Source: Panorpa germanica
Taxonomy: Eukaryota; Arthropoda; Insecta; Mecoptera; Panorpidae
Direction: 5' to 3'
Length of the DNA stretch: 64,000 nucleotides
Assembly (NCBI GenBank): GCA_963678705.1
Contig: OY783207.1
Location: 5,332,001-5,396,000, forward strand
The notes under the pieces were generated by a model, which ran no database searches, had not been told where the DNA came from, and worked only from the letters and a program-made list of their open reading frames with translations. This document shows, one piece after another, positions 1-64,000 of the stretch (its first letter is position 1; the number at the start of each line of letters is the position of its first letter). The position numbers and the translations under genes are program-made.

Positions 1-1030
1 CAGCATTGGGCGTTTATTTTAATGTTGTTATAGGAAAGTATTTCCTGAAATGGTTAGTTTTATCACTAATCTTGGAGTTTGTTTGTAAGGTTTAGTTTAA
101 ATGGTTTTAACGTATCACAACAGAAAGATCGCATTAAGGACGGATACGGATACGGATTTCAACAATCTATGTCGTTTTAGACCTAGATATTATTTTAGGA
201 ATATTATTTTAACATTTCAATTAAAATACCTTATTTGGTACCACACAGATCTTTGAATTCTATAATAACTTCAAATTTACGACGATTTCACAGAAATATT
301 CTTTTTAAGGGCGGGATATTCCTAATACATTAATTGTCACTTTTTTGAGATGTACTGGCCTCATATGCGTGAACAACACCGCTGCTGAATCTATTTATGA
401 TTATGTATGTTCTAATTTAACTTAATAACTTTATTTATTATTTAGTAGATAATATTTACAGATAGTATTTAAAAGATTTAAGTAACTATTAAACCGTAGG
501 TAGAAATACAAAGGTTCAATGCGGATCGGACTAATCTCTAATCATAATTATAAGATTTATGTGGTTAATAATAACTGTTTCTGATAAGGGTTATTTTTAA
601 ACAAGATTAAAGATTAATTTCAAGTGAAATTTCAAATATAATATAAAAGCCTTAAAGTTCTTGAATTGTTTTCTAAGTATGTGTGTATGTTATCGAGTAA
701 AAACGTGATAGTGTAGCTGAGGAAACTTATAACCTATTAAAAAAACATTTAATTAATAAAATAAAGTTTATTTTAATTATTCTACATTTATAAACACAAA
801 AAAACAAATTAAATATTTACATTTATTAATAAACGTATTATAATAATTAGTACTTTTATAGTTAATAAAGTAAAGCTGAGAGAAAACTCCTAATCTACCT
901 AATCAATTACCATTTACTTTTAAACTACACTAAACAATTCCATTTTTTTCACTTTTTTGCAGTATGAATTTAGCTATATTATATTTAAATAATATATCAC
1001 ATTATATAACATACAAATTACAAAAATCAT
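1..1030. other. Intergenic AT-rich DNA
   Basis: No open frame with splice support is visible on either strand. The only local structure is a very short direct repeat of CGGATA at about 139-160. The stretch lies just beyond the 3' end of the minus-strand membrane-protein gene. Confidence 0.6.
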
Positions 1031-1034
1031 GTTC

Positions 1035-1040
1035 TTTATT
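1035..1040 (-). terminator. Poly(A) signal of the TMBIM-like gene
   Basis: Reading the minus strand, AATAAA lies 45 bp downstream of the TAA stop at 1086-1088. This is the expected place for a cleavage/polyadenylation signal and supports 1086-1205 as the true terminal coding exon. Confidence 0.6.
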
Positions 1041-1085
1041 TAAATAGTGTAAAATATGGTACAATCTATGTACATAAGATTTAGT

Positions 1086-2318
1086 TTACTTGTTTGGATA
1101 ATAACACGAATCTCCCAACATGATCAACCAAATAGCGTAGATATATTCCTTTCGACCAACTTTAATAGCTTGTAATTCCAATATTTGCTTTAGTTTGAAT
1201 AAAACCTAGAAATATATAAATTTTTAATAACAAATAATAAATAGAAATAAAAAATAATCTTTGTGTATATTGTATTTTAGCGATGTCCAAGCTTACAAAT
1301 AATATAAAGGAAAAAAAGGTTAAATTCTTTCTAATACCTTGGATACATTGTCTCGTATGTGTGCCATATATTTTTAATATTAAACTACATATATGAAAAA
1401 TGATTTTTCTTATTTTGGTTCATTAATTATTTTATGTTTGTGTTTTTTTTATTTTCTACTTCTTTGTCGGAATTATTTTTAAACTAATGCTTATAAAAAG
1501 AAAAATATATTCACGAATTATAATTTTTTTTAAATGAAACAGAAGTATGTAAAAAGAGACATAATTTTATGATTATCATCCTGTACGATCCATAATCTAT
1601 ATACCTTCTTTTTTTAAAAAGCGCTCCATTCAATCGGTTGATGTTTTAGCGGTTGATGTCCTAGTGCTCTCGTTCGATAGGCGGGGCAATAAAGTTTTGT
1701 AGAAACTTACCGAAAAGACATGAAGGTACACCAGGAGACTTAAGTAGTAATGCCACCACTCAACGTGAGCATATTGGCGTCTGACTACAGATACACAAAA
1801 TATCATTCCAAAAAATGCAAATACAGAAAAGCACCACATGTCATAGCCTAGTACATCAAACTGAAAGAAAATAAAGTAATATCAATAAATAATTTAAAAA
1901 ATGAACCACTGTTTTATCACTATTTAATTATTTTATCTACATTGTAAAAGAAAACAAATAATTATATCAAGTTTTGAAAAAGCGTTGGTTAAATAAAGCG
2001 TACATTTTGAAAATTAATAATATTTTAGTATTTATTTTAAGTTTCAAGAAAAACTAAGTACATACTTATTTAGTAAACATCCTTACTCAAAAGAATAATA
2101 GTACTCAAGTAAAAACATTTAATTAAGAATTGAATTTATAAACATAAATGTAAATACAATGTCTATACAGTACCCTGTACTTGAATATTTATTCTTACCA
2201 TTTCAATATATAATATTTTTAATGTGAAGATTCCAATCAAAACATAAAAGTAAATAAGTATTATATAAATATCATATATCACTATAACGCAGGATAGAAC
2301 AACTCCTAAGATTATCTC
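1086..2318 (-). CDS. Common 3' exons of a TMBIM/Lifeguard-like membrane protein
   Basis: Three exons, in transcript order 2199-2318, 1711-1860 and 1086-1205 (stop TAA), lengths 120, 150 and 120 bp. All are phase 0 at both ends, each with a proper AG acceptor and GTAAG donors. The 129 residues are strongly hydrophobic and contain several membrane helices. I place them in the C-terminal half of the TMBIM (Bax inhibitor-1, Lifeguard/GRINA) family by alignment from memory. The join ...YIEM/FDVLG sits where the family has ...QTKYDFT. WCFSVFAFFGMIFCVSVVRR matches the next helix and its basic loop. RKEYIYAIWLIMLGD sits where the family has SPEEYIFAALNLYLD. Family members are multi-helix ER/Golgi or plasma-membrane proteins linked to calcium leak and inhibition of apoptosis. 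The Asp of the family's YDTQ segment is not obvious, so the protein is divergent and its function is uncertain. Confidence 0.72.
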
Positions 2319-2699
2319 CTGCAAAAAAAATGTATTTGAATCAATTCTAACATCTTTTTACTAAGTACAAAGAACAACTTCAATGCTGCAGTGTAATTAT
2401 ATCAACAATAAATAAACATTTTTACTAAATGTTACTTATTCATCTGCTAACTTTTGTAATTGGGTTGTGAACCATAACTGAATTTATATAAAATCGCACT
2501 CTGTATTCATAAACTTGGCTAATACAACCTCAAATATACAATTATTTTATTTTACAACGATTGAAACAGTCAATTTATAAAAAATAATTGAGTAGTCTTC
2601 GCCACTAGCATTTGCCTACTAATTCCACCAAGAAAAGAAGTGTAAAAGAGATGTACAAAGATAAATAAATAAGATTAATAATATATAGATAAAGAAGAA

Positions 2700-3045
2700 T
2701 GATAATAGAGAGTTTGTCGACAGCAGTCAAAGAAGGCAAGAGGTACGAGACTGAGGTACGAGCAAGAACGAAGGGGAAAGAGAAAACGGGGATAATGAAG
2801 GATGGCGAAAGTAAGGAGAAAGAAAAGAGAGAAGGAGGAGAAACTTAGTAAGTAAGGAGAGTCGGGAGAAACGATTGCGACGAAGAGAAGTAGGTGGTGA
2901 AAGTAAGGAGGAGGTAGAGGAAGAAGATCACAAGTGAGACAAACATTGAAAAGGAAGAAGAGAATTTAAAAATGTTGGGATTTGTAAATGTAATTCAACA
3001 TGTATTTAAGGAGGTTGTAAAGCCGTAAAGGTAAATACAATACAA
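2700..3045 (+). mobile_element. LINE 3' relic in the TMBIM-like gene intron
   Basis: A strongly purine-rich stretch ends in TTGTAAAGCCGTAAAGG, a terminus shared with about 26045-26070 and, more weakly, 39415-39440. The same purine-rich body is seen at 39.0-39.4 kb, where remnants of a CCHC-like LINE tail are recognisable. I infer a 5'-truncated non-LTR retrotransposon. It lies antisense to the host gene, between exons 2318 and 4123. No complete reading frame remains. Confidence 0.4.
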
Positions 3046-3174
3046 CATTTTAAAAACTCCAATATACATTAATAAGTTATTAAAAAATCGACCTTGGAAA
3101 ATTAGTTCACAACCCAATTGCATAGTCTTTACTAAATAGATGTGTTTATAACCGTATGTGTAACGTAGAACGCT

Positions 3175-3214
3175 AAAGGCCCCATACACAGTGCAATATA
3201 TTGGACTTGGCTCA
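3175..3214 (+). repeat. Inverted repeat partner of 5380-5414
   Basis: The sequence beginning AAAGGCCCCATACACA and running through AATATATTGG to GGCTCA recurs on the opposite strand at 5380-5414. The two copies flank cassette A. They may be ends of a DNA element or two solo copies of a small repeat; no target duplication was recognised. Confidence 0.45.
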
Positions 3215-4122
3215 AAACTGAGCATCCTCAATGTTCCCAATATGCGAGCCTCACTTCACAAGTTAATTAAATAATTATTAAATAGAAATAATAAAATTAA
3301 TTTTATAAATGTGTTAAAATATAATATAATAATATTGTGTTTTATCTCTATTTGCTTGTTGCTGTATTATTTGCTTTTTAATTAGACGTAAAAATATTAT
3401 AAACAATAATAACAATCAGATTTCTAACCTCAACAAAAAAAACAAATAGAAAAGAAATAACTAAACAAAAGTCAAATGAAATCGGAGGTGATTTAAATGA
3501 TAATTTAATTGCTCTATAATTAAATAACTAAACTTTGTTGTAAGTTGAACGTTCGTGTTAGAGATCGTTCTTGTCAGATAACATTAGCACGGCGTTAAGT
3601 TACAGTAAACAAATTCGAAACTACGTGTAGATCTGGAAACTACACTGTTAATGAAGTCGAACTTTGTGTTACAAAAAAAAGTAAACAAGAAATCCACCTA
3701 TTCTCAGAACAAAATTATCTGATTTTATGACATACTATTATCAAATATAAACAGAGTAGTAAATAAAATATAAATACAAATAATGTATAACAATAAACAA
3801 AATTATTTTATACTATTTTTTTTACTCAAATATAAAAATTAGCTATATTATATCCATTTAAAAATTATTTTAACTGAGATGTGAAGCTCGTGGCCTTTGC
3901 TTGTTAACTGATGTTAACCACTTATGGTTCAGTCATAAATTGGAAACTGCGAGCATGTTTGTTTTGCAACTCATCTCAATATATTCGAATTTTTTGTTCA
4001 TATATTTTTGTTAATATATGGTTCTATTTGGTTATATGGTGTTGTCTCAAACTAAATTAAGACAGTAGTGTCTTTACTGTGAACTAAGACTAAATTTCGT
4101 ATCAATATCAATAAATGCTTAC

Positions 4123-4854
4123 CCAAATTACTAATAACAATAAGTTTAAAGGAAATGTTTTCTTCAGTTTTGGAAATAAGCAAAGACCAATTATAATTGA
4201 AAGAAGCATCCCTCTAATAAAAATGAAATCTTTTAGTTTATGGTACAATAAGTTATATTTGAGTTTGTGTTGTTAAAATACATTACAATTATCAACGGAG
4301 TACTTACATTGATATGTAACAAATACGATGATCATTCTTTAAAAGTTCTTTCAAAAAGGAACTAAAAATACAGTAAAAATTAAGTTGTAAATTGATAAAA
4401 ATTATTTCATCATCTACATCTGTTAGTTCCACTTTAGCGTTTTCTTGTCAAACGAGTGTTGCATTTTTACGTGCAGTTTTTCGTGCAGTACATCGAACAA
4501 AGTGTCATTTTTCGTTCAAGTTAATTAAAACGAAAGAACTGATATAAAACTGTAAAAACCTGTTCAATACTGTCCCGTGTTGAACTAACAGTGTAACATA
4601 GCATTCTTAATTTAAATCATGAGAAGAAAACGCCAATAATTGTCGTTTGTTAATGAACCAAAATAAGAACATACACTTTTGTAAAAGTTGCCATTATGCA
4701 CGACAGAACCACGTAAAATATAACCATCAACGCAAGAATAACCGCTCCAAATTTTTTCCTCTCAGACGGCTTTTTAAATGCTTCCTCATCACTAAGCATT
4801 GCAGAACTATCACCATTCTTTACTTCAACATCTACAACGCTTTCATTTTTTGAG
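4123..4854 (-). CDS. N-terminal cassette A of the TMBIM-like gene (frameshifted copy)
   Basis: Transcript order: 4675-4854 (180 bp), 4308-4361 (54 bp), 4123-4214 (92 bp). The first exon enters with one carried base after TTTCAG and runs through an acidic tail and SDEEAFKKPSERKKFGAVIL into the first membrane helix. It leaves on GT/gtatgt with two carried bases. The 54-bp exon (FLKELLKNDHRICYIS) continues in phase. The third exon encodes FPKLKKTFPLNLLLLVIW and ends phase 0 before gtaagc, so it fits the common exon at 2318. It is one base longer than its counterpart in cassette B. The extra base appears to lie in the four-T run (plus strand AAAA at 4200-4203), which breaks the A1-A1b-A2 frame. 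Skipping the 54-bp exon, with donor AAA/gtgtat and acceptor AGAG/GG, would restore an open frame. It may be a decaying cassette, an assembly homopolymer error, or a variant that uses exon skipping. Confidence 0.6.
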
Positions 4855-5379
4855 CTGAAATTATTTTTCGTAATGATAACTAATGTGTTTTAAATTATAT
4901 TTATATTAATTTTGTGTACGTACATTATAACAATACGGCTCTGTGCATGCATATTATAAAATATTTAACAATGTTGATTTGTATTTTAACAACCACCACT
5001 AAATTATTGTACCATAAATTATTTGATAATTATTAAATATAAAAAATTAAATACTAAACAATTAAACAAATGAAATATTTCAGCAACCCGTCGGCGCCTC
5101 CTTGACTATTTAGATAATTATACATTCTTGCGCAGGTGATATCGGACATTTGAAAATTGTTGGACCATTGTTTAATGCCAACCAAATAAAATGTCCAAAG
5201 AAAGATAAATTTGTAAAAATATATTACAAATACATTATAAAGCATTGTTAATAAAATAAATAGCGAGTTCTTGCTTCAACGGTATTTTTTCCTATTAAAA
5301 TGCAATGCTTTATCAAGAAATGTTATCTGTGGTCTGAATATTATGCAATTTTACACATATCCTTTGTAGGTTGGTACTA

Positions 5380-5414
5380 TGAGCCCAATATATTCGAGTG
5401 TGTATGGGGCCTTT
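5380..5414 (-). repeat. Inverted repeat partner of 3175-3214
   Basis: Read on the minus strand it begins AAAGGCCCCATACACA and continues through AATATATTGG. It matches 3175-3214 with a few substitutions and a short gap. See that entry. Confidence 0.45.
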
Positions 5415-5537
5415 AATACCGTACTTACTTTTATTTTAGATCGGCTAATACGTTTGTTACCATATAGAACTTTCATGATTTTTCAATTTACAAAAATTAT
5501 TCACGTATTAAATAATATTGCGTTATTATTTGCTTAC

Positions 5538-6703
5538 CCACACAATGAGAAGAAATAAATTTAATGGGAATGCTTGTTTCAGTACTCCAAATATAACCAT
5601 CATAACGCTGCTGAGTATAAAGATTACCCTGAGTAAAAGAAACTTATATTTACTACGTATTCATTTATGTTTAAATTAACTAAATGGTCGAGGAAATCCA
5701 TCGCTAAAAGATGCGAACCGCGCATTTTGTTTCATAGTGTAAAAAGCATAAAACCTGGATTTAAATTTGAATTCACGTTGCCCATATTCGGCTGCTGTCT
5801 TTAAAATGTGGGTGCAATCAGTTTTCTTTAGTTATCTTAAAAACTGTAAGTCCTACACAATTGTTGCCAAGAGCTTTTTTGTAGATATTAATATTATCTA
5901 CAACTTTCAATAATAGCTTTTAGTTGTAACTTTGATAATAAATAAGTTATAAGCAAAATTATATCGTTGACACACAATCTTCATTTTTTCTTACTTATAA
6001 TAGTTACAACAAAAAATTGTTAACAGAAGTTGTAGATAATATTATTAGCTTCAAAAAAGTATACTACAACATTTTTGTTAGAATTATAGTTTTCAAGATA
6101 AATAAAGAAAACTGATTAAAAAAAATCAACTCAAATTTAGATCTAGGTTTGATTAATTCTTGACTTACCAAAAATGCACGCTTCGATAACGGATTAGAGA
6201 GTTGACTAACACAGCCGTTTTTGAAACATGAGCAACATAGTTACATGCTAGTAACCCACACCACAAAAGGGCCGTGCCCACAAAAAATTGTTGAATTTAT
6301 TTAGCAAAAATTCTTTTTTAACATCTAACGAAGATTTTCAGGAACTTAATATCGCAATCCCAATTTGCGCATAGGGCTCTGCCGACTAATAGTACTTTTG
6401 TTAATTATAAATACTTACGTCATCAAGAACATCAAATCCTTATTATTTTCAACAATAGATTTAAATATAGGACTGAAAGTAAAATAATACAATTTTTTAA
6501 ATCTGTTATATACTTGCACAGATATATATGAAATAATTAGTCTTACATACATATATGCAAAACAGGCCATTAAAAGCGTCATGAAAATGTAATTCATAAC
6601 CAGCAAAAAACACACCATACGTGCAAATCTTATTCGTACATCTTTATCGTAAAACACTGCTTCTGTGTTGGTTTCAGCTTCCTCCACTGCCGCTTTTCTT
6701 TTT
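5538..6703 (-). CDS. N-terminal cassette B of the TMBIM-like gene
   Basis: Transcript order: 6551-6703 (153 bp), 6419-6472 (54 bp), 5538-5628 (91 bp). Acceptors are TTGCAG, TTTCAG and ACTCAG; donors are gtatgt, gtaagt and gtaagc. Phases are consistent: one carried base in, two out, then one in, two out, then one in, phase 0 out. The first exon carries FYDKDVRIRFARMVCFLLVM, close to the family pattern F-D-D-K-x-[IV]-R-x-x-F-I-R-K-V that precedes the first helix. The second (PIFKSIVENNKDLMFLM) fits the loop usually written FVxENVWTYYVSY. The third has VLKQAFPLNLFLLIVW, matching RRKxPxNLIxLxxFT. Cassette B plus the common exons gives about 228 residues without the missing first exon, close to the family's core length. 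A MITE (5751-6150) lies in the intron between the second and third exons. Confidence 0.7.
5751..6150. mobile_element. MITE with long inverted arms (family with 48391-48821)
   Basis: The left end AAACCTGGATTTAAATTTGA and the right end (reverse complement AAACCTAGATCTAAATTTGA) are inverted copies. Inside, a second inverted pair runs from GTTTTCTTTAGTTATCTT to its partner ending AAGAAAAC, with GTTGTAGATAATATTATTA-like arms near the centre. The ends and several internal blocks recur at 48391-48821. A non-autonomous DNA transposon is the simplest reading. It sits in the intron of cassette B. Confidence 0.6.
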
Positions 6704-7016
6704 CTGCAATAATTTAATTTAAGATTTAGTATTAAGGTTGTTTTGTCTTAAGAAGTTTTTCACCAACACCTACATGACAATTACATGGACGCTCATGGTA
6801 AAATAATCGAATGATACTAACTTCTTCCCTTTTCATATAGAAATAAAAAAATTATAATCTATGATTTATGAAATTAAATTTATATACGACATTTGTATAA
6901 AATAAAGAAACAATTGAAAGTGAGTAGAGTTAGAAAATATAATAGCTTGCGTTCAGATTGTATGAAATTTGCTTAGAGAATATACATATATATGGAGAGT
7001 GAATGCTGGACGTGAA

Positions 7017-7434
7017 ATGTGTGCGAGAGAGATATGTATATGTTCCTATTTGTTCTCTATGCGCATGCGCCGAAAGTAACAGATGTCAAGTCAGAGCTGT
7101 CTAGATATATTACGTGACAGTTGGTTAATATGACTTCATATTGATGTAGAATAATGTTGATATGTATAAATATAAATATAATATAATCCACTGTGTTGGA
7201 CGTTATTCCTACAGCGAATTCTATGGCGTTCATGATTATATGTTTTCACTGAACGGGCACTGTTTTACCAACAGACGAGCTTTGTATCAACTAAAGAATT
7301 ACAATTTCTTTATATATATTTTATTTATTATACCTTAATAGAATATTAATATTTATTATATCTAGACAGCTGTCACTTTCGACGCATGCGTATAGAGAAC
7401 AAATAGGAACATATACCTTACTTTCTCGCACGCA
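7017..7434. mobile_element. Palindromic element with arms of about 80-95 bp
   Basis: The left arm (7017-7112) contains TATATGTTCCTATTTGTTCT, a GCGCATGCGCCGAAAGT block and GCTGTCTAGATAT. The right arm (7353-7434) is its reverse complement, with a few substitutions and an 8-10 bp gap. About 240 bp of AT-rich spacer lies between. This is the form of a foldback/MITE element. No target duplication was identified, and an LTR-like repeat begins just to the right. Confidence 0.55.
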
Positions 7435-7487
7435 TTTTGGCCACACTTTTAATTTATAGGAAACATATACAAGGTATATGTATGTTA

Positions 7488-7760
7488 AAGCTGCAGTGAG
7501 CACAGCCTCCGAAAAAAGAAAATAGTATCCTATATAGATTGTAAAGAAACTTTGGTACTTAATATCCGACTATACTTTTGCATACGATTGTCACTTTCAC
7601 GATTGTATCTTTAATTGATACGCGCTAATAAATGCGTTAGCACATATTTATGTTTCTATATATTTTTTTTAATTTAATTTGATTTTTATACCGTACATGT
7701 TATACTGTCAGTAATTTGGTGTCAGAAGTGGGAATGTAGTCATACCTGGGTAATCTCCAG
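7488..7760 (+). mobile_element. LTR-retroelement fossil: LTR-like end and primer-site-like motif
   Basis: The block 7488-7606 belongs to a dispersed repeat with relatives at 19345, 34236, 49866 and 53350. After an AATAAA-containing stretch, a TGGTGTCAGAAGTGGGA motif follows at 7717-7733. This resembles the primer-binding region found just inside the 5' LTR of insect Gypsy- or BEL-type elements. No coding part is recognisable; the element is an old, broken remnant and its family is not settled. Confidence 0.3.
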
Positions 7761-8925
7761 CGGCTTAGTATTGTTTAAGTACTAACAACATAATGTCATT
7801 ATCGTCATTAAACTCACTGGGTCATGTGAGTTGATTGTCCCAATTGTGACACAGTGTTATCCGATAAAGTGGTCGTACCGTATGAGGGATCGAGGTTTAA
7901 ACTGCTGCGCTATTTCCAAATACGTATAACATACTCGTATACCTACTGTGATTGGATTAGAGTCCTACAGGATGCAGGACATAGTAGTCAGCTAAACGTA
8001 CAACCAATTATCGATTGTAATCCGTAATGAATGTGAAATACGCGTTATTATAGTTGATTATTGGTCTATAATTTAAGCCTTGGTCAAAGACCACTGATTA
8101 ATACAAGATCGGATGAGACAGATGAGCTAATTCTAATAAGACTAGCGAAATACTGAAGCTAATTTGATAATAATGCAATCACCTTTAAGTACAAGCACTG
8201 AAACCTCACCGAACGAGCTGTATGTAGGTGTTGTTGAAGAAAAAAGTATATCACGATATTAAATACATTTAGATGTATTCGCAATTATTTTTGGCTTAGA
8301 AATGTGCATTTAAAATCTAATCCAATGCAACTATGTGAGCTCTATACAAAGTTTGCTACGTTTTGTTAAATTGTATCGAGTAATATTATTATACCTACCC
8401 AGATCTTTATGTAAAGGTAAGCGTCCACAGGTTTGCACGACAAAAATCAAACATACTGTGTCTAAAGGCTTCCATGATGCTTCCACTTCTATGTTTTATA
8501 CGATAAATCAAATACTGCAATAACAATAAACCAAAAATCAATTATACTATCATCTACTATTTATAACGTTCAAAATAAATTATTATAATTTACAAACAAT
8601 GTTACAAATTTATATATAACAAATATTAATCATTTTTTTTGTGTGACTTTTTGTGAAACATTTTATTATATTAGAAATATTTAAAAATGTATTCTTTAAT
8701 TTTTGTTTCAGTAATCATTATCATTATTTCTTTTTATGATATCTTGAAAACGGAGCCTACAAACTTTTACAAATTTTGATATTTTGTAGAAGAGAATTTT
8801 CCAAAATTTTCTGCGTCCCAGAAATTTTCTCCTCAATTTCTCTGGAATATGTTTTGTTCAATCTTGACTTCGGAGTGCAATGGCTGCTATTTAAGAAGAA
8901 GCAGAGTTTCGAATGAAATTAAATG
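7761..8925. other. No gene seen
   Basis: AT-rich sequence without splice-supported open frames or clear repeats on either strand. The short open frames here have no recognisable protein features. Confidence 0.5.
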
Positions 8926-8929
8926 GTAA

Positions 8930-10068
8930 GGTTTTTTTAAATAATAAAAGTCTTGGTTATTTGTCATTTTTAAGAAGATTATACTCTTCTTTTATGGCAG
9001 AATTAGAGAAAAAGTTTTATTTCTCTTGAAATAATAAATCGTACCTTTTTAAGAAGATTATAGTCTTCTTTCGATAAAAGTATTGATAATCATAAGATTT
9101 TTCTATAGTTTAAAATTACTTGTTTTTTTATCATTTTCAAAAAGGTTATACTTATATTTTATAATTTTTATCAGGGTTGCCTAAAGAGGCAGATGCAGCT
9201 GCAGCGAAAGCATCATGTCCACGAGTTTCTACGACAAACAGCTAAAAGATGATCTGAAATATCTGAAAAGGCCGATCAGGCCTTTCCAACGAGGAGAAAG
9301 GTGATGCAGTTGTTGAAGACTTGTTAGAGGACTTAAAGGGTAGCATACTTCTCCAGGAGATTATAAACCCGTTAACGGAGCTATTTTGCGCCTCGTCAAC
9401 GTTTGCAAATTTGGTGATATTTGGACAAAAGAGTTATTAGTGAAATATTTTATTAAAGTATTACAGTGTTGGTTTTTTATCATTTTTTAAAAGTTTATAG
9501 TGTTCTTTCAACGCAGAAATTATTATACTTTATTTCTCTTAATATAATAAATCGAACTGAATATAATAAATCGAACTAAATCAAACTGTGTTTATTAAAT
9601 TAATCATATAACGAAGAGATTTGTTAAATTAGTGTATATAAAATGCTGAAATTGTATGTACATATTTACATATATGTAAAATGTAAAACTTATAAATATA
9701 TGAAAATAAAAACATTTAAAATTTATTTTACATATTTTATTTATATAATATAAACTTCAGATACATTAATAAAATACATTAAAAAACAATTTTTCTTTAA
9801 AAGCTAGACCTAAGAAAAAACAAAAAAAAGTAGATGATTTAAGAAGGTGATAGATTCAAAAGGTATCATCTAAAGTAAAATCCAAAAAAATACAAATTCT
9901 TTAAGAAAATTGCTTTATTATACTTTTAAAACAACATCGTCTTAAGTTAAAACACAAATAAATTAATAATGGAAAGGTTTTTTTAAAGTACAAAAGTATT
10001 GGATTCTCATCGTTTTTAAAAAGGAAAAACTAAGAAAACCTTATTACTCTTATTATAATAAATTGAAC
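8930..10068 (+). repeat. Degenerate monomers related to the 87-bp satellite
   Basis: The motif TTTTTAAGAAGATTATACTC and close variants recur at about 8970, 9050, 9140, 9490 and 10010-10090, spaced irregularly. They are diverged relatives of the 87-bp unit that forms the clean array to the right. A coding-like patch (9267-9440) lies between two sets of them. This suggests the array grew from an element that once carried both parts. Confidence 0.5.
9267..9440 (+). pseudogene. Coding-like patch, unrecognised protein
   Basis: After a TTTTTATCAG that could be an acceptor at 9174, base composition changes sharply from AT-rich repeat to mixed sequence. The frame at 9267-9440 (57 codons, stop TAG) reads GLSNEEKGDAVVEDLLEDLK and continues to a hydrophobic end ...NLVIFGQKSY. 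Upstream, a different frame contains an alanine-rich LPKEADAAAAKAS, so the patch seems to be a frame-broken fragment of a real protein. I do not recognise the family. It could be the decayed coding part of the repeat element around it, or a host gene fragment. Confidence 0.3.
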
Positions 10069-11340
10069 CTTTTCATCATTTTTAAGAAGGTTATACTCTT
10101 GTTTCGTTGAAAAAAATCGATTAAATTTATGTTTCTAGAAGTTAAAATTTCTGTGGTTTTTATCATTTTTAAGAAGGTTATACTCTTGTTTCGTTGAAAA
10201 AAATCGATTAAATTTGTGTTTCTAAAAGTTAAAATTTCTGTGGTTTTTATCATTTTTAAGAAGGTTATACTCTTGTTTCGTTGAAAAAAATTGATTAAAT
10301 TTATTTTTCTAAAAGTTAAAAATTCTGTGGTTTTTATCGTTTTTAAGAAGGTTATACTCTTGTTTCGTTGAAAAAAATCGATTAAATTTATGTTTCTAGA
10401 AGTTAAAATTTCTGTGGTTTTTATCATTTTTAAGAAGGTTATACTCTTGTTTCGTTGAAAAAAATTGATTAAATTTATTTTTCTAAAAGTTAAAAATTCT
10501 GTGGTTTTTATCGTTTTTAAGAAGGTTATACTCTTGTTTCGTTGAAAAAAATTGATTAAATTTATGTTTCTAGAAGTTAAAATTTCTGTGGTTTTTATCA
10601 TTTTTAAGAAGGTTATACTCTTGTTTCGTTGAAAAAAATTGATTAAATTTGTGTTTCTAAAAGTTAAAATTTCTGTGGTTTTTATCATTTTTAAGAAGGT
10701 TATACTCTTGTTTCGTTGAAAAAAATTGATTAAATTTATGTTTCTAAAAGTTAAAAACTTTGTGGTTTTTATTATTTTTAAGAAGGTTATACTCTTGTTT
10801 CGTTGAAAAAAATTGATTAAATTTATTTTTCTAAAAGTTAAAAATTCTGTGGTTTTTATCGTTTTTAAGAAGGTTATACTCTTGTTTCGTTGAAAAAAAT
10901 CGATTAAATTTATGTTTCTAGAAGTTAAAATTTCTGTGGTTTTTATCATTTTTAAGAAGGTTATACTCTTGTTTCGTTGAAAAAAATTGATTAAATTTAT
11001 TTTTCTAAAAGTTAAAAATTCTGTGGTTTTTATCGTTTTTAAGAAGGTTATACTCTTGTTTCGTTGAAAAAAATCGATTAAATTTATGTTTCTAGAAGTT
11101 AAAATTTCTGTGGTTTTTATCATTTTTAAGAAGGTTATACTCTTGTTTCGTTGAAAAAAATTGATTAAATTTGTGTTTCTAAAAGTTAAAAATTCTGTGG
11201 TTTTTATCGTTTTTAAGAAGGTTATACTCTTGTTTCGTTGAAAAAAATTGATTAAATTTATGTTTCTAAAAGTTAAAAACTTTGTGGTTTTTATTATTTT
11301 TAAGAAGGTTTTAATCTTGTTTCGTTGAAAAATTGGTTAA
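10069..11340 (+). repeat. 87-bp tandem satellite array, about 15 units
   Basis: GTGGTTTTTATC starts recur every 87 bp exactly (for example 10153, 10240, 10327 and on to 11284). Each unit has TTTTTAAGAAGGTTATACTC, then TTGTTTCGTTGAAAAAAAT, then an AT-rich tail. The tails fall into a few variants that largely alternate, giving a 174-bp dimeric higher-order pattern, with breaks where single units were lost or gained. As 87 is a multiple of 3, one minus-strand frame stays open for 356 codons. That is a by-product of the period, not evidence of a gene. Confidence 0.95.
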
Positions 11341-11360
11341 ATTTATGTTTCCAAAAAAAG

Positions 11361-11775
11361 TCCATGAATTTAAAAAGGTCGCATAAAAGTCAGATACGCA
11401 CAGATATTTAAAATGTAATGAATCCGTTTTTTATTATAGATCATAACGAACTGCATCAAAATATTTCAAAAAATCGAAAAAAAATTTTGAAAAAAAATGT
11501 CCATGAATTTAAAAAAGGTCACATAAAAGTCAGACTCGCGCAGATTTTTAAAATGTAATGAAGTAAATCTTTATTTTAGAGCATAACGAACATAACTGCA
11601 TCAAAATATTTCAAAGAATCAAAAATAAATTTTAGAAAAAAAAGTCCATGAAGTCAAAAAAGGTCGTATAAAAGTCAGACACGTGTAGATATTAAAAATG
11701 CAATCAAGCAGTTCTTTATTTTAGAGCATAACGAACGTAACTGCATCAAAATATTTCAAAAAATTTAAAAAAAAT
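11361..11775 (+). repeat. Tandem repeat of about 140 bp, three units
   Basis: Units start with TCCATGAA at 11361, 11500 and 11645, and each carries CATAAAAGTCAGA, then ATCATAACGAAC or GAGCATAACGAAC, then CTGCATCAAAATATTTCAAA. The array follows the 87-bp array after about 20 bp. Its units are more diverged from each other than the 87-bp units. Confidence 0.85.
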
Positions 11776-14700
11776 TAGTTCATGTACAAATATTACTTTC
11801 TAATTAAAAGGAAATTGGGCCTGTCTTTTCTGTGAATAAAAGTGCTCATATTAGATTCTTTAAAAAAATTTGCTACCCTTATTCTATACTACCATTAAGC
11901 ATTAGATAGCATACAAATATATTTATTACTTAATTTTATTAATTCCAAGAAAAAATCTCTTTTAATAAATATCAAGAGAGATCAAATACTCTTCACTGTG
12001 CGATTTACTTCAAATAATGAAAATATTAAATTCATATTTCCATAAACATTGATTTTATTTCTTTATAAGAATAACTATTTGAGTAAATACATTAATAATA
12101 CCTCCCCCGCCCCACCTCACGTCCTCTCACTCACACAATACACAACATATTGAAATGATTACTTTAGCGCAAGTAGATGGCATGGTGGGGGTAGGGGCTA
12201 GTCTTTAAGTTACTGTAGAAGGGGGGAAATGGAGGAGTGTAGAAAATATTCGAATCGTTTTTATGGTAATGGAATAGAAACAAAGTACTGAAATCACGTT
12301 TGTTCAAAATAATAAATATCCGGCCGAAGCCGGGAGTGGGAGAGTGAAAGTGTTTCACAGATTGCCCCCATCACCATAACAGTGTAGCTAGCTAGATGAT
12401 ATTGAGCGGAAAATGTAAAGCAATCAACATCCGTAAGCTTTATAAAGTGTCACTTTACTTTTGTTTTAATTTAATGAACTTAATAATATATTGGTTTCTT
12501 TGTTTTTCTATATTACTAATGTTTAATTTCAATACTTCTTGAATATTATATTAAGGGGTGGTAATTGAGGGGTGTTTTTTTTAAATTTATTTTTGCAACA
12601 AAGGTTACTATATGTATATTGGCGTGTTTATTTATTAAATATACAAAAATTGACGGAGATGTAGCTATTTAAAGTTTAGACGACACTAGATCGTATTAAA
12701 ATCTTTAAAATATAATTGATATGGCCAATTTAATCAGCTGTCTAATGTCCAATAAATCGGTAGTACGCAGACTAAAAAAAAAGTAGTTCCTGCATACTCG
12801 TTGGCCTCACCACTTTATTTTTTACCAAAACTCTGTACAAATTATTTCTGCAGGTCTCCGTTTCTGTACATTGGAAGATCAAACGTTCTGGATCTGCTAA
12901 TAAACTGTATTTGAATACAAGAAAATGTAAATATAATTTCTATAAATATATTTAAAAATATTACTGTTATTTATAATCTCACGGATTTTGAGAAAACAAA
13001 TTTGTTCACGCGTAGTAATAACATTACCGAAAAAGATTTAACAACTAAAATAATAGGTTGTTTTCAATTATTCTCATACCAAAAAAACATTGTTGGAGAA
13101 ACATTTATTATTTAATACACAGGATAATATACGAATATAATATAATGAAATTTTCATTATATGAAAAACACATATGAGTAATATGTGTTAAAGGTAATAC
13201 TCACTAATGAATTTCAATCATTCAATGGGTATTGAAATATTATAATTATACATAATGAGAAAGTATTATGCATTTTGTTTAGAAATTGAAAATATCGCGT
13301 TTTTAATGTAGCTTTCGATATTTTATTATATATATTTCAATTCAAATATTGTTGATATATTGCGAAATACAATACATGTTCAAAAATTTCATATTGCGGT
13401 TAAAATTAATTTTTTTTTTTTGACTAGGGAAATTTGATAATTTGGTGTCTATGATAATAAATGTAAATGTTAATCCAGTACGAATTTGTTACTGACTTAT
13501 CACAGATTTGTAAATTTGCAATAGCTCCAAGAACAGCTTAAACCATTAAAGTTACCTTAAAGAAACCTTTTCTACACCTTATTTAGATATTATTTTATTT
13601 ATAACAAATAAATATTTTAATAAATATATATGAAATTTTAATTTCTATTTTCTTCCAACTTATGTAAGAATAGTAATTTTTAATTAACTAAAAAATAGAT
13701 TAGTAAAGCTTGTTTCTTTAAGTTGTATCTCTTCCTTCGTATAAAATTAGCTTGTAGCACATTAGCATGTTGAATCTCGTTCCCTGCGTAACAATTTCTA
13801 CATCAGAGGAACTACAATATAAGACATTTTCTAGGTGATAATCTGAGGTTTAGTTACTTAATTAATTATTACTGTTTGGAACACATAATAAATATATAAA
13901 AATGTTAAAGCCATTATAATAAAGGGAGAGTTATTGAAAACGCTGATCATTTCCTAATTGCTGGTTTGTTCAAAGTTACAGCGGCGGACATAATGACGTC
14001 AACCCGATATCTTGAGGGTGGTATCACTAGCGGCTAAGAGTATAAATCAACCCACCAGCTTGTTTGTTTCCCAGAAAGAAAGGAATAAAAGATCTATATA
14101 TTTACAAACGGGGTTAATTCGTTCAATTTTATCCATCCAAGAAAATAAAAGAAAAAAAAACAACCCCTATTTTCCACCATCTTTTACTTTCTTAGTGCAA
14201 TTAATAAATGTTCCCTTATAATAAAATAAAATATCCATTACAAAACAAACTCCTTTCGTTATCAAACAAACAACTTCCAAAATCTTTCTGGTCCATTACT
14301 CTCATTCAATATCTGTCGATGGATCACCCCCCTCTGAACCACGTGGTCTTGGTGTGGTCGAGGTCGTGCTGGTACCCAGTCTTTTTTCAATCTATCGTGT
14401 AATCCAGCATAATACGTACTGCTAATAGTGCACGCAGGGTGACGATAAGGGTCTTAGGGCAGGGGGTGGTGGGTGAGCCCAACAGTGTGAGATCGTTAGT
14501 GAATCTGCGGGGGTCAGGAGGGGAGGAGGGCTCAGAGACGTCAGATTCGCGGATAGGAACGTGCCAACAAGTTTTCTAGTACTATATACTCATGCAAACG
14601 TGTCGACAAATTGCTACATTTTCTTTTATAGCTTAAGGCGCTATTCGAGTATATATGGTGTGTGGAAAATGTATCAGTAAGTTCAAAAAGGGCGGTGGGT

Positions 14701-16770
14701 ACACCCTTAAAACTTGGGGAGTTCCAAAATTTCCAATTTCATATAACGTTTTAGTAAAATTAGTGGTGTGCATGATAAATAAATTCTGATATATAAAATA
14801 CTTTACCTTTATCCTTTGTTGAAACAGCGTGTCGAACAAAAGAACAAATGGCGTGTGACTATGTCGCAGGGGTTGATATTGTAAGGGAACATTTCTCAGA
14901 GCAAATGTTCTATATGCCTGTTATTACAAAGAAAAAAAACCGGTGAAAAAAATCATGTAATGGTTTTATACTTCAGTTGATAAAATTAATAAAAAAATCA
15001 ATTTTTATAAATTATTATTCTACACACTATTTTTGGGGGTATTGCCTTATATAATAATAACATTTTACATCTAAAGGTGTAAAAAGGGTTATGGTTTTAG
15101 TAATTCTTAACAATGTTTTCGAATGATTCTAAAAAGCACGTTGTTGAATATTTTGTTTGGCAACATATGTTGTTGTTCATCCTTCATATTTTCCTATCTA
15201 AATTAACTTTTTATATTTATTCATTAGTTTTATTAAAACTCATTAATCTAATTACAAGTTATTGTTTTGTTTTGTTTGCAATTCCAAATCAGCCCAAACA
15301 GTATCTCTGTCTAATCGGATATACTGTTTACTCACGATAGATGGGTACTTATGCCACGTGATATATTTCTATCTCTTTCTGTTCTAAATAGTACCGCTGT
15401 ATTCTCTTTTATTCTTGAATATTAAAAACTAACCGCTAATAAAAAATATTTTCAATGTATTAGTTCGATATATTATATTCTAATTACATATTATTATTAT
15501 TTATTTTACTGTGTTAAGTTAAGAATAATCTAGTAACTAAATATATACATTTTAAATCGTTTTATTTCTTCGAGATTTTTTTGATGGAGAGAATAACTTT
15601 GTGCACTGTACGCTTTCTGTGCATAACTGATTTATGTGATGTCGAACCTTAAATAAAAGCCATTTGTGTACAGTTTTTGGTATACATAGATCTGTTTATA
15701 TCTTTTCAGGACCTTACCGATACTTGTTATGAGTTACTAACACCGGCTAGAGCATGTACAATTTATATTTAACGTCCAGCTGTAGCCTTGTGTCCTCAGC
15801 TGGACAGTACAGTAGTAAATGTCGGATAGTGTCAACACAAACATTTTATGATTTTAATATTACAAAACAGTTAATGCATTTTAAGATTTCAATAGCAAAA
15901 AAATGTATTACATATATTTTTATAACATTTTTTACGTGGAAGGTATAGCTAAAGTAAATATACCTAAATTATGTGTTACATAGTTTACCGGGTATAGGTA
16001 TATCCTATATTATAATGTTCCAACTGTATGTTTATATTCTTATATTCTTATAACCTTATATTTTTATATGTTTGGTACTGAATTTTGTATGGTAGCTCGA
16101 AAACTAATCGCTAGTAACTTTATAAAGCACCACCATTATGTAGACTATAGGTAATTCTTAAGAAATAGTTTGAATATTATTATTATTACGTAAATACATA
16201 CAAAATTGTTTTCAAGGTATACTTTCAATACTTATACATAATTCAATAAATTACTGCCTGAATTCATTCAACTATGAGTTATTGAGTTGTTTGTGTTTAT
16301 AATAAATTTCAAATACGACCTACCTAAAACCCAAAAAAAACATTATCGCGGTCAATTATTTACGATCTACCACCTGATCGTTCCCACCGAATGTTTTATT
16401 TTGTATTCTGTTGATAGAAAAACAACTCTTTGAAGATGTCGATTAGAAAGTAATCAGTAAGTTACTATGTCTTTGTAACTATATATTTACAAACAATTTC
16501 GTGCTCTATTATTATATGTTTACAAACAATTTGAAATATTAGTCCAGTATGTTGTACACTGTAATTTCTGTGCATACATTTTCAGAAAAAGCTTGTGTTT
16601 TATAACATATATTAAATTAGCTTAGAAGTGGAGCTTAAAAATAAATCAAAACAGTAGCTTTTACTCTAAATAGGCTAAAGCATAGAAGTCAGCTCGGAAA
16701 TTAAAAAAGCTCATTTTAAGCAAAATACAGTTTAAAGAAAAGCTAACCTTTTAACTACAGTGTGTTATTA
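11776..16770. other. No gene seen; two GC-richer islands
   Basis: AT-rich sequence with two pockets of higher G/C: 12105-12400 (CCTCCCCCGCCCC, GGTGGGGGTAGGGG, CCGGCCGAAGCCGGG) and about 14310-14570 (CAGGGGGTGGTGGGTGAGCCC and GGGGAGGAGGGC). Neither has a convincing open frame or element ends. They could be regulatory DNA, untranslated exons or old element bodies. Confidence 0.4.
15305..15435 (+). repeat. Dispersed repeat, copy 1 (with 18115-18235)
   Basis: ATGCCACGTGATATATTTCT and flanking sequence through TCTTGAATATT match ATGCCACCTGATATATTTAT at 18160-18185 in the same orientation. Identity is moderate with gaps. Family unknown. Confidence 0.35.
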
Positions 16771-17055
16771 CATTCAATTTTCTTTTTATATATTATCTTG
16801 TTAAGTTTTTTAATCTATTTAATTATTCTTGACATTTATTCATCATACCCACCATCAAACATTTTTAAATGAAATTTGTAATTCTATTTTACATATTTAA
16901 CAAAAATTTAGTACTAACAAGGAAAGGTTTAATCACATCTAATATTTCACTTTTAAATTTTGATCTTTGTAAACTATAATGTGTGCATTCAAATATAATA
17001 AGATCTAAAGTTTCTAATTCACCATATTGGCATCAGATTTAAGATTAATTTGTAA
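16770..17055 (-). mobile_element. LINE ORF2 C-terminal relic
   Basis: The minus strand reads LETLDLIIFECTHYSLQRSK and continues SEILDVIKPF to a stop near 16890. The related copy at 29830-30085 has NYNLQRSKFNSQILDVIKTF. The layout resembles the Cys/His-containing tail after the reverse transcriptase of Jockey/I/R1-type LINEs (C-x-x-C...DHIIFxC). An AATAAATGTCAAG-like 3' tail follows. 5'-truncated and old. Confidence 0.6.
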
Positions 17056-17257
17056 GAATATAGTTAGTATAATGTTTCGGGACTCATTTCTGAACTATCT
17101 TTTCTTATTTTTTAGTTACAATTTAAATCATTTTTTTTAATATTTATTTAAGTGCATCTACTTTTGATAATTCTTAGCACATTAAATAATATATACTTAA
17201 TTATATATATTCTTAGGTTATTTAACATATAGTTTATTATATTCTTGTTATCTTGTT

Positions 17258-17400
17258 CTTGCAAGCGGCGTTATACCAATGCTGACATTTCCTCGATGCG
17301 TACCAGCAATTTCTTGTAGTAGTTGCCAAAGGACAAACCATTGCATCGCAGGATTTAGACACTTAGCAGCACCTGTCGGTAGTTACATTTCATATTCAAA
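17258..17400 (-). other. Short coding-like patch, unrecognised
   Basis: A pocket of mixed composition holds an open minus-strand frame of about 45 codons reading PTGAAKCLNPAMQW and then LLQEIAGTHRGNVSIG, ending at TAA. No initiator or clear splice sites were found. It may be a decayed exon or part of an unidentified repeat. Confidence 0.2.
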
Positions 17401-17419
17401 GTTCACCTGTAACAAACGG

Positions 17420-19340
17420 AAAAATATAAGAAAGCAGAAATTATAAAGACATTCTTCAAAGTTGCTATTACATCAGTCGTCTAAGTGCAACTAGTCTATA
17501 TTTTCAAGTTTGATTCCAACGTGATCCACAATGTGTGACGTAGTAGAAGTTTTAATATTATTACATATTTTTAGCTAATTTTATTCATGATATTCATGCC
17601 TGTATTTATTAATCAGCCTGTAGCTCGGCAACCGCTTGTACATCGTAAATTTACTCATGCAAGGTCAATTTCATTATATACGCCATTTCAATTTTGACAA
17701 AGTACTATTACAGCACAAACAACTTTACTTGTTGTGTGGGAAGAAAATCCCAAGAGTACTTTCTTAATAATATCTGTGATTATTTTTGTGTTCGTTTCAA
17801 AGTTGTTGCAGACATTTACAGTCAGTCATAAAACATATTTGAAATTTTCTGCTTTTAACTCTTACACCACTACAACCCCCTTAACAGACACCCCTTTTAC
17901 CCATAAGCTATGCCTTTTATTATGCTATAACTGTCTATAACAGTTGTGTCGTTTAATTTAGTTTTGGGTGTGTTGTAGCAGGGCCGCCGTAAGGCAATCT
18001 GTCGCCCTGGTTCGATTATTAAACTGACGACCTTTAACAAATTATTGCGATTCTAAAACATAATTTGGTAAAGAATGAATAAGCCATGTATTGTTAATTG
18101 TATTTAAAGATCTATCTCTATCTAATTGGTAGCACTGCTTCAATAACGCTAAATCAGTTCACATGCCACCTGATATATTTATATCTCTTTTTTATCTTGA
18201 ATAATACTGCTAAGTAATAAATTGATATAAGCTAATTCCAAGCTTCATTTAATTATTTCTTACATCAAAATTGAACACAGTGTGCGGAATCTAACTTGCT
18301 AGCGTGCATAAGCTTATTGAAACAATACATATATATCTGGGTGGTTTTCGTCTATTTTATATAACTTTACTTCGTTGGAAGCTGATTTAATTTTAGTCAG
18401 TCACAATCTAGCCACCGGCTAGAACCTCAGAATTAAACTGTCATTTGGTTAACATCTATACATGCTAACGTCGTAAGGATGTGTAATTATAAATTGCGAT
18501 GATAAATTAGATGGCATAAAAACGCACGTGTAAGTACATTATTTTAAACTGCGTTAATTTAATTGAATTAGTTTAGTATAATATGCGCTGATATCTATCT
18601 AGAATGGACTGATACCAAATTTAGGGGCATTTTTTAACATTTTTGATCGTAGATGACTTTGTTTTAAATTTTTATTTACACAACTCAGGTGCAAGATTCA
18701 AGTTTACCAGCTTGCTATACGCTACTCCATTTTCCTTTTCTTCTTACCACATAGAAATTGTATCGCAGTGTGCAAGATTCAACTTGCAAGCGTACTTCAA
18801 ATTAACTGAAGGTTTACATTTCTACAAGCGAAATCGATCTATATTCAACAACTGCTATCAAAGTTATTATTAGAAATATTCTCAAGCCATTAGAAAACAA
18901 AAAGGCACTTAACTTTTCTACTACCAATTAAAATTATGTGCCCAACTCTTTCTCTAACGTCATAAATTAGATTAGTTTGATATTCTTTGGTTTGTTAATA
19001 TTGACAAATAAAATTGTAGATGCAATTTAAGATAATATGACCATAAACCACTTTTCTTAAGAAATTGATAAAATAAAATATAGTGTTAATTTAGGTGTAT
19101 TTAATTTGTCAAAAGAATAAAAAATAAACGCATATAATTACCATGGAACGGGCCGAAAAAGTATAAAAAAAGACATAATTTTGTGTATATCTGAAAAATC
19201 GTTCTTTGGAATGGAACTAATATTTAATGTAATTTAAAATGAACAACATTTTTTTATCGATTTGTTGAAAAGATGTAATATAATATTTAATGTTGAAATT
19301 AAAAAAAACAGCCATATAGTGCAATTGTATTACTGTATTG
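17420..19340. other. No gene seen; short dispersed repeats
   Basis: Includes the second copy of the 15305 repeat (18115-18235). Two nearby blocks share TGCAAGATTCAA or TGCGGAATCTAA with CTTGC (18285, 18690, 18770). At 17984, CAGGGCCGCCGTAAGGC looks like one end of a hAT-type element without a partner. Confidence 0.35.
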
Positions 19341-19344
19341 TATC

Positions 19345-19440
19345 AAGTACAGTCTCCAACAAAAATAAATTAGTCTGCACTTAAATATTTTAAAGTTTTT
19401 GTATTGATTGTCGGACTATACTTTTCTCTACGATTGCCCC
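19345..19440 (+). repeat. Dispersed LTR-like repeat copy
   Basis: GTACAGTCTCC, an A-rich block, then GATTGTCGGACTATACTTTT and CTACGATTGCC. This is a diverged copy of the block at 7488, 34236 and 49866, in the same orientation. Confidence 0.4.
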
Positions 19441-19449
19441 AAACAAACT

Positions 19450-21225
19450 ACCTTAGGGTTAAGCTTTTATTTGCAATTATTAACAAATGGGAGTCCTAAA
19501 AATACACACGCTGCACCTCATCACTGAGGCGGCACTGGTTATACGTACTTCCAGCTTGTAGCTTTATGTTGTTTTGTGAACAACAAGTTCGCATATTGTC
19601 TTTTCCTTTATATACTAGCACATTACACAACCGCCATATTACACATGCAATGTATATACGGTACACATATTGACAGTTACTTGAACGACTACAATACGCC
19701 AAACAACACATTACGCTTAAATCAATATTATTCATATTGCATACACACAAACACACCCACACAAACACAGTAAAGTATATTTATTGTGTAACACATACAA
19801 GTAATGTATAAAATAATACACTGGCAGGAGTATAATTATGCTATAACGATTGTATAAATAATGAAATACTCTTTTTTTGAATAATTTAGGGTGATTTACC
19901 CTTAGGCGACGTTACAATTATTTTTTGTATAATTATTAGGTGCTTTGAGTGATGTCAAGTGCCACTTCGATTGTCATGATGCAAATTAGTGATGTAAAAT
20001 TGCAGAGTCATAAAAATGTACTGACTTTTGAATGTTTACTCATGAAAATAATTGTGTGAATATTTTGTTATATGAAGAACCGTCTCCACTAGTGCAGCAT
20101 ATATTTACACCTTTATTTTTATGTTTTTACTAGCTATAAATTAAATGAGAAAGAAATGAATTTTAATTCTGAAAATACGCGCGTATTCAAATGCAACATT
20201 GTGCCAAAGTTTCCAGCCAATCGACCCGACCCACTACTTTACGAGTTTTGCGAGCACAAATTTACTTAAACTGAAGTTTTATATATAAAGGAGAACATAT
20301 TAAAAAGTTATTAATTTTTTTTATTGAGTCCATCAACTTTCGATAGTTATTAGCACTTAAACACTATATATATTTACAAACATTTGTAATACATAATTTA
20401 TAGTCTTTAAATACGAGTAAGATTAATTAATTAATTTCTATAAATCTGTATTGCTATATATTGATAAAGTTGGCTACTACTAAAGTTATAACTCCTTATA
20501 TTTTAGGAAATATTAACATTTTAAAATGTCATTTTTTCTCTTTAATTAATTATTAAAGTAATCCAACGTTATAGAAAATTACAATGCATGGTACGTTACA
20601 TTAAGCAATAAGCATTAAGATTTACCATCTCTTTTATACAACACAGCCGCATACGATTTGTGTAGGATACGTTATTTGCTACTAACATCTGATTTGTGTA
20701 TCCCGTAAAGTATTACATTACAAAGATTATGAAAAAGGAAAAAAAATCTCAATTACTTACTTTTTCTGTGACATATTATGCATACTATGACGTAACACAC
20801 GACAAAACTGATATTAAAATTAAATTTAGAAAAATAAAAAATAAAAATTTATTTCAATCGAAAACTTAAAAAACGACCCCTAAAAAAAGAGTTTACAAGA
20901 GTCATTGAAATTTAAAGCAAAATTTAATTAAACATTTAAGCTTTGATACTTATCATTTTTTGGAATGAAAGATTTTCTACTCGATTGACATTTACAGATC
21001 TTCCATCCGTTTTAACACATGATCTGTAACTTGACGACGTAATCAGATATATCCATCGCCCTTAAAACCTATCTACGAAATTACGTGTTTCCCGCTACAG
21101 CCCTAATAGTTGGTAAATTAGATTCCGCTGAAAATTTAGCTTTCTGACTGATTTGTTACTTTTCTAATAAAATATTTCAACGTACACCTATTTTTCTGTT
21201 TATAAACGTAATGTATAAAATATTT
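19450..21225. other. No gene seen
   Basis: AT-rich DNA. Overlapping frames at 19496-19773 on both strands contain low-complexity ACACAC sequence and look non-coding. Confidence 0.45.
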
Positions 21226-21277
21226 TCATTTATTTATTTATTAAAAATACTATACGTGTAAGTTACTGTGACCTACT

Positions 21278-21386
21278 TTATTCTTCAGCTTCTTTCGTTC
21301 GACTATTTTTGCTGTTTATTTGTAATTCTCTGGTACAAGTACTCCGACACTCAATATTGTCATCATGATATACTTCACACAGGATT
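21278..21386 (-). CDS. Terminal coding exon, unrecognised protein with Cys-rich tail
   Basis: The minus strand shows a strong acceptor (CTATTTTTAG at 21387 and above), then one carried base and an open frame of 35 residues to TAA (21278-21280). Overlapping AATAAATAAATAAAT follows within about 50 bp and would serve as the poly(A) signal. The peptide begins ILCEVYHDDNIECRSTC and ends in a charged tail NSKNSRTKEAEE. Three cysteines in a short acidic stretch suggest an extracellular or secreted C-terminus, but I do not recognise the family. The preceding exon must leave two carried bases; I did not find it. The exon at 40301-40413 cannot be joined directly, because the junction would make a TGA stop. 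Confidence 0.45.
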
Positions 21387-21399
21387 CTAAAAATAGAAA

Positions 21400-24300
21400 G
21401 GTGTACTTTTTATATCAAAATAAACATTCTTCGAGATGAAATAACAAATCTAGTAAATGCATGATTTATCGGGATGGAATATGAACTGTAACAGTATAGT
21501 GCAGAGTATTAACTTCAGTTAACTACTGTTGCTTTTTAATGGGAAAATTGATTTATAGTTAGCAAGACCTGCTCGTGTTTTCTCAAACGATATTAATTCG
21601 CTCATTACCAAATTATTGAAGTGGAGTTATTGGGTACTAATATTGCAGGCTTCGTGTAATTAAGTTATGTCCAGTTGTTTAGCTTCGATAATTAATTTTA
21701 TTATAAAAGGGCCGAACTAGTTTTAATATTAAAGTTAACCATCAGAGATGTAATGTGATCATGCGTTAAATACTATTGTATATTCATACATATTTTCTAT
21801 TTCTTTCCGTAAATTAATAGCATTGTACTCAATTACTATGCCAAGTTTGAGCAAGGTCTGTCAACCATATTGTGTACAGCACCTGGTTTAAATGAGTTTG
21901 TTTATATCCGATCTTTTGTAGCTAACTTCATTCTATTTTTATACTTTAGCTACTTCCATTTTTGAACTGAATATCATTATAGTTTCGAATTCCGAGAAAA
22001 ATAGTATCAAATCTAAATTTTCAGATTATATTTCGATATTCTAAATCCATAATTCCATAAGTTTTTATTTTAATTTAATAAACACAAAAATAAAAACAAA
22101 CCAGAACTGTATTTCTTCGATTAAGAAAGAACCTACAGTTATAACAATATCCATAAAAATTTATAATAGTTTAAATTATCCAATTAAAAAAATAGAGGAG
22201 TAAATTAAATAAAGCTATAACTAATCTCTATAGGATGTACTTAACACACTTAAAATTAAAATCGTAATTACAACAGCAACTGTCAGACACAAATAACAGT
22301 CCATCATCTCCTAATAACCTGCCCACAATATCAAACTCAACGAACAAAACACAGCATCAGTGGTGAACTAAAAGACATGCTTTCTGACAATTCAGAAAAA
22401 GTGCTGGAATTCTTAACGTAATATAAATCAAATTTAACGAAAATACTAAGTTTGTTTTTAAATAAAATATTTAAGTTTAATTTAACTAAATTTAACTTCA
22501 AGCGAACATGACCTTTACTAATCTAATCTGAAAAAAAACTAATTATAACCATTATTTATGAAATGCTCCAATATTTAAAATAAATAGGGCGCTTCGGTTT
22601 TTCATTATAACATAATCAGTAACTAAACTATAGTTCAAATTACGAGAGTTCGACAGCGACTCGTACTTAAAACAAGTTGTGGAGTATACAATTCTATAAT
22701 TTAAGTATTAACTAATCAAAAAGAGTTAGGGGGGAGGGCGAGGTATGGAAGCATTATGCCTTTACTCAACCGTTTGGGTAATCTATCATCTTACGTATTA
22801 GACCATTTATTCTGTGTTGGTACAATGCTTAATAGCTTACAATACTTAAATATATAAAATAAAATAGCGGTAAATTTAAAACTCTAAATATAAATAACGT
22901 TCATTCATTCCATTCATTACTTCTCAATTTCTACAGCTGACCCATCCTTTCTACTAAATGCAACATCAAGTGAACCAGTTGAGTCCATTTGTACTGGCCG
23001 TCTGTTTTGTACTTTGATTGCGCAATACATTTGAGGGGTTTTAATAATTCGTCACTGTATGGCTAGCTGTATGTGCCACTTCGTTTACTCCAGTGCCGTG
23101 TTTGCTTTTGTTGCCTTTTGTCTGAGACCATTTTCCATGCTGAACTCAAATTTCTCCATCCCCTCACAGTGAATTCTCTATGAACAGGGGAGGTCAGGGG
23201 ACACGTAACTTATTTATAGACGGTCATTCAAGCACAATACGTCGCAGGCTGTTAATATCTTTAGTAGTGATACAGAACTAAGCTTTTGTTTAATTCCATT
23301 TATGCTTTAGTTTATTTTCAGAATCTATTTATAAATCATATATGTATACAACTAAGTAGTAGAACCTAAAATTTAATTTAATTAATGTAGTTAGCATACA
23401 ATTCTATAAATGTGCTTTCATTTGTGTATATATATGTATATGTATTTAATTAATAAAGTCATTTGGAAGTTCATTGAACTCTTATTTATTAAGCCGATTT
23501 CATTTGGCTAAACGCTTCTGACTCCCTTCCCACTCTTCCTTTGTTTTTAATACTATTCACGAAATTATATTGTTTTTACATAAAACAGTTTTTATTAAAT
23601 ATGATTTGTGATTTTACTATCAATGTACCACTTCCAAAACATATATCAATTGCCCAGTTCATTAGTGGGACAACTCAGAAAAAATAATTTGAGTTGATTA
23701 TGTAGGTATTTGTATAATTCTAACTTGTATACGATTCAATAGTCAAATAACTCAAAAATTCAATTATCGCTGGAATGGAAATGAATTTGGAGATGTCTTA
23801 CTAATGAACTGGACGGTTATCATATACAAGTTACATACATACACGTCTACTGCATATATTAACAAACAAATTATATTATACAAGTGACGTCAGAGAAAAC
23901 GTTAGAAAATAAGACCCCTTAATTTATTTAACTTCGACTTATTTCCGATGCTAAAACCTATCACTGACGGCTTTCTATTACGCTTTTTTATTTTTCTATA
24001 ATACTACAACTAAGTATAGATGCACTTATCTAGTGGCTTACATTTTAATAATTACACGGTGTGGTAGAGATTGCTCCAATGAACAATTCTACATGATTTG
24101 ATTATTAGGTCCGAGTGTGAAAAGGTCCTGCGAAGTCTTCGAACGTTACTACCACGTTTATATGATGTTGTTCAGGCCTCATACATGTGGGCTACACCGT
24201 TGCTCCATAAACGTTAAGATTATAAACACTTAAAATAAATTCTGATAACAATGAAAGCCAGAACATATAATTCATAAACACAATTGTTCATTGTGCCGTA

Positions 24301-24500
24301 TATATAAGGTTCCTTTTACATTACTCTTTAGAATATAGTCATCGGTTAACATATTTATCCCCTGTTTATTTATATAAATTCAACTTATAAATATTTAAAA
24401 TAAAAGCAGTGTGTGTTATATGTGTGGCGTTGTGCAAACACGCAGGCGTACCTTCTTACCTTATCTTATCTGATATATAATTTATACAATTACTGACAAC
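21400..24500. other. No gene seen
   Basis: AT-rich DNA with one somewhat GC-richer part at about 22725-23230 that has no splice-bounded open frame I could support. It probably includes intronic sequence of the gene ending at 21278. Confidence 0.4.
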
Positions 24501-24519
24501 ATTTTCTTATTTTTTTCAG

Positions 24520-24613
24520 GTAACTTTTTCCATTAATAACACTCCACTTTAAAATCTGCTGACTTTACTCGATGAAAGCGAAAACATGATATTGGAAGAT
24601 AAATGGAAATTCG
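24520..24613 (+). CDS. Candidate first coding exon with an overlapping upstream ORF
   Basis: A strong polypyrimidine tract and acceptor (CTTATTTTTTTCAG, ending 24519) and a good donor (G/gtaagaaa at 24614) bound a 94-bp exon. It contains ATG at 24586 reading MILEDKWKF plus one carried base. Another ATG 14 bases upstream starts a five-codon ORF (MKAKT) whose TGA overlaps the main ATG as ATGA, a layout that usually lowers translation of the main frame. The rest would be 5' untranslated sequence. I do not recognise nine residues and did not find the next exon. The acceptor at 27651 fits in phase but gives a stop after about 13 more codons and lies in a repeat. It could also be a purely untranslated exon. 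Confidence 0.35.
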
Positions 24614-24619
24614 GTAAGA

Positions 24620-25840
24620 AATAACAACATTAATATTAATGTACCTGAAATATTATAGTATGTATAATACGAGTACCCGTACTGCCAGCGCTCCCGCCCC
24701 TTCCGCAGTATCGTATATTGAACGGCACGGGTTCCTTGAATATTTATTAAATAACTTTTATACGAATAATTTTAAATCTAATTAGTTTATCTTACCTTCC
24801 TTTTTAGTTATCTATTACCAAATCTCTGCTTCATTTGTTTATAAAATATACACCTATAGATAAGTTTTGAAATACAGACATCGGATTACCGAAAGTTGAA
24901 CAATAGAATTTGAATAATCCCGCAACTAATTTCAAAAACAATTTTGATTATTATTAACCTGTTATGACAAAAGTTATGACAAAAATGCAAACGATTGAAA
25001 TATGTATTTCTGTGTATCTGTTTCTAATCAAAAATCAATTCTTATAGATAATTATTAACACAGAAAAACGGTTCTGCTTTCGGCCGCAAGTACTTTTAAT
25101 TAATTATTTTTAAAAACAATTTCGTTCACTTGTTTTGCAGATAAAATATAAAGCCTTTCAAAAAAATGTAAAGAGCTTAGAATGTTTGGGTTGCCATCTT
25201 TCGCCAGAATCTTAATAGTATCTTAATAAATTATACAGGGTGTTTGGTAGCAAGGTGCAAAGCCTTAAGGGGATCATAGTTGACACTATTTAGAACATTT
25301 TGAGCCATACATGTCCTAGCCGAAGTCTGCTTATTTGTTTTTTACTGCTATTTTTATGTTATTTTTATAAAAACCAAATTTCTGACAGTTAAATGCCAAC
25401 AGTGACCCAATTTAAGTTGGTATGTTATTTTTTGGAGATTATCAGATGTGTACCCAAACTAATAAACCTAGTTCCAAGCATCTGTGTTATTTAAAAAAAA
25501 TACTAGACGCTTTTGAAGTCTTAACAACTTTTAAAATTAAAAAAAACCTGCGCAGTTTATGGCATTTAGAAAAATAAATAAAATAACCTCGATTGTTCAA
25601 AACTTTTTTATCCAAGGTATATCTACACGATGGGATTCGGTTGCTTTTATAAAAGTGCTCACAAAAGCGGTTGCTAACTGTTAAAGATATATAAGAGCGA
25701 GAGAGTTAAGTTACCACACCGTCCATCAGACAAGGACGCAGTCCGTTGTTTTATAGCTATATGTTTACACCTGATTAGCAAGAGGTTGCGGCATATAATA
25801 CTCATACAAGTTTAAAATATTTTTATAAAATAATTAGCGT
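24620..25840. other. No gene seen
   Basis: A possible intron downstream of the exon at 24520-24613. At 24680-24730 a small GC-rich patch (CAGCGCTCCCGCCCCTTCCGC) stands out. No element ends were seen. Confidence 0.4.
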
Positions 25841-25844
25841 GAGG

Positions 25845-26090
25845 TGGATGGCGGAAATAGTAAGAAGAAAAGGAAAAACAGGAGAATAAATAATCTGGTG
25901 GAGAATAATAGAGAGGGTCAAAAGAAGAAGAAGCAGAAAGCACTTTTGGAAGTAGTAAAAGTCGAGAAGATTTTAAGTTTATTTTAAGTTTAGTTTTTAA
26001 GTTTGGAATGTATATAGGAATGAAATGTATTAGAAATATAATACTGTAGATTGTAAAGCCGAAAGGCATACACAATTAATATATAAATAA
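25845..26090 (+). mobile_element. LINE 3' relic
   Basis: A purine-rich stretch ends in TTGTAAAGCCGAAAGGCATA and then an ATATAAATAAAATT tail. It shares the TTGTAAAGCCG terminus with 3030-3045. I infer a 5'-truncated LINE; only the 3' part is present. Confidence 0.5.
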
Positions 26091-26592
26091 AATTAGCGCG
26101 GGAATTTTTAAACTACAAATTTCCGTTAGTTTTTGAAAATGCTTCGTATATCGTAATGCCTTACCGATTCGTTTACAAAACCTTTGCCATATAACAATAA
26201 CCATAAATAAACTTCTATATTAAACTCATACCTTTCCAACTACCCTTCTCCTATATTCGCTTACTCTATAACACATTTTCTTACCCCCTTTATGTTGCCT
26301 CTGTAAAACCCTTCATCTATTCTATATAGTTTCTATATTGGGTATCACATAAAGCACTTTAGATTTTAATAATTCCCGCCATTACTATAGAGTGACAGTT
26401 GGCATAGTAACACTCTATAAATGTAAATACCGACAGAAGTATAGCTACTAGCTATTCTGATTCAAAACGAACATGCCCACGTCTGCCATCTATAAAGTCG
26501 ACAAGTGAATTGTGAATTACAAGAGGTACCGCATCTTTGGTTAAATTTAAGCCACTTGAAATTTTAATGGTATTCTGTTATATAGATCTTAT

Positions 26593-26901
26593 GCCGGTTT
26601 CACACCAGAGAGACAGTTTTGAAAACAGTTTTGTTGTCAAAAAACAAAACAAAATCATGTTTTGTTTTATTTTAAAACAGTTCTGTTTTTCGAAAACAGA
26701 CTGTAATATACAACAACTGACAAGCGCTAAAAATCAACAACAAACATGTTTCCTTTGATTTAACCGACTTCAGATGGAAAAGTGTTTTGTTTACTGAAAC
26801 AGCAACAAAAGACAAAAATGTTTTAAGAAATGTCTCTTTAGTGTAAACATTGGTGTTTTTGTTCGTGTTTTATTGAACTGTTTCTCTGGTGTGAAACCGG
26901 C
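26593..26901. mobile_element. MITE with terminal inverted repeats GCCGGTTTCACACCAGAGA
   Basis: The first and last ~25 bp are near-perfect inverted copies: GCCGGTTTCACACCAGAGAG on the left and GCCGGTTTCACACCAGAGAA read inward from the right, both continuing ACAGTT. The 309-bp body is rich in GTTTTGTTTT-type runs and encodes nothing recognisable. The immediate flanks (TTAT and AAAC) show no obvious target duplication, so the superfamily is open. Near-identical ends suggest fairly recent activity. Confidence 0.8.
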
Positions 26902-26949
26902 AAACCTCGTTGTCAAAACGTCTTTTTATACAAAAATAAAGAAACAATT

Positions 26950-28260
26950 TATAACCTCGTTAAATAATGCAGTTTAAATGTTACATATATTTATATATAA
27001 TGTAAGGTTATATAACAAAAGTTATTTTTATGTTAAATTTTATGTTTTTTGACGTTTATGTAGCTATTTATAAAACATTAACTATAGTATTACATATCGA
27101 ATTAATATAATAGAAAAAGATTTAATGTATTTTGCATTTATTTAATGACAATATAACGTAACGTTAGGTAAAAAATATTACTTTCATTAAAACACGAGTT
27201 TACATTTTGTGTTTAGAAATAAATTTGTTATGTATTAAACCTTCAATCTGCAATGTATAGAGCTAATTATTTGTTTTAGCATGAAAATGCAAGCATTTTA
27301 TTTTGTTCGCAAATAATTATTACATTTTAAAGTGCCAGCCCTTTTATGTATGCCATATACAGACGCAATTACGTCCTGCAGCGTTGTAAATGGCATAATT
27401 ACAGTTACATGAACGGTCCTAAACACCTTCAGACAATACATGCAATACACTATTAAATACATTTTGATGTGAAAATTAATTACTATGTTACAATTAATAT
27501 TTGTACATTAAACACGTAATTTACAACATCCTTATAGCACGATATTTAATTTGGATCTTGTATTTACTATGTGAAGATTGAGCTAAAAGCAAATTTAATA
27601 TTCTAAACAATTATTTTAATTTAAATGTTAGCGCCTTAAATAATTTTATTTCAGTTCGATCACAGACCGTGACAACAAAGAATTTGATTTCGGCGTAGAA
27701 AATTTTCTTGCACTGCATGATTATTACTTGCTAGCTTGCCTAAAGCTAATTACAAGGTTGTTTTTTTTGTTTCACACTTGTTAGCTACTTTAAACATACA
27801 TTCTCATTAGCCTACAATATAATTTAAAACAACTTTTTCTAACTACAAATTTCTCCCAAACGTTTTATTCATTTGTGTAGTACTTTGTAAATATATTAGA
27901 AATTCTCTTCTTTGTTATTAATTTAAATATTTACATAAATGAAATACAAATATTCGTTTTAATATTGACAATACATTTATATCTCATATAAAAAACATTC
28001 ATATTTTACCCTACGTAACCAAAACTAATAACGAACGTTTATTAAATTATATATTCCCCTTCATTATATTGTATAAACTGTAATAAATAAATACACGTAG
28101 TTTAAACACTTGAAATATTTTGCATACTAATAAAATAGATTTACTTTAAAACTAATTTCAAAATCTACATATCTACTCAGTCGATTCTTTTTTAGTTTAA
28201 ATTATTTTTTTAACGATTACTGTAAGTTGTTATTTGACTTTCGTGTTTTTTAGCTATAAT
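26950..28260. other. No gene seen; a 60-bp repeat at 27630
   Basis: TTAGCGCCTTAAATAATTTT with flanks (about 27620-27690) recurs at 58855-58925 in the same orientation. Otherwise this is AT-rich DNA without a supported open frame. Confidence 0.4.
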
Positions 28261-28269
28261 TCATTATAG

Positions 28270-28960
28270 AGAGGGGGGTTAAGGTTTCAACTTTTTTTGG
28301 TTTCATTTTTTTTTATTTATTTATATTATTATACAACATACTAAGTTTATTGAGTAAAAATTTGAAATCAATTGGAGTAAAACTGTCGGAGATATAGAGT
28401 TTTATGTCTTCACCTCTCTGGTCTGTTTTCGTGTTACTTTGAAACTTTTAAATGCGATTTCTCACACATACCTTTTTCAGAGTCGGTGCCCTCACTAGCT
28501 CAAAATCTACTAGACTGAAATTTTGCACACTCTTTCTTTACATAAATACCGAGGTAACACTCTTGATATCTTATTTATTTTTTAATTTTAACGTATTTTA
28601 AAATAACAAAGTTTTTGATTTTTTTCATGAAATCTCGGTAGTTTGATTATAAGGGCTGTAAAAAATTGAAAAATCAATAAAAAAAGAAAATCTCTACAGC
28701 GTTACCTGCAGAAACTTATCAACTAATGAAATCGTTTTGGTTTTTCGATTTCACAAAATCCAGTGATGAGTTATGAGTGATGTTATTTTTTTTGTAACGT
28801 CTGCGGAGATTCGCTGTCAATGCCTTATTTCTTAACAATTATTTATGAAAATTTCACAACGTATTCTTTAAATGTCATTTTATCATGTAGTAATTATAGA
28901 AATAATTATATGTTAACTGTGTCGTCAAAAAACATTATCGAAAATATGCTTTTTTTTATC
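28270..28960 (+). repeat. Interspersed repeat, copy 1 (inverted copy at 42902-43785)
   Basis: Starts near GGGGGGTTAAGG. It shares many blocks with the reverse complement of 42902-43785, including GTGTCGTCAAAAAACATTAT, CTAGCTCAAAATCT, TTTACATAAAT, GAGGTAAC and GATTTTTTTCATGAAA. Copy 2 extends further at the other end, to ...GTAACCCCTTAA. The shared GGGGTTA ends suggest a non-autonomous DNA element of roughly 1.2 kb when whole. Family not identified. Confidence 0.6.
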
Positions 28961-28969
28961 GTTTGGACC

Positions 28970-29825
28970 TTAACTAATTAAGATAAATCCTTCGTACTTA
29001 TCAACGTAAATGTACCTGTTATATAAATACTACTTACAAATACTATGTACTATAAATAACGTAATACTCGTCTAGAATTAGAAATCAATAAATAATTTAA
29101 TAATATTCAAATATAGTTCAAGCTAACCTATTTACCGAAAAGGAATGAATACTTCTATAATTTAATTAAGCGCTAGTTCCGAATATTCGAAGCTATAACA
29201 GGATGCATGTTTAATGGGGAAGGTAAACATGCTACTTTAATAATAGAACATCCAGACTGACAGAATGTTGTAGCGGAATAAGCTGCAGTTATACGGAACA
29301 TATATTCTAGCGCATTTATAAAGAGGTAAAGTCTCTTGCTACCCCCATCAGTATAAAGTAACATTTAAAGTTAAATTTAAAAATATATTACTATTCACAC
29401 ACAACTCGCAGTACACTGCGACGATTTAATAGAGTTTTGTAAATATTATACAATTTTTCAATTAAAATGAAATATGCCTTTTTTTCAAAGATTGTTTAAG
29501 ATGATTGCAAGTAATTATACCAATGCAGATAAAGTTAAATTGTATTTATTATAGTTGAAGAAAGTTTTTATTTTTAAATTATATTTTCTTAATGTTGTTT
29601 GAAACTTTATGCTATAGTACAAATTACGAGAGTTCGGCGGTTAAAAACAAATCTACAATACAATGAAAATGCACTATTTCTCTGATTTTATACTAACTAA
29701 TATCTTTTTTACTAATCGGCCAAAACATCTAAAACATTCCTAATTTCTTTCACTACAATATATTAGTTTATTAAAAAAATTGTCACCTGTCACGCGTTAC
29801 CAAAATTAATATTAAATCCGACGAT
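28970..29825. other. No gene seen
   Basis: AT-rich. A short minus-strand frame at 29173-29364 reaches no splice sites and has no recognisable features. Confidence 0.45.
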
Positions 29826-29829
29826 CCGA

Positions 29830-30085
29830 TATTATATTTAAATGCATAAATTATAATTTACAAAGATCAAAATTCAATAGTCAAATATTAGATGTGATTA
29901 AAACTTTTCCTGTTAATATTAAATTTTTATTAAGTGATTCAAAATTAATTAGTGAATTATTTAAATATTTAGAAATTTGTAAAATAGAATTATAAAATGT
30001 TAAATATGTATAAAAAATGTTAGATGGTGACTATAACGAATAAAAGTCAAGGCAAATAAATAAATATTTAAAAAAATTGTAGAAT
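29830..30085 (+). mobile_element. LINE ORF2 C-terminal relic and 3' UTR
   Basis: NYNLQRSKFNSQILDVIKTF runs on to ...YLEICKIEL and a TAA. An AT-rich tail with GTCAAGGCAAATAAATAAAT follows. It matches the minus-strand copy at 16770-17055. The C-terminal tail after the Cys/His motif is typical of Jockey/I/R1-like LINEs; the upstream motif is eroded. Confidence 0.6.
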
Positions 30086-30089
30086 AGTC

Positions 30090-32810
30090 CTTGAGGTATA
30101 AAATAAAGCAATGCCTTTTTTATACTTTGTAGCCAAGTTGCATGTTTAATATGTGCACTTTATTTGCTAATATCTGGCTTAGTCGCTGGTGAAAACTTTT
30201 GAAATTAAAATCATATTTAAATTACATCAAATTTCGTAGAAAATTAGTTTTACTAGTAAACCACCTTAAATAAGTTTTATGTCTACATAAATAACATGCT
30301 CGTCATTTCAGTAGAAAGGGTTAATAATATCGTACACAACCCCCAAAGATTTACTTGTCGTTTGAAACATTTTTGTTTAATTAAATATCTGTTTAATAAT
30401 GTGAAGTTAGTAACATAGTTGACAAACATTTCGTGAAAAGTCTAACTAAAACTTATCACGTCATTTATTTTCAAATATCATCTCGTGAAAATAGAACGAT
30501 GAGTATACCCGGTGATATTTTCAAATAGATAACGTATTGTCTGGAATAGAACTCGTAAATCTAAATGTATTTGCACAACTCGTTATAAAATATGAATCCA
30601 GGGCCGCATCTGAAACACGGGCAAATGATTTTTTATAAATAAGGTAACGAATAGAAAGAGTACCTAATGATTAGGTATAGATTTATTATTTATTATTACT
30701 AAAGTTATTAAGTTGACATATTATTACTGGATATTAATAAATAAAGCGCCGTAAACGAAACTTGCTTAGCAGAATTTTTGATAAAGAACCTTTTCTGAAT
30801 AATTCGATTTTATGTTATAATACAAATTTAGTAGACAAATGTGTATTAAAACTAAGCACCGGTTATTAATTTTTTTTTAAGATGAATTTTTGTCTAAATT
30901 TGTGTCTTTAAAAATGCACTTATATATATTATGTAAATTAATGTTCTGGGATCCGAATTTTTTAAATACCTGGTTCTAATTTAATATGCTTTAGAACTGG
31001 TCTAAAGTTTACACAATTTTCTTCTTTGAAAAAGATTCTTATGTGTATTTATTAACAAAATTCATTTGTCTATCGTCTAGAATATTACACGATCTTAAAT
31101 CCAATTCAGAAGGGGAGTCAAAAGTTCCTCAGTCGTCATTTATGTTTCTAGCCTGCAGCTTCACTTAATGAGCACGTTTCATATACTTAAATAGGTGTAT
31201 TATTTCTAAAATAAGCTTAATCTATACCTATCATAAGATTCATTAACTACACCTTCTATCGCCCAAAAATATTAAACGATTCTAAATGAAATTTTGTTCT
31301 TAAAATTTACAGCAGGTTAGGTAAGATGAAACAAATATTAGTCATCTCTAAGGGTGTCATTTAACATGACGTTACCTAAGTTGGTTAGTTTATTGTTCTT
31401 AAGATCACTATTCGTACTTAACTATTTTCAGACTATAGTATAATGATTACTTATTTAAAGTTGTAGAAAAGAATCAAAATTGGATATAAGTTGCCTAATT
31501 TTTTCATAAATAGGTAATTGTAAATTCTTCTAATGCTACAAAATATGGTCATTAGTTTTTTCATGAGTTTTATACTAAATCGATAGTAGTTGTTCTTAAA
31601 TGTACTTGGATTAAGAACCCTATTTATATAATTTAGTAAAGTACTATTTATAATAAAGTTTGGCAACTTTAGTTTACCCAAAACTATCAGCGGACTTTAA
31701 ATAAATTGAAAAATAAGTCTCATACCTTAGAGGAGATTCTTTTAAGTTAATTTAGATATTATTGATGACTAAAAGTTTTAAAATAATGGTCTAATTCATT
31801 TCTCTATTCATCAAAAAATATTGCACTCGTTTTGTACTTTCTTTTCTTTACTTTTAATTAGTATTAGGAATATTATCGTATTTTATTCACAAACATAACT
31901 ACTTATGTACCAACAGATCGCAAATAAGTGCAAAATTTTTATGAATCGAAGTCATCGAAGTATACCATATGTGTGTGTTAAATCTTGAATAAGACGCGTA
32001 CCATCTCGCTAACAAATAAACAATTTCATTCATCAAATCTCTTTTACCCTTTTCACAATGCGAACTACATAGGATATTGGCATCCAAATGTGGTTGAATT
32101 AAATTTGCATTGTGTTCCCTTTGAAATAAACCCAACGCTATTATTAGACTTTTAACATGAATATTTCATCCCCACATTACTAATGCATATTCTTTTATCC
32201 AGTTCATCCCTGTTCTGTTAGTCGGTGAATCGTTTCTCGCTGAAGCCGAGAAGAGCCGCCACTCTTCCTGTCAGTCTGTCATTTAGTCGCATTGTCACAC
32301 GTTCCAAGTAGAGAGTAAAGAGTATATTGTGGGTAGTGTAGGGAGAGGAGGAGGATGAGATACTCGTACAAACCACCCTCACCTCGTCTCGCGTTCATTT
32401 CTACCTGAAATATACATATAATGTAGTCAGCTTACGGAGCACTACTGCGTGGATGCCTCTCTCCTTCTCATGGTTTCTTCCCTTCTAACAAATGGCTCTG
32501 ACTTTGATTATGCTGAAGATAATAACGAAAGTGAAAATATCGATAGATCATTTAGTCCTATTTGCAGAACAGTATTTAATTGCAGTGAGATATGTATATA
32601 TGGCAGCAACTGTATTATTAAATCAGTCTTTCTAGTATATTAAAAGTATTCTATCCTATCTGTCTGAAGTAAAGGGTTACGACACTTTTAAAAGTTAATG
32701 ATGAAGAATTAATCCACTACGTATGAAATTGTATCTTTGTAATTTTTCATTCTCTAATTCATTTTTATATTTGATGTATTGGTAATTTAATTATTTTACG
32801 GCTCAATTTT
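30090..32810. other. No gene seen; GC-richer island at 32215-32405
   Basis: Mostly AT-rich. The island at 32215-32405 (CGCTGAAGCCGAGAAGAGCCGCC, then GGGAGAGGAGGAGGATGAG) has no clear open frame. A plus-strand frame at 32449-32643 (MDASLLLMVSSLLTNGSDFD) follows it, but nothing supports it as a gene. Confidence 0.4.
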
Positions 32811-33033
32811 TATAAATTACAAGTTATTATTTATTTTTGTAATAAATTCACACCAGCTGTGCTTGTAATCGTCTGGTAAAGGAAACAATTTGATTTGCAC
32901 TCTAACCACACATTTTTTTATCGCCACCAACCTACAAGTGTTTTACCGCCTTTGCCCTTGCTTGTGCAGGTGTTAAATGTTGCACTTTTTGTATTCTGTA
33001 GGACTTCAATCGTAGTTAATTTTCTAATATGCG

Positions 33034-33195
33034 AAGAGTCGGATTTAGAGTTGTGAAGGACTAGGGCAACGAAGAAGCGGAGGCTTCTAATTATTTAAAA
33101 GTCTTATTTAGTCTTTTAAAAATTTATTACTTTTATCTTAATTGTGGAGGCCCCGGGGAATTAGTCCCGCCTGCCCTCCCTCAAATCCGGACCTG
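33034..33195. mobile_element. hAT-type MITE with 8-bp target duplication
   Basis: The 8-bp direct repeat AATATGCG occurs at 33026-33033 and 33196-33203. The ends are imperfect inverted repeats: AAGAGTCGGATTTAGAG on the left, and CAGGTCCGGATTTGAGG read inward from the right. Length 162 bp. The 8-bp duplication and CAGG-type end fit the hAT superfamily. It interrupts the stop codon of a short minus-strand open frame. Confidence 0.8.
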
Positions 33196-33352
33196 AATAT
33201 GCGCTACGAGCAGATACATTAAGATTTTTCTCAAATTGTACTTGAGCTTTGTCATGGATTACGTTAAATTCTGGCTTGCACTTGGCAGCTACCTGATGTT
33301 GCCGTTTTTGGATGTTTACTTCCATAGCGTTTTTTGATGCTATCAGTGTCAT
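33161..33352 (-). CDS. Short unrecognised gene, C-terminus altered by a MITE
   Basis: ATG at 33350-33352 opens a 63-codon frame: MTLIASKNAMEVNIQKRQHQ, then VAAKCKPEFNVIHDKAQVQF, then EKNLNVSARSAY, then SGPDLREGRRD from the MITE. Residues 1-52 are host sequence with balanced codon use, unlike its AT-rich surroundings. Removing the MITE and one target copy gives GCA TAT TAG, so the ancestral frame ended at residue 52. Upstream (33360-33500) is a GC-richer, promoter-like region with TGACAGCGCG. An AATAAA lies downstream at about 32831. The product would be small, basic and helical. It may be a real small gene, a first exon (a CAG/GTAGCT site exists at residue 20), or a retrocopy fragment. Confidence 0.35.
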   Translation of the reverse strand: MTLIASKNAMEVNIQKRQHQVAAKCKPEFNVIHDKAQVQFEKNLNVSARSAYSGPDLREGRRD

Positions 33353-33359
33353 TGTAACG

Positions 33360-33545
33360 TTAAATTCGCGTTTGAATTCTATTTCGATAACTTTCTTTAA
33401 CTACAATGCAAAACGATATGCTTCTGTAGGCATGTAAACAACATAACAGACTGACGCTTGTCAAAAAATGAGCGCGCTGTCATTAGCCGTTTGGTTGTTA
33501 CAGCAGCGTAAAATTGGTAACACTTCGAGTGCCGTATCCTTTATA
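33360..33545 (-). promoter_or_regulatory. Promoter-like region upstream of the short gene
   Basis: On the minus strand this has higher GC content, with GACAGCGCGCTCATTTTTTG and GACAAGCGTCAGTCTGT, just before the ATG at 33352. No TATA box is obvious. The assignment is inference from composition and position. A plus-strand ATG (33471) opens only about 35 codons. Confidence 0.25.
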
Positions 33546-34235
33546 TTTAATGTTGAGTTATTAAATAAAATTTATTAACTGTTTTAAATTGAATGGTGGC
33601 AGTGTACATTGTACTGCATTTTCACTACATTTTCTTGCATTTTATATTATTTTCATATTTCATATCTTTCTCATCTTGACATAAATGACAGCTTGAAATT
33701 TTAATGGAATAATTAAAATAGTTGTACATCCCGACAGGCGCAATAATAGTAACGTGGACTTCCTTATCTAAAATGAAATAAAATATAGGTCAACATTTTT
33801 TCTTATATTCAGTAAATGGAATTTTCAACTTTTAAAACTTGATGTTAAATGAACAAATAGACATGAGTTATTACATTGGTTTTTTTAATTATTTTAAGAA
33901 AATTAAAAGTCATTTTCTTGGTAGTAAATAATTAGCTAATATAATTTAATTAAATTAGGGTAGTTCACTAGTAGAAAGACTTTTCTACAGAATTTTCCAA
34001 ATATAATGTATATAATGTAAGTATCCTAAATATAATTACAAATTTTAATTTTCAAGTTAACATATTGTATATAAATTTTGACTGTTTTTTTAGATTGGTT
34101 GACCAGCTAGTAAACAACATAATGAAGGTTTAAATTTGAAATGATTTTAAAATATTGTACACGTAGTAGAGTTATGCGTTGCAGAAGACAGTATTGCTAT
34201 ATTTATCAACAATGTGAATGAAGTTAGTCGTTAGA

Positions 34236-34335
34236 CTGAGTGCAGACTCCGGGAAAAAAGAAAGCACTATTCTATATGGAGTGTAAGTAACGATTGTGCT
34301 TAATATCTGACTATACTTTTGTCTCCGATTGTCAC
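34236..34335 (+). repeat. Dispersed LTR-like repeat copy
   Basis: CAGACTCCGGGAAAAAAGAAA, then CTATTCTATATGGAGTGTAA, then CTGACTATACTTTTG and CGATTGTCACTA. It matches the blocks at 7488-7606 and 49866-49962 in the same orientation. AATAAA follows at about 34362, as at the 7488 copy. Confidence 0.5.
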
Positions 34336-34639
34336 TAGTGAACTATGTTTGTATGTTTAAATAAACCTCTAAATCAAGACTAAGATCATTAGCTGTTTCA
34401 TGGCTTTAAAATATTATATAATTTTTTTTACGTTGCTTAATAATTCTATGGTTATAGTTTGCATTAAGTAAACCCTAATTAAAACACAGCTGTCTTTTGA
34501 GAATTGATTCAAATCAGCAGCATCCCAATGTCAACACCTTAACGATCTGTACCATTACCTTATCTTGATATTTATAGTTCAATAAAGTATAAATAAAACT
34601 TTATTATTTTTGTCAGAAGTTTACGAAGTATTTTTGTTG

Positions 34640-34915
34640 TTTTTGTGTCTGAATTATTTTTAGCAAAGTTGGCCATAATTTCTTGTGGAACTTTTCGATT
34701 CCCTTGTCATCGATCTATTATATGTTTTCCTATACATATAGATAGTGTTTCTCCTAATCCACGATATCGAACAAAAACTTTGATGCAATTGATAACCTCT
34801 AAACATAAAACAGTTTTCGTCTGTAACATTTTTAATATTTCCTTAATTTTACAATTAGAATCTAGCAGAATATTTTCTTTCGAATATGTTGTACCATGGG
34901 GTGTAAAGCTTTAGT
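34640..34915 (-). mobile_element. Possible piggyBac transposase relic
   Basis: On the minus strand, in different frames, are two fragments: VTDENCFMFRG, which resembles the IDExLxxFRGR block of piggyBac transposases, and GNRKVPQEIM, which resembles the later GTxRxNRKxxPxE block. The spacing is far too short for an intact protein, so this would be an internally deleted, multiply frame-broken fragment. The match is from memory and weak. Confidence 0.28.
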
Positions 34916-35164
34916 AGATGAAATCTCGCTGCACTATAATGCTGGTGTTATATTAATATGCAGAAAAGTATATTTCTTGTCATCTAATTCTAACACAGTT
35001 AAAATATAATATAAAATTAATACATTGGACGTGGAAACTTCGTACAATTTGTTCAGATGAGCTGAGTGAATAGCTGTTGCCCGACTTTAATTTGAGCTGT
35101 GAGCTTCACGAAGACTAAGTTGTTTATGTCGTAAAGTGGAGTACATTTAGCGTTATAGCAAGAG

Positions 35165-35549
35165 CAGAGGTGGCGTTAGGGGGTGGCAAGAAGGGCAACC
35201 GCCCGGAGCCTCGCATTCTCGCGCTACAACCCAATTAGAAAAATTCATTACTAGATATGTTTTTGAATCTCGCGCCTCGCTCTTTAGAAATCCCACTAGA
35301 ATCACTGCGTATATCTTTTAAGGCATTCATGTACCTTAGTTTATCATCATTAATATTTGTCGTCTTTGCGCTTGTTAACTTTTATAAAACTTCCAATATA
35401 AAATTGTATTTCTCGTTAATTATCATCAAAAATACTTACTTACAATTTACGTAAATTATACAAAGAACAAGTGCCTCGCAAAGTTCTGTCGCTTGGGGCC
35501 TCACAAAGATCTGCTGCCCGGGGCCTCGGAATGGCTAAGGCCGCCCCTG
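35165..35549. mobile_element. hAT-type MITE with 8-bp target duplication
   Basis: The ends are inverted: CAGAGGTGGCGTTAG on the left, and CAGGGGCGGCCTTAG read inward from the right (35549). The 8-bp flanks AGCAAGAG (35157-35164) and AGAAAGAG (35550-35557) match at 7 of 8. Inside, near both ends, are repeated GGCCTC / GCCTCGC blocks. Ends and target-site size fit hAT. Length 385 bp, no coding sequence. Confidence 0.85.
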
Positions 35550-35559
35550 AGAAAGAGAA

Positions 35560-36860
35560 TGTAATTGCGAAACGTTTACAAGCTACATCTGTTTAACAAA
35601 TCATAATCTTTAATAATTTTACAAATAAATTTAAATAGTAAAAATTTAAAAAATTTAAATAGTTAAAGTATAAAAAACGAGAGAATACATTTTTCGAATT
35701 ATTACCAATACAGTATTTCCTATAATCTAAATCAATGTTTTTACCTTTATTTATTTTTGTTTACCACAAAATTCACGAAACTTTTATTTTTATCTTCAAT
35801 CGAAAAGAGAAAAGCGAAGAGCGAAGAAGAATCTTCTAAAGATTTGTAGTTATTTGTTTCTCCTAACTATAATCTAAAGTATCAAATTGGCCATTTGACC
35901 CAATAACCAGTCCTGGCCCAATATCTGTACCCCAAACAAGGTGTCGGATAGTCAGTGATAAGCGAAATGACCACTGCTTTTAGTATTACTGGAAATTGCT
36001 TCGTATTTCCTGCTAGTGATCAAAGAAATTATTGAAAATCCCCCTCAAGAGTTTTCGAAGACTTTATCTGACCACACCGTAACCATAAAGAAAACGAGAA
36101 AGAGAAATTGGGAGGCGTGTAGACTGATAACTGTTATGTGTATTTATATCTATTACTTGGACTCATTCAGGATTATTTGTTGAGTTTATTTGCTGGTGTG
36201 TAAATAAAATGGTTTCACGGAGAAAACCCTAAGGTATAATAGTATCTGTATCGTGGTATTATAGTCGTAAATTACTTGAAGCAGTTAAAAGAAGGCGGGG
36301 CTTTGAATAGAAACCGTAGACGAAGATTTGATGATAATGGATCAAACACACGTGAACACATTTTGTATTCCAATTTTTAGTCTTGAGTATGACGTATATC
36401 TATCATTAGCTTGAGTTGAACATTTAATATTTAATCAATAAACATGAAAAAAAATTAGTCAAAAATAATTGGTTTAAATTTTTCAAAAATATTTTTATTT
36501 TTAATTTTAAATATTTTTTTATTTCGCTACCTGCGAGAACTTTTAGAGACTTAAGTTCTCTTTAAGATTAATGTTATAGCTATTATATAAATTAATAACT
36601 ATTGCCAAATATTGTTTATCGGGGCAAACGTACATAACCTGATTTTGATAACACTTGTAGTTTCATTGGTAGCCGTGATTTTAAAACGTAAAGTTTTGGA
36701 GCTAATTGGATTATACAGAATTGTTGACAATTCAAAACAACTTGGCGAGAAAATTAGGCTATAGACTCTAAGAAATTGCAAACATGCAACTTTTATTTGG
36801 CAATTTTACCAAACAAATGAATATCGTCCTAGTCAAATTCATGACGCATATCTTCAGAAA
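35560..36860. other. No gene seen
   Basis: AT-rich DNA on both strands without splice-supported frames or recognised element ends. Confidence 0.45.
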
Positions 36861-36867
36861 AAAACTG

Positions 36868-37281
36868 TTCACTGTCTTAATTTTGTTTAATTTAATTTAA
36901 ATTGTATAGCCTATGGGAATATGCGTAGTCATTCCTTATACCATTTTTAATTTACATTTTCTTTGTTATTTAGAATCTTAGAAGGTCCAATGTTTCAAAA
37001 TTACAAAAAACTGTATTATATTATAACCTTAAAAATGTGAAAATTTGTCAAAATGCAGAAGGATTTAATTTTAAAAAAACTTCAATGTCAGTTTGTCAAA
37101 ATAAGAATAACAAAAACAAATTTCAATTACTCCACTTTCAATTTTGTCCAACTGTCAAAATTTATATTACTAAAACTAAATGTGACAAGAAATGCCAATT
37201 CTAAAACCTGAAATCCAGATTAAAGAATTAAATAAAAACGTAAATTAAATATCAAAACAGGTAAGGATGGGAATGAGGCTT
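36868..37281 (+). mobile_element. MITE family copy (with 44681 and 46624)
   Basis: Shared blocks with 46624-47157 in order: ATATGCGTAGTCATTCC, ACCATTTTTAATTTA, ACTGTATTATATTATAACCT, GTCAGTTTGT, TTTTGTCCAACTGTCAA and the right end GGGAATGAGGCTT. The left terminal repeat is eroded. Non-coding, non-autonomous DNA element. Confidence 0.65.
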
Positions 37282-37529
37282 TAGTGTATCTATATATTTA
37301 ACATATTTAAATTTTGTCCTAATTACTTCTAAGTACACATATTTTGAGAAGCTTATGCACCTCGTATATTTATCACTCCATATTTATTTTCCCAATAAAA
37401 CAAAGGATATCTAACATACATTTTCGTATTTTCATACAGTCAGCTGTTTCGAGATTTATTTTTCTTTTAAACACTTATACAAAAGTTTTCGTGATTTACG
37501 ATTTATTCGTCTTAAGTTGTAGAGCAGTC

Positions 37530-37800
37530 TCTTAGCTCGTATCTGTCTAATATTCATTCTAATGTGAAATGTATAACTTAGTAGCGCACTGTCTGACTTA
37601 GTGACCTCCCTTCAAGTCTACTGTGTGTTGTATACTCTTACTATAGTCGTCTTGTGTAGTATAGTGTCTGCTTGTAGTCATAGTGTCTAATATAGTGCTG
37701 TGTAGTAAAGACACTGAGTCAGTCCGTTATCTCAATGATAAATTCCGCCTTGAGAATAATATATTTCCCACTTCTGACACCGATGCAGCATATGGTTAGT
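37530..37800 (-). mobile_element. LTR-retroelement fossil: primer-site-like motif
   Basis: On the minus strand, CGGTGTCAGAAGTGGGA at 37766-37782 matches the motif at 7717-7733, in a setting consistent with the inner border of an LTR lying at higher coordinates. The adjoining sequence to the left is rich in degenerate TAGTGTCT repeats. No coding part is recognised. An old, broken remnant of unsettled family. Confidence 0.25.
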
Positions 37801-38139
37801 AGGGTAAATGCTGTTTAGTTTAGTTATTTTAAGAAGATGACATCTTACTATATGGTGGCAGTTAATTAAAATCCATAACATTAGTTAATTATTACATAAT
37901 AATGATATTGTTCATAAACATTAAATTTATCTATTTTAAATACGCTACAAATCATTAGCTAATTTAGTACGATCGTTAAGCACGACTCGACAGGTAATAG
38001 AAAGTAGGTGTTACTTTAAAAGGAGTAACACATATCGATAAATAAAATAATGTGAACTCTTGCTTACTGTTTACAGTAGCTTTCGCCTCCTATTGACCTG
38101 TCTCGAGTGCTCTCGATTCGAGTTTTCTAGCCCTTTTTG

Positions 38140-38286
38140 ATGAGCGGTTTTTTGGCACAAGTCCAAAGAAAACGAGAGGTAAGATCAATGGTTCATTCTC
38201 GGCACATCGACAAATGTTTTGACAAATGTCTTGCCGAGAGTAAACTGCCGGCATTAGATGTTGCCGGAATAGCTAGTCAGACGTGA
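38140..38286 (+). CDS. Short open frame of 48 codons, unrecognised
   Basis: ATG at 38140 reads MSGFLAQVQRKREVRSMVHS and continues RHIDKCFDKCLAESKLPALD to a TGA at 38284. It sits in a pocket of balanced base composition between AT-rich flanks. GAG/gtaaga at codon 13 could instead be a splice donor, making this a first exon MSGFLAQVQRKRE. No homolog comes to mind. Confidence 0.2.
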   Translation: MSGFLAQVQRKREVRSMVHSRHIDKCFDKCLAESKLPALDVAGIASQT

Positions 38287-38421
38287 TTTTTGAGTGGTGC
38301 ACTCGACAAAGTGTAGATGATAACTAAATTATATGTGGAACCTTCCAAAGTGGTGAAACGAGTGACAAAGCGAGGTTACTCCATGATAAAGGCAGATGAC
38401 AATAAGGCATGTGATCTGCTG

Positions 38422-38423
<2 letters not shown>

Positions 38424-38471
<48 letters not shown>
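38424..38471. repeat. (TA)n microsatellite
   Basis: An almost pure TA run of about 48 bp. Any open frame through it (Ile-Tyr repeats) is an artefact. Confidence 0.95.
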
Positions 38472-38474
<3 letters not shown>

Positions 38475-39039
38475 GTTATGTAAACAATTATTTAATAGTG
38501 TACACCCAAAAAACATTAAAGCCTATTATTATTCCACAAACGTAGTTAATACATGTGCAATTATATTGTTAGACAAACAAATCCAATTTGAACACAAAAA
38601 ACTTTTTTAATTCATGATTTATCACGTCTGGTTGTTTGCAGGCAGTTTCTGTGTAATTAAAATTGTCCTTTGTGGTCCAACACACGTTGAACGCCTGTTG
38701 TACTCTATAAAAGAGGTTTAGGTAAACTAAATTAAAACAACTCTTGGTGATAAACCTAGGAAGAAGAAGTCTAGTGGTATAAATATACTATTTTAATAGG
38801 GTGTTCATCATTTTTGATCGACTGTATCTATGTTTAAATGAAGCATCATGATTCGCATCGAACGTATTGAATTTATCGCATGAAACATTGAAGAAGAGAG
38901 AAGCGGAAGAGAAGGCGTGTAAAGCGAGCACTACGAAAGCATCCTGCGGATTTAATAGCATGCAGTTTTAATTACGTAGAGACTTACAAAGGATGAACGC
39001 AGTAAGATGAAGAATTGGTGTAAAAGTAAAGTGGAAAAC

Positions 39040-39450
39040 GAAAACTACCTGATGGAAATCCTAGAGAGAAAGGTGAAAGGAATCAAATGGATGAAGGAAG
39101 TGAAAGGCACAAGAATGGAAAATGAAGACATGGGGGATGTAACGTGATACAGGGTAGATATAGGGGAATGGAAGAACAGAAAGTAGGCAGGATGTGTGGG
39201 AAAGAAGGGACAAGTTAGAACATATTAAGAGTAGGTGTCAGGTGAAAGTGTAATGTCGATTAGACCGGGAGGAGATATGGCAAGGAAAAAGGAAAGGAAA
39301 AGGATGAGTAGAGAGAAGGGAGATATACGAGAGTTTGTTTTCTAGAGAAGGAATGGAAGGGAATCAGTTTCTAAACGTATTACCTTAGCAATTGTAAAGA
39401 GAAATATATGTAACAGATTGTAAGACAAAAACGGCATATACAGTACAAAT
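39040..39450 (+). mobile_element. LINE C-terminal relic and 3' UTR
   Basis: In broken frames, RVDIGEWKNRK is followed by GRMCGKEGT and then DKLEHIKSRCQV. Together these are remnants of the C-x-x-C...H-x(4)-C tail of LINE ORF2. A purine-rich 3' region and TTGTAAGACAAAAACGGCAT follow. At least two frame breaks. It appears to be of the same family as 2700-3045, 25845-26090 and 49990-50370. Confidence 0.55.
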
Positions 39451-39459
39451 AAACGATGC

Positions 39460-40295
39460 AATACAGTAGTAACAGATTTAATGACGGGAGATGTTTTATA
39501 TTCGAAACTAGAATATGTTTTGATAGCTACAACTAGGTCGTGCTGTGTCTAATCCCTTTATATCAGGGCAAACTTTGCAGACTATACTTAATTTGTACGC
39601 TTAAACTTAAAGAACACAATATAAATTAAATCCTTGTATACTTGGAGTCTGAACCGATTTAAATCCACCTCTGAGTGTACTAAATATTCACAGATTGATC
39701 AATGTAAAGCTTTCAATATTCTCTTATATTTCAGCTGAAAACGTGCTTAAAATATAAGTTTGATTTTAAGTTTTAATTCGCATTAATCATAATTAGATTT
39801 GACCCATTTCTGACTTTCATTCCTGATAACTGGTTTATTTTAAAAGTCACCCTACACCCTGTATTTTTTGATATTTCATCCGTTCTGTTATATGTAGAAT
39901 GGTGAATGTTGAATGGCGAATGGCGAATGGACGTACCTTTTGCTAACCACAAAATTAAAACCTTCGTCACGACAAAGACGTGACTGAACTGCTGATTTGA
40001 GTCGCGTATAATATACCTACCGCCACCTTCCTTAACTTTTCGCTTAGTCGTGATGTCACCCGTACCCGTCCTTTGCAGGGCTGAGGGGGTTGTTCAAACC
40101 ACCCATAGGTTCATAGGTAGAGCAGGAAGCAGAAGAAGATTATTTAAACGTATCAGTAGTGCTGCATAAATGACTATTCATTCATTCATTCGTTCGTTCG
40201 TTTAATTTATTTTAATTATTCATTTACAAGGAAAGTCAGAATGGTCTATTTAAACTTATATTTAATTAATTGTACGAGTTATGTAATTACAATAG
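39460..40295. other. No gene seen; CATT/CGTT microsatellite
   Basis: Contains (ATTC)n and (GTTC)n at about 40178-40202 and a GC-richer pocket at 40020-40110. No supported open frame. Confidence 0.4.
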
Positions 40296-40300
40296 CTTAC

Positions 40301-40413
40301 CACAAAGAATTCTGCATCAGCAAAATATTGGGATCAAATTGGACTCTTCTCCTACTGATGTTCTCTGCTTGGCGGATGTAGTTAGGACCCTTAGGTACGC
40401 ACGGATTCGATTC
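40301..40413 (-). CDS. Internal coding exon of an unidentified gene
   Basis: On the minus strand a strong acceptor (TTTTATCTTCAG) and a good donor (TG/gtaagc) bound 113 bp, phase 0 in and two carried bases out. The only open frame reads ESNPCVPKGPNYIRQAENIS followed by RRRVQFDPNILLMQNSL. Its composition is clearly protein-like and unlike the surrounding DNA. I do not recognise the family; the single Cys and the SRRRVQFDP segment are the most searchable parts. Neighbouring exons were not identified. The sequence directly upstream (from 40414) is pyrimidine-rich and AT-rich, as expected for an intron. Confidence 0.5.
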
Positions 40414-40419
40414 CTGAAG

Positions 40420-41740
40420 ATAAAATAAATGTATTCAGTGACAAAGAGAAAACAAATATACTTACTATATAATAAACAAATGTAATAACCACACATAATT
40501 ATCATATTAAAAATAATGTGAAATATAACTTAGTTCTTTAAATCGCAGTAATGTCGAAAAAAATGTACAATGTATCCTCAGAATTATATACTACCAAAGA
40601 GAGTCAAGACACCACAAAGATAAACAATGCATAAATACTTTAATTCTATCCGATCCACTAAGTACTTTATTTAATTGTTTATTACACAACGTCAAATAGA
40701 AAATCATTTTTAAGGATTCCTAATCTCAGTTAGTGGATTCACTGCTCGCAAAACAGTAGTCCACTACCAATAAATTTAAGTTGACAGATTGTAATTTAGT
40801 TAATAAAAAAAGTATAGTTTCAAACTTGCTAACTTAACTAGAGAAATACAAGATTTAGAAAGAAAACAAAATTTAATAGAGTAAAGGTAATTTAGGACAT
40901 AATTAACACGAAAAATCAAAATTTGGAATTTCGGTATTTTGCACTATTTAAATTAGGAAATTATGTATACCATAATAACTAATCATTGAATCTACATTTA
41001 CAAAAATGAAATGGAAACTAGATTAAATACTCGTACAATATTTTAATTCAACTTTCTCTACCATTTGTTAATATGACACTTAGGCCTAATTTAAATTAGG
41101 TTTTCAAATTTTTTTAACATTATTTCTATTGCTATCGGTCATATAGACATTTAACAATAGGTTTACGATAAAGTTCAATTTCCAAAGTATGTGCCTGGTG
41201 ACGCAATCGTATCTGTATACTCGTATTATTTTATTTAATTAAGACATGAGGCGCCCTCCTCTTCATTTATTTGGATGGCTCATAACATCACCACTCGGGT
41301 TTTAATTTCTTGTCTCACTGGGGGCATGGCAAGACTGTGGTGTAGTCTTTCGTTTGTAATAAACCATAGTGCATCTACAATCAGGCATATTTTTGATTGA
41401 AAGTTGAACTAAAATTAGTATGAGCACCACTATAAAGGTAAACCCTAAACTCTGTCTATTTAACATGTGAAGCACACAACCTTCATAGAATGAAATATTA
41501 TTAAGTAATTTGTGGTTACTCGTTTGGTGAATATACTGTTCTTGTATTACTTTTTATACAATTTGCATACATAATCAACAATTCAATATGCGAGTTATGA
41601 TGTGGCACGTAGGTATATCCAAGAATTTGATATTCACTGAAATCATAGAGCGAGTGTTAGAGGAGAAGAGAAAAGGGAGTTAAATTGGACCCACATATTG
41701 GTCCTTTCAATTTTCCGATATATAATAATATTGCGAGTTT
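40420..41740. other. No gene seen
   Basis: AT-rich; probably intronic relative to the exon at 40301-40413. No element ends recognised. Confidence 0.4.
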
Positions 41741-41965
41741 TCATTTTAAACAGTCGCGATATATTTTTATTATAGTTATTATCGGAAATAGCAGAAGAAA
41801 TTTGTTCTGAGGAAGAATATTATCATTGGAAACTATTTGCACTGGGTCATTCCATGTAAAACCGCGTTCCATGTGAGCTGACTGGTTTGAATTCGCTTCT
41901 TCACGAGTGTCATACGTAATTTTATTTTTTCTTCTCATTTTTTTTCTAGACATGTGATACACCAT
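41741..41965 (-). other. Open frame of 74 codons beside a microsatellite, unrecognised
   Basis: It reads MSRKKMRRKNKITYDTREEA, then NSNQSAHMERGFTWNDPVQI, then a hydrophobic end. The basic start and mid-section look protein-like. No splice sites or promoter were identified, and the frame begins at the edge of a (TA)n tract. It could be a decayed transposase or gene fragment. Confidence 0.22.
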
Positions 41966-41973
41966 GTTAGAAA

Positions 41974-42074
<101 letters not shown>

Positions 42075-42901
42075 CTGTACTCAGACATCTCCTTATAAAC
42101 CATTTGAAACTTCTATCCCAAGTTCAAAACCATTCATTGTGTAGTGCAACGGCGTAATTTATTTCTTGTAATCGTTTTATCATTGTACATAATGTTTTCC
42201 TCTTCGCTGTGTTCGCTAGCGGATTTACCCCCTCCCCTTCAACCCCGTTACAAAGTTCCCCCATTCTACAATACTACAATTGAAAGTGCAGTTTGTCGGA
42301 TGCACTTAAAGTTATAATCGCTTCTTGGCTCATCCATTTAGCCATGATATCGCGATATAGAGTTGAAGATCTATATCTACAAATATAACAAACTTTATGA
42401 AACTATTTACAAAGATCTAACGTATTTTATAATAATGTCTTTGTATTTGTTTCACTTTATTTTATTAATATATTATTTAAGTGTTTCATAAATAATTGCA
42501 ACTGGCACTTCAAGTGATGTTAATCCGATTTAAATGGTTTTGTTTTTGTTTTCTTTTGTTGGTAGTATTATCTATAGTAGTTATTTATAACTATTTTCAT
42601 TTCAGTATTTATTTTTATGTTGGTACTTTGTTACATAAAATGTCATATGATTGGTGGACTGTTTTTGTAAACGATTCTGACTTTTATTACCAGTGAAAAT
42701 AGAGAGCTGGATAACGATAGAGACGTAGCCAGCAATATATCATGGACATGCAATAAATACCAGTAGATACGAACAAATTATTTATTTTGGGTGAACTATT
42801 TTGTAAGTCACTCACACAAAGTGAGCACAAAACATAAATATTGTATAATTCAGAAACATAACTAAATTCTGTTTATTTGTAAGTGTGTTTTTATAAAAGG
42901 C

Positions 42902-43785
42902 GCTTAAGGGGTTACTTACAGTCATGAGGTCTAAAAAAGTGATTTTTAAAGCATTTTTCCTGAGAAGACTTTTGATTTATTAATACAAAAATTTGTACAC
43001 ATATTATGGTAACTTTTAACATGTTTGTATTTCTAAAAGTGATAATTTTGAAAGCTGTAATAGCTGATCTCTCGGAGCTCCTCTCAAAAAAGGCATCTTG
43101 CGGTGACCAGGATATCTCTGAACTAAATCATTTAAAATGAAAAAACCAAACGAATTTTGTTAAAGTAATGTAAAGCATAATAAATTTTTTTGACTAAATA
43201 GTGACTTCTCAAAAAAAAGAAAATCGGTTTTTGACTAAAAATTTAGCCTTAAATTGTTTATAAAAAAAAATATTTATCGGTGAGAAAAAACCATCGATTT
43301 ATTATTAAAAATACACTGAAGAAGCTTGTGTTAAATTTGAGAACGATCGGTGTAGCCGTTTCCGAATAATTTTGGTCACCGACTTTAAAAACAAATCGAT
43401 AAAAAGAAGGCATATTTTCGATAATGTTTTTTGACGACACAATTAATATATAATATCTACATGATAAAATAATATTTAAAGAATACTTTGTAAAATTTTC
43501 ATAAATAAATAATCTACGCAGACGTCACAAAAAAAAAATCATTGCGGTGCCACCCATCACTGGATTTTCTGAATTTATTTGTTTTCCAATTCTTTACGGA
43601 ACTTAGAAGTCAAAACACCGATTTTTCATGAAAAAAATCAGAAACTTTGTTATTTTTAAATACGTTATAATTAAAAAAAAACTCGACAGCGTTACCTCGA
43701 CATTTATGTAAAGATAGACTGTGCAAAAGTTTAAAAGGATCGGTGCAGCAGATTTTGAGCTAGAGGGGGCATTTAACAGAACTAA
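42902..43785 (-). repeat. Interspersed repeat, copy 2 (inverted to 28270-28960)
   Basis: The reverse complement shares ordered blocks with 28270-28960 and extends about 450 bp further to an end GTAACCCCTTAAG. The start-side ~200 bp present in copy 1 is missing here. Non-coding; probably a non-autonomous DNA element. Confidence 0.6.
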
Positions 43786-43799
43786 TTTAAAAATCATAA

Positions 43800-44675
43800 T
43801 ACACTTAAATAAAGATATTATAAAAAATATTTACTAATTAATAATTAATCAATAATCATTCCACATAAATATCGATATTTGTTTGTTGAAAAATAAATTC
43901 GAATTTATTATTAAATTATAGAACAGCACAAAAAAATATTTGTGTCGATTGAAATAAATAACGTATTTTCATCTGAAAACGTGAAACCATTTCTTTTAAA
44001 TAAATCCTTCCTCTCTCGACTTCGATAGAATAGAATTCAATATCACCGCTGTAATATTTGATAAAAGCAATAAATGTTTTCCACTCGGCAGTCTACAGAA
44101 TCATTGAATCCAAACTATTTCTGTAAAACTTGTTAATATCTCCTTCTATACCACTTGTTCATGTATTTCGCTGTAATAAAATATATATAGAGTCTAAATA
44201 ATTGCCAAGGATTTCCAGAAGTTAAAGGGTCTTTTCCTTTTCCCTAACTCTACAACTCTGCAATCAATAATATCTATAAATAAGGATCATAGAGCCTTAA
44301 TTTTGTAGGTGGGTTCAGTGGGCCGAGTCGGGCTGGCATATCACATAAAATTCTCCTTCACAGTTGGGTTTTGTCCGTACTTAACAAAAAGCGTTGCTTC
44401 GTATTGAAGATGAAGATGAGGATGAGGACTGAATTCCAATAGAAGGGTTAAATGTTGTTCTCGGGTTTTATTAAATGCAATTACTAACATAAATATTTTA
44501 CCCGGATTTTTACTTGGTATGAAGTATTTTGGTTTTATACCCATACCATTTTATTATTTTATTATGTACAAAAACATATCTTCAACATTCGTAACTAGAA
44601 CTCGCATAATTATTCATAATTTGTTTTGAGATATTTCCACTTAGTGTTTACTTTTAAGTTTTAATTTAAATTTTA
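43800..44675. other. No gene seen
   Basis: AT-rich. A minus-strand frame at 44341-44544 has GATGAAGATGAGGATGAGGA low-complexity sequence and no splice support. Confidence 0.4.
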
Positions 44676-44680
44676 TGTTT

Positions 44681-45530
44681 TAAGCCTCATTTCCACTCAC
44701 TGCTTTGATATAAGTTTTTATTTAATATAGACATTTCTTGTCACATTCGTGTTTTAATTTATGTTTAAGTAATTTAGTTGAAGCGCATGCGTTAGTAATA
44801 TAAATTTTAACAGTTTGACAAAATTGAATGTGGAACAATTGTAATTGCTGTTTTTAATATGAATTAGTAATAGAAATAGTTTTTATTTCTTTATTTTTGA
44901 GAAACTGACATTAAAATTCTTTTAAAAAGAAATCCTAATGCACTTTGACACATTGTCACATTTTTGGTGCGTTCCACTAAACGTTCGTAATATCGAAAAT
45001 ATTCGAAAACGTCAGTCATGACGTCATTAACTTCGCTCACGCCAAGCTCACAGTGGTCGTTGTTGATCATTTCGGTGCAATGTTTAAATATAACGCAAAA
45101 CTTAAAGATGACGATGACAGAAAGAAATACTTTATATGATTCGGAAAGAGGTATTTTATTTTATTATATAATTATGTTAAATAAGCTTAATAAAATTAAT
45201 TTTAATTCATATATGACTGCCATTTATACACTTTTCATCATACCAAAACCTAACTTAATAAATAAACAATGTTCATAATCATTTAGAATATATTTCTTTT
45301 ACGAAAAATTTATTGAAAATTTATTAAAATTTGTTTGTAGATATACCTTTTGCTACAGAGTTATTTAATCAAAGCTCAAAACCATTCTAAACGCTCCATC
45401 CCACTTGAGTGTATGTAGAAACTGGAAAATGGAAAAACTGCGGTAGTGAGCGTAATTGTTGTGAACGCTTAGTGAAAGGTACCATTTGAAAGTTATAATA
45501 TAATATTTTTAATTTAAAAACATTCATAAT
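44681..45530 (-). mobile_element. MITE family copy, inverted, interrupted by another MITE
   Basis: 44681-44965 begins TAAGCCTCATTTCCACTCACTG and matches the reverse complement of the right part of 46624-47157 (CACATTCGTGTTTTAATTT, GCATGCG, TTTTAACAGTTTGACA, TTGTCACATTTT). The match resumes at 45484 (TTTGAAAGTTATAATATAAT). The intervening 44966-45483 is a separate inserted element. The far end is lost. Confidence 0.65.
44966..45483. mobile_element. MITE nested in another MITE
   Basis: The terminal inverted repeats are GGTGCGTTCCACTAAACGTTC at 44966 (written as two parts: GGTGCGTTCCACTAA, then ACGTTC) and, inward from 45483, GGTACCTTTCACTAAGCGTTC (GGTACCTTTCACTAA, then GCGTTC). The host repeat continues on both sides, giving an inferred empty site near CACATTTTGAAAG and a short ATTT-like duplication. 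518 bp; no recognisable protein. Confidence 0.65.
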
Positions 45531-45539
45531 TTTATTATG

Positions 45540-46615
45540 CTATGTCACTTACTAAATATCCCAATAGCTCTCATTCAGTGTAAAACTACAATGTTCATTA
45601 GAAAACATCTAGTTATGGTTATATTACTTTAGAAAACACATTTAGAGATCACAAGCTCTGACAATAAGAAAAAAACAAAGTTTCCGGATTAGTTTTAATT
45701 TCGACCATCATGTAATATTTATCCATCGCTTCCCCAATTCTAATAAAAAGCTCATTTCAAAGCCCCAAAGCTTTCGAAATCTACGAAACAACTATAAGTT
45801 CGTCTTTATAGTTTGGTCACGTGATTTTAGTGACGAAAAAAAAACCGAGAGTAAAAATGGTGTTTTATAAAACACAGGAGTACCAACACAACTCCAAACA
45901 AAGACTCGGTAACTTTCAAGTGTCGCAAAGTGCAAAGTGGAATAAAGTACATATAACAACGCGTTCATTCCGGTAGTGACGAGGATAAGAGGGGTAGTGG
46001 TGAAGGGGTGGCGATCGGTCGATGTACGAGTACACAGGTAGCACATACTCGTAGCACAATCCTGAATAGGGGAGTTGTGGGGTAAGGAGTACCTATTCCA
46101 AATAAAAATAAGAAGTACAAAAACACTAAAAAGAATGTTTCTTATCAACTCTTACGAGAGTTATGTGGGTTTGGTTTGTATCGCTGTTTTCGTACGTGCC
46201 TTCATAAAGACACTGTCAAATAATTTACGAAATACTCTGAGTTACAGAGATATATCTCTAGATACATTTCAAATAAATTATTTTAAAATAACATTCGTTT
46301 TTAAAAGACAAAATTTGAAATATATGTTTATTTACAAAGAATTAACTTGCCTGGAAGCCGTAGGCGCTATATAAGAAATTAACTCTGTTATCTCGTACCA
46401 CAATTGTATCCAGACTTTCTTTAAAGTAAATTACTTTTTTTTCTCATTGTCTCGCGCTAAATTCTCAGATTGTGTGAAGCTGTTTCGCCAGAATCTTCAT
46501 ATGTGGAAGGTGGAAGAAACCTTTCTGAAGTTGAAATGCAATGAACAACACTACATTCAATTTATTTTTAAATTATAATTGAAATTAAAATAATTGATCT
46601 ACAAAATGTTATAAA
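45540..46615. other. No gene seen; GC-richer patch 45955-46090
   Basis: Overlapping open frames on the two strands (about 45792-46374) share no protein features. The patch at 45955-46090 (GAGGATAAGAGGGGTAGTGG) is purine-rich on the plus strand and may be another eroded LINE tail. Confidence 0.35.
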
Positions 46616-46623
46616 TGCTTTCT

Positions 46624-47157
46624 TAGGCTAAAGTATCATTCCGACTCACTGCTTTAATTTAATTTTGTATTTTGTGTTAAATTTAAATTGTTTAGCATAT
46701 AGCAATACGCGTAGTCATCCACAGTACCATTTTTAATTTAATTTTCTTAGTTTGTTTAGAACCTTACAAGGTCAAATGTTTTAAATTAGAAATATTAAAT
46801 TAAGAAAAACTGTATTATATTATAACCTTCAAAATGTGACAATCTGTCGCAATGCAGTAGGATTTATATTTAAAAGAAGTTTAATGTCAGTTTGTTAAAA
46901 ATAATGAAATGAAAACAATTTCTATTACTAATTGTTATTAAAAACAGCAATTTTAATTATTTCTCCTTTATTTTGTCCAACTGTCAAACTGTTAAAATTT
47001 ATATTACTAAAGACGCATGCACACCAACTAAATTAACTAAACTCAAATTAAAACACGAATGTGATTAGGAATGCCTATTCTGAAATCCTGAAATCTAGAT
47101 TAAAATATTAGATAACAGTAAATTAAATATCAAAACAGTTAGTGGGAATGAGGCTTA
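46624..47157 (+). mobile_element. MITE family copy, most complete
   Basis: The left end (AGGCTAAAGTATCATTCCGA, then CTCACTG) and the right end (CAGTTAGTGGGAATGAGGCTTA) are imperfect inverted repeats. The body matches 36868-37281 in the same orientation and 44681-45530 inverted. No coding sequence. Confidence 0.7.
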
Positions 47158-47159
47158 AT

Positions 47160-48385
47160 GCTATGGGCTGTGCTAGGCAGTATAGGCTGGGCAGGCTATG
47201 CTGCCCTGTGAAAAAGAATAGCCCGGAAATAATAATAATTAAACTATAAACAATCTTTTTAATCAGCAGAGTATGTATACATTTATATGATTCAACGTAT
47301 TACGGATTTATTTGCGCGCTATTATTTTCTCAGAGGAGCATAGTATTAAGCGTCTAAAGCATTTTTTGACCAATTTATTTTACACTGTGGGATCTGCATT
47401 TAATTATTTGGCGCTCTTCCTCGTAATTACGTCAAATATCACTTTACGGCGTGTAGCGCAGGTTTCACAAGCGACGTTAATCAAACAATGGTTTCACTGT
47501 GATGAATAGAACGCGTAGTTTGAGCTGTGCGCTCTGCAGTAGATGGGATATGATTAGATGTTAATATAATTCTCTATAAATAAAGAGAAAACTTTATTAT
47601 TTTGGATAAATCATTGTTACCTATACCCAGAGATGACGCCAAGCACAGCTGTATTGAATTTAATACAAAGACAAACAACTGCATATGTAGTGTATAGTTT
47701 GATGACAAGTTTGTGCTATATATTTACTCAATGAATTGTACCGCTTAATGAGAAATATTTCGTTCAGTGTTTTATACGAACAGAAGAACTGATTCGTTAA
47801 ATGTGGTACAGATCTAAAAGTCATTTATTTTAACGATCAATTTGCCGTTCATTTTTCAAGCTCACCAAAAGTTGTCTGGAACTGTAAGCAGTACAAGTAT
47901 CTGTTATTCACTGGATTAAATAATTTGTGGAATTGCCACATTAAAAGTATTGATCGTTTAGTACATGGTTCATGGTTCATAGTCCGACTGTCATTTTGAC
48001 CCTACTTAATTGAAAATTGATTTCGTTTAGTTCAAACATATTGCCTCATTTAGCAAGCTGACGAGTTTAATTAGACTATTGAATAAATTACAGAAATGGT
48101 CGTTTATTGAATTAATTGCTGAATCGGTTTGGAAATAGAAATTCAATGACTATAAAAAAAATAGGAAAAAGATATCATACGAAGGATATGTCGTTATACT
48201 TTAACCGCTTTACAAATAAACCCGTTATAAAATGTATACCCGTCCAGACAGGCTTATTATCAGTTTATACCTGGTATAAATTTTATAACAGGTTTATTTT
48301 TAAGGCAGTAAATATATAAATATAAAAATTGCCGCTAAAATCCGTTATAAAACCGTGCATGCTGGGGGTCTTCATCATGTAAAGA
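47160..48385. other. No gene seen; short repeat shared with 61840
   Basis: The block GATAAATCATTGTTACC ... AGCACAGCTGTATTGAATTT (47607-47670) has a diverged relative at 61845-61910. A palindrome-like GGCTGGGCAGGCTATGCTGCCC lies near 47186-47208. Confidence 0.35.
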
Positions 48386-48390
48386 AATTA

Positions 48391-48821
48391 AAACTGAATT
48401 TAAATTTGAATTTTCAAAGTGAAGCCGAGAAAGATTCAGTTGCCATCTTTAAAATAAAGTAATAATTCGGTTTTGTAATATTACAATTTTTATTATCAAC
48501 TGGTTTTCTTGTAACTTTACAAAAGAATTAGTTATAAGCCAAGACCGATCATTTCAGTTTGTTTACAGACTGTGTTAGTGCCTGTACTAGACTGTCCGTA
48601 GATTTATTTTTGCTTATATCTTTTTTATTATAAATGATACAACAAAATTTAGCGAGTAAAAGTTGTAGATAATGATATTATCTATAACAACACAAATCGG
48701 ATAATTTCTGTGGGACGTATAGTTTTCAAGATAAACAAAAATAACTGAGAACACGCTTATTATTAAGATGACAACCGAATAGAAGTGCTCTCTACCTCGA
48801 AAATTCAGATTTAAATCTACG
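48391..48821. mobile_element. MITE with long inverted arms (family with 5751-6150)
   Basis: The left end AAACTGAATTTAAATTTGAA and the right end (reverse complement CGTAGATTTAAATCTGAATT) mirror each other and match the ends of 5751-6150. Internally GTTGTAGATAATGATATTAT and TAGTTTTCAAGATAAACAAA match the other copy. Confidence 0.55.
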
Positions 48822-49386
48822 TTAGACATTTTTAGAAGAGGAAACATAGAAATACAAAATACAATCGGGTAAAAATACAATCATAGGATATTGTGTAATA
48901 GCAGGGAACGCAATTACGTATAAATTAGTTTGGAAATGGAGACGAATATAAAACATCCTGCTTATGAAATTTTCAAGGCACTACCCATGTCAGGACAAAA
49001 TATATTCTCAATATAAAAAGGAAAAGAAATACATTCTACACAATACGTAGTTTGATTAGTTCTTACCTTCGACTATTCCATTCATATTTTTTTATTATAT
49101 TTATGGAATTCAAATTTCATATAAATATAACAGTTTCCATCAAATTGCTACTATAAATAACTTTCTAGTTGAGCACACATATTGAATTGCCTATTGTAAA
49201 AATTTTTCAATTTCCGAAATATGCTTATTGTGAAAATACACAATGGCATCAATACCAGTCAAATGCAGTGTCCGAACTTTAAAAGACTGGATTTAGCTTG
49301 ACTCTTTAACCCTTTGTCCCTCCTCAGAGAACCTTTCATTTTCCCATCTGTTTTTCCTACCTTACAACCCTTAAAAAATCCGGTTT

Positions 49387-49704
49387 TCATTTCACTTTTA
49401 TTTTGGTATTCGTATTAACTGGAATTTTCAATAAGCTATCAGAAGCAGGGGTTGAAAAGTATTTTAACGCATTGAAAAGAGCCATCGTTGTACCCTCATC
49501 TTCTTCTTCTTCTTCTTGTTCGTTTACTATATATATAACATCACTATTGACTTCAACAGCGCTAGCTATTTCCGTTTGTAGCATGCTCGAAGCGTTTCCG
49601 GTTTGTAACAAAGGCCCGGATCTATACACATACTTGATGTTTTTGATTTCGTACAACTGTTTAGTCCAAGTCAATAATAGATGTGCTTCCAGTGTTGCAT
49701 ACCA
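49387..49704 (-). CDS. Terminal coding exon, unrecognised protein with acidic run
   Basis: On the minus strand a CTCCTAG acceptor (49705) is followed by an open frame of 105 residues to a TGA at 49387-49389. The codon just before the exon is an in-frame stop (TAG), so a spliced start is needed. The peptide reads WYATLEAHLLLTWTKQLYEI, then YVYRSGPLLQTGNASSML, then a middle section with NEQEEEEEDEG, then ALFNALKYFSTPASDSLL and a Thr/Lys tail. The acidic run comes from a GAA microsatellite. No family is recognised and no close poly(A) signal was seen. The opposite-strand frame here is its shadow. Confidence 0.35.
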   Translation of the reverse strand, partial: WYATLEAHLLLTWTKQLYEIKNIKYVYRSGPLLQTGNASSMLQTEIASAVEVNSDVIYIVNEQEEEEEDEGTTMALFNALKYFSTPASDSLLKIPVNTNTKIKVK

Positions 49705-49865
49705 CTAGGAGTCTATGGTTCAAATTGTTAACAAATACCAGATTATAGATATCATGGTAAAATCAATTACATAACAATTATTGTATATACTTCAAATAAC
49801 TAGACTTCGACGGTTATGGTTATGATGGTAATGCTTTGTGCGCGTTAGAATACGTTTCCAAATTA

Positions 49866-49962
49866 AGTTCAGTATCCGCAGACATAACATACTATTCTAT
49901 AAGAAGTGGAAGTAACATTGGTACTTAATACCCAACTATACTTTTGCCAACGATAGTCACTA
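49866..49962 (+). repeat. Dispersed LTR-like repeat copy
   Basis: CAGTATCCG, CTATTCTATAAGAAGTGGAA, TTGGTACTTAATACCCAACT and ACTTTTGCCAACGATAGTCA match the copies at 7488 and 34236 in the same orientation. Confidence 0.5.
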
Positions 49963-49989
49963 CTCTACAAACAATATAGAGGTACCGGA

Positions 49990-50370
49990 ATACATAGGAG
50001 AAATATTGACAAAAATCGCTAAATTTAGATTGGGAAATGAAAAGAAAGGCACAATCAGGTACTGGGACAATAACGAGGAGAGAGTTAGAAACGCTGAAGC
50101 ACATTAAGTATTCATGTGAGCAAAGAGTAAAAAAGTGAAAAGAAGATTGTACAGTCATTAAAGGAGGCAGTGAAGGGAAGCGGTGGATAATAGAAGTAGA
50201 GAGAAGAAAGGAGGAAAGAGATAGAAGGGTGGAGTAGAAACGGGAAAGAGACCAGCAGACAAAGTAGCACGAAGAGAAAAGCAGTAGAGGTTTAAGTTTA
50301 TTTTTTTGAAGTAGGGAGAATGAGTAGATAGAATAAAGAACACAAAAGAAATGTAATTAATCACAATGAT
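49990..50370 (+). mobile_element. LINE C-terminal relic
   Basis: RELETLKHIKYSCEQ preserves the H-x(4)-C part of the LINE ORF2 tail. A purine-rich region then ends TTTAAGTTTATTTTTTT, like the relic at 25845. It lies right after the LTR-like repeat at 49866-49962. Confidence 0.45.
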
Positions 50371-50409
50371 ATGTAATTTAATTATATAAGCTGGAAGAAT
50401 GTAGCGTTA

Positions 50410-51970
50410 TCATTTCGACGGTGTTTATCATCGGAAACTTAGGCGAAAGTTTCAAAAGCAGAATGCATTACCCTATTTAGATTACAACCAATAAATTTCT
50501 ACGTAGACCACTCTAAAATAATCGAATCGTACGTAGAAGTTAAGCTAGAGTCTCCATTCGGACCTCCATCTCGGAGATATGTATTTCCAATCGTGTAAAT
50601 AGGCCACATCCCATTTAAGAAGTTAAGCTTTAAAATACAACATTTCCAGTGCGTAACCAAATATATTTTCGAAGTGTGACTTAGAACATGCTTCGAAATA
50701 TCTTACACAAAGGCTAATCAGACATATTCGACACGAAAATATATATGTAGGGAAGTGAACTACTTTAAAGTATAATAATTTTTGCCATCGATTATTGTTC
50801 ATCTTTGTTCATCCTTTAATGTAAGTTTTATCGAGTTGCATTTGTCATCGTTGCATAATTGCATCTTTAATTCTTAGATAACGCTATAGAATTCGCTTAT
50901 CTTAACACAGCATAAGATGCACATTGAATATACTAAGGAAGGTACATACCATAAATATAACTAAGCAATATATTATTCTGCTTCATGTAGTAAAAATGTA
51001 ATGTTCATTTTATATTGTTACTAAGTAAAATAACAAATGTAATAATAAAATCTGCTTACACGAAGTAAACTGATTGTTATAGTACTTTAATGTAAACAGT
51101 GCAGTCGTAAGTAGCCAGGAAATGCATTTTGAAAATCATAGAGCTGAAAGCTGAAAGCTGTGCTCAACAGTTTCATTCATATATACAGCAGTGCATTACT
51201 TTATTTTTAATGTAGGAACACATAAAACTTTATATTCAAATAAAAGAAGAAGAATATATTCATCGACTTACCTCTAGCAGCGTACTCGAATATAAATACA
51301 ATGTAACAAAACATCGTCCTCAAACATATGAAGACGACTGAAAAAACATCTCCTGCATTCTTAAATTTTGTGTCCTTTTAAGCTACTTTTTATAATAATT
51401 TAAAAAAATAATGTTCAATTATTCTGAAAATACGTTTTTCACACAACTGAAAACTTTAAACCCTTTACTAATGGCTAGGGTGATAAATCAAGAGATGTTT
51501 TTCTTAAACACACTGATAAAATCTGACAAATAAAACAAATTTAATTTGGTCCTGGCATACATTCATTTCGTGCTCTGCATCTGAACCGTCGTCCACCGTC
51601 CAACGACGTTTGTTATAAATTGCCATAAATAAGATTTTCGAAATAAACGTCTATTTTTATCTCTCATTATCTAAGTACATTTCACTTGAATCGTGTTTCC
51701 GTTGAAATGAACATTATCTTTTTGGATAATCTGAACTTAAGGGTTTTGTTTGTATGTTAGGGCTTTACATTAATATTTTATGCTGTAAAGATGAGATAAT
51801 GACCCTTGAAACAGGGTGGTTCAGGGGTTGGCAAGCTGTTCTTTGTGAAAAGAATAATACATTTGTACCCAGGTAGAACATGTAACGCAATGTGACACTT
51901 TAATTAGTGCGAAACTTGCTCTACGAAACGATTCCTATGTGAGAAGTAGTAACAGAATCTTACTATTAGC
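50410..51970. other. No gene seen
   Basis: AT-rich DNA without supported open frames on either strand. Confidence 0.45.
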
Positions 51971-51986
51971 TTTCACTGCAAGACAA

Positions 51987-52924
51987 GGCAAATAATGTAT
52001 ACGGAGGCAAGCCAAACCACAGGCAAAACATTCTACCTTCTCAACAATAAAATTAAAGATAACATGTGGATCAATAAAAATTTATCTAGAAAATTCATTT
52101 CTACAATAAGCCGAATAAGATCAGGTCATTGTAAAGTCCCATCACACCTAGCGAAAATACAAATAAAACAATATTCTAATTGCATCTGTGGAGAGGAAGG
52201 TACTATAGACCATATGATACTAGGATGTAAACTTAAAAAGCAGGCAGTCCACCACTTATGGAGTAATTTATGCAAGTCTATCATGATGGCAGTGAACGTG
52301 TTAAGTTTGATCTCCGATGTAAATAGTGCCTCTGCAAAATGTGTGATTGAGTTTATATTTGACAATAAAATTGACATATAACATGTATAGAGAATCTTCA
52401 AAGAACTTTTACTTAGATTAAACAAATGGTGATGTAAATATAATCTTAATATATATAAATTACGTGCCACATGTTTGTCCGAGTTTGTCCGCGATGGACT
52501 TCTAAACTACTTAACCGATTTTAATCAAATTTGTACACCGTGTGCAGTTTGATCCAACTGGAAAGATAGGATAGCTTACATCTCAATTTATGATTGCAAT
52601 ATTATCTTATTGCAAATTAATTAATTATCTGTTAGCTCCAAACGATTTTAAAAGATGGCGACATCTGTTGACTAGATTGAGTAAATAGATTGAGCAAATA
52701 TTCAATAGATGGCGCTATGTAATGTAATATAACAAAAACGTTAGTCACAGCAACGCGTGGCCGGGACAGCTAGTAGTTTATATATAGTAGTAAATATAGT
52801 AGTTATATATGTATAGTTTTAAGAAATTTTTATATATTATAGAATGTAATACTTATTTGTATTTTAGAATGGCCAGAAGGCTGAATAAGCCAAAAAGCCC
52901 AATAAATAAAAAAAAAAAAAAACT
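51987..52924 (+). mobile_element. 5'-truncated LINE with target duplication, split by a Helitron
   Basis: The flanking direct repeats TGCAAGACAA (51977-51986) and TGCAAGTCAA (52925-52934) match at 9 of 10. The open frame 51995-52381 is the end of ORF2: ISRIRSGHCKVPSHL, then CICGEEGTIDHMILGC (C-x-x-C...H...C), ending DNKIDI and stop. The 3' UTR is interrupted at 52444-52773 by a Helitron. It resumes and ends GGCCAGAAGGCTGAATAAGC, CAATAAATAAA and a poly(A) run. The family looks like Jockey/I/R1 type. Confidence 0.85.
52444..52773 (+). mobile_element. Non-autonomous Helitron nested in a LINE
   Basis: The 5' end TCTTAATATATATAAATTAC, preceded by A, and the 3' end GCGTGGCCGGGACAGCTAG, followed by T, fit Helitron termini (TC...CTAG, inserted between A and T, no target duplication). 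Inside, GATGGACTTCTAAACTACTT and CCGATTTTAATCAAATTTG are typical of common insect short Helitrons. 330 bp, no Rep/helicase. Confidence 0.8.
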
Positions 52925-52939
52925 TGCAAGTCAAATTTC

Positions 52940-55900
52940 AACCTTGGTTTTTTATATGATACAATTTTAATGCTAAAAATTTACTAAAACTTAAAAATGA
53001 TGTTAATATAAGTGTTCTTAATTGAATTATAAAATTTCCAGATGTTTTGAGCAGCTGCAACGCGATTAAACATGATGAAAGAGCACAAAGTCTAGAAAGG
53101 CATCGTTTTATGGTATATTTTAAGAACATGTCTACAGATTTAAAAGTATAGGAATAAATAAGAAGAATTTTGACTGTAATTGCTTGACCAGTTATAAAAA
53201 AAAGATATAAAGATTTAAAGTTGATTTTTTTTAAACCAGTATACGCGTGGGGGACATGTATTACATACGTATAGTATGGTGGCCGTGCTGTACCTATGTA
53301 ATTGTACTTAGTCTGTATTTGTGTATAACAGCTTAGATGTATTGAGTACAGTGTCCGAAAAAAATAAAATACTATCTTAGTGTATACGTTAGAGTACCTT
53401 TATATAGGATTGTTACTAGCGAAGTATATTAAGACAGTCGTGTAACCAGTGTGCATCCACTTCTGACTATTATATTCGTTAGAGTTTTCATATAAATTCC
53501 CCTATTTTTTTATAAATTCTAAAGCAACTTTCTTTTGATAGTAGCAGTTATTTTTGAATGTAACTTCACATGAGATCTTGTCTTTCCAAGTTCTTTGATT
53601 CCTTGAAAAGACCTTTACGTTGGTCGTCATTAAATTCTCTTTATAAAACTGAAATATTTTGTTTTTGTCCATTACGTTTAGTTTCAACTTTAATTCACAT
53701 GAAAAACAATTTTCTTTGTAAGGAAAATATATCTTACGATACGATATAAATCAAATCATTATTTTTTTCTGCTCTGTGAACAATTTCCAGTGATTTTTAA
53801 CAGAGAGTTTCCGCCCTGTCAGTCAGTCAGTCAGTCTTCGGTCTGCAAGTCAGTCTTCGACAACATTGTGAATTGAAGGCAGCTTCCAGCGTAGCCAAGT
53901 CAAGCCATGTGGTTTCCACGCCCCTCCCTTTGTTTGAAGTAATTCAGGCACGTTCGTAAATAATTAAAGTGCTCCCAGGGGTTCGTCCGGTCATAAACGG
54001 GTGGGTGGAAGGATTGGGTTGGAGAGGGTGAAGGTGATGACTGTAGAGTTGGTTGAAGAGAATGAGCAGTGGAACCGCAACTCAGGAATCAAGGCTGTGT
54101 TCACGTAACCTCACATTTGTGAACTGGTTGGATGATGTTTGAATGCCTTACTTGGCTGTACAGTGGCGTAGATAAATAAATTTAAGGAAAAACACATTTT
54201 AGAAAATATTAATTACTTAAAAATATATTTTCTTGTTGTTAGAAGGCGATGTTATTCATAGATTCATAGGTGATATTTTAATTGCAGTTAGAAGTTTGAA
54301 CAGAATGAAATTTGAAATGATGAATCTATTATATTAATTTTGAGGTGCTCATTAGTATGGCAGCTCAAAACCAATCGTTTATAAACTGTGTTAGTGGAAG
54401 TATATGACTTTTACATTGTAGAAGGATTGTAATTAAGCATGGGTAGCGCAGTATTACTTTCAGAAAGGTGCATCTGCATCGGGGAGGTGCATGATCATTG
54501 CAGAGGAGGTAACAACATTTTTTCATTCAAACCGTGACTTCAATAGTAAAATTTTGATTTTTTAATCTTTTTCTGTGTAGCTTCTTTTATAGCAGAGGGT
54601 GCAAGGGCATCTCCTTGCTCCTTCCACCCAGCGCCACGTTTCTAAAAGGAGAAGGAATGACAGGAATATGTTTGAATTATTTATTTACATTTGATTTAAT
54701 AATACAAAATCTAAAATATAATTGAAATAGGTATATATATGTTTGATTTATAGTTGCGTTTAGTTGACACATCAATGTTTTGAAATTTTCATGGCATTCC
54801 ACCATTAATTTAAGAGTTACAAATGTTTAAGTGAAAATAATTTTTAAAACAAATGAAAAATCTGAATTTCGTGTGTTGATAAAGCATAGCTTTTTAATAG
54901 GAAAAATTACCGAGTTCGTCAAGCCATTGCCTTCCAAGTTGGCTTTATTTATATCAGGTAGCTTCATATAATTCAGAACCTGATTTCAGCACGCCGCTGC
55001 GCACAGCCTGTTTAACTATGTATGCTCCTTCTCTTTAGTTTTCACTTCATTGTTTTATTTGATAAATGACAGTAATATGTTTTGTTTTTAGTATTCTTGC
55101 ATTATACTCGCACTAGCATATTATAGTTAATGTTAATGTTGAAAGTAGTTACGTACAAGAAACTTGTTCCTGAGCAGTTAGCTACCACGCACATTATGTG
55201 GGTTAGTGTTTTACATTTAACATTGTATTGCAAAGTTCTACATCTTTAAACTTCTAGAAATCGTGACTTTCATATTTGATTATATTATATTATTGTAACC
55301 CATTTTAAAATTTTATGCTATTTAAAAAAAAATTAATAACAATATTCTATTGCTTCCCGTGTAAAATTATTTAGTTGTAACTAGAGATTCGGATTTATTA
55401 ATTATTACTACGAAAGGTAATTTCCATTGTAAGAAAGTCTTCGATAATTATTAAGATAACTTCCTATATGTTATACTCGTATATATAATTTATATGTACT
55501 TGAAGCTGACTTAAGCGGTTATTTTCTGCCAAGTATTATATTAGGACAGTCTGTATCTAAAAGTAAAAGTTAGTGTTAAATTTAACCTTGCCACGTTGTA
55601 AATTACATCCAAAAATATGGATATAAACAATCATTGCACCCAATGGATTAATAAAGCATATATTATCACAAATCTTATAAACTTATTTTATAAAACTTTT
55701 CTTACATATACAATATATATATATATGTACGATGCTACTCAAAACTTCTGTGTCATTGATAGTTTTCTATTATTTTTCGTATTCAACACATGAGAAACAG
55801 ACTTACGCTAAGGACAATAAAAAATTAGTAATGTACTGACCCAAAGACTGCATTATTCAAGTCCAGTGGCACCAAAGTGTATAAATATTATTATTGTATA

Positions 55901-55955
55901 TAATTTTAATTTAACAAAGAACTGAATATTATACAATACAAGCGTTTGTATTGTA
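52940..55955. other. No gene seen; GC-richer island and minor repeats
   Basis: A partial LTR-like repeat copy (GAGTACAGTGTCCGAAAAAA) lies at 53350-53385. A (CAGT)n tract at 53818-53836 opens a GC-richer island to about 54130. At 54459-54645 both ends carry AGAAA[GC]GTG in inverted form and may be a decayed hAT MITE. No supported coding sequence. Confidence 0.35.
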
Positions 55956-55959
55956 TTGT

Positions 55960-55963
55960 TTAT

Positions 55964-56042
<79 letters not shown>

Positions 56043-56054
56043 CTATATATACAT
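55960..56054. repeat. (TA)n microsatellite
   Basis: About 95 bp of TA with a few interruptions. A shorter one lies at 56328-56349. Confidence 0.95.
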
Positions 56055-56059
56055 ATTCA

Positions 56060-58190
56060 TTTTTAAAACAATTTTTACAACATATTTCACTCATACTTTA
56101 AGTGTGAATAGTAAAGTTTTGTAATATATTCCGTTCAAAAACCATTTGCCCTCACAACCATCACATGCTCAGCATAATATTTTAAACTATATAATTACAA
56201 TGTATAATAAAAAAAATATAAAAACTTTTCATGTAATTAAAATAGTTTTAAATTTTATTTTTTTTATCCTAACTTTAATTTTTATTTTCCACATGTATTT
56301 TTTCATAAAAGTGAGATCTTATGAAAATACAATATATATATATATATAAGCTACTAAAAGCTTACAATATTATCTTATATCTAAAAAATTCTTATCTTTT
56401 CTCTAAATAAAATTATTTCCACATGTATCGGTAATAAAAAGCTAATGTAATAAAACAGAATCGACGCATGGTGAGCATAGAAAGAAACAAGCATTGAAAA
56501 CAATAAACATAAAAATAGGACAAACAGAAATAAAACAAAAAGAACCCCTATTGCCAATACTGTCTCTTCATTATTTACTTTTGGGCAGTGAAGGATTAAA
56601 AGCAACCAGTCAATGTAACATCAAACCCACAAACCACAAGCATTACGTGTAAGCAGGGCTAAACTGGTCAACCGGGCTATAAAATAAAAAGAAAAGAAAT
56701 GAATACACTGTCTTACGTGAGTCTCACGTAAATTTTAAAATATATATCTTTGTTTAGTTAGTAGTATTCTAATGTTTATTTTATTCTAACGTATCATTTA
56801 TGTGAAATTTATATACGCAGTTATATTTTTACATTGATATTTTTACATCAATATGTCTTATTTCTCACCCCCACCCCTCTACGTGTGACATAATAAATAA
56901 ATGATCCCTAATTAAAAAGTTAAAAAATAATATAAAGTAATAATTTATTTTCATATTTGTTATATATGTTTGTTTGTATTTCCCATATAATTGTTAAATA
57001 AGAGAAATGGTAAATTAAATTTCGCTTACTTATTCATAAATAAGTAATTTTTCTTGAAGAGTTTTACTTATTAAAATAAAAGTATGTTGCTTATTCTGCA
57101 TTCTAAACCCTTCAAAATATTTTCATAATTTCTAAAGCTTTTTATACTCATTTTAAGCTGAAGCTCTGTTGATTTAATAAACTTAGTTCAGTACCGCTGT
57201 TTATTTACACTGGCACTCTTCTAATAAACGTTGTGTACTCTACAAACTTATTTTACTTAACATATTTTTCTAAAATTTTTCTTCTCTTACATTTTCAACA
57301 CATAAAGACATTAACCCTTGTTTGTCTCCACTCATCACAAGTTTATTGTTTCCCCCTTCCCTCTCTTCTTCCTACATCGTACTTCTACATCCCTTCATCA
57401 AGTTTTCCTTCTGCTACGACTTTAAGAAATAAATACCCTCTGAGGAACCATTACCAAATATGTTAGTACAGCCAAGGTCGTTAGTTTTGTTTGAGCTAAG
57501 CATTACTAAGCATTGTTAAACACACTTGAGGACAGTTCACTTTTATATCAAAAGCATTTACTTTATTACGGCTACGGGGCTACGAGAGGTGTAATCCGAT
57601 TTTATAGATCCGTATTTATATATTTATTAGGCAATAGAGCATAAATACCATACAGATTACTGTGGTACAGGAGCGTACTAAGGGATTGGTCTGCTCCAGT
57701 TCCCGGCCAACATAGGATCCTAAAATGTAGGTCAATTATGACTAGATCCAAATGATTTCGCGTGGGAACTAGCAAAAATAGTCATTCCAGATAGGCTGGA
57801 AGGTAATTGCCAGTGGTTACAATATATTTCTCGTGGAAGGTAAAAATAAAAATAATTTAAAGTATGCTGTGTTGTGTATAGATACAATTGATTTAACATG
57901 GGAGCAAACAAAATGGTCCTCATATTGAATACTGCTATAGCCCCTTATTATTCTCAGTACGCCTTTGCTGCGTGAATGAATTAGAGTGAGTTTTTAGAAA
58001 ATATATAAAAATATTCGTTATATTGATTGTATTTATATGTGAAAGTCGTGGAACGTATATCATTTTGGTCCTGGCGTCCACTGCGACTGATAGAAACCGA
58101 GTATAAGATATGCCATTAAAAAATAACAAGTAGAGATAAGGTATTCATCGTTATACACTGAATTTCTTGAACTTTTAACAAAATTTGGTC
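56060..58190. other. No gene seen
   Basis: AT-rich. A pyrimidine-rich stretch at about 57345-57425 could be a minus-strand LINE tail. CAGGAGCGTACTAAGGG at 57668 resembles one end of a hAT-type element without a visible partner. Confidence 0.35.
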
Positions 58191-58195
58191 TGTAC

Positions 58196-58468
58196 ATGAA
58201 GAAAAAAAAGATCAAAGAAAAAGTGGATGACACAGTGGTGGTTGTAAACCTAATGAAGGAATTGATCAGATGGATAGAAATTTTAATTCATTTGCTTAAT
58301 CTGGCAATTTTATTAATTAAGAAGAAAGATATAAATATGAAACAAAGTTTTCATGAAATACTGGTAGCAACGCTCAGATTTATAGTAAGTGGAATAAGTT
58401 ATGAGAAACTAAAAGTACCAACAGCTAAGCTGTCGCATCCCAAAAGTACCACCGGCAGAATGATGTAA
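58196..58468 (+). mobile_element. PIF/Harbinger transposase fragment
   Basis: The frame ends with FHEILVATLRFIVSGISYEK and LKVPTAKLSHPKSTTGRM. This closely follows the conserved N-terminal block of PIF/Harbinger (HARBI1-like) transposases: ...KKDTNMRxxI..xExLxxTLRFLATGxSYxxLxxxxxIS. Preceding residues LLNLAILLIKKKDINMKQ fit the same block. A nearby alternative frame (MDRNFNSFA) suggests at least one frame break, and the DDE catalytic part is not present downstream. Decayed DNA-transposon relic. Confidence 0.7.
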
Positions 58469-58479
58469 GTGATTGATTT

Positions 58480-61400
58480 CAATCCATCCAGGTGGAAATT
58501 GCCACACACTTTTTTTAATCTTTAATAAAACTTGGACTGGCAGGTTGGAAGACTTATGAATCAGGTATTTATAATTAGTGATAATAATATTTCTATAGAC
58601 ACTATATTAAATTTGGGGTTATTTTAATCCAAAAATGCGGTATTGCCAAGAAACATTAATGACCGTTACAATACTGCTTTCGAGTTAATTTCTAATTTAA
58701 CATATTGTGACAATAGGTGTTCAGGATCTACTTCCGCCATATAAGCCGGCGGTGTTGTTAACAAGGTGATAAACAGTAATAAGGCTAATTAAAAAATAAA
58801 AAACATCCATCTGTCTGATCAGAGTTAGATAATTACATAAATATATGTAAGCAATTTTCTTAGTTTAAATTTTAGCGCCTTAAATATTTTTATTTCCGTT
58901 CTATCAGTTTGAACACAAAGGATGTATTATTACATCATTTTAATGAGCATCCTGAAAATGCCCACATATGTTTTAAAAACTATTGAATCTTTTGTTGTTT
59001 ATGTTTTTGAATTGGTAACAAGATATAACCTTAGAAGTGTTCAAATACATACTCTCCTTACCACCGCAGGAACTTTAACGATCAACTACCAAGTTGACCT
59101 GAATATTATATTTGCTTATCTGTGTATTTCGCAGTTATTTATATTCAAAATAGAGTGAAACTCCTAATAATTTATTTATTTAATAATAAAAAGTATTTTA
59201 TAGTCTCTGTCGTAGTACATTTTTTATATACATATATATTTTTATAAGAATAATAAACGCATATTTCTACGTTTTATATTACGCGTTTTCGTTAAACATT
59301 AAACGTGTTTTTACGAACGACACCTTAAGACCATAAAAAATCGTTAATAAAGTGTTCTTAGCTGTAGAACCGTAATATAATTTTATATTAACGGGAAAAT
59401 TCAAATAAAAAGACAAGAGAAAATGTAATATTGGGTTGCTGTAGTAAATCTGTGCTTAAGAAAAAGGTGTGAGATTAATTTTATAGCTTAAATATACTTT
59501 CCTTTGTTTTTTATAATAATTTGTATTTTAGCTTTGAATACCTGTGAGATGAGCCATATTTCTTGAGTAGCAACATTGTTGTTTGAGAGGTTATAAGTCA
59601 CCCGTTGGATATTTCTTATAGAACCACTCTTTGCCTGCTCTCTAATATATATCAAAGTTATAGATGCATGCAAGTTTTATATGAATTTAGCCATGTTTCA
59701 TAGTTTGTGATTTTATGATAAAATTTCAAATTACATTTTTTATGCTGATACTTTTCAGCGCTAAAAATCAACATCACACATATTATGTATGTAATTGTTT
59801 TGCAATGACACTAGCAGTGTTCATGAAGGGTCACGTGCTTTGTGGCTATCTCCTTCCATATGAAATAAATCTCACTCTTATGCGCTCTTTTCCTCTTTGG
59901 ACGTTAAAAGTCTAACATTAATTACAATCACATTATCGAAAAGGTATTCACGACTAGAAACAATTAAAAAAAAGGTAATTTTGCTTAAGAAATATAGAAA
60001 AAGCAGCCTCACAATACGTATAGTATATGGACTTAAAATGTTTTAAAACAGTACTACGTATAAACCAATATTAAAGTCTGTCAACTTAAGAATTGATGAA
60101 TAATTCCACCGTAAGTCACCACAACGCACCGGTCTCCATTAACGACACATTTTATAATGTCCCTTTACAAGTGTAGTCAACTTTGGTATATTTTAACATT
60201 TTTCACTTTTTAATGATGCCTTAAAGAAGACATGCCATACTTTGAATATAATTTTGTAAGCAAGAAGTAAAAGGAAGGGAGCAAAGCAAGTTTTGTATTA
60301 ATATTTTTAAGTACTTAAAACATAAAATGAGTACGGTGGTAAAAATAATGTGGTTTTAGCTGTTTTAAGGGCTGCACTAACGTCAAGGGATGATTATTAA
60401 AGTATATTAGTAAAACTTTTGTATTACACTGTTTAGTTTAACGTATAATTAAAGAATTTTCAATTATAAACCCACTGCTACAATGTTATACCATTATATA
60501 TTTATTAAGCAGTGGTGTTGTTCATAAATGTAGGCTTTAACACCATAAATATTATCATCATTGAGAGAGGTTTATCGGAAATAGCACGACATAATAAATG
60601 AATTCAAAGATCACTTCAAATTCTAAATTTATCTTCTAAGTTATTAAATCAGTTTTCGAGTTAAGCTGAAGTACGAACAATTTTTAGAATTCATATCTCC
60701 TCTACACTTTATTATATTAAGAACCTTTGTTCCAAAGAATATTTCTTATTAATATTTTTAACTGTTTATTGCCAGTGACTTTTCTCTACAAGAATGATAG
60801 TAATAAATACGATTTTTTTTTTGTTATTCACAAAAAATAAAATCTTTTCATAATTTAAGAAAGGGAATTATTGTCATGCCATTAATTTTATTACAACTGA
60901 AATGTTTGCGAGATAAAGTTGATGCGAGCTATAAAGTTTTTCAGTTATAAAATAGATAATTTTCTAATAAAATTGTGACAAGTAAAAAAATTATTTTAGG
61001 GTAGCAAAATATTTTATTTGTTTGAGAAAAAACATTTGACTACTGAATAACAAATAGAATAATATATCAATATTAAAAAGGCTGTTGAAATGAACTTAGT
61101 TTTTGTATAAAGAAGATTCGCTAAGACCTATATTTTGTATAATTAAATATAAAAGCAAATATATTATAAATTACATTTTTCTCCTATTATTAAATTGCTG
61201 TTAAGGTAAGTTTAGGGAAGCATAGCGTACACCACAATCAAGTATGTCTTAAGAGAATTTGTGCGATTTGTATTATATATTTAAAGCACGACCTAAATGA
61301 TAAGGTCTCTCCGATTCTTCAATGCCAAAGGGATGACATTGTCTTAAAACAATTCTGCTGATTCGTTGGAATCTACAAATTAGAAAGGTGAAACAAATCT

Positions 61401-64000
61401 TCTTCAAAAGATCTCTTAGAAATGAAATATCCATGTTAATTAAAATAGAAACTATACACAAAAATGGTCAAAAATTGCTTTAGACGTCTCCTTCTTAGGC
61501 TAATGCTGCACTGCGAAAATAAAAATAGTGAAAATATAAATAACAATTTCTGCGGTATTGTTTTTCACAGTGCATCTTTATCCTAAGTAGAGCATTTTTC
61601 AATCAATCTCTCTTACAGTGTGGAAACCGGATATGAAATATTAGACACTCGTGTGTCTATATCCTGTCTACATTAATCAATCGATAGTTTTACTGATGAA
61701 TAAAATGGTTACTTAGAACTGTTTTCCATTTTGTAGCATGAACTGTTGCCGGTGCGGCGATTTAGATTTTACATTTTTAAGTGTATTATTATTTAATATA
61801 CAATAAGTTAAGATAGAAAGAGATGCATTGCGATCTATCGTGAATAAATCATTAGTACCGTTAGCTGGAGACGATAATAAGCACAGCTAAATTAAATTTA
61901 AGGCGAAACAATTATCCAATAAGTTATAATTAAGTAAGAATTGAAATTGATTTAAAATATGTAGAAATCCAATTCAAAATGGAAGAATAAGAAACCTGCA
62001 ACTGAATATACTCGTATAGTGCATTGCAAGTTTTGTTATTGGAACTAGAGAAGTGAAAACCCGGAGAACAATTTTGTCTTGGTTATCAGGTTCAAGACTT
62101 GTATGTTGCTTACTGTACTCTGAGTTAGACTGTCTAAGAACAGTCATATCTCCAGTGTGTGGACTCCTTTAAACAGTCGAAGTCGATAAAATCACGTGTG
62201 TAAGACATCATTCAAATTTGCACGTGCCTTGTACACGTTCATGCAGCGCAAACAGATTTTCCTGTTCCTCCAACATGTAAGTACCGTCGACGTTCTCATG
62301 TTCCAACCTTTCCATTGAAGGCATACATATAGACGTAGACATCTAGTACCGTCCATTGTTGTGTGGCAGGGTAATAAAACTTCTAAAAGCTCAAGAAGTA
62401 GTGATGGTAAAGGGGTTGCCGATCTACCAGGGGTTCAAGACAGGGGGCAAAGGGTAATATAAAGTTGAATAGATTGGGATAGTTAGATTTGTACTAGAAT
62501 GCTATACACAAAGGAAATTTAAGTGAAAAGGAATAAGTTTTTAGAACGAATATAATATACTTGATATAGCACGGTACATCTATACTCAACTCTATGAAGT
62601 CTAACGAAGTTTCCCTTTTAGGAAGTACGATGATGTATATAAGACCATATCTGTTACAGATGCTTGAAGAACATTTTACAATGTTATTGGAAAATAATTG
62701 GATCTCCTACGTCTGTGTATGAATATGCATATGATTTACAAAGGGATGAATGTCTAATAACGTTCAGGGAAGAGTTGCATACAAAAAGCATGTGATCAAA
62801 AATGTTCAGTTCTCTGGAATATTCACTGAAAATAATTATTTATTGTTGACAAATATTACAGATATTTCTTTTAGTTGGTAAACAAATGTATTGATTCATT
62901 TTATGTCGGCTAAAGTATTTCTATAACTAAAAATGGAAAATAATATCAAACGAAATTTATGTTCTGCAAATTTCTGTAACGATGTATACCGATCGACCAA
63001 TTTATTAATGAGACATCTCCAAATATTGAGTTTTGGCACTTATACTTATGAACGCCATAGTTGACGTTATAGGAATAACTGCCAACATAGTTAAATGGAA
63101 TTGACCATTAAACTTTAAATGTCGTTTCTTTGATTTCAAGTAAATTACTAAAATAAAAGTCTTTGATTTCAGAGCTCACATGAGTTTGATTAAACATTTA
63201 CAATTCTTAAAATTGGAGATATTGTCTTATAAATATTTAAAAATTTAAACAACTAGAAGATTTAAATTAAAAAAATGCTTTTGAACGTAAATAAAAAATA
63301 TCTCTTAATTTTGAATTCTCAAGATGCAGTCCGATAAAATACTGCGTGTACTTTTCATAATAAATAAATGTTAAATAACTAACCACAGTAATTTTTTTTA
63401 AATATTTTGTTGTTGTATTTGACTCCTCATTTAAAAGTGACTCCAGAACGAACGCTACTCAATCTAATTTGCGTTTAATCTGTGTACACAAAACGTTATC
63501 TACAAAACAAGTGTTGTACACCCAGAAATGTTTACGTCGCAAGAATTATAATTAGCAACATTTATTTACTTTTTAAATTGTATATAAGTATACTGGTACA
63601 GAACTAATTCGGTGTTTTCCGCGTAAAAGGTGTTAACTGCAAAATCGTAGTTCAATATTAAATGGGGCTTTTTATTGCAAAAGTCAGTTTTGCGGCGTAT
63701 AAGCGCATTATAATGTTGGCAAACACTTGAAACAAAGTATTATATTAAAAAAAATACAAAACTATAACTTTTTATAATTTATATACTTCAACTTTGCAGT
63801 TAACACACTTTACGCAGCAAACAGTTACAGAAATATTATTTTTATTTAAGGCAATTTTTTTTATAAAACACTTATATTATATAATACGGTTCGGAATGAA
63901 ATTTTGTTGGCTTTGGTTTCGATTCCCAGACCAGTGCTATAATTTCAGGGTTTGGGGGATTTCAAGTTGAATTGATTATGTATTTATACAATCAAAAATG
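58480..64000. other. No supported gene; short repeats
   Basis: Mostly AT-rich. Contains the second copy of the 27630 repeat (58855-58925) and a relative of the 47607 repeat (61845-61910). Two short open frames of unclear meaning lie at about 62590-62724 and 62933-63064; the latter is listed separately. No element with two recognisable ends was found. Confidence 0.4.
62933..63064 (+). other. Short open frame with C2H2-like spacing
   Basis: ATG opens a 43-residue frame: MENNIKRNLCSANFCNDVYR, then STNLLMRHLQ, ending YERHS. C-x(4)-C-x(12)-H matches the first three ligands of a C2H2 zinc finger, but the next His is 13 residues on, not 3-5. It may be a decayed finger exon or coincidence. Confidence 0.18.

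Follow-up and report, generated by a model that had tools for sequence, protein, structure and literature searches.

In UGT1A and the clustered protocadherins, the variable part of the gene is one large first exon. These genes, the protocadherins being named in PMC4835542, resemble the locus described here in that a variable 5′ part is combined with constant 3′ exons and with alternative promoters, which are putative here; they differ from it in that three or four small exons vary here and the join lies inside a transmembrane helix. In the chelicerate sDscam genes, as presented in PMC4835542, multi-exon 5′ cassettes are arranged in tandem, each with a promoter before it, and are joined to constant 3′ exons. 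The present locus shares the tandem multi-exon 5′ cassettes and the constant 3′ exons, with promoters that are putative; whereas the immunoglobulin cassettes of an sDscam gene number from 2 to 40 or more, the present gene has two cassettes and encodes a small multi-helix membrane protein. For GRINA (TMBIM3), alternative promoter usage and splice variants have been reported (PMC6719933). The reference variants differ in their UTRs, one variant is without a short stretch, and the available part of that paper mentions no duplication of an N-terminal set of exons. The architecture is of a known kind, and for this gene family the matches listed (titles and abstract openings) in the TMBIM/lifeguard and cassette-gene literature contained no earlier report of such an arrangement.

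The window, a 64,000-nucleotide stretch of the Panorpa germanica genome, contains on its minus strand two three-exon cassettes (A, 6703-5538; B, 4854-4123) followed by three C-terminal exons (2318-1086). The initial annotation had proposed two consecutive sets of three exons ahead of one C-terminal set, and all nine exons were indeed found, each with an open frame and AG/GT borders and the final one closing at a stop. The features are given in the direction of transcription.

6774..6796, minus strand, putative start exon A0: ATG, MSVHVIV, phase 2 out, 70-nt intron to A1; prediction
6551..6703, minus strand, exon A1: 153 nt, 1 base in and 2 out; acidic tail and TM1; donor GTATGT
6419..6472, minus strand, exon A2: 54 nt, 1 base in and 2 out
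5538..5628, minus strand, exon A3: 91 nt, 1 base in and 0 out; TM2 to mid-TM3, ending FPLNLFLLIVW
5430..5435, minus strand, AATAAA between the cassettes: could end a short A-only transcript; sequence match only
4924..4952, minus strand, putative start exon B0: ATG, MHAQSRIVI, phase 2 out, 69-nt intron to B1; prediction
4675..4854, minus strand, exon B1: 180 nt, 1 base in and 2 out; acidic tail and TM1
4308..4361, minus strand, exon B2: 54 nt, 1 base in and 2 out
4123..4213, minus strand, exon B3: 91 nt, 1 base in and 0 out; TM2 to mid-TM3, ending FPLNLLLLVIW
2199..2318, minus strand, shared exon C1: 120 nt, phase 0/0; rest of TM3 and TM4
1711..1860, minus strand, shared exon C2: 150 nt, phase 0/0; TM5 and most of TM6
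1086..1205, minus strand, shared last exon C3: end of TM6, short TM7-like region, stop TAA
1035..1040, minus strand, AATAAA, likely poly(A) signal: about 45 nt past the stop; sequence match only

The phases (1 base in and 2 out, 1 and 2, 1 and 0) were the same in both cassettes, as previously claimed, and both cassettes leave in phase 0 and fit the exon at 2318. The claimed length of exon 2 (54 nt in each cassette) was correct, while exon 3 measured 91 nt in both and not 91 and 92. The donor of A1 must be the GTATGT at 6550, since a GTAAGA 4 bases downstream breaks the frame; the donor of A3 (GTAAGC) and its phase 0 suit C1. Introns were 78 and 790 nt long in cassette A and 313 and 94 nt in cassette B. 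The 78-nt intron between A1 and A2 (6473-6550) is open in frame, and its retention would add 26 residues and no stop. About half of the intron between A2 and A3 is taken up by nested inverted repeats (5748-6153) with arms of 26, 51 and 72 nt, which look like a small hairpin mobile element.

The combinations A-C and B-C are both open in frame, while a serial A+B product meets a stop at once. Joining A3 to any B exon breaks the frame because A3 ends in phase 0 and the B exons expect phase 2. Two hybrids that the initial annotation had not mentioned, A1-B2-B3-C and A1-A2-B3-C, are open as well. Read-through from A3 ends in VSK and is then followed by a stop.

The cassettes had been said to encode corresponding but clearly diverged segments, and sequence comparison bore this out. 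Right-justified and without gaps, A and B were identical at 25 of 99 residues, and over the last 75 residues the ungapped BLOSUM62 score was 121, compared to a shuffle mean of -36.5 (standard deviation, 16.8); none of 100,000 shuffles reached it. Agreement between A and B peaked where hydrophobicity is set. At codon position 2, 53 of 75 codons agreed (29.7 expected from codon shuffles; reached in 0 of 5,000), at position 3 there were 35 agreements of 75 (21.4 expected; 0 of 5,000), and at position 1 there were 29 of 75 (20.9 expected; 115 of 5,000). When exons 2 and 3 were taken by themselves (48 codons), the agreement at position 3 was not significant (18 versus 13.7; 522 of 5,000). Exons 2 and 3 are free of indels between A and B, and a blastn comparison of the DNA of the two regions detected no significant similarity outside the exons (best E value 0.02, not colinear). 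As judged from these comparisons, the cassettes are homologous and their duplication is old. Substitution counts gave a pN of 0.49 and a pS of 0.64 over 99 codons and values of 0.465 and 0.537 over the last 75; these rates point weakly to purifying selection and are near neutral at this resolution. When cassette A was evolved neutrally in simulation to 0.5 substitutions per site, 225 of 4,000 copies stayed free of stops, and the 12 splice-site bases would all have been kept with a probability of about 0.0025. Since intact frames and splice sites are improbable for a neutral copy, both cassettes were probably under constraint long after the duplication.

The predicted gene product is a membrane protein with six clear helices. 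The initial annotation had described the gene as TMBIM-like, a label that was partly supported by a match of the cassette half to a TMBIM4/lifeguard (LFG) profile and by one intron position. No match to Pfam PF01027 (TMBIM/Bax1-I) was obtained, and no Pfam family reached an E value of 10 or less for A+C, B+C or the C half, while the TMBIM4 of the same genome (on C9, L016), used as a positive control, matched at 2.5e-46. Cassettes A and B alone gave weak matches to other families below the cut-offs, the best being DUF2721 (E value 0.014) and DUF2842 (0.11). Searches of NCBIfam and of PDB sequences with B+C as the query returned no TMBIM match. We used a profile of six rows, built from the own-genome TMBIM4 and lifeguard proteins, whose gene models are partial apart from that on C9; the models L017 and L023 are incomplete and were excluded. 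The genome has a cluster of four lifeguard-type genes (L018-L021, C10:15028500-15069000); a further diverged one was seen on C11 (L022).

Against the six-row profile, hhalign scored cassette A at 33.2 (reached by 0 of 100 class-preserving shuffles), cassette B at 26.9 (1 of 100), A+C at 38.1 and B+C at 32.6 (0 of 100 each), while the C half scored 16.5, which 16 of 100 shuffles reached. The hhalign probability of a two-row query was 90.6 for a query with one wrong residue, or 77.4, and dropped to 27.8% when 31 bacterial frames were added. With HMMER and the six-row profile, B, A, B+C and A+C outranked all 400 shuffles; after addition of the 31 bacterial frames, two shuffles outranked B and eight outranked A+C. 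Like the TMBIM4 on C9, the gene has a phase-0 intron inside TM3: PANFILLTAF/T in TMBIM4 and FPLNLLLLVIW/E here (the slash marks the intron) fell in the same column of an alignment whose query carried one wrong residue. This is the only shared intron position; the remaining introns differ, and the four lifeguard models on C10 have no intron at the TM3 position. The PxN and EY motifs are 119 apart in this protein, compared to 114 in the C9 protein. A spliced alignment of the C9 TMBIM4 to the locus at low intron cost yielded a noisy model, which was discarded.

In other respects the protein differs from TMBIM4/GAAP. Its C-terminal half is unmatched, and six segments reach a mean hydropathy of at least 1.4 in A+C and B+C, whereas C9 TMBIM4 has seven; the last hydrophobic region is a short one that runs up to the stop, so that TM7 looks truncated. 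Two aspartates, in the motifs YDT and LYLDI, are invariant in the six-row alignment. By eye, LK replaces YD here, and the other aspartate is one residue off, in MLGD. From work on BsYetJ, these aspartates have a role in calcium/pH gating. With no Pfam TMBIM domain, a match of the cassette half only and a loss of the invariant aspartates from their positions, the role in calcium leak and cell death that framed the initial annotation found no support. We consider it fairly probable that the protein is a remote, fast-evolving relative of TMBIM4.

The initial annotation had advised a check for a shared upstream first exon. A phase-compatible putative start exon was found beside each cassette, which points to separate promoters. 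A0 has an ATG with A at -3, a donor GTAGGT and a phase that fits A1; alternatively, translation of B could begin within B1, at the in-frame ATG at 4799. A phase-2 start exon lies 60 to 80 nt before 33 of 3,011 AGs on the minus strand (A0 and B0 included) and before 27 of 3,168 on the plus strand, giving a chance of about 1% per cassette over this interval and all AGs; both the start exons and the interval were picked after the fact. For a wider interval of 45 to 150 nt, start exons precede about 4% of the pyrimidine-rich AGs (at least 9 pyrimidines in 13 bases), which include neither of the cassette acceptors, the tracts of A1 and B1 being weak (6 and 5 of 13 bases). A0 and B0 are 23 and 29 nt long and align poorly with each other, and at the sensitivity of the search no second copy of either stretch was found in the genome. 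Because the interval was chosen post hoc, the exons are short and poorly aligned and the acceptor tracts are weak, the signal that each cassette has its own start exon is suggestive only. Next to the putative A0 donor lies a 17-base word with one free position (6759-6775); a second occurrence was found 1.5 kb upstream on the opposite strand (8222-8238), with 0.09 matches expected by chance.

We weighed four explanations, and the one we favor, at close to even chances, is that of a single gene whose 5′ half was duplicated in tandem, leaving two cassettes with their own start exons and promoters and a common 3′ half. An ancient duplication of the 5′ half would have produced the two cassettes in front of the single 3′ half, each most likely with its own start exon and promoter. 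In a transcript from A, A3 would be spliced across the whole B cassette to C1; in one from B, B3 would be spliced to C1. The two proteins would have TM4-TM6, the tail and the second half of TM3 in common, whereas each would have its own cytosolic N-tail, TM1, TM2 and first half of TM3. Two homologous cassettes in front of one 3′ half fit the earlier proposals, alternative N-terminal halves and a partial tandem duplication, as far as sequence tests go.

Partial duplications are common, and cassette A could also be the relic of a duplicated gene that has lost its 3′ half or was copied without it. The cassette would then be silent or yield a truncated product ending in VSK, and B-C would be the sole working protein. 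The read-through of A3 into VSK and a stop, the AATAAA at 5435 and a dN/dS that is near neutral at the available resolution are in line with such a relic, which we nevertheless regard as doubtful: at high divergence, A has kept its splice sites and frame, A3 retains phase 0 and the donor GTAAGC for C1, and A scored above B against the TMBIM4/LFG profile in hhalign (33.2 versus 26.9), though HMMER ranked B over A (18.6 versus 15.0 bits). Cassette A may have gone out of use recently.

The two cassettes might instead be internal and mutually exclusive, a shared phase-2 first exon being spliced to either A1 or B1 in a regulated choice between blocks. In favor of such a choice, the incoming phase is the same for both cassettes, which take 2 bases from the exon before them, and serial inclusion breaks the frame. 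Against it, each cassette has its own putative start exon 69 to 70 nt upstream, which favors separate promoters over internal mutually exclusive exons. In addition, four phase-compatible start exons, A0 among them, had a donor score of at least 0 in the 3.8 kb upstream of A1, and block skipping of three exons is generally considered rarer than promoter choice. We judge mutually exclusive cassettes to be unlikely.

The search for further copies covered 84 kb, consisting of the window plus 20 kb downstream, with 10 block shuffles as the control. Each of exons 1, 2 and 3 had two occurrences and each of C1, C2 and C3 a single one, and the scan yielded no third cassette. Among the matches listed, the only other places above the shuffled maxima were C1-like translations of TA repeats (best score 52; C1 scores 195 against itself, and the shuffled maximum was 38). 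Apart from these repeats, nothing that could represent a second C-terminal set rose above noise in the gap between A3 and B1, the intron between B3 and C1, the 13 kb upstream or the 20 kb downstream. In control searches with one cassette as the query, exon 1 of the other cassette ranked 2 or 3 and exon 3 ranked 2 of 167,822; exon 2 (17 amino acids) was too short and ranked 54 of 167,900. The C exons are longer than these, and thus a second C set at a comparable divergence would have been expected to show up. Six-frame searches of the 464-Mb genome, which have low power for exons of 40 residues, recovered this locus and one match at an E value of 6. The earlier claim that no second C-terminal exons lie between the cassettes held, with best gap scores of 24 for C1, 12 for C2 and 0 for C3. 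An open hydrophobic stretch at 5263-5144 was considered as a C1-like exon and rejected: its score of 24 is below the shuffled C1 maxima (mean, 32.5), and visual inspection showed no acceptor with a pyrimidine tract that would open that frame. It is very improbable that this is an ordinary tandem gene pair in which A has diverged C-terminal exons of its own that were missed; the weak score in that stretch speaks for such a pair, and the recovery of exons at the divergence of A and B in the control searches speaks against it.

Elsewhere in the window, a tandem array at 10070-11356 comprises 14.8 copies of an 87-bp unit with a 94% match and is open in one minus-strand frame for 427 codons; it is probably a satellite rather than a gene. 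An inverted repeat at 7015-7437 has 76-nt arms that are 87% complementary and, by eye, a close look-alike near the TMBIM4 gene (about 7450-7080 in L016); it is perhaps a dispersed mobile element. A fragment at 51953-52378 that carries the reverse-transcriptase zinc-binding motif zf-RVT (E value 5.3e-5; 24.2 bits, compared to a cut-off of 27.5) is probably a piece of a retrotransposon. An Rfam search of the window gave no match. The genome has a cluster of OS-D chemosensory proteins (17 matches), a family characteristic of insects and other arthropods, whereas a search for the lepidopteran family PF03260 gave no match, either here or in the control genomes.

Returning to the gene with a duplicated 5′ half, we put forward only tentatively a more specific version, in which promoter choice gives a TMBIM4-like protein two forms that have different first two and a half helices and are joined to the common part inside TM3. 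Should both forms be produced, the locus would encode a small multi-helix membrane protein with interchangeable front halves that are joined inside a helix, whereas the 5′-cassette genes named above vary an outer domain instead. The in-frame hybrids (A1-B2-B3 and A1-A2-B3) would be possible as well, so that exchangeable N-terminal halves could allow one locus to tune a channel-like fold. A partial gene duplication would in that case have been kept as variable 5′ parts instead of decaying.
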